Part shown: piece after piece, positions 1 through 33,516 of the stretch
Numbering within the stretch: position 1 is the stretch's first letter
Layout of the letters: each line of letters opens with the position of its first letter
Source of the DNA: Luteimonas sp.
Lineage (GTDB): Bacteria > Pseudomonadota > Gammaproteobacteria > Xanthomonadales > Xanthomonadaceae
Direction of reading: 5' to 3'
Assembly (NCBI GenBank): GCA_014380115.1
Contig: JACMKK010000173.1
Span: 1 to 33,516, forward strand
DNA: 33,516 nucleotides
The notes under the pieces: generated by a model
The model's input: the letters and a program-made list of their open reading frames with translations, nothing else
What the model was told of the DNA's origin: nothing
The model's database searches: none
Position numbers and translations under genes: made by a program

Positions 1-329
1 ACGGTGACGGCCCCGCCGCGGTTCTCGCGGATGCTCAGCACGTAAGGTCCGCCTGCCGCATGCGCGGGCAGTTCGACGCGCCACGTGCCGGCGTCGGAAG
101 CCGTGACCGTGGCGGTACCACCATCGAAGGCAACGTCGATCTTCGCGCCCGGCGTCGCCCAGCCCCACACGGGCAGCGGTTGGCCGCGTTGCATCACGGC
201 GCCGTCGGAGAACAACAGCGGCAGTTCGATGGCGGCGCGTGCCGGTAATGCGAGCACGAGCAAGACCAGCGCGAGACTCTTGCCCTTAAGACGGCGCGAC
301 CAGGCCGACGTCTGCACCATCGCATTCAT
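1..329 (-). CDS. Sialate O-acetylesterase-like / SASA-family esterase, N-terminal part (continues beyond left edge)
   Basis: Reverse-strand translation MNAMVQTSAWSRRLKGKSLALVLLVLALPARAAIELPLLFSDGAVMQRGQPLPVWGWATPGAKIDV...; signal peptide followed by the LPxLFSDGxVLQR..xPVWGWAxPG motif typical of the family; ATGA overlap with the upstream GH2 stop. Confidence 0.75.
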   Translation of the reverse strand, partial: MNAMVQTSAWSRRLKGKSLALVLLVLALPARAAIELPLLFSDGAVMQRGQPLPVWGWATPGAKIDVAFDGGTATVTASDAGTWRVELPAHAAGGPYVLSIRENRGGAVT

Positions 330-2203
330 CGTTCGCTCTCCGCGTAGTAGTCGCGCATCACCTGCCACGCCAACTTGCGTTCGCCGCGCTCGGACAGCAG
401 GCCCTTGCGGTTGTAGCCGGCCTGGAACGGATGCATGCGCACCGGCGAGCGGAAATCCATCAGCACCCACGGCGCGCTGCCGCGCAGGAACGGAATCCGC
501 GCCAGCATGCGCAGCTGCTTGCGATAGAACTCCGCCTGGAATTCCTCGTTCCAGGCGCTGGCCACATCGTCCGCGCCGTGATGGCCGTGGCGCGCCTCGG
601 CGCCGAATTCGGTGATCAGCAGCGGCTTGCCGAACGGCTTCCACACGACCTGCTCGGGTTCCACCGGCCACGGCACGTACCAGCCGAAGTATTCGTTGAC
701 GCCGACCACGTCGAGCGATGCGACCAGCGGATCGGTCACGGCCACCCGGTGGCCGTCGTCGATGCCGGGCGCATACAGTGCCGCGGCCACCAGTCGGCTG
801 CGATCGAGTTCGCGTGCGCGTTGCGCCAGTGCGGAGAGAGCCGCATTGCGTTCGGCGCCCGGCGATGTTTCGTTGGCGATGCTCCACATCACGACTGCGG
901 CGCGGTTGCGGTCGCGGCCGATCATTTCCGCGAGCATCGTCGCAAGCTTGGCCTGCATCCCGGGTGCGGCGAAGTCGATGCCCTGGTAGACCGGGATTTC
1001 CTCCCACACCAGCAGCCCCATGCGATCGGCCAGGCGCGCCACGTGTTCGTTGTGCGGGTAATGCGCCAGGCGCACGAAGTTGGCGCCCAAGTCTTTGGCG
1101 TGTTGCAGCATGCGCCGCGCATCCGCTTTGGAATGCGCGCGGCGGCCGTCGATCTCTTCATGGAAATTGACGCCGCGCAGGAACACCGGTTCGCCGTTGA
1201 GCAGGATCTCGTCGCCGCGCACGGCAAGGCTGCGGAAACCGATGTCCTCCTCCAGCGCGTCGTCGGGCGTGGACACCTGCACCTTGTATAGCCTGGGCTG
1301 CGCCGGCGACCACAACACGAACGGCGCCTCGAAGCGCACGGGTGCATAGCCATTGGCATCGGCCTGCGCACGCACGTCCACATTCAGCTCGGCGATGCGC
1401 ACGCGCACCGGCTGCCCGGGTGCGCTGCCGGCCAGCTTCACCCAGCCGTCCACGCGCCGCTGCGAACCGGGCGCCAGCTGGATGAAGTAGTCCTGGATGT
1501 AGGTCGACGGCGTTTCGACCAGATCCACGTCGCGGGTCAGGCCGCCGTAGTTGAACCAGTCGAAGCCCAGCGCCGGAATGCCGTCCTTGCGCCGCTGGTT
1601 GTTGACGTGCACCAGCAGCCGGTTGTCGCCTTGCTGCAAACGATCCGTCATCTCGAACTGGAACGGCGTGAATCCGCCTTCGTGGCTGCCGAGCTTCTGG
1701 CCGTTGAGAAATACGTCCGCACGATAATTGGCGCCGCCGAAGTGGACGAACAGGCGGCGTCCGGCGCGGCGCGCGGCGGCGACGTCGTAGTCCAACGCCT
1801 TGCGGTACCACACTGAACCTTCGAGCCACATCAGGTCCGGCCGCTGCGTATTGAAATCGCCCGGCACTTCCAGCGTGACGCTATCGTCGAAGCCGTATTC
1901 GAAGAACTGGGTCTTGCCGGTCGCGGTCTGGTCCTTCCAGATCGCCTTCCACTGGCTGATGCCGTCGGCATACGGGTCGACCAGCGCCTGCCAGGTTCCG
2001 TTGAGGCTGCGTCGCTGGCGCGCCGGCAGATTGGTCAGCGGCGCAGACGCGGCCTCCGCAACGGACGTCGGCGCCGCGGCCGCGCGCTCCTGCGGACGCG
2101 GCGTGTAGCCTTGTGCACCCGCGAGCAACGGCGCGCACGCCAGCAGCACGGCACCGAGCCGACGGAGCAGGCGTACTGCGGCGAACTCAGCGCGGATCGC
2201 CAT
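326..2203 (-). CDS. Glycoside hydrolase family 2 (beta-galactosidase/beta-glucuronidase-like), secreted
   Basis: MAIRAEFAAVRLLRRLGAVLLACAPLLAGAQGYTPRPQ (signal peptide); GH2 motifs NFVRLAHYPHNE, WSIANETSP (acid/base), LLITEFGAEA (nucleophile). The ORF-track start at 2557 is over-extended. Confidence 0.85.
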   Translation of the reverse strand: MAIRAEFAAVRLLRRLGAVLLACAPLLAGAQGYTPRPQERAAAAPTSVAEAASAPLTNLPARQRRSLNGTWQALVDPYADGISQWKAIWKDQTATGKTQFFEYGFDDSVTLEVPGDFNTQRPDLMWLEGSVWYRKALDYDVAAARRAGRRLFVHFGGANYRADVFLNGQKLGSHEGGFTPFQFEMTDRLQQGDNRLLVHVNNQRRKDGIPALGFDWFNYGGLTRDVDLVETPSTYIQDYFIQLAPGSQRRVDGWVKLAGSAPGQPVRVRIAELNVDVRAQADANGYAPVRFEAPFVLWSPAQPRLYKVQVSTPDDALEEDIGFRSLAVRGDEILLNGEPVFLRGVNFHEEIDGRRAHSKADARRMLQHAKDLGANFVRLAHYPHNEHVARLADRMGLLVWEEIPVYQGIDFAAPGMQAKLATMLAEMIGRDRNRAAVVMWSIANETSPGAERNAALSALAQRARELDRSRLVAAALYAPGIDDGHRVAVTDPLVASLDVVGVNEYFGWYVPWPVEPEQVVWKPFGKPLLITEFGAEARHGHHGADDVASAWNEEFQAEFYRKQLRMLARIPFLRGSAPWVLMDFRSPVRMHPFQAGYNRKGLLSERGERKLAWQVMRDYYAESER

Positions 2204-4400
2204 ACACGATGCCCCGTCCGCTGCCAGCGAAGTACACGCGGCCGTACAGCCGCGGATCGCCGGTGACCAGCGAAATTTTTCCGTAGCGATGCGCGTCGTC
2301 GTCGATGCGCTGCCAGTGGTGGCCATCGTCGTCGGAACGGAACAGGCCGGCCTTGCCGTCGACCTTTCCGGACACGAACAGCGTCGGCGCACTGCTGCCC
2401 TCCTTCGGCTTGCCCAGGCCCAGCGAATCGGCATGCTCCACGCCCGGCAACCGCTCCAGTTTGCCCGCCGACCAGCGCAGCAGGCCACGCCAGGACGCGG
2501 TGAGATAGACCACGGCGCTGCGCTGCGGGTCCGCATGGATTTCCGGACGGAACCCATTTCCGGCTTCGCCCACGCCTGCGGCGACTTCCTTGAACTCCAC
2601 GCCGCCGTTGCCGCTGACGTACAGCTTGCCGGTGATGCCGTCGAAGGCGTAGTAGAAGGCGGCGTCGACCTTGTCGGCTTCGATCACTGCACCGGCTGGC
2701 ACGCCCTTGACCTTCTGCCAGCGCTTGCCGAAATCGGTGGTGATCCAGGCGTGCGTCGCCTTGTCCGGCGTCCAGATCACGCGCTTGCCGTCCGCGGCGA
2801 TCGCGATCTGTCCGGCGCCCTCGCCTTCCGGTGGTTCGCTCGCGAACGAAGTCCAGGTCTTGCCGCCGTCCGCCGAGTGCGCGGCGCGTATTTCGTTGTG
2901 CACGCGATGACGGACCGTGCCGCTGCGTACGACGATCTGCGCTGCCTGGCCTGCGTAGTCGATGCTCTCGCCGTTGGTCAGGCGCGGACCGGCGTACTGC
3001 AGTGGCGAGGCGTTGAGATCGTCGTGCCGGAAGCCATCGATGTCGCCGAGCGCGCTGAGCAGGTGGGCGCCCTGCGGCGGACTGGCCAGGTCGAGCGCCA
3101 CGGTTTCCTCGAGGCCGGCGTTCTCGAACCGCCAAGTCACCTTGCCGCCATCGTCATGATCGAGCGCGCGCAGGTTGCGCGAAGCCCAGATGCCATAGCC
3201 GGTGACGAACAGCGCGCGGTCCGGATCGAAGGGATCGATCTCGATGTCCGCCATCCAGTGCGGCGTGGCATCGCGCGTCCATGGCGCGCTGTCGTGTTCG
3301 AACAGCGAGCGTTCCAGCACGGACGTCCAATGCTTGCCGCCATCGGTGCTGCGGAAGATCTCGTCATGCGGTCCGTAGCGGCAGAACGTGGTCGCCAGCA
3401 GCACGTCGGGATCGTGCGGATCGACGCTCACCGCGCCCCAGCCGAAGCCGTCGCCTTCGCTGTCGATCGATTGCGGCGCCGGTGTGATGTCCGTCCATCG
3501 ACCTACCGCCGGCTCGAATTTCCACACTGCGCCGTTGCGCATGCTGTCGGGGCCGGGTTCGTCGCCATAACTCAGGAAGTAGGCACCGTTCGATGCGCGG
3601 ACCATGTGATTGGGGCGCAGGCCGGCAGGCTGGCCTGCGACTGGCGCCCAACTGGCACCGCCGTCGTCGGATCGGTACAGGCTGGTCGCGCGCGTGGAGA
3701 CGCCTGCGTACAACGTCGGCGTCGGCGCGCCGGTGCTGCCGCTGCGCGGATCGAACACAACGAACACGATGCCGACCGGCTGCCGTCGCCAGGCATTGCT
3801 GGCGCGTGCCGCATCCGAAGTTGCGATGGCGGGAAAGGATGCGACCTTCGACCAACTCGCGCCGTGGTCGCCGCTGCGCCACAAGCCCGCGTCGCGCGAG
3901 CCGAAGAACAACACGCGTCCATCGTTGGGATCGACGGCCAGGCGCTCGCCGTTACCGCGTCCCAGTTCGTTGGCGCCGAGCTTGAACGGCAAATCGCTGC
4001 GCTGGAAGCTGCGACCGCGGTCGCTGGAGCGCAGGACGGCGCCGTTTCCCGTTTTTGCGGTGGTGTAAGTGCCCGCAGCGAGGTAGACGCGCTCGGGATC
4101 GGCGGGATCGAGCGCGATGCTTTCGATGCCGGCGAGGTTGACATCCTCCGCACCGAGCCAGTCGGTCAATGCCGACCAGCGCTGCGCAGCCGCGTCCCAG
4201 CGATACGCACCGCCGACATCGGTGCGCGCATAGAGCAGGCCGCGCTCCCTGGGGTGGAAGACCAGCCCGCTGACGAAACCGCCGCCGCCGATGGCGACGT
4301 TCTTCCATGCGTACCCTGCGGTCGTTTCATCGGCATGAACGACGCCGGTGCCGACCAGAACCACCAGCGCAAATAGCCACCGGGCACGCACGCCGGTCAT
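2187..4400 (-). CDS. GH74-like xyloglucanase (BNR/sialidase-like propeller repeats), secreted
   Basis: MTGVRARWLFALVVLVGTGVVHADETTAGYAWKNVAIGGGGFVSGLVFHPRERGLLYARTDVGGAYRWD...; repeated SxDGGxxW blocks; GGGGFVSGLVFHP and LLYARTDVGGAYRW are GH74 hallmarks. Confidence 0.85.
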   Translation of the reverse strand: MTGVRARWLFALVVLVGTGVVHADETTAGYAWKNVAIGGGGFVSGLVFHPRERGLLYARTDVGGAYRWDAAAQRWSALTDWLGAEDVNLAGIESIALDPADPERVYLAAGTYTTAKTGNGAVLRSSDRGRSFQRSDLPFKLGANELGRGNGERLAVDPNDGRVLFFGSRDAGLWRSGDHGASWSKVASFPAIATSDAARASNAWRRQPVGIVFVVFDPRSGSTGAPTPTLYAGVSTRATSLYRSDDGGASWAPVAGQPAGLRPNHMVRASNGAYFLSYGDEPGPDSMRNGAVWKFEPAVGRWTDITPAPQSIDSEGDGFGWGAVSVDPHDPDVLLATTFCRYGPHDEIFRSTDGGKHWTSVLERSLFEHDSAPWTRDATPHWMADIEIDPFDPDRALFVTGYGIWASRNLRALDHDDGGKVTWRFENAGLEETVALDLASPPQGAHLLSALGDIDGFRHDDLNASPLQYAGPRLTNGESIDYAGQAAQIVVRSGTVRHRVHNEIRAAHSADGGKTWTSFASEPPEGEGAGQIAIAADGKRVIWTPDKATHAWITTDFGKRWQKVKGVPAGAVIEADKVDAAFYYAFDGITGKLYVSGNGGVEFKEVAAGVGEAGNGFRPEIHADPQRSAVVYLTASWRGLLRWSAGKLERLPGVEHADSLGLGKPKEGSSAPTLFVSGKVDGKAGLFRSDDDGHHWQRIDDDAHRYGKISLVTGDPRLYGRVYFAGSGRGIVYGDPR

Positions 4401-6967
4401 GGCGTGGGACACACCGCGCCAGCCGGATCCGCTACCAGGCGCACTTCCGCGATCGACAGTTCCAGCGCCGAAGCCGTGCTCAGCACGAAAGGCTCGACGA
4501 CGTTCGAAAGTTTCGCGCCGGCCTTGCGGAAACAGTCGAGCCTGATTTTCGCGCTGCGCCACTGTCCGGCTGGTGCCGCGGTCAAGAGCGAAGTGACTTC
4601 GACTGCGCCGCGGCAATTCGCGCCGCAACCGAGCACCAGAGTCACCGGTCCCTGCGGCGCGCGGTCGACGCGATACTGCCACTGCAACGATACCTCGCCA
4701 TTGGCCTGGCGTTCGAGATCGAGCGGTTTCGCCTCGGCGTTGCCGACGATCGCCACGGCGGCCTCGGCGCTGCCGTTCCAGCGCAGACGACGTCCGCCTT
4801 CCTGCACGCCATTGGCATCGGTGGCGCGCAGTGAAACTGCGCCGCCGGCGGAGTCCGCGCTGTTGCCCGCGACCGGTGTCATCTTGCCGTCTTGGCGCAG
4901 CACCAGCTGCCACGGCGGCGGCGTGCGGCCGTTGACGTAGTAATTGCCGGCGTTGGTGGTCGCGGCATTGACGCCCGAGATCTCGGGCAGCATCGGCACC
5001 GTCGCCGGCTGCGCGTAGGTCAAGCCGTAGCCCAGCGGGAACAGCGGATCGTAATCCGCATCACCCTTGTTCAACTGCAACTGCGCGGCCGTGCGCGGCC
5101 ACGAGAACGACAGCCTGCCGCCGAAGTCGTGACGCGGCTTGCCATCGGCGCCGGCGACCAGCACGTCGCCGACACCGCCGCCTTCGGTACCCGGCAACCA
5201 CGCCGCGACGAACGCGTCGGAGGCATTGAGTTCCGGGTTCACCCACATTGGACGCCCCGACAGGAACACCGATACCACCGGAATGCCCTGCGCCTTGAGT
5301 TTCTTCAGCAACGCCAAGTCGCGCTTGTCGCCCGGCTGGTACTCGAGTGTCTGCACGTCGCCCATGAATTCGGCGTAGGGCGTCTCGCCATAGACCACGA
5401 TGGCGACGTCGGGACGCTGCTTGAACGCACCGTCGACGCTTAATTCCGCACGTCCGCCGCCGGCCGCGAACGCATCGCGCAGGCCCTCGAAGATCGTCTG
5501 CGCATTCGGAAAATCGGAACGCTGGTTTCCGATCCCCTGCCAAGACAAGGTCCAGCCACCGGACTGCTGGCTGATGTCGTCGGCGCCGGAACCGGCGACC
5601 AAGACCTTTGCCGACGCCGCGAGCGGCAGCACGCCGCCGTTGTTCTTCAGCAGCACCAGCGACTTGCGCACCGCTTCGCGCGCCAGCGCACGGTGCTCGT
5701 CCGAACCGATCACGCCGGCCATGCCTTCCCACGGACGCGCCGGGTCGAACAGGCCGAGACGATATTTGACCCGCAGGATGCGGCGCACCGCATCATCGAT
5801 GCGCGTCATCGGTACTTCGCCCGAACGCGCTTGCGCCAGCAGGTTCTCGTACAGGCCTTTCCAACTATCCGGCGCCATCGCCATGTCGAGGCCGGCATTG
5901 AAGGTCGCCGCACAGCTTTCGTTGCTGCAACCGGGAATCTGCCCGTGTCCGTTCCAGTCACCGACGACGAAACCCTCGAACCCCAGGCGTCCTTTCAGTA
6001 CCTCGGTCAGCAGGCTGCGGTTGCCGTGCAGCTTTGCGCCCTGCCAGCTCGAGAACGACGCCATCACCGTCATCGTGCCGGCCTCGATCGCGGCCGGATA
6101 GCCGGCCGCGTGGATGCGGATCAGGTCCGCCTCGCTGGCCGTGTTGTCGCCCTGGTCGATGCCGCCTTGCGTACCGCCGTCGCCAAGGAAATGCTTGGGC
6201 GAGGCCGCGACGTGGCCGTGCTGCAGTGGCAATGGTGTTCCCGGCTCGCCCTGCAGGCCTCGCACCATCTCGCCGGCATAGCGTCGTACGAGGTTCGGAT
6301 CCTCGGAATAGCCTTCGTAGGCGCGACCCCAGCCGTCGTTCTGCGGTACGGCCAGCGTCGGGCCGAAGGCCCAGTCGAAACCGGCTGCAGCGGTTTCCGC
6401 CGCGGTGGCGACGCCGATGCGGCGCATCAGCGCAGGATCGTTGGCCGCGCCGAGGGCGATGTTGTGCGGATAGATCACCGCGCCGATGACGTTGTTGTTG
6501 CCGTGCACGGCGTCGATGCCGAACAGGACCGGGATCGGCACATGACCTTCGCGTTGCTCGAGCGAGACGGCGCGATAGGCGCGCGCAGTGTCGATCCAAG
6601 GACCGACCGGCGAGCGGTCCGGCGCACCCAGCGGCGGCGAATTGCCGCCCGACAGGATCGAACCGAGCGGATATTTGCGCAGGTCCTCGGGGCGGACGCT
6701 GGAAGTATCGCCCTGGATCATCTGGCCGACTTTTTCCTCCAGGCTCATCTTCGCCAGCAATTCACCGACGAAGGCTTCCGTTTCGGCATCTTTGAAATCC
6801 GGACTGGCGGACTTCGGCCACAGCTCGGGATGTGCGACGCCTGCGGCGGCTTTCGGCGCTGCCTCGTCCTGGGTCGTGGTCGTTGGCGACTGCTGATTGC
6901 AGGCGCACAGCAGGGCGATGGCGAGGGTCGTTGCGATCGAGCGGCTCGCGGTCATGGCGGCTTGCAT
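4397..6967 (-). CDS. GH3 beta-glucosidase / exo-beta-glucanase, predicted lipoprotein
   Basis: Lipobox-like LLCAC; GH3 motifs KMSLEEKVGQMIQGD, GIDAVHGNNNV, KHFLGDGGTQGGIDQGD, nucleophile context FVVGDWNGHG; TGA overlaps GH74 start (ATGA). Confidence 0.9.
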   Translation of the reverse strand: MQAAMTASRSIATTLAIALLCACNQQSPTTTTQDEAAPKAAAGVAHPELWPKSASPDFKDAETEAFVGELLAKMSLEEKVGQMIQGDTSSVRPEDLRKYPLGSILSGGNSPPLGAPDRSPVGPWIDTARAYRAVSLEQREGHVPIPVLFGIDAVHGNNNVIGAVIYPHNIALGAANDPALMRRIGVATAAETAAAGFDWAFGPTLAVPQNDGWGRAYEGYSEDPNLVRRYAGEMVRGLQGEPGTPLPLQHGHVAASPKHFLGDGGTQGGIDQGDNTASEADLIRIHAAGYPAAIEAGTMTVMASFSSWQGAKLHGNRSLLTEVLKGRLGFEGFVVGDWNGHGQIPGCSNESCAATFNAGLDMAMAPDSWKGLYENLLAQARSGEVPMTRIDDAVRRILRVKYRLGLFDPARPWEGMAGVIGSDEHRALAREAVRKSLVLLKNNGGVLPLAASAKVLVAGSGADDISQQSGGWTLSWQGIGNQRSDFPNAQTIFEGLRDAFAAGGGRAELSVDGAFKQRPDVAIVVYGETPYAEFMGDVQTLEYQPGDKRDLALLKKLKAQGIPVVSVFLSGRPMWVNPELNASDAFVAAWLPGTEGGGVGDVLVAGADGKPRHDFGGRLSFSWPRTAAQLQLNKGDADYDPLFPLGYGLTYAQPATVPMLPEISGVNAATTNAGNYYVNGRTPPPWQLVLRQDGKMTPVAGNSADSAGGAVSLRATDANGVQEGGRRLRWNGSAEAAVAIVGNAEAKPLDLERQANGEVSLQWQYRVDRAPQGPVTLVLGCGANCRGAVEVTSLLTAAPAGQWRSAKIRLDCFRKAGAKLSNVVEPFVLSTASALELSIAEVRLVADPAGAVCPTP

Positions 6968-7001
6968 CCTTTTCTTCTGGTCTCGACGTGCCGGAATTGG
7001 C

Positions 7002-7054
7002 TGTAGCGTGCGCTATGCGCGCATGGTCGTTTCGTGCGCACGGCGCACGCTACA
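7002..7054. repeat. REP/MITE-like inverted-repeat element (53 bp)
   Basis: Perfect 12-bp terminal inverted repeats TGTAGCGTGCGC ... GCGCACGCTACA in the GH3-TBDR intergenic region. Confidence 0.6.
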
Positions 7055-7061
7055 ACACAAC

Positions 7062-7097
7062 GTGCCATCGCGGACCGCATATGGCCCGCGATGGCAC
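7062..7097. terminator. Hairpin, possible terminator or REP half
   Basis: Perfect 12-bp stem GTGCCATCGCGG / CCGCGATGGCAC with 12-nt loop; no clear T-run. Confidence 0.45.
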
Positions 7098-7151
7098 ACC
7101 GATCCGAACATGGTCCTTGATGGCGTAGAACAGCGAAGCTTCCAGTTGAGC

Positions 7152-7170
7152 GGGGAGGGAGTGCCTCCCC
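7152..7170 (-). terminator. Short hairpin downstream of TBDR stop
   Basis: GGGGAGG-GAGTG-CCTCCCC about 20 bp 3' of the TBDR stop; T-run weak. Confidence 0.35.
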
Positions 7171-7188
7171 TTTCCAGCCGTATCACGC

Positions 7189-10100
7189 TCAGAACGTCAC
7201 GCGGAGCGTCGCGGCATAGCGTGTGTCGTTCACATACCAGGAGGTGACGCGCCGGCCGGCTCCGTTCTGGTCCATGATCGTGCGCTGTTCGGCGTTGTTG
7301 AGATTGTTCATCTCCAGGCCGATCTTGATGTTGTCGTTGAAGCTGTAGAAGACCGAGGCGTCCAACTGGCCGTATTCGTCGCTGTACACCGGCAGTTTCC
7401 AGGCAATGGCTTCATCATCGAGGTTGTTGTTGGTGCCGTTGTAGCCGTTGGGTCCGACCGACAGCAGGTACTCGCTGCGCCAGTTGTAGGCCACGCGGAC
7501 CTGCCAAGGGCCCTTCTCGTAGAACGCGGCGACGTTGTAGGAATTCTTGGAGAGGCCGTCGGCCGGCAGGTCGCCGAACGTCGAGCCATCGGTGTCGACC
7601 GGCTCCGCATCATCCTCATCCGGCACGTCGGTCGAGCTGTCGATGTAGGTGTAGTTCGCCGAGATACCGAAGCCGTCGAATGGCGCCGGCAGGAAGTCGA
7701 AGAACTGGTTCCAGCCGATCTCCGCACCCTGGATGCGCGCCTCGCCAGTGTTGATGGTTTGCGTGACCAGGTACTCGTATTCGTTGCCGTCGGCGCCCGG
7801 ATAGGGCACCAGCCGCGACTGGTTGCGGAAGTAGTCCTTGATGTCCTTGTGGAAGAAGTTGATCCAGGCCATGCCGCCCTTGTCCGGATCGAAGTACCAC
7901 TCCAGCGACAGGTCGAACTGGTTGGCCTTCATCGGCTCCAGGTACGGGTTGTCGGTGGAACTGCCGGTGAGAACCAGCCTGTCGAGCGGCAGCTCGGTAG
8001 TGCCCGGTGGCGGCGTGTAGCCCGGCTCCACGGCAGCGCTCAGCACCTGGTAGGTCTGCATGTCGCTGAAAGCGGGCCGGGCGATGGCCTTGGAGGCCGC
8101 AAAACGCACGATCAGATCGTCGACCGGTTCCCAGCGGACATTGAGGCTGGGCAGGATGTCGGTATAGGAATTGCTGGCCGTGATCGACTCCGATTCGCCG
8201 GCGCCCAGATACGGCGCAAAGGCTTGGTTCGGATAGACCAGGAACCCCTGGGCGGTATTCTCGGTGCGCACCGCGCGCACGCCGACATTGCCGTCAAGAC
8301 GCATGTCGTCCACGGCGAAATCCAGCATCGCGTAGGCGGCGGTGGTGGTCTCGTTCTGCACGTTGCTCCACTGCGGATCGCGTATGTTCCGCGGCGTGAT
8401 CTGCCCATAGCAGCAGGTGTAGTACGGGGCGGCGGCGCCGTGGATCGCGAGATAGCTGTCCGGGAACCCGAGCGCCGTGGCCAGCACGGGCGCAAAGAAG
8501 GAGCCCGGTGCATTGACATCGCCCCGGTAGAAATTGTCGAAGGTGTTGAGGTGCGTCAGGCTGGAGTTGACCTGGTCGTTGAGGTCCAGACCAGGCAGCT
8601 GGCCTGCCGGCACCGCCCAGGGCTGCTGCCAGGGCTGGAACACCGGTTGCCAGTCGTAGCCGGTATCCCTGCTGGTGGCGCCGCGATCGGTCATGCGGAC
8701 GCCGAACTTGACCGCCCGGAAGAAGCCGCTGTCGAAGCTGTGCTTGAGGTCGGCGCGCCACGCCACCTGGTCGGCGACGTTGTCGTCGCGATGGTCCATG
8801 GTGAAACCCCAGTAGTAGTTGGCTGGGTTTCCCGTGAACTCTTCGTCGATGCCGACCGACGGCGTGCCGCCGGTGAGGTTGACGTCGATATAGGGCACGT
8901 TGACGCCGAGCGACACCGTGGAATCCAGCCTCCGGGTCTCGGCCTTGACGTACTGCAGGTCGGTCGTCAGTTCGGTGCTGTCGCTGAGCGTCCACTTCAG
9001 GCCGAGGGAGAAGTCGGTGGTCTTGGACTTGCTGTTCGAGGCGCGGATGTCCGTGCCCATGGGGATATCGCCAGGCTGGACGAGCCGGCCCGAGCGGAAC
9101 ACGTTGCCGTCCAGTTCGAAAGGCTGGCTGGTGTCGATCGCGACCGCGGTGGGATCGTTCCCGACGAAGATGGCGTCCTCGTTCCAGAGCTCGTCGTACC
9201 GGCTCTGGAAGCCGGTGGCGTGAAGCTCGACGTCGTCGCTGGGTTGCCACTGCAGGGCTACGTAGACGCCCTGGCGTTCGCGTTCGAAATCCAGCGTGCG
9301 CCAGTCGGCGCCGCGCGGCAGCCAAAGTCGCTCGTTAGTGCCATCGCCGTCGACATCGGTGTTGTCGGTCTCGAAGAATGGCCGCACGAACATGCCGTCG
9401 GTGCGGGTGGCGAGTTCCGAATGCGCGACATCGATCAGGAAGCCGACCTTGCCGATGTTGGTGTCCCAGTTGTTGCTGTACAGGGCGGAGGCGGAAGGCT
9501 TCCATTTCTCGACGAAGTTGCCGTAGTTCTCGCTGAGGCTGAAGCCGATCCTCTGGCCTTCGAAGTCGAAGGGCTTGAAGGTGCGCAGGTCGACGGTGCC
9601 GCCGAGGCCACCCTCGATCATCTCGGCCTTTTGGTTCTTGTACACGTCGACGCCGGCCATCAGTTCGGAGGGCACGTCCTGGAAGCCGATGGCACGGCCG
9701 CCGTTCGCCGAGAAAGTGTCGCGGCCGTTGAGTTCGGAACGCACCTGGGTCATGCCGCGGACCTGCACGCCGCTGCCTTCGGCGGAGGGGTGTTCCGGAT
9801 CGCCCGCCGAGAGGAAGCGGTCGATGGTCACGCCGGGGATGCGCGACAGGGTTTCGGTGACGCTGCGATCAGGCAACGCACCGATGTCCTCCGCGGTAAC
9901 CGAGTCGACGAAGGTGTCGGCGGAGCGCTTGATGTCCTGGGCCCGGTAGACGGCACCACGGATTCCGGTGACAACGACCGTGTCGAGTTCCTTCGTCTCC
10001 TTGCTGTCCTGCTTGGCGCTGTCCTGCTTGGCGCTGTCCTGCTCGGTGTCCGCAGTCGCCTCGGCCGCTTCCTGCGCATACGCGTTGGCGCTGAGGAAGA

Positions 10101-10194
10101 CGGCGATGGCGAGCGCCATGGCCGAACGCCTCGCCTCGCGGCTGGAACCCTTGTACGCCCGGCGACTCGCCGGCTGGCTTTGACGGATTGACAT
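7189..10194 (-). CDS. TonB-dependent receptor (Xanthomonadaceae/Caulobacter-type)
   Basis: MSIRQSQPASRRAYKGSSREARRSAMALAIAVFLSANAYAQ signal peptide; plug motif LDTVVVTGIRGAVYRAQDIKRSADTFVDSVTAEDIGALPDRSVTETLSRIPGVTI; C-terminal RYAATLRVTF barrel end; RBS GGAGGGA upstream of ATG at 10194. Confidence 0.92.
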   Translation of the reverse strand: MSIRQSQPASRRAYKGSSREARRSAMALAIAVFLSANAYAQEAAEATADTEQDSAKQDSAKQDSKETKELDTVVVTGIRGAVYRAQDIKRSADTFVDSVTAEDIGALPDRSVTETLSRIPGVTIDRFLSAGDPEHPSAEGSGVQVRGMTQVRSELNGRDTFSANGGRAIGFQDVPSELMAGVDVYKNQKAEMIEGGLGGTVDLRTFKPFDFEGQRIGFSLSENYGNFVEKWKPSASALYSNNWDTNIGKVGFLIDVAHSELATRTDGMFVRPFFETDNTDVDGDGTNERLWLPRGADWRTLDFERERQGVYVALQWQPSDDVELHATGFQSRYDELWNEDAIFVGNDPTAVAIDTSQPFELDGNVFRSGRLVQPGDIPMGTDIRASNSKSKTTDFSLGLKWTLSDSTELTTDLQYVKAETRRLDSTVSLGVNVPYIDVNLTGGTPSVGIDEEFTGNPANYYWGFTMDHRDDNVADQVAWRADLKHSFDSGFFRAVKFGVRMTDRGATSRDTGYDWQPVFQPWQQPWAVPAGQLPGLDLNDQVNSSLTHLNTFDNFYRGDVNAPGSFFAPVLATALGFPDSYLAIHGAAAPYYTCCYGQITPRNIRDPQWSNVQNETTTAAYAMLDFAVDDMRLDGNVGVRAVRTENTAQGFLVYPNQAFAPYLGAGESESITASNSYTDILPSLNVRWEPVDDLIVRFAASKAIARPAFSDMQTYQVLSAAVEPGYTPPPGTTELPLDRLVLTGSSTDNPYLEPMKANQFDLSLEWYFDPDKGGMAWINFFHKDIKDYFRNQSRLVPYPGADGNEYEYLVTQTINTGEARIQGAEIGWNQFFDFLPAPFDGFGISANYTYIDSSTDVPDEDDAEPVDTDGSTFGDLPADGLSKNSYNVAAFYEKGPWQVRVAYNWRSEYLLSVGPNGYNGTNNNLDDEAIAWKLPVYSDEYGQLDASVFYSFNDNIKIGLEMNNLNNAEQRTIMDQNGAGRRVTSWYVNDTRYAATLRVTF

Positions 10195-10373
10195 GGCTGC
10201 TCCCTCCGGAGGAACTGGCGTTGCGTCGAGATGGTTAGAAGCTGGTGACCGAGTGGCGCGTGGCAAGGCTGGTGTTGGAGTCAATCGGTACGGGGCCATC
10301 CATGTCGTGCTGCTGTTACCGTCGCCGTCGCTGTCAATGTCGTGGGGCATGGTCCGCGCCGGCGATGTTACCG

Positions 10374-10547
10374 CTAACATATTTGTTCGCAGCTTTGAGC
10401 TCGAACGGCGCCGGGCGCGTCGTGCGCGTACGCACGGGCACTCGACAGCGCGGCGATCGCGAGCGCGATGGCCGAACGCCGGGATCCACGGCTGGGGGAT
10501 TGGCGCGCCACCCGGTTGGCTGAGGGGTGGCTCTGGCGCGTTGACAT
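10374..10547 (-). pseudogene. Decayed or truncated TonB-dependent receptor 5' end (signal-peptide remnant)
   Basis: Reverse-strand MSTRQSHPSANRVARQSPSRGSRRSAIALAIAALSSARAYAHDAPG... resembles the intact TBDR N-terminus MSIRQSQPASRRAYKGSSREARRSAMALAIAVFLSANAYAQEA; then a stop; own GGAGGGA RBS-like sequence. Confidence 0.6.
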
Positions 10548-10732
10548 GATTGTTCCCTCCCAGGAGCCATGGCGAACGGTGTCGAGTTCTGACCGGGCCG
10601 TGGCGCTCCCGACTTGTTGCCTCAAGCTGGCTTGCCGACTCCGCTCTACCGGCGGATACCTGGCGCTGGCGCCGTCCGTTGTGGAATACATTGTGGCTTC
10701 GGCCCGAGAATAGGTTGTCGTCGCCATGCCAT

Positions 10733-10777
10733 ACCAATGAAATATTCCACTTTAGCTATCTTCTTTTGGAATATATT
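10733..10777. promoter_or_regulatory. AT-rich operator/promoter-like region upstream of TBDR module
   Basis: ACCAATGAAATATTCCA ... TGGAATATATT inverted repeat; the ACCAATGAAATWTT core recurs inverted in the LysR/SDR intergenic region. Confidence 0.45.
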
Positions 10778-10803
10778 CAGCGCGTCGACTACGGCTTCCT
10801 CGC

Positions 10804-11814
10804 TCAGTCTTCGCCCAGGTAGCCAAGGTCCTTCGCCTTGCCGCGGCGCAAGCCTTGCGGAGGCGGCAGTTCGGCGTAGAGCCGGCGCGCGGTGATGCGT
10901 AGCTGGTCGAGCACCCGCTGCCCGCCCGGCGAAAGCAGATGGTCGCGGCGGCGGATGATGCCGAAGGATTCGATGCTCACGCCCAGCTCGATCGGCAGCA
11001 CGGTCAGCATGTTCGCCTGCGTATACGGTGCGATCGAATCCACCGGCAGTGCCGTCAGCAAGTCGCTGTTGCGCAACAGGCTGGTGATCACCGGCAGCGC
11101 TGAGGTCTCGACGATGTTCTGCGGCCAGCGCAGGCCGCGTTCGAGGAACATCGCATCCATGCGCGAACGCAGCAGGCTGGCTGGGGGCGGCAGGATCCAG
11201 CCGAACTCGAGCAGGTCCGCGTGTTCGAGGCGGCGACGCCGCGTCAGCGGATGCCCGGCGCGGGCGATCAGCGAATGCGGCTCGTCGGCCAGGGGCTCGA
11301 AATCCAGCTCTGCCAGTCCATCCGGCCCGAGGATGCGGCCGATCACCATATCGAGCTGGCCGTCGACCAACCTCGCCACCAGCGGGCGGCTATAGTCCAT
11401 CTCGACGCGGATCAGCAGGTCGGGGAACTCGCGCTTGACCGCCGCAATCGCCTGCGGGACCAGGTTGGTGCCAGGGTTGACCACGGTGCCGATGGCCACC
11501 TGACCCATCTGCCCGCTGCGCAGCGCGGCGATCTCATCGTGGGCACGGCTGAGTTCGGTCAGTGCGGTGCGGGCATGACGCAGCAAGACCTGGCCATACC
11601 AGGTCGGCTCCACGCCACGCGCGTGGCGCTCGAACAGCTTGACCCCGAGCATGCTCTCCATCTCCGCCAGCAGCTTGGAGGCCGCCGGCTGGGTCATGCT
11701 GGCCGCCTCCGCCGCCCGCAGCACCGAGCCGTGCTCGGACAGATGCAGCAACAGCAGCAATTGCCGGGTCTTCAGTCGTGTGGCGTTCGCCCAGTTCGTG
11801 CCTGTCTGGCTCAT
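10804..11814 (-). CDS. gbpR: LysR-family transcriptional regulator, GbpR-like
   Basis: HTH LRAAEAASMTQPAASKLLAEMESMLGVKLFERHARGVEPTWYGQVLLRHART; divergent from a galactose operon. Confidence 0.85.
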   Translation of the reverse strand: MSQTGTNWANATRLKTRQLLLLLHLSEHGSVLRAAEAASMTQPAASKLLAEMESMLGVKLFERHARGVEPTWYGQVLLRHARTALTELSRAHDEIAALRSGQMGQVAIGTVVNPGTNLVPQAIAAVKREFPDLLIRVEMDYSRPLVARLVDGQLDMVIGRILGPDGLAELDFEPLADEPHSLIARAGHPLTRRRRLEHADLLEFGWILPPPASLLRSRMDAMFLERGLRWPQNIVETSALPVITSLLRNSDLLTALPVDSIAPYTQANMLTVLPIELGVSIESFGIIRRRDHLLSPGGQRVLDQLRITARRLYAELPPPQGLRRGKAKDLGYLGED

Positions 11815-11823
11815 GACGAGTCC

Positions 11824-11876
11824 TGAGTATTCTTCCGAGGAATATCATATGACGAAAATTTCATTGGTCGAATATA
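11824..11876. promoter_or_regulatory. Operator-like region in divergent LysR/SDR intergenic
   Basis: GAGTATTCTTCCGAGGAATATCATATGACGAAAATTTCATTGGTCGAATATAG; GTATTC/GAATAT dyad plus reverse complement ACCAATGAAATTTT. Confidence 0.45.
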
Positions 11877-12037
11877 GCTTTACCCCGCATCGTTATGCCA
11901 CGGCGGCTATACACCGCCACCGCAGCCCGACGCTCCCGTTGCCGCGCCGCGCAGGCGGCCAAAGCAGGCTCGCGGCTCGCCCGGCGCTACCGGGCGCAAG
12001 GCAGGCAACCGCAAGCTCAGGGGCAGGAGAAGCCGGC

Positions 12038-12112
12038 ATGGTCAGGCAGGACGGCAACACAGACCGCCGAAGGGACCGTCTCTCCCGCCTGCATCCGCGG
12101 TGGGCGCCATGA
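12038..12112 (+). CDS. Putative 24-aa leader peptide (uORF) overlapping the SDR start
   Basis: AGGAG-N8-ATG; MVRQDGNTDRRRDRLSRLHPRWAP; TGA overlaps ATG of SDR (ATGA at 12109). Confidence 0.35.
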   Translation: MVRQDGNTDRRRDRLSRLHPRWAP

Positions 12113-12858
12113 GCGGCCGCCTGCAGGACAAGGTCGCCATCGTCACCGGCGCCGCACGCGGCATCGGTGAGGCCACCGCGCAGTTGTTCGCGCAACACGG
12201 CGCGCACGTTTTCGGAATCGATCGCGATCCCGCCGACGCGCCCTCGCCGCAAGTGGAATACCTGCGGGCCGACATCACTGAAGTCGCCGCGATCGAATCG
12301 GCCATCGAACAAGTGCGCGCACGCCACGGCCGCATCGACGTGCTGGTCAACAACGCCGGCGGCGATGTCTTCTCCGACCCGCTGGCGCTGGCGGACGACG
12401 AGTGGGACCGCTGCCTGTCGCTCAACCTCAAGGGCGCGTGGAACGCGACGCGCGCGACATTGCCGTCGATGCTGGCGCAAGGCGCCGGCGCCATCGTCAA
12501 CATCGCCTCGGTGCATGCGCACAAGATCATCCCCGGCGCATTTCCCTATCCCGTCGCCAAGCACGGCTTGATCGGCCTGACCCGCGCGCTGGGCATCGAA
12601 TACGCGGCGCGCGGCATCCGCGTCAATTCCATCTCGCCGGGCCTGATCCTGGTGCCGCGCATCGAGGCTTGGTTCGCTTCGCAAGCGGATCCGGAAGCCA
12701 AGCGGCGCGAACAGACCGAATTGCTGCCGTGCAAGCGCATCGGCACGCCCGAGGAAGTCGCCTACACCGCGCTGTTCCTGGCCAGCGACGAGGCACGCTT
12801 CATCAACGCCACCGACATCCTGGTCGATGGCGGCCGTTCGCAGCTGTATCACGACTGA
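12109..12858 (+). CDS. SDR-family oxidoreductase, probable D-galactose 1-dehydrogenase by context
   Basis: Rossmann VAIVTGAARGIGEATA, VLVNNAGGD, SDR catalytic YPVAKHG; first gene of a De Ley-Doudoroff operon. GTG at 12100 is an alternative start. Confidence 0.75.
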   Translation: MSGRLQDKVAIVTGAARGIGEATAQLFAQHGAHVFGIDRDPADAPSPQVEYLRADITEVAAIESAIEQVRARHGRIDVLVNNAGGDVFSDPLALADDEWDRCLSLNLKGAWNATRATLPSMLAQGAGAIVNIASVHAHKIIPGAFPYPVAKHGLIGLTRALGIEYAARGIRVNSISPGLILVPRIEAWFASQADPEAKRREQTELLPCKRIGTPEEVAYTALFLASDEARFINATDILVDGGRSQLYHD

Positions 12859-12898
12859 TTGAAGCCGCGATTGATTGAGACCGCGACTGAGGCTGCGC

Positions 12899-13540
12899 AT
12901 GACTCCCCCGCCCGACGACGCCATCGCTGACCTTACTTTCCGGCTGCCGCTGATCGCGATCCTGCGCGGCATCCGGCCGGATGAAGTGCATGCGCATGTC
13001 GACGCGCTGGTCGCAGAAGGCTACGACGCCATCGAGATCCCGCTCAATTCGCCGCAGTGGGCGCTCGGCATCGGCGACAGCGTGCGCAGCTTCGGCACAC
13101 AGGCCTGGATCGGCGGCGGCACCGTGCTGCGCGAGGAGGACGTCGATGCATTGCAGGCATTGGGAGCGCGCTTCATCGTCACGCCGAACACGCGGCCGGC
13201 GCTGATCCGGCACGCGGTCGCGTGCGGCCTGCAGGTCGTGGCGGGTTTCGCCACCGCCAGCGAGGCCTTCGCTGCGCTCGATGCGGGTGCGCAGGCGCTC
13301 AAGCTGTTTCCGGCTTCCAGCTACGGTCCCTCTCACGTGCGCGCATTGCGCGCGGTGCTGCCGCCGGTGCCGTTGTTCGTGGTCGGCGGCGTCAGTGCGG
13401 ATTCGCTGCCCGCTTTTCTCGCTGCCGGCTGCATCGGCGCCGGCATCGGCGGCGAACTGTACCGGCCGGGGCAGCCGCCCGAACTGACGCGGAACCACGC
13501 CCGGATATTCAAGCAGGTCTACATGGAAGCGACCCGATGA
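12899..13540 (+). CDS. dgoA: 2-dehydro-3-deoxy-6-phosphogalactonate aldolase
   Basis: [64 protein letters not shown]/KDPGal aldolase motifs. Confidence 0.92.
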
Positions 13541-14685
13541 AGATCGTCCGCGCAGAAACCTTCCACGCCGCGCCGCGCTGGCTGTTCCTGAGGATCGAGA
13601 CCGACGACGGCGTCGTCGGCTGGGGCGAGCCGATCGTCGAAGGCCGCGCCGCGACCGTCGAGGCCGCCGTGCAGGAATTGTGCGAATACCTGATCGGCAA
13701 GAATCCCTCGCGCATCAATGACCTGTGGCAGACGCTGTACCGCGGTGGCTTCTATCGCGGCGGCCCGGTGCTGATGAGCGCCATCGCCGGTATCGACCAG
13801 GCGCTGTGGGACATCAAGGGCAAGACGCTGGGCGTGCCGGTTCACGAACTGCTCGGCGGCCGCGTCCGCGATCGCATGAAGACTTATCGCTGGGTCGGCG
13901 GCGACCGTCCCGCGGACATCATCGCGCAGATGAAAACGCTGCAGGCGCTAGGTTACGACACCTTCAAGTTCAACGGCACCGAAGAATTCGCCATGCTCGA
14001 CGGCCCGCGTGCAGTGGATGCGGCGGTGGAAAAAGTGGCGGAGATCCGCGCCGCGTTCGGCCACTCGATCAGCTTCGGCATAGACTTCCACGGCCGCGTC
14101 AGCATGCCGATGGCCAGGGTGCTGCTGCGCGAACTCGAACCGTTCCGTCCCCTGTTCGTCGAGGAACCGGTGCTGCCCGAGCAGTCCGAATACTATCCGC
14201 AGCTGGCGGCGGCGACCCCGATCCCGCTGGCCGCCGGCGAACGCATGTATTCGCGCTTCGACTTCAAGCGCGTGTTCGAGCGTGGTGGCTTGTCGATCGT
14301 GCAGCCGGACCTGTCGCACGCCGGCGGTATCACCGAATGCATCAGGATCGCCGCGATGGCCGAGGCCTACGACATCGCCCTCGCACCGCACTGTCCGCTC
14401 GGGCCGGTGGCGTTGGCGGCCTGCCTGCAGGTCGATTTCGTGTCATGGAACGCCGTGCTGCAGGAACAGAGCATCGGCATCCACTACAACCAGGGTGTCG
14501 ATCTGCTCGACTACGTGATCAACAAGCGCGACTTCGATTGCGTCGACGGCTACATCGCCGCGCTGCCTGGCCCGGGGCTGGGCGTGGAGATCGACGAGGA
14601 GCGGCTGCGTGCGGCGGCCGCGGACCCGCCGCATTGGCGCAACCCGGTCTGGCGGCATGCCGACGGCAGCATCGCCGAATGGTGA
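13537..14685 (+). CDS. dgoD: Galactonate dehydratase (enolase superfamily)
   Basis: [92 protein letters not shown] overlap with dgoA. Confidence 0.95.
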
Positions 14686-15611
14686 TGGCGATGACCGAGC
14701 ACGCCGCTGCAAACGCCGAACCGGTACTCGCGGTCGACAGCCGCTGCGAACTGGGCGAATGCGTGCTGTGGTGCGAGCGGCGCGGGGCCTTGTTCTGGAC
14801 CGACATCGCGTCGGCGCGACTGTGGATGCACATGCCGGACAGCGGCGCCACACAGCATTGGGATCTGCCCGATCGTCTGGGCTGTTTCTCGCTGTGCGAC
14901 GACGGCCGGCTGCTGCTGGGTCTGGCGAAAGGCCTCTTCCTCACCGATCCTGACGGGCCACCGGGCACCTCCCTGGTGTTGCAGCATGTTGCCGACGTCG
15001 AGCGCGAACGCGACGACACGCGCATCAACGACGGCCGCAGCGACCGCCACGGCAACTTCGTGTTCGGCACCAAGGACGAACGCGACGGCAGCGCGTCTGG
15101 CGGCTACTACCAGTTCTCGTTTGCGCATGGCCTGCGCCGCCTCGCCCTGCCGGAGGCAGCCACTCCCAATTCCATCTGCTTCAGCGGCGACGGACGCACG
15201 ATGTACTTCTGCGACTCGCGCGAACCGGAAATCCTGCGTTGCGACTACGACGCGGATCGCGCCATGGTTTCCAATGTGCGCAGGTTCACGCGCATCGATG
15301 CCGCGGGCGCGTCGCCGGATGGTTCGATCGTCGACGCCGAAGGCTGTTTGTGGAACGCGCAATGGGGCGCCGCTCGCGTCGTGCGTTACCGGTCCGACGG
15401 CAGCATCGAACGCAGCGTGTCGATTCCGACGAAGAACCCGTCCTGCTGCACGATCGGCGGTGCCGCCTTCGACCAGCTCTACGTCACGACCGCACGCGAG
15501 GACCTGAGCGCGGACGAACTGGCGCGCATGCCGCATGCAGGCGGCGTTTACCGCATGCCGCTGGCGGACGTGCGCGGGATGCCGGAAAGCCGTACGGTGA
15601 CCGCGCCATGA
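14685..15611 (+). CDS. SMP-30/gluconolaconase-like protein, probable galactonolactonase
   Basis: CELGECVLWCERRGALFWTDIASARLWMHMP, RINDGRSDRHGNFVFGTKDE, PNSICFSGDGRTMYFCDS: SMP-30 motifs; overlaps dgoD stop. Confidence 0.88.
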   Translation: MAMTEHAAANAEPVLAVDSRCELGECVLWCERRGALFWTDIASARLWMHMPDSGATQHWDLPDRLGCFSLCDDGRLLLGLAKGLFLTDPDGPPGTSLVLQHVADVERERDDTRINDGRSDRHGNFVFGTKDERDGSASGGYYQFSFAHGLRRLALPEAATPNSICFSGDGRTMYFCDSREPEILRCDYDADRAMVSNVRRFTRIDAAGASPDGSIVDAEGCLWNAQWGAARVVRYRSDGSIERSVSIPTKNPSCCTIGGAAFDQLYVTTAREDLSADELARMPHAGGVYRMPLADVRGMPESRTVTAP

Positions 15612-16492
15612 TCGCCATCGACTGGGGCAGCAGCAGCCTGCGCGCCTACCGCCTTGGCGACGACGGCGCCATCCTCGACCAACGCCGTGCCGACGTCGGC
15701 GTGCTGTCTTGCGACGGGCGCTTTGCCGATGTCCTCGCCCGCCACCTCGACGGCTGGGACGACGCGCGCATCATGATGTGCGGCATGGTCGGCGGTCGTG
15801 GCGGCTGGATGGAGGTGCCGTACGTGGAATGCCCGGCTGGCGAACACGAGATCGCAGCCGCGATTGCTCCACTCGAGAATGGTCCGACGATATTCGCAGA
15901 GCGCGACCTGCGGATCGTTCCGGGCATGATCGATCGCGGCTCCTCGCCGATCGCCGACGTGATGCGCGGCGAAGAGACGCAGATCATCGGCCTGCTCGAC
16001 AGCCTGGTCGAGGGCGTCCACACCATCTGCCTGCCGGGCACGCACAGCAAATGGGTCCAGGTGCGCGATCACGCGGTCTCGTCCGTCCGTACCGCGATGA
16101 CGGGCGAGGCCTACGCGCTGTTCCGTACCCATAGCGTGCTGGCGCGGTTGATGGCGATGGAGGATCCGCCTTTCGATGCCGCGGCTTTCGACGACGGGTT
16201 GCAACGCAGCGGCGATGCGGGCGGGCTGCTGCACCACCTATTCGGCATCCGCACGGCAGGGCTGCTCGGACGCCTGTCGGATACGCAGTCGCCCTCGTAC
16301 CTGTCGGGATTGCTGATCGGCCACGAAATCCGCGCACAGGCGCCGCGTCCGCAATGCGTGCACCTGATCGGCAACGATCGCCTGCTGACTGTCTACGCCC
16401 ACGCGCTGGCAGCGTTCGGCATCGAAGTCCGGCGCCATTCCGAGGATCTCGCGGCCATCGGCCTGCATCGCCTGGCACGCGTGATGGCGTAG
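15608..16492 (+). CDS. dgoK: 2-dehydro-3-deoxygalactonokinase
   Basis: MIAIDWGSSSLRAYRL, CGMVGGRGGWMEVPYVECPAG, ICLPGTHSKWVQV, MTGEAYALFRTHSVLARLM: DgoK motifs; ATGA overlap. Confidence 0.93.
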   Translation: MIAIDWGSSSLRAYRLGDDGAILDQRRADVGVLSCDGRFADVLARHLDGWDDARIMMCGMVGGRGGWMEVPYVECPAGEHEIAAAIAPLENGPTIFAERDLRIVPGMIDRGSSPIADVMRGEETQIIGLLDSLVEGVHTICLPGTHSKWVQVRDHAVSSVRTAMTGEAYALFRTHSVLARLMAMEDPPFDAAAFDDGLQRSGDAGGLLHHLFGIRTAGLLGRLSDTQSPSYLSGLLIGHEIRAQAPRPQCVHLIGNDRLLTVYAHALAAFGIEVRRHSEDLAAIGLHRLARVMA

Positions 16493-16732
16493 CGGGCACT
16501 TGCAGCCCGAGTTGCGTCCCAGCGAATTTCGAGTCGGTACCCCTTCCGTTCCCGCGTTGCAGAATTGAAGGCGCGCAGCGCCTACGAATTCCTCAACGCA
16601 TGCTGCGCACGGAGCTGGGCTTGAAGTAGCGCGAACGTTGCTGGCGACGGGGAATTCCGGTTCAGCTCGAAGGCAACGCGTGGCCGCTTCCGACCCACGA
16701 ACTTGTGAAGCGGATAAACGGCTTGTCCGCGT

Positions 16733-17137
16733 TCAATGCATACCGCCGAGCTCGAGCAGGATCGCAGCGGAAGCCGCCGCGACGACGAGCACGGTCGCGC
16801 CGCCCCCGAACTGCCGCAACGGCGATTGGGCAAGCGATCGGTTGAGCGCGTACGCGCTGGCAAGGCGTGCGGCGACCAGGGCCCCGCCCAAGGCGTGTAC
16901 GACGAGCGAGTGCGTGCCCAATGCCTCCCCGAACGCGATGACGATCAAGGCAAGTGGCACCTGTTCCGCAAAGTTGGCATGCGCGCGGATCGCTTGCGCC
17001 AGCTTGGCGATGCCGCCATCGCCACTGTCAATGCCGCTGCGGACCCGATTCACGATGACATTGATGGTGAGCGCCGCGCCAAGCAGGCCGAGAATGGCCG
17101 CATAGAGGGCACTGTCGATCGGAGTCGTTGCATTCAT
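16733..17137 (-). CDS. MAPEG family membrane protein
   Basis: MNATTPIDSALYAAILGLLGAALTINVIVNRVRSGIDSGDGGIAKLAQAIRAHANFAEQVPLALIVIAFGEALGTHSLVVHALGGALVAARLASAYAL; R-AHANFxExVPLAL motif. Confidence 0.85.
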   Translation of the reverse strand: MNATTPIDSALYAAILGLLGAALTINVIVNRVRSGIDSGDGGIAKLAQAIRAHANFAEQVPLALIVIAFGEALGTHSLVVHALGGALVAARLASAYALNRSLAQSPLRQFGGGATVLVVAAASAAILLELGGMH

Positions 17138-17190
17138 GCTGAAAACCTCTGGTTGTGCCGCGGATGCGTGGAGAGTGTTCTCGCCCCGGA

Positions 17191-17850
17191 CTAGCCGACC
17201 GGCTGTTTGACCTTCCTGAGATAGGGCAGCACGCGCTCGAACTCCCCGAACTTTTCCCTGGCCTCGTCGTCCGCCACGGCGGCGGTGACGATCACGTCCT
17301 CGCCCTGACGCCATTGCGCCGGGGTGGCGAGCTTGTATTTCGCGGTCAACTGAATCGAATCGATCACGCGCAGGATCTCGTCGAAGTTGCGACCCGTCGT
17401 CATCGGATAGGTCATCGTCAGCTTGATCGTCTTGTCGGGTCCGATCACGAACACCGAACGCACGGTGGCGTTGTCGGCGGGCGTGCGTCCTTCGCAGGTG
17501 TTGCCGGCGCTGGCCGGCAGCATGCCGTAGAGCTGCGCCACGTTGAGGTCGCTGTCGCCGATGAGCGGATAGTCGACGACATGTCCGGTCGCCGTCTGGA
17601 TGTCCTGCTTCCATTGCGCGTGGCTCTCGACCGGATCGATCGAGATGCCGATGATCTTGACGTTGCGTTTGCGAAATTCGCCGACCATGCCAGCCACGTA
17701 GCCGAGCTCGGTCGTGCACACCGGCGTGAAATCCTTTGGGTGGCTGAACAGCACGGCGTAGCCGTCACCCATCCAGTCATGGAAGTTGATCCTGCCGTGG
17801 GTGGTCTCGGCTGTGAAATCCGGGGCGGGATCGTTGATGCGAAGGCTCAT
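17191..17850 (-). CDS. 1-Cys (Prx6-type) peroxiredoxin
   Basis: MSLRINDPAPDFTAETTHGRINFHDWMGDGYAVLFSHPKDFTPVCTTELG ... RSVFVIGPDKTIKLTMTYPMTTGRNFDEILRVIDSIQLT. Confidence 0.93.
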   Translation of the reverse strand: MSLRINDPAPDFTAETTHGRINFHDWMGDGYAVLFSHPKDFTPVCTTELGYVAGMVGEFRKRNVKIIGISIDPVESHAQWKQDIQTATGHVVDYPLIGDSDLNVAQLYGMLPASAGNTCEGRTPADNATVRSVFVIGPDKTIKLTMTYPMTTGRNFDEILRVIDSIQLTAKYKLATPAQWRQGEDVIVTAAVADDEAREKFGEFERVLPYLRKVKQPVG

Positions 17851-18342
17851 GTCGTGTCTCGCCTGATTGATGGATTACGGGTAGCGCGCATTGGCAGCTC
17901 CCGGTGGCCGGTTGAGTGGCGGGAGCACGGCAGCCTGGCGGCTTGAAGCCGCTTCGGCTGCGTCAACATCGGATCGCTGCCCCCTGATTTGAGAGAGCGC
18001 GAAACCGGAACGAATCTGATCATCGCCGGCATCACGCCGCGTGAATCAAGCGCTGACATGCCAGTCCTTCTTGCCACGATCGAAGTCCGGAATGCGCTAG
18101 TCGTCGCGACTCGCTTCCTGGCACATGGCGCGATGTCCACGTAGGGATTCGAGGATCGATGCGCCGTGAACGGTGTGAGCCCATCCTGACAATTCCGCCG
18201 TCCCGGTCAGCCGACCTGGCGCACCGCTTCGCAAAGCGTGATCAGAACTGTCCCAGGTTGGCGCAATACATGAAGAGCCGCGGTAGCCCGCGGCGGACCC
18301 GCGCGCGGGCACTCCTTCTCGCTTCCACGGACATCACCTCTC

Positions 18343-20505
18343 ATGAAGAGCACTCGGTTTGCCTTGATCACCACTGCCGCGTTGATGATCGCCGCGTCGA
18401 TCCCGATCGCGGCACTCGCGGGCGAAGTGTGCGAAACCACCGACGGCACCGTCACCACACCTCCCACCAGCACCGCTGCGGGCGTGAACGCACTCGCCTG
18501 CGGCAATTCCAACACAGCGTCCGGCGAAGGCAGCACCGCCGTCGGCAACGCCAGCGTCGCGTCCGGTGACGTCAGTCAGGCGTTCGGCTTCGGCAACAAG
18601 GCGACGGGCGAGCACAGCACCGCGATCGGCGACTCCAATACCGCGGCCGGGGCCTACAGCACCGCGGTCGGCCGCGCCAATTTCGCCACTGGCGACCTCA
18701 GCCAGGCCATCGGCATCGGCAATTCAGCGTCCGGCGCACGCAGCACCGCGGTCGGCAGCTTCAATGTCGCGTCCGGTGACTTCAGTCAGGCCGTCGGCTA
18801 TGGCAACACCAGCGACGGGCCCGAGAGCACGGCCGTGGGTTTCGCGAACTACGCCGGCGAGTTCGGCACGGCCATGGGCAACAACAACACGTCTTCCGCT
18901 TTGAACAGTACGGCCGTGGGCAGCATGAACACCGCCGAAGGCCAATTCAGTCAGGCCTTTGGCTACAGCAGCAAGGCGTCGGGCGAGCACAGCACCGCGG
19001 TCGGCAGCTCCAACACCGCGGCCGGGGCCTACAGCACCGCGGTCGGCCGCGCCAATATCGCCAATGGCGTCTTCAGCCAGGCCATCGGCGCCGCCAACAC
19101 CAGCGACGGGCCCGAGAGCACGGCAGTGGGTTTCGCGAACTACGCCGGCGAGTTCGGCACGGCCGTGGGCAGCGGCAATAGCGCGACTGGTTCGGTCGCC
19201 TCCGTATTCGGCCGCTATAACAAGGCGCCCGGCGCCCTAAGCCAGGCCATGGGCAACTACAACACGTCTTCCGCTTTGAACAGTACGGCCGTGGGCAGCA
19301 TGAACACCGCTGAAGGAATTTTCAGCCAGGCCATCGGTAACTACAACACCGCTACGGCGGGGAACGGCACCGCAATCGGCGTGGCCAATACTGTGCAAGT
19401 GGGCGCATTGAACAGCTCGGCTTTCGGCGGCTTCAACACGGTCCAAGGCCGCGACAGCGTGGCGACAGGCCGCAGCAATCAACTGGCCGGCAGGAACAAC
19501 ATCGGCCTCGGCACCAGTAACGTCGTCAGCGGCGACTGGGCCACCGCGATCGGCACCAGCAATCAGGTTTCCGGCTTGAACGGTATCGCGCTGGGCAATT
19601 TCGCCGTGGTGACGGCGACCGACAGCGTAGCGATCGGCACGAACTCGGTCGCCGATCGCGAAAACACCGTGTCGATAGGCGCTAGCAGTGGCACGTATCG
19701 GCAGCTCGTCAACCTTGCCGCAGGCGTGCAGGACAACGATGCAGTCAACGTGGCGCAGTTGTTTCCGTTCGCCACTGCGCTCGGCGGTGGCGCCAGCTTC
19801 AGCGGCGGCGTGCTGTTCGCGCCCACCTATACGATCCAGGGCAGCAACTACAACAACGTCGGCTCTGCGTTCGCCGCCGTCGACGCGCGCCTGACCACGC
19901 TCGGCAGCCAGGTCGGGACGCCGGGACCGGCCGGTCCGCAGGGACCAGCCGGTCCGCAAGGTCCTGCCGGACCGCAGGGCCCAACCGGTCCACAAGGACC
20001 GGCCGGCTCAGGTGGTGCGGATCCGGAGGCCGTGCGTTATGACGACGCCAGCCATGCCCAGGTCACGCTCGACGGTGCGGACGGCACGCGCATCAGCAAT
20101 GTCGCCGACGGCGTCGCCAACACCGACGCTGCCACTCTCGGCCAGGTCCAAGCCGGCGATGCGACCACGCTGCACAGCGCGAACACCTATACCGATCAGA
20201 AGTTCGCATCCCTCGACCTCGAGTTCGGCAATCTGCGAACGGAAATCAACGACCGCTTCGAGCAACAGGACCGGCGCATCGACAAGGTCGGCGCCATGGG
20301 CGCAGCGATGGCCAACATGACCGCTTCGGCCGCCGGCGTACGCACCCAGAACCGGATCGCGATCGGCGTCGGCAATTACCGCGGCGCCAATGCGCTGGCG
20401 TTCGGCTACCAACGCGCCCTCTCCGATCGCGCCGTCGTCACGATCGGCGGCGCCTTCAATGGCGACGACAGCCAGGTCGGCGCAGGCGCGGCGTTTGGGT
20501 GGTGA
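18343..20505 (+). CDS. Trimeric autotransporter adhesin (YadA-like head repeats, collagen-like segment, YadA anchor)
   Basis: Signal peptide; many SxAxG head repeats; [32 protein letters not shown]-terminal anchor [62 protein letters not shown]. Confidence 0.9.
19915..20007 (+). repeat. Collagen-like G-P-Q/G-P-A triplet tract inside the autotransporter
   Basis: About 10 consecutive Gly-X-Y triplets in frame. Confidence 0.85.
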
Positions 20506-20580
20506 TGCCGTCGGGCGGGCACGCTGGTCGAGTGTTCGCCTCGATTCGAGGTTATTGCACCGCGCCGCAATCCGCGAACC

Positions 20581-20624
20581 GTGCAAACAAACGAGCCCGA
20601 CACCGCGCGCTCGGGAGCGTGCAC
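20581..20624. terminator. Hairpin between convergent autotransporter and ankyrin genes
   Basis: GTGCA..CCCGA-N10-TCGGG..TGCAC dyad; minus-strand GTTTGTTT follows the inner stem. Confidence 0.35.
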
Positions 20625-20629
20625 TCGAG

Positions 20630-21388
20630 CTAGGCGTCGCGCGGCGGGTGGACGTATCGATTGGGCACATTCCCCAAAGGCGGAGCTGTCCTCCCCGCTG
20701 CCTGGAGCAGGACGCTTACGTTGGCATACACGTCGCGTTCGCTGCGATGCATCTGCGGAAGCAGCCCGAGTTGAGCATAGGAGACCGGAGTCACATCAAA
20801 ACAGGTCGTCTCCCAGTCGAAACCCTTGCCCCAGGTAATGCCAGCGAGAAGGATGTCGGCCCGCGCTCCTGCGTCCAGCAGGAGTCGCATCAGGGGTTCG
20901 GAGCGGTTTCCGCTGGAGTTCACCGTATGAAACAGCGGCGTGTGACCGTTCATTCCGAAGTCGTCCACCGCCGCACGCGCATCGACTGCCGCACCCGCCG
21001 CGAGCAGCACGCCGGCGACCTTCGGGTGGCCGTACTCCGCAGCCACGTGCAGCAGCGAGGCGCCGACCAGCGGGGTGAATGCCGAGGCCATGCTTGTCCT
21101 GTGTTCAAGAAGAAGCGGATTGCCTTGTAGTGCGGCCGAAAGCGACACCGCGTCGTCAAGCAGTACCGGAGCGATCAACGGATCGTCGAGCTCGGCGCCA
21201 TGCTCGAGGAGCAAGCGAAGGCATTCCGGGAATCGGTCGGATCTCGTGTACATCTCGAGGAGTGAATTGACCGGCGTCTTTCCCCGTATCGGAGCTCGCA
21301 CGTCGAAACCGGCCTGCAGGACAGCGTGAATTCGCTCGACGGAATGCAATTCAAACGCAACGAGAAGTTCTTCGTAATGGCTATTCAC
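20630..21388 (-). CDS. Ankyrin-repeat protein
   Basis: ECLRLLLEHGAELDDPLIAPVLLDDA..., GASLLHVAAEYGHPKVAGVLLAAGAAVDARA, GHTPLFHTVNSS..LMRLLLDAGARADI: ankyrin consensus; start re-set to GTG 21388 because the track ORF start (21490) reads through an attC-like site. Confidence 0.75.
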   Translation of the reverse strand: MNSHYEELLVAFELHSVERIHAVLQAGFDVRAPIRGKTPVNSLLEMYTRSDRFPECLRLLLEHGAELDDPLIAPVLLDDAVSLSAALQGNPLLLEHRTSMASAFTPLVGASLLHVAAEYGHPKVAGVLLAAGAAVDARAAVDDFGMNGHTPLFHTVNSSGNRSEPLMRLLLDAGARADILLAGITWGKGFDWETTCFDVTPVSYAQLGLLPQMHRSERDVYANVSVLLQAAGRTAPPLGNVPNRYVHPPRDA

Positions 21389-21396
21389 ATGTGCAT

Positions 21397-21456
21397 GTCC
21401 AACGCGTGGGTTAATCCGAGCCGTGATCGGCTTCGGCTTGAATGAACTGTTCGCGC
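21397..21456 (-). other. attC-like integron recombination site (59-base element)
   Basis: Minus strand CGCGAACAGTTCATTCAAGCCGAAGCCGATCACGGCTCGGATTAACCCACGCGTTGGAC; perfect right core GTTGGAC (GTTRRRY), TTCATTCAAGCCGA/TCGGATTAA arms; left core degenerate (only AAC kept). Confidence 0.6.
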
Positions 21457-21493
21457 CTGCTTCCAGCTCTAGTAGATCACACGTTCGCACCGC

Positions 21494-22279
21494 TCACATC
21501 TGACGGAAGTGATGCAAATAACTGCGGCTTACGGGCAGCACTTCTTCACGACCCTTTAGGTGCACGTGCGCGGTTTCGTTGAGGCCGCGCGTGACGTGGC
21601 TGATCGCGCGTAGGTTCACCACCACCGAGCGATGCACCTGCACGAAATGCGCGGCGTCGAGTTGCGCGGCCAGTTCCTTCAACGGCGTACGGATCAGGCC
21701 CTCGCTGGCCTTGCCGCCGTCGCCGCGCCAGGCGACCAGCGTGTACTTTTCGTCCGAGCGCAGGAAGTCGATCTCGTCGACGGACACCAGGCGCAGCGAC
21801 TGCCCGACCGAGACGCGGATCCAGCGCAGCGGAGCAGGCCCATCGTCCTTGCGCAGGCGCGCCGCAAGTTGCTCCAGCAGCGCTTCGGCGTCGTGCACCG
21901 GTTGCGCGGCGCGCAGTCGATCCTGCAGACGCGCCACGGTGTCGGCCAGGCGTGCCGGCTCCACCGGTTTCACGAGGTAATCCAGCGCGCCCTGCTCGAA
22001 GGCCTGGACCGCGTACTGGTCGAACGCGGTGACGAACACGAGGTGCGCGCGACGACCGATAAAACGCGCCGCCTCCACGCCGGACAGGCCCGGCATATGC
22101 ACATCGAGGAAGCAGATATCCGGCTGCTGCGCCTCGAACTGCTCGACCGCCTCACGGCCGTTACGCGCCTGGGCGACCACCTGTAACCCGGGCCAGGCCT
22201 CCGCGAGCAGGCGCGTGAGCTGCTTGCGCAGCAGCGGCTCGTCGTCGGCGATCAATGCGGTCGGGCGCTGGTCTGTCAT
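21494..22279 (-). CDS. LytTR-family response regulator
   Basis: Receiver TALIADDEPLLRKQL, DICFLDVHMPGLSGVEAA, YLVKPVEPARL; C-terminal LytTR domain IDFLRSDEKYTLVAW, FVQVHRSVVVNLRAI, LPVSRSYL. Confidence 0.93.
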   Translation of the reverse strand: MTDQRPTALIADDEPLLRKQLTRLLAEAWPGLQVVAQARNGREAVEQFEAQQPDICFLDVHMPGLSGVEAARFIGRRAHLVFVTAFDQYAVQAFEQGALDYLVKPVEPARLADTVARLQDRLRAAQPVHDAEALLEQLAARLRKDDGPAPLRWIRVSVGQSLRLVSVDEIDFLRSDEKYTLVAWRGDGGKASEGLIRTPLKELAAQLDAAHFVQVHRSVVVNLRAISHVTRGLNETAHVHLKGREEVLPVSRSYLHHFRQM

Positions 22280-23358
22280 GTCGCGACCCGCCGTGCGGGG
22301 AATTCGATTTCCGCGGAGACGCCGCGCGGTTGCAGCGAACTCAGTCGCAACTGCGCATCGCCGCCGAAGGCCAACTGCAGGCGTTCACGCAGGTTCGAAA
22401 GACCGGTGCCCTGCCCGGCGCCGGCCTGCTGTATGCCAACGCCGGTGTCGATGACCTGCGCGCGGCAACGTCCGTCGCGCACACGCACGTTGACCTCGAT
22501 GCGGCCGCCCTCCTCGCTCGGATCGATGCCGTGGCGCACGGCGTTCTCGACCAATGTCAGCAACGTCATCGACGGACAGTTCAGCGCGAGCGCGTCGTCA
22601 TCGGCGTGCAACGTGAACTGCAGACGGTCGGGCATGCGCATGTGCATCACCTCGAGATACGCACGCACGAGTTCGAGTTCCTGGCCCATCGTGGTGGCCG
22701 GCTCGTGCAGACGCGGCACTGCAGCGCGCAGGTAGGCGATCAGACTGCCCAACACCGTCGAGGCCTGTGGTGAGCCTGACTCGACCAGCTCGCGTACGTT
22801 CGCCAGTGTGTTGAACAGGAAATGCGGCTCGACCTGCGCCTGCAGCAGCCGTAACCGGGCGTCGAGTGCATTGCGCTCGTATTCGCTGCGCTCGAGATCG
22901 AACGCCAGCGCCTGTCGTTGCGCCTCGCCGCTGATGTGGCGATACAGCGCCGACATCGCGATCCAGGGCGTCAGCAGGATACCGACCCCGGTGAGCAGCC
23001 CGAAGCCGCCCATGCGGTCTCCGTCCTGCGTCCAATGCACCGCGTCGCCGAACGTCGTCAGCGAATAGACGACCGCCACCGCGAACGGCATCACCAGCGC
23101 CACGCCTGCGACCTGCAGCGCCCAGCGCGCCAGCCAGCGCGGCAGGCGTGCCGGCCGGCGCTCGAACAGCCCAAACACCAGCAGCTGGATGCAACCGACG
23201 AACACCATGCGCACGAACAACACGCCCCACGATGCCTGCCAGCCCGGCAGCAAAAGAATGCTCAGTACCAGGCTCGTGATCAGCACGACGCGCAGGCGCC
23301 GCCAAGCCAGCACACGCGCGAGGCCTCGTGGTTTGCGTGGAGCAGCAGCTAGCGCCAT
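22276..23358 (-). CDS. LytS/YehU-type sensor histidine kinase (His_kinase family), membrane
   Basis: N-terminal TM helices; LQAQVEPHFLFNTLANVRELVESGSPQAS; LVENAVRHGI; GTGLSNLRERLQLAFG; ATGA overlap with regulator. Confidence 0.93.
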   Translation of the reverse strand: MALAAAPRKPRGLARVLAWRRLRVVLITSLVLSILLLPGWQASWGVLFVRMVFVGCIQLLVFGLFERRPARLPRWLARWALQVAGVALVMPFAVAVVYSLTTFGDAVHWTQDGDRMGGFGLLTGVGILLTPWIAMSALYRHISGEAQRQALAFDLERSEYERNALDARLRLLQAQVEPHFLFNTLANVRELVESGSPQASTVLGSLIAYLRAAVPRLHEPATTMGQELELVRAYLEVMHMRMPDRLQFTLHADDDALALNCPSMTLLTLVENAVRHGIDPSEEGGRIEVNVRVRDGRCRAQVIDTGVGIQQAGAGQGTGLSNLRERLQLAFGGDAQLRLSSLQPRGVSAEIEFPARRVAT

Positions 23359-23567
23359 TGGACGACTATAGACCAGGGAATCGGGCGATCTCGCGCCTTA
23401 CGGCCTGGCCTCGTACTGCCTCGCTGTCGTTCGTCCGTTGCATTCGTGATTCGTCCCGCCCAAGCCGTCATCCGTCGCAACTGCCTCGTTCTCGCTCGTT
23501 CTCACGAGCATAGTCCCGGCCGAAGGGAAGCAGCGGGTGCCCGGCAAGTTACCTGCGTCAATTCCAT

Positions 23568-23627
23568 GCTGTTATTCCAAACGTAGGGCTGCCATTCCGA
23601 TCGTGGTGCTGTCGTCCGAACGTAGTG
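23568..23627. promoter_or_regulatory. Three 20-bp-period direct repeats, candidate LytTR binding array
   Basis: GCTGTTATTCCAAACGTAGG / GCTGCCATTCCGATCGTGGT / GCTGTCGTCCGAACGTAGTG; minus strand reads TACGTTYGGA-like motif. Confidence 0.5.
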
Positions 23628-23725
23628 ATGAATCTGCTTCAAAACAGACCCTTCGCTGCACTCAGGATCACAGGCTTCATCCGCGAATCCGGGATGCAGA
23701 TACCCGCAACTGAAGGAAGGCGACG

Positions 23726-24832
23726 ATGAAGCTACGCAATCGGATCCTGACCGGCCTTCTGGTGCTCGCGGCGCTTGCGCTGGCGTCGCTGGCATTCGCC
23801 GTCAGCCACGACTCGCCTTGCCCCGTTCCGGAGGCTCTTCCCGATGGCACGACGCGGATGAAGGCCATCGTCCAGCGTTGCTATGGCTCGGCCGACGTGC
23901 TCAAGCTCGAAGAGATTGCCAAGCCGAGCGCAGCGGACGATGAAGTCCTGGTCAAAGTGCACGCGGCCGCAGTCAATCCACTCGACTGGCACTACATGAC
24001 CGGCACGCCGTACATCATGCGCATGTCGTCGGGCCTGGGTGCACCGGAAGACATTCGCATGGGAGTCGACTTCGCCGGGACCGTCGAAGCCGTCGGCAAG
24101 GACGTCAAACGGTTCAAGCCCGGTGATGAAGTCTTCGGTGGCAGAGGCGGTGCACTGGCCGAATACGTGACGGTCCGCGAGGATCGGGCGCTTGCGCGCA
24201 AACCCCCCAACGTTAGCTTCGAGCAGGCGGCCGCCATCCCCGTCGCGGCCATCACCGCACTGCAGGGTCTTCGCGACATGGGGCGTCTACATCCGGGGCA
24301 GAAAGTGTTGATCAACGGGGCATCGGGAGGCGTGGGGACGTTCGCGGTGCAGATCGCCAAGTCGCTCGGGGCGGAAGTGACCGGCGTCTGCAGTACCCGT
24401 AACGTAGAGATGGTGCGATCCATCGGCGCAGACCACGTGATCGACTACACCAAGGCGAATTTCACCGAAGGTGCGCAGCGCTACGACGTGATTCTGGACA
24501 ATGTCGGCAATCACGCCTTACTGGACACCCGACGCGCGTTGAAGCCGGGCGGCATCCTCGTCATGGTCAGTGGCCCGAAACGCGATCCGTGGCTCGGGCC
24601 GATTTCCCGCGTGATGCAGGCCGCCCTGTTGTCGCCGTTCGTCAGCGAGAAACTGGTCAAGTTCTTCGCAGAATTGAACCAGGATGACCTGAATGTCCTC
24701 GGCGATCTCGTTCGCGAAGGCGAGCTGACGCCGGTGATCGACAGGCGTTACACGCTCAGCGACGTACCCGCGGCGATCCGGTACCTGGAAACAGGGCGCG
24801 CGCGGGGGAAGGTAATCATCAACCTGCAATAG
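23726..24832 (+). CDS. Zinc-type MDR / NAD(P)-dependent quinone-oxidoreductase-like protein with N-terminal signal/anchor
   Basis: MKLRNRILTGLLVLAALALASLAFAVS then MKAIVQRCYGSADVLKLEEIAKPSAADDEVLVKVHAAAVNPLDWHY, GVDFAGTVEAVGKDV, VLINGASGGVGTFAVQIAKSLGAEVTGVCS. Confidence 0.9.
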   Translation: MKLRNRILTGLLVLAALALASLAFAVSHDSPCPVPEALPDGTTRMKAIVQRCYGSADVLKLEEIAKPSAADDEVLVKVHAAAVNPLDWHYMTGTPYIMRMSSGLGAPEDIRMGVDFAGTVEAVGKDVKRFKPGDEVFGGRGGALAEYVTVREDRALARKPPNVSFEQAAAIPVAAITALQGLRDMGRLHPGQKVLINGASGGVGTFAVQIAKSLGAEVTGVCSTRNVEMVRSIGADHVIDYTKANFTEGAQRYDVILDNVGNHALLDTRRALKPGGILVMVSGPKRDPWLGPISRVMQAALLSPFVSEKLVKFFAELNQDDLNVLGDLVREGELTPVIDRRYTLSDVPAAIRYLETGRARGKVIINLQ

Positions 24833-24835
24833 GAC

Positions 24836-24919
24836 CGTAGGCCGGGTTGGTTTCACCAAACCAGCGCTTTTGATTCGTTCTCCCGGTGTGCTTGGTTGAT
24901 GGATCCAGTCCAGCCTACG
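24836..24919. repeat. 84-bp inverted-repeat (MITE/REP-like) element
   Basis: CGTAGGCcGG ... CCaGCCTACG ends; internal GGTTGGTttcACCAAACC near-palindrome. Confidence 0.45.
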
Positions 24920-24969
24920 TGCTGGAAACAGGACGCGCTCGGGGCAAAGTGGTGGTGGTCGTGGAATAG
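24913..24969 (+). pseudogene. Duplicate C-terminal remnant of an MDR oxidoreductase
   Basis: GCC TAC GTG CTG GAA ACA GGA CGC GCT CGG GGC AAA GTG GTG GTG GTC GTG GAA TAG = AYVLETGRARGKVVVVVE*, cf. intact gene ...RYLETGRARGKVIINLQ*. Confidence 0.6.
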
Positions 24970-24999
24970 CGACTCTGGGCCCTTGCAGCACGACACGCG

Positions 25000-25734
25000 A
25001 TGAGATCGCAGCAACCGAGGAGTAAACTCGTGAAGTGGATCCACATCATCGCTGGACTACTCGCGCTCGCTTCAGGAGCGGTCGCGCTCTACGCCGCAAA
25101 AGGATCGCCGCTGCATCGCAAGGGCGGGATGGTCTTCGTCATCGCGATGCTGGTACTCACAACCAGCGCCGTGCTAATGGCGACGTTCCTGAGTCCGAAC
25201 AGGCTGAACGTGGTGGCCGGCGTGACGACCTTCTACCTGGTCTGCACCGCGCTGCTCACGGTGCGGCGTCCCGTCGAGCAGGCGCGTGGACTGGCGACGG
25301 GATTCATGCTGCTCGCGCTGGCGACAAGCGCGTATGCCTTCACGCTGGCCTTCGAAGCGGTGAACAGCGCGAGCGGCAAGGTGGATGGCATGCCGCCGCA
25401 GCCGCTGGTCGTGTTCGGCGTGATCGCCCTGTTGGGTGCGCTTCTGGATGCGCGCATGTTATGGGCCGGCAGCCTTCAAGGCGCCCATCGGCTCGCCAGG
25501 CATCTGTGGCGCATGGGCTTCGCGATGTGGATCGCGACCGCATCATTCTTCCTGGGCCAGGCCAAGTTCTTTCCTGAGCCGATTCGCAAGTCGGGCTTGC
25601 TGGCGATCCCGGTCTTGCTGGTGCTCGTAGTGATGCTCTATTGGCTGCTGCGCGTGCTCTTGAAGCGGCGCAATCCGGCTGCTCTTCCGATGAGGTCCGA
25701 CGCAAGCGGCTCCACGTTGACGACCCGGCCCTGA
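25000..25734 (+). CDS. Multi-pass membrane protein, DUF2306-like
   Basis: WIHIIAGLLALASGAVALYAAKGSPLHRKGGMVFVIAMLVLTTSAVLMATF: H-G..HRxxG pattern and several TM helices; GTG at 25030 is an alternative start. Confidence 0.65.
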   Translation: MRSQQPRSKLVKWIHIIAGLLALASGAVALYAAKGSPLHRKGGMVFVIAMLVLTTSAVLMATFLSPNRLNVVAGVTTFYLVCTALLTVRRPVEQARGLATGFMLLALATSAYAFTLAFEAVNSASGKVDGMPPQPLVVFGVIALLGALLDARMLWAGSLQGAHRLARHLWRMGFAMWIATASFFLGQAKFFPEPIRKSGLLAIPVLLVLVVMLYWLLRVLLKRRNPAALPMRSDASGSTLTTRP

Positions 25735-26064
25735 CATCGCGCCAGGCGCGACGTCAGTGGTTTGCGCTGAAGTGACGTCTCGTGGCGAGGTCGAGAGTCG
25801 CACCGCCAGCGCGACGGCCAGAAGCGGATCCCGCGTTTATTCCGGAGCCTGCGACGATGACCGCAAAGCCATGGCCGCCGTGGTTGCAGAGCGGAAGCTT
25901 GTCGTCGTTGGGTGCAATGAGCTCGCGCTTGCTGCCAGCCATGTCGCTCTCGCACAGGTGACGTTTCCGATCCTGGCCGGGCGTTCATGAAGAATGCGAG
26001 AAAGCGCGGCAGGGTTCGCGACCGGAAGCCAAGCAACTCGCGTATGCGCTAGACGCACCAGTGC

Positions 26065-26094
26065 ACGAAGTCGACGTATCCTCGTCGACTTCGT
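26065..26094 (-). terminator. Perfect hairpin downstream of small secreted protein gene
   Basis: 12-bp stem ACGAAGTCGACG-TATCCT-CGTCGACTTCGT, 16 bp past the stop; no strong T-run. Confidence 0.5.
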
Positions 26095-26110
26095 AGCAGT
26101 GATGCGGAAT

Positions 26111-26605
26111 TTAATAGTAGGTAAAACCGACGATATTGATTTCGACGCCTGGCGGAAGGAGGCAACTGAAATTCTCGAAACCCGTAAACGTCGTACCGCC
26201 GTTGTCGGACGCGAACCAATTCATCACTGCAGCACCGTTCGATGGGAGAGTGATGGTCTTCGGGTAGAAGAAGATCAAGTCGGATGCGATCAGTGCGCCA
26301 TCAACCAAGGTGCAAGTGAACTCCACGGGTGCGGCGTTGGTATTGATCGCGACGACGGTGGCAGATTCCACGACCTGCGGGTTAAACCCATACTGGGCCG
26401 CGCAGGAGACGTAGACAGCGGTGGCTCCCTCGTTGCGTATCGCCAGTGGGCGCTTGCGAAGATTGACGTCTGCCTCCGTCGTGTTGGCTAAACACGAGCC
26501 CACCGCGGTCGCGGCGCTGGCGGCTGCTTGTGTCGGAGGAGTCTGGATGAGAGCGGCGAAGCCGAGGACCGCGGCAGCCGAGATTGCACACTGGGAAAGT
26601 TTCAT
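26111..26605 (-). CDS. Small secreted protein of unknown function, paralog A
   Basis: Signal peptide; four Cys; shares LRKRPLAxRNxGxxxVxxSC ... CTLVxG ... NxSCxxPPGVEINxVGxxY with 26711..27217. Confidence 0.75.
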   Translation of the reverse strand: MKLSQCAISAAAVLGFAALIQTPPTQAAASAATAVGSCLANTTEADVNLRKRPLAIRNEGATAVYVSCAAQYGFNPQVVESATVVAINTNAAPVEFTCTLVDGALIASDLIFFYPKTITLPSNGAAVMNWFASDNGGTTFTGFENFSCLLPPGVEINIVGFTYY

Positions 26606-26664
26606 TTGAGTGTTCCTTACGAGGTTGATTTCAACCGCGGCTCGGCGTTCAAGGACGCGGAACC

Positions 26665-26679
26665 GACTAGGTTCTAGTC
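26665..26679 (-). terminator. Small hairpin between the two paralogs
   Basis: GACTAG-GTT-CTAGTC; stem only 6 bp, no T-run. Confidence 0.25.
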
Positions 26680-26710
26680 ACGGGGCGGATCTACGGGCGT
26701 CGACCTGGCG

Positions 26711-27217
26711 TTACGGGTCGGGCTGCGTGTATTGGTAACCGACGAGATTGATCTCCACCCCTGGCGGCACGTTGCAGCTGACATTCTCGTAATTGGACAG
26801 TGATGTCCCCCCGTAGAGCTCGGATGGCACCCACTCGACCGAAGCGAACGTGAAGGGCGGCAGCGAAACGGTCCTGGTGTAATAGGCCACCTCTCCTGGA
26901 AGTGGCCAGCCATTGACGAGCGTGCAGGAAAGCTCAACCTGTCTTTCAGTCAGATTCGTCGCGACCACAAAGGCAGTCGGGGATTGGTACATGAAGTACC
27001 CCCACTGAAGGCCGCAGCTGATGAAGACGCTGGACGTACCGTCATTGCGGAAGGCAAGCGGACGCTTCCGTAGTCCTGCGTCATAGTTGTGTCGACTCGC
27101 CTGGCAGGAACCGGTGGCTGTGGCCACGCTCAACGACGCTTGGGCCTGCGGTGCATGACTGATCGCGGCGGCTGTGAAGACGATGGCGGCCGCGATCGCG
27201 GAACGGGACGGTTTCAT
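26711..27217 (-). CDS. Small secreted protein of unknown function, paralog B
   Basis: MKPSRSAIAAAIVFTAAAISHAPQAQASLSVATATGSCQASRHNYDAGLRKRPLAFRNDGTSSVFISCG...NVSCNVPPGVEINLVGYQY; tandem homolog of 26111..26605. Confidence 0.75.
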   Translation of the reverse strand: MKPSRSAIAAAIVFTAAAISHAPQAQASLSVATATGSCQASRHNYDAGLRKRPLAFRNDGTSSVFISCGLQWGYFMYQSPTAFVVATNLTERQVELSCTLVNGWPLPGEVAYYTRTVSLPPFTFASVEWVPSELYGGTSLSNYENVSCNVPPGVEINLVGYQYTQPDP

Positions 27218-27426
27218 GACCTGTCTCCTGAAAGTTGGGTCGCGTCGGAAGGTCCTTGCTCATACGTGCGCAGAACGAATCCACTCCTGGTCACTGACGT
27301 TGGCCGTTTTACGCCCACTTGAGTTGCGAGGAGTGCCTAAAGTCCAAGGCAGCGGGTCGTCTCATTGGCCTTGGCATTCAACATTAGAGCGATGGCAAGG
27401 GGCGCGATCCACTTGGTTGAGTAAGG

Positions 27427-27466
27427 TGGCCAGGGTTTTGTTCGTCCTTGAACGCCACCCTGGCCA
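27427..27466 (-). terminator. Hairpin directly after autotransporter barrel remnant stop
   Basis: TGGCCAGGG ... CCCTGGCCA 9-bp stem. Confidence 0.35.
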
Positions 27467-27470
27467 GGCA

Positions 27471-27885
27471 TCACCACCGATAGCGCAATCCCGCGCTGAG
27501 GTTGTGGGCCTTGAAGCCGTCGCCTGCCTGATAGTCGTAGTCGACGAACAGGTCGAGGTTGTCGTTGCGGGCGGCGAGGCCAAAGCCGATGACGCCGCGG
27601 TCTTGAGGCAAGGTCACGCCACGCACGCGCCAGCCGAACTCCGGCGTGCGGTAGCCCAGGTCGGGCGCGCCGGCGAAGGCGACGTCGAACTCGGCGTACT
27701 CATCACCTTCACTGTGCAACCAGCGCGCTTGCACGGTCGGCTCGAGCGTCCACTCGCCACGCTTGAACGTGGTCGACCAGCGCGTGCCTGCGCCGATGGT
27801 CAGGCGCTCGACACTGTCCGAACGCCCGATCAGATCGAGATCCTGCGCGCCGTGTTCTTGGAAGCCCTGGCTGGTGCCGGCGACT
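27471..27885 (-). pseudogene. Autotransporter beta-barrel C-terminal fragment
   Basis: Reverse-strand VAGTSQGFQEHGAQDLDLIGRSDSVERLTIGAGTRWSTTFKRGEWTLEPTVQARWLHSEGDEYAEFDVAFAGAPDLGYRTPEFGWRVRGVTLPQDRGVIGFGLAARNDNLDLFVDYDYQAGDGFKAHNLSAGLRYRW*; no passenger upstream. Confidence 0.65.
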
Positions 27886-28110
27886 CTCCCAGTCCGGTTC
27901 GTTTTTCCCGAAGAGACGGAAGAACACTTCGTGGATCAGCTCGGGTGCGCTCAAGGTCAGCATGCCGCGTTCGCGACGCAGCAGTTGCCGCGCGATCTGG
28001 TGCAGGTTGTCATAGAGCAGGCTGATCGCCTGGTCGCGCGACTGCAGGTCGCCGGCGCGTCCTTCGATGAGCAACCGGGTGATGTCGTTGGGGTCCTTGG
28101 GCGTGGTCAA
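27886..28110 (-). pseudogene. ECF-type sigma factor N-terminal fragment
   Basis: LTTPKDPNDITRLLIEGRAGDLQSRDQAISLLYDNLHQIARQLLRRERGMLTLSAPELIHEVFFRLFGKNEPDWES then junction into autotransporter sequence; sigma region 4 missing. Confidence 0.65.
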
Positions 28111-28513
28111 AGCGTGCGATCCCCGACTCGATGCGCATAGAAGCGATACGGAGCGGTTCGGATCCAGGCGCGACAAGCGCATGGATCCCGAACCGCAAGG
28201 CACCGGTGCAGCCTAACGTTCCCGAAATTGGCCGCCCTGTAAATGCCCGCTGCGTGCCTTCACGGGCCGTCGTTCATCGGCGCGACGGGCTGCAGCTGCA
28301 CGACAGTGCCATCGTGCGTCCCCCATCATCCGCTCCGGTTCGCGCAATTAACTGAATCCAAAGGCGTTTACGGCCTACCGCCACGTCGCGTAGCAGGCCG
28401 GGACCGCCGGGCAGTTTTCCTATGTCCTTTGCGGCGAGACCGAAGGCGCGGAACGACGGGACGCCTCGTCGACCCGCTGACCGGGCCGATCTCCGGCCCG
28501 TCCTATTGCCGAC

Positions 28514-28948
28514 TCAACGGCGCAAACCCATCACCAGTACGCCCGCGCCGATCATCGCGATGCCCAGCCATTCCCTCGCGCTGGGGCGCTCGCCCAGGAA
28601 CAGGAACGCGAACACGACCACGAGCAGCAGGCTGAGCTTGTCGACCGGCGCGACCTGCGTGGCGTCGCCGAGCTGCAGGGCCCGGAAGTAGCAGACCCAC
28701 GACGCGCCGGTCGCCAGCGCCGAGAGCACCAGGAACAGCCACGTCCTGCCCGACAACTGCAAGGGATCGCTCCATTTGCCGGCGTACCACACGAACAACG
28801 ACAGCGGCACGATCAGGATGCAGGTGCGGATCAGGGTCGCAAGGTCCGAATCGACGCCGCGCAACCCGAGTTTGGCGAAGATGGCGGTCAGGGCAGCGAA
28901 GACCGCCGCCGACAGCGACCATGCAAACCAAGTGGGGATGCTGCTCAC
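28514..28948 (-). CDS. EamA/DMT-family single-domain transporter
   Basis: GTG start; WFAWSLSAAVFAALTAIFAKLGLRGVDSDLATLIRTCILIVPLSLFVWYAG...VAPVDKLSLLLVVVFAFLFLGERPSAREWLGIAMIGAGVLVMGLRR. Confidence 0.85.
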   Translation of the reverse strand: MSSIPTWFAWSLSAAVFAALTAIFAKLGLRGVDSDLATLIRTCILIVPLSLFVWYAGKWSDPLQLSGRTWLFLVLSALATGASWVCYFRALQLGDATQVAPVDKLSLLLVVVFAFLFLGERPSAREWLGIAMIGAGVLVMGLRR

Positions 28949-29029
28949 GTTGCACTCCCGGGATGACGTTGCCCCCCAGTCTGCGCGCACGTGCCGCACC
29001 GCCACAATGCGGCGAGCGCGCGTCGGTCG

Positions 29030-30700
29030 CTAGGAACGGCTGCAGGACTGGAACAGATCCAGGCGCGGGTCGTATTCGCGCGTCTGCACCTGCATCAGGC
29101 CCAGCACCGAGTGGAACAGGTTGTCGTGGCTGGCGGGCGCTTTGGCTTCGCGCCGCAGACACGATGTGTCGATGCCGCGATCGGCGGCGAACCCGGACGA
29201 CAGCCAGAGCACCATCGGTACCTTGGTTTGCGTGTCGGGTGCGATCGCATACGGCATGCCGTGCAGGAACAACCCGTTCTCGCCCAGCGATTCGCCGTGG
29301 TCGGAAACATAGATCAGCGCGGTGTCGCGCGAGGACTGGCTTTGCAGCAGGTCGATCGTGCGGGCGAGGAAATCGTCTGTCTGCAGCACGGCATTGTCGT
29401 AGGCATTGACGATTTCTGCGCGGCTGCACTCGCCCAGTTCGGCCGATTCGCAAACCGGCACATAGCGGCGCAGCCGCGCCGGATAGCGTTTGTAATAGCT
29501 CGGTCCATGGTTGCCCAGCTGGTGCAGCACGACCACTTCGTCGCCAGCCCGACGACCGGCGATGTCGCCGAGCCCGTCCAGCATGACGCCGTCCAGGCAC
29601 CCCTCAGCGTCGCAATAGGCCGGATCCTTGGCATGCTCGAACGACTCGAACGCCAGTCCCGTGCACACGCCCTTGCAGCCGGTCTGGTTGTCGCGCCACG
29701 AGGTGGCGATACCGGCGTGCTCGAGCACGTGCAACAGCGATTCGGAACGCTCGATCTTCTGCTTGTCGTAATGCGCTCGGCCGTAGGGCGAAAACATGCA
29801 GGGCACCGAGATTTCCGTGCTGGAGCCGCACGCGGTCACGTCGCTGAAGTTGATCGGACCGATGCGCTGCAGCTGCGGCGTGGTCTGCCGTGCGTAGCCG
29901 TTCAATCCCCAGTTCTGTGCACGCACGGTTTCGCCGATCACGATCACCAGCAGTCGCGGCCTGGCCGAAGCCGGCCTTCCCACCACTTTGGCCTCGGTTC
30001 CCACCGGAATGCGCGGCAGATTTTTCCCGGCGCGATCATCGAGCGCCACGCGCGCCAGCGACATCACGTAGTTGCCGGGCGTGATCAGGTGCCGGACGTC
30101 CGTGTGGTTGCGCATGAGTCCCGAAATGCTCTGGAAGGACAGCACGATCGCACCGGTGGCGACTGCGATCGCGCCGGCCAGGTACAGGCCGCGGATCCAG
30201 AGCGCGCGCCTGAGTGGCCGATGCCGCAGCCGTACGCTCCACACCAGGCAGGCGGGCAACACCCCGTACAGCAGCAGCGGGAGGACCAGGCCGAACGAGA
30301 TCAGTTCGTTCGACTCCTTGCTGTCGGTATGCAGGATGTTGCGGATCATGTCCGCATCGAGATAGACGGTGTACTGGCCCATGAAGTGCACGGCCATCGC
30401 CGTGGTCAACAGCAGCAGCGTGAGCACGGGTTTGGCGGTCCAGCGATTGAGCAGCACGCACAGCAGAATCATGTTCAGTGCGGTGATCGCGATGAACAGG
30501 CAGGCGGCGGTCAGCCATCCGTTCGGGCCGTGCAAGGCGCCGGTTGCAGCGACCGCGCGCCAGAACGCGACATTCGAGAACACCGAGAAGAACAGGCTCG
30601 CGCCCAGCGCCAGGGTTTCGACGGACAACTCCGGGCGGTACGCGCCCGTAAGCGCATGACGCCGGGCGAGGCGCGGAAGGGCATGGCCGATCGCGCTCAT
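29030..30700 (-). CDS. eptA: Lipid A phosphoethanolamine transferase
   Basis: VIVIGETVRAQNWGLNGYARQTTPQL, STEISVPCMFS, WRDNQTGCKGVC, YVSDHGESLGENGLFLHGMPYAIAP: EptA/MCR family motifs with N-terminal TM helices. Confidence 0.95.
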   Translation of the reverse strand: MSAIGHALPRLARRHALTGAYRPELSVETLALGASLFFSVFSNVAFWRAVAATGALHGPNGWLTAACLFIAITALNMILLCVLLNRWTAKPVLTLLLLTTAMAVHFMGQYTVYLDADMIRNILHTDSKESNELISFGLVLPLLLYGVLPACLVWSVRLRHRPLRRALWIRGLYLAGAIAVATGAIVLSFQSISGLMRNHTDVRHLITPGNYVMSLARVALDDRAGKNLPRIPVGTEAKVVGRPASARPRLLVIVIGETVRAQNWGLNGYARQTTPQLQRIGPINFSDVTACGSSTEISVPCMFSPYGRAHYDKQKIERSESLLHVLEHAGIATSWRDNQTGCKGVCTGLAFESFEHAKDPAYCDAEGCLDGVMLDGLGDIAGRRAGDEVVVLHQLGNHGPSYYKRYPARLRRYVPVCESAELGECSRAEIVNAYDNAVLQTDDFLARTIDLLQSQSSRDTALIYVSDHGESLGENGLFLHGMPYAIAPDTQTKVPMVLWLSSGFAADRGIDTSCLRREAKAPASHDNLFHSVLGLMQVQTREYDPRLDLFQSCSRS

Positions 30701-31560
30701 CGCGTACCCATCCAGGCTGCATCCGACCTACCGGTTTGCGCCGCGGCAAGAGGCGCGCTGTCGAGGCCGTTGCGTGCAGCGTCACCGGCACGGACTGCGA
30801 GATAGAGGGCGAGCGCCGTCGCCCAGCAGATCATCGCGGTCCACAGATCGTGCGAAAGGAAATGCGCGCCGCGCAGTTGCTGCGAGAGACCGAACAGCAG
30901 GCCTGCGCCCACGCCCGCGGCCAGGCCCCACCACCGCCATTGCGGGCGCGCCATGAGGAAGAAGAAGTACAAGGCCATCCAGGCATAGCCGGCGCTGGCA
31001 TGGCCGGCCGGAAAGCACGCGCCGCGCGTCAGGCCGATCGGCCGCAGATGCAACAGTTCGACGTAGGGGCGTTGGCCTCCGTAACGCAGCAGGTCCCATG
31101 GGCAATCCATGTTCGACCACGTCTTGAACCAAGCGACCAGGGTCGTCGCCACCAACACCGACAACGCCAAATAGGCCAACGGCCTGCGCAGCTGCGCAAG
31201 CTGCGGGCGCGTGCCTGCGACGATCCACGCGGCCACGACGCAGATCCAGGCGACGGCGCTGGCGTCGCGGCCGGCTTTGTGGATCAGTTGATCGGTGACG
31301 AAAGCCGACCTGAATGCCCAGCGATGCCCTTCCCAGGCGTAGAGGCGGTCAGCCCACCACGCATCGCCGCCCATCCAATAGAGCGCGCCAGCCAGCGCCG
31401 CGAAGACGACCAGCGGCAGCCAGCCATGTTTCAGCAGGAAACGAGTGGGGCGATTGGAAGCACCTGCACCCGCGCTTTGCGCGATGCCGGCAATCCTTGG
31501 GCCCGACTTGCGATCGAACAGGATCCGGCGCAAGGCCGTCCCGCTGTGGCTGTAACTCAT
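30697..31560 (-). CDS. PAP2-family membrane phosphatase
   Basis: KTWSNMDCPWDLLRYGG, CFPAGHASAGYAW, GAHFLSHDLWTAMICW: PAP2 motifs; ATGA overlap with eptA. Confidence 0.9.
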   Translation of the reverse strand: MSYSHSGTALRRILFDRKSGPRIAGIAQSAGAGASNRPTRFLLKHGWLPLVVFAALAGALYWMGGDAWWADRLYAWEGHRWAFRSAFVTDQLIHKAGRDASAVAWICVVAAWIVAGTRPQLAQLRRPLAYLALSVLVATTLVAWFKTWSNMDCPWDLLRYGGQRPYVELLHLRPIGLTRGACFPAGHASAGYAWMALYFFFLMARPQWRWWGLAAGVGAGLLFGLSQQLRGAHFLSHDLWTAMICWATALALYLAVRAGDAARNGLDSAPLAAAQTGRSDAAWMGTR

Positions 31561-31799
31561 CTAATTCGTTCATGCGCCGACGGACCAAGCGTCCGGGGAG
31601 TGATGATTCAGCCCGTGCTGTCGGAGAGCGGTAGGAGCGGTATTCGAAGTTCGTTAATCGCGGCACATTCAGCACGGCGGGTACCGATGCCAACGCAGGC
31701 ACCGCGCGCACCCTTGCGCTTCCTTCTCCCTGCGCAGCGGGGCGATGCCGTACTGCTTACGCACCGCAAGTGCGTGTACGGCTAAGCGCACGCGCGTCC

Positions 31800-32120
31800 A
31801 GCGCGGGCCGGGGCGCGAAGCGAGGTGCCGAAGGCGGATGGGGGGCGAGCGGAGCGATGGCGCGTCAGGTTGCCGCGGCAGGTTGACACTGCAGACACGC
31901 ACACCTCACCCGGCGCATGCGCGCCGCCCGCTCCCGCTGCGCGGGGCGAGGGATTCGTTTTCCTTCTCTCCGCGCAGCGGGGAGAAGGTGCCGAAGCGGA
32001 TGAGGGGCGAACGGAGGGGTTTGCGTGACGCTGCCGCAGCAAGTCCACGCTGCAAGACCCTCACTTCTCACCCGGCGCATGCGCGCCGCCCTCTCCCCGC
32101 TGCGCGGGGCGAGGGAAGAC
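31800..32120. repeat. Two imperfect tandem copies of a ~155-bp intergenic repeat
   Basis: Both copies carry GAAGGTGCCGAAGCGGATGRGGGGCGAnCGGAG-like sequence and CTCACCCGGCGCATGCGCGCCGCCCkCTCCC(C)GCTGCGCGGGGCGAGGG. Confidence 0.6.
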
Positions 32121-32124
32121 GCGA

Positions 32125-33516
32125 TTATTCCGCGCGTTCCTTCGCGTCGCCGAACGACGGCGTCACGCAACCGGACTTCATTGCAGTCCCCGGTATCAGC
32201 AGCCAGTTGTGGCGGTTGGCCTGGCCGATCGCGATGCTCCGCGTGGGGTCGACGCAGGGGCTCAGCGCTTCGTCGAGCACGAACAACCAGCGCCGTCGTG
32301 GCGCCTGCGCCAACCACGCCGTCGCCTCGCGCCATTGCGCATCCCAAGGCTGCTTGAAACCGAAGTCGACGACCGGCCGATCCGCCTGCAGCAAGTTCTG
32401 TTCGCGCCACGCGACCATGCCCAGCTCGGCATCAGCGCCGATCCGCTTGCCGACGACCTGCATCAAGCCGCGCGCGGAACTGTTCGCATCCAGCGCCGGT
32501 GTCAGGCCGAGGCCGTAGACCGCCCACAATATCGCGGTGAACACGACGACAGCGATCGCACTGCGGCGCGCGCGACTGATCGCGGCCAGCACCAATCCGC
32601 TGATGCCGAGCGCCAGCAACCAGCCGAGGAAGATGCGGATTGCAGGTTCTGGGATGGCGCGCTGCTCGGCCAGGCGATGCGCCCAATCGCTCCAGCCCAG
32701 CAAGCCGGCCGTTCCGAGCACCGTCGCAGCACCGGCCAGCAGCAACAGGTAGGACAGCAGTACGCGCTGCACGCTGCGTCGCCGCAACAATCCCGGCAGC
32801 AGCGGCGCGGCCGCGAGGCACAACGCGGGCAGCGCCGGGAAGATGTAGACCTCGCGCTTGCCCGGACTGGCACTGAAGAACAACAGCACGAGCACGCTCC
32901 AGCCCAGCAGCAGGATGTAACGCGCGTCGCCGCGTCGCAGCCGCCGCCACCATGCCGGCAGCAGCCACGGCAGCAGCAGCGCACCCGGCAGCCACAACGT
33001 GACGATCACCTGCAGGAAGTACCAGGGCGGCTGCACGTGGTGCCATGCACTGGCGTAACGCTGACCGGTCTGCTTGAACAGCAGTTCTTGCGCATACGCG
33101 CGCAGCGCCGGATCGTCCTGCGTCGCCAGGGCCATCGACAGCGGTCCGAGCCACACCGCCGTGCCGACCACGAAGGCGAGCGCGAACAACAGCCAGCGCC
33201 ATGTGACCTTTTCGTCGGCGACGCGCGTCGACGGCATCGTCCTGTGCGCGATCGCCCAGGGCAGCAACAGCAGCAACGGCAGGAAGCCGACCCCCTTCGT
33301 CACCGTACCCACGCCCGCGGCGAACGCGCCGAGCCACAATGAACCCCAGGCCGGACCCTTCAGCAGGTGCCGCAAGATGCCCCACAGCGACAGCGTCGTC
33401 ATGAACACCAGCACCATGTCGATTTGCGCGCGCTTGGCCTGCAGGCCGAACTGCAGGCAGACCCACAAGGCACCGGCCGCGTACGGCGCAAGCCGCCGGC
33501 CCCACAGGCGCGCGGC
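32125..33516 (-). CDS. GT39/ArnT-like membrane glycosyltransferase (N-terminus beyond right edge)
   Basis: Many TM helices; QAKRAQIDMVLVFMTTLSLWG, GTVTKGVGFLPLLLLLPWA, FFSASPGKREVYIFPALPALCLAAAPLL; frame open to window edge. Confidence 0.8.
   Translation of the reverse strand, partial: AARLWGRRLAPYAAGALWVCLQFGLQAKRAQIDMVLVFMTTLSLWGILRHLLKGPAWGSLWLGAFAAGVGTVTKGVGFLPLLLLLPWAIAHRTMPSTRVADEKVTWRWLLFALAFVVGTAVWLGPLSMALATQDDPALRAYAQELLFKQTGQRYASAWHHVQPPWYFLQVIVTLWLPGALLLPWLLPAWWRRLRRGDARYILLLGWSVLVLLFFSASPGKREVYIFPALPALCLAAAPLLPGLLRRRSVQRVLLSYLLLLAGAATVLGTAGLLGWSDWAHRLAEQRAIPEPAIRIFLGWLLALGISGLVLAAISRARRSAIAVVVFTAILWAVYGLGLTPALDANSSARGLMQVVGKRIGADAELGMVAWREQNLLQADRPVVDFGFKQPWDAQWREATAWLAQAPRRRWLFVLDEALSPCVDPTRSIAIGQANRHNWLLIPGTAMKSGCVTPSFGDAKERAE

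Follow-up and report, generated by a model that had tools for sequence, protein, structure and literature searches.

The question raised by this locus is how an integron attC-like element came to lie, apparently alone, between the gene of a LytTR response regulator and an ankyrin-repeat gene, and whether the latter gene arrived as an integron cassette. A first-pass annotation had read the element as a 59-be site and the ankyrin gene as a captured cassette, and had proposed a covariance search in the window and genome-wide, a look-up of intI and a comparison of the LytTR 3' flank. Here, the window denotes the whole stretch of 33,516 nucleotides that was analysed. The features around the element are as follows.

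20506 to 20629, no strand: gap of 124 bp from the ankyrin stop codon to the convergent YadA-like gene, the place to expect a 3' attC; none was found
20630 to 21388, minus strand: ankyrin-repeat gene, 252 aa, GTG start at 21388 (Pfam Ank, E 2.3e-10), probably a former cassette gene
21389 to 21490, minus strand: in-frame extension of the ankyrin ORF through the attC (ORF 20630-21490), not conserved among homologues and probably untranslated
21397 to 21455, minus strand: attC of 59 nt, of the type of the 60-nt attC of same-genus integrons (43.0 bits, E 3.3e-10)
21494 to 22279, minus strand: LytTR response regulator gene, Response_reg and LytTR domains
22276 to 23358, minus strand: sensor histidine kinase gene, overlapping the LytTR gene on the same strand, His_kinase and HATPase_c domains

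The attC site and its predicted folding

On the minus strand, positions 21455-21397 read CGCGAACAGTTCATTCAAGCCGAAGCCGATCACGGCTCGGATTAACCCACGCGTTGGAC. This stretch has the R''-L''-L'-R' layout with inverted repeats and a GTTRRRY core, and it can be divided into the following parts.

21449 to 21455, minus strand: R'' outer core CGCGAAC, degenerate with respect to RYYYAAC (model alignment)
21434 to 21442, minus strand: L'' box TTCAAGCCG with a bulged C at 21440 (model alignment and genus consensus)
21419 to 21432, minus strand: terminal hairpin AGCCG-ATCA-CGGCT, preceded by a bulged A at 21433 (model alignment and predicted folds)
21411 to 21418, minus strand: L' box CGGATTAA, with one G.A mismatch against L'' (model alignment)
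21397 to 21403, minus strand: R' core GTTGGAC, conforming to GTTRRRY (direct sequence)

For the covariance search we used a model made from 33 canonical 60-nt attC sites that adjoin integrases in same-genus genomes, with the window site left out. Searching the whole window with filters off, we found that the site scores 43.0 bits and matches 60 of 60 model positions, with the bulged C, the bulged A and the hairpin all aligned to the model, and that the runner-up in the window reaches 13.5 bits. Within a search of its own genome the site has an E-value of 3.6e-8. The E-values of this model are rough because its calibration was short, yet the margin is wide. The same model gave no match at E up to 1 in 12.8 Mb from three members of the order with no integrase over the family cut-off (G040, G047 and G053). 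Rfam at its gathering thresholds had no match in the window. The high full-length score together with the clean background argues that the site is, as judged from its sequence, a genuine attC of the type found in this lineage. The 59-be layout on the minus strand, the GCCG-ATCA-CGGC hairpin and the GTTGGAC core, all named in the first-pass annotation, are borne out by the sequence and the model alignment, and so is the degeneracy of the left core.

The site has kept its GTTGGAC core, the hairpin, both bulged bases and the spacers. In the model alignment three of the seven R''-R' pairs are broken, and one L''/L' pair is the G.A mismatch. Since CGCGAAC pairs with the R' core at just four of seven positions, we class the site as a decayed attC. 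With DNA energy parameters, the recombination-ready fold of the bottom strand has a predicted probability of 3.4e-6, and the same value ranges from 0.07 to 0.28 for five good sites of the genus. Among the four sites on contig C140 of the host's own genome it falls from 0.08 to 1.8e-5. These predictions suggest that the window attC would have little or no activity.

Integrons in the host genome and in the genus

The host assembly comprises 3.64 Mb in 574 contigs and is 88% complete. The look-up of intI that had been proposed was run with the family TIGR02249 and brought no integrase over the family cut-off in this assembly, the best hit having 75 bits against a cut-off of 265. Among relatives, 41 of 61 genomes have an integrase over the cut-off, among them 25 of 36 from the same genus. 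The host genome itself carries a cluster of four canonical attC sites of the same type as the window attC on C140, two attC sites on C56, and lone, mostly degenerate sites on seven further contigs (C342, C357, C328, C93, C440, C242 and C175). Such attC sites were found in all 41 genus genomes searched. Lone sites also occur in genus genomes that consist of one contig, for example at C1:159235 of G007 and C1:3737112 of G010.

It could be supposed that the window is a misbinned contig, as close matches to its LytTR and peroxiredoxin genes are lacking in the genus. We rejected this idea; the tetranucleotide profile of the window correlates with those of C140, C93, C175 and C328 at 0.94-0.95, and hence the window fits its own bin.

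Several other observations were made on the attC sites of this group. A second attC type, GGCTAACC...CCGCTTAAGTCAAACGTTAG, is present in clusters on C55 (L130) and C429 (L133) of the host genome; the tetranucleotide profiles of these contigs are less window-like (r 0.79-0.82), and they stem from either a further integron or contaminating DNA in the bin. The attC-like sites at L132:3068-3119 (C357) and L135:11246-11301 (C328) have common downstream DNA, GTCGATCAAGGCGCACATCTCGG..., and are therefore both part of a dispersed repeat. An inverted repeat of the type GGCCGCTTTTGGCCAAAAGCGG follows directly after some attC sites (L129:2615-2675, L131:5689-5748 and, in G007, L146), and may be a non-coding cassette that recurs in this group.

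The ankyrin gene, its neighbours and its homologues

The ankyrin GTG lies 8 nt past the GTTGGAC core, as the first-pass annotation had stated. Upstream of it, the frame continues without a stop across the attC as far as a GTG at 21490; this accounts for the odd N-terminal peptide that the same annotation had taken for a translated attC, correctly so. The GTG at 21388 is probably the true start, since the alignment with homologues does not extend further upstream than about this point. At the 3' end of the gene we likewise found what had been noted before: no second attC is present in 20450-20750, where the best model score is 3.7 bits, and the idea of a decayed attC in the gap towards the YadA-like gene was dropped on that score. 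With a G/TTRRRY border shortly before its start but no attC of its own behind its stop codon, the ankyrin gene can at most be a former cassette. We also considered the long C-terminal tail of the window protein as a mark of a 3' deletion; this was abandoned, as tails vary within the family.

The stop codon of the LytTR gene is 38 nt from the attC. No promoter- or terminator-like pattern was matched between the LytTR and the ankyrin gene, and hence the ankyrin gene is likely to be transcribed by read-through from the kinase-LytTR operon. The comparison of the LytTR 3' flank revealed that the junction with the ankyrin gene is missing in six LytTR orthologues of 57-75% identity, and neither an attC nor an ankyrin gene was seen downstream of them, which argues that something was added at the window locus. 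These orthologues belong to other families and their 3' flanks are unrelated to that of the window; for this reason they provide no empty site that joins exactly at the border.

As to the wider surroundings, the YadA-like gene that converges on the ankyrin gene (18343-20505) encodes a trimeric autotransporter adhesin with head, stalk and anchor domains. A membrane protein gene lies upstream of the kinase gene at 25000-25734, and in G049 a relative of it immediately follows the LytTR orthologue, so that gene order around the kinase-LytTR operon is fluid.

Within the order, the ankyrin gene is present in two of 399 genomes, namely the host and G038. Outside the order, homologues of 56-79% identity occur in Planctomycetota, Cyanobacteria, Betaproteobacteria, Alphaproteobacteria, Acidobacteriota and others; none was found in plasmids or in viral contigs. 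The closest homologue (L007, 79%) has no attC alongside, and the same is true for most of the others. The homologue in G038, which belongs to another family of the order, also has no attC beside it. G038 possesses a large cassette array next to intI (L093-L095, C1:1583-1637 kb); its attC sites are mostly of 90 nt and seem more decayed the further they lie from intI. We do not claim that its ankyrin gene is part of this array, as the array reaches to about 1637 kb and the gene is located at 1649 kb.

Two homologues from cyanobacteria of the genus Aphanothece are of particular value. DNA homology between L025 and L014 is confined to the stretch from GCGTTAG, 12 nt ahead of the ATG, to the attC core region immediately behind the ankyrin stop codon; the flanks on either side are unrelated to each other. 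Each locus (L025:3990-4805 and L014:3975-4785) holds a lone complete ankyrin cassette, the two having 91% DNA identity. The attC of L025 starts 2 nt after the stop codon (25.8 bits, E 2.7e-6 over 2 kb), and that of L014 is decayed. The L025 attC is about 81% identical to sites a few kb from the integrase gene in both Aphanothece hosts. Both genomes encode a full integron integrase (454 and 455 bits), which is on a different contig from the ankyrin cassette in either case. Given the bounds of homology, the unrelated flanks and the integrases, the ankyrin gene in the two Aphanothece genomes is one exactly bounded cassette unit. No clean empty site was found for the Aphanothece copy, as relatives share just pieces of its flanks.

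The 5' border of the window gene is of the same kind as in Aphanothece: the window has GTTGGAC, 8 nt and GTG, and Aphanothece has GTTAGGC (L025) or GTTAGCC (L014), 5 nt and ATG. Among 19 other homologues, one has a GTTRRRY within 46 nt before the start.

Origin of the locus and its meaning

In arrays, IntI joins cassettes at G/TTRRRY, and each attC belongs to the cassette that precedes it, the next cassette opening with TTRRRY. The cut is expected after the G of the R' core, and a gene a few nucleotides past R' is therefore what such a join should look like. On this basis, we consider the window feature to be probably the remnant of a stranded and decaying integron cassette behind the LytTR operon, with the ankyrin gene most likely a stranded gene cassette. 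The window attC would have closed an earlier cassette at its 3' end, and the gene of that cassette would since have been lost, given that just 38 nt separate the site from the LytTR stop codon. The DNA from TTGGAC onward would be a second cassette with the ankyrin gene, and the 5' join would be an old cassette border. The cassettes may have been brought in by IntI acting on a secondary (attG) site of the genome, or they may have been left behind when an array was rearranged. Later the ankyrin cassette would have lost its 3' attC and the upstream site its R'' pairing, so that the gene would now be fixed in the chromosome.

This origin is favoured by the full-site covariance match against a clean background, by an attC type shared with the integrons of the genus and the C140 cluster, and by the lone sites elsewhere in the host and in finished genomes of the genus. 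Moreover, the gene has exact cassette borders in two genomes with integrases, it is rare in the order yet scattered over phyla, and GTTRRRY is seldom seen before other homologues. The LytTR orthologues with neither attC nor ankyrin gene point in the same direction, and the poor predicted folding is consistent with decay. The capture of the ankyrin gene next to the LytTR gene that was proposed at first is thus supported by the attC score, by the missing junction and by the absence of the gene from 397 of 399 genomes, and gains further support from Aphanothece. Against it stand the ankyrin 3' end with no attC, the host genome with no integrase over the cut-off, the lack of an empty site in a close relative, and the closest and most other homologues, which have no adjoining attC.

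Alternatively, the ankyrin gene may already have been in place by another route, with a cassette fragment consisting of the attC alone inserted before it, so that the 5' join is no cassette border. Such a course of events would account for an attC at the 5' side only and agrees with the homologues elsewhere that mostly have no cassette borders, including that of G038. However, it needs a chance fit of the attC position to the gene start, and the distance from core to start is close to that in the Aphanothece cassettes (8 against 5 nt); we therefore regard it as rather unlikely. It is very improbable that the site is still a live attC at which IntI could insert cassettes or mobilise the DNA behind it: the core for cutting, the bulged bases and the hairpin are intact, but R'' pairing and one L pair are lost, the predicted folding probability is minute, no integrase over the cut-off is present, and with no 3' attC the ankyrin gene is not excisable as a unit. 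The hairpin just after the last gene of the LytTR operon might also suggest a terminator, or a hairpin arisen by chance. This reading is in practice already refuted by the covariance score, which stems from sequence-specific unpaired positions as well as from pairs; the lack of a terminator-like match with a T run and the empty 12.8-Mb background also speak against it.

Returning to the stranded cassette, lone attC sites of this kind are already known. Single attC sites without an integrase have been described as SALINs, the one-site form of CALINs (PMC12690207). The window site is best read as a SALIN, called by a genus-specific covariance model rather than by that of IntegronFinder: exactly one attC lies within cassette distance, the next match in the 33.5-kb contig being the one of 13.5 bits, no integrase over the cut-off adjoins it in the 88%-complete assembly, and the gene is in a cassette-like position. 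It differs in that the gene follows the attC instead of preceding it and in that the attC is decayed; a larger distance from the gene to its 3' attC does not explain this, as no 3' attC was found. In the same order, about half of the Xanthomonas genomes have CALINs away from the integron locus, counted with a threshold of two attC sites (PMC12444791). These attC clusters away from the integrase resemble C140 of the host, whereas the window has one site and would not be counted. Loot et al. 2024 (Nat Microbiol) described the insertion of cassettes at attG sites in the genome, as reported in PMC12444791 and PMC11023631. As far as it is presented there, it likewise places cassette genes away from attI and arrays, but a single insertion leaves the attC 3' of the inserted gene, whereas in the window the attC comes first and the gene after it, and the search for an empty site found none. 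The Aphanothece cassette is of the same family (65-66% protein identity) and has a GTT border a few nucleotides before the start as well; its attC is located 3' of the gene, in contrast to the window, which keeps a 5' attC only. We found no published ankyrin-repeat integron cassette in the open-licence literature.

The view of how integrons work is unchanged by the present case. Stranded cassettes are usually counted only where at least two attC sites cluster. Here, one decayed attC together with an intact cassette elsewhere can reveal that a gene, by now an ordinary part of the chromosome, was once carried on a cassette. The ankyrin family offers a concrete, testable example: its borders are exact in cyanobacteria, and one copy is stranded in an integron-rich order. 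We suggest tentatively, and with more doubt than confidence, that this family may travel across phyla as an integron cassette, be deposited outside integrons and then become fixed by loss of attC, and that here it is parked behind a kinase-LytTR operon, from which it would be transcribed. If this is true, lone decayed attC sites, missed by two-site thresholds, would mark many such fixed genes in the genus.
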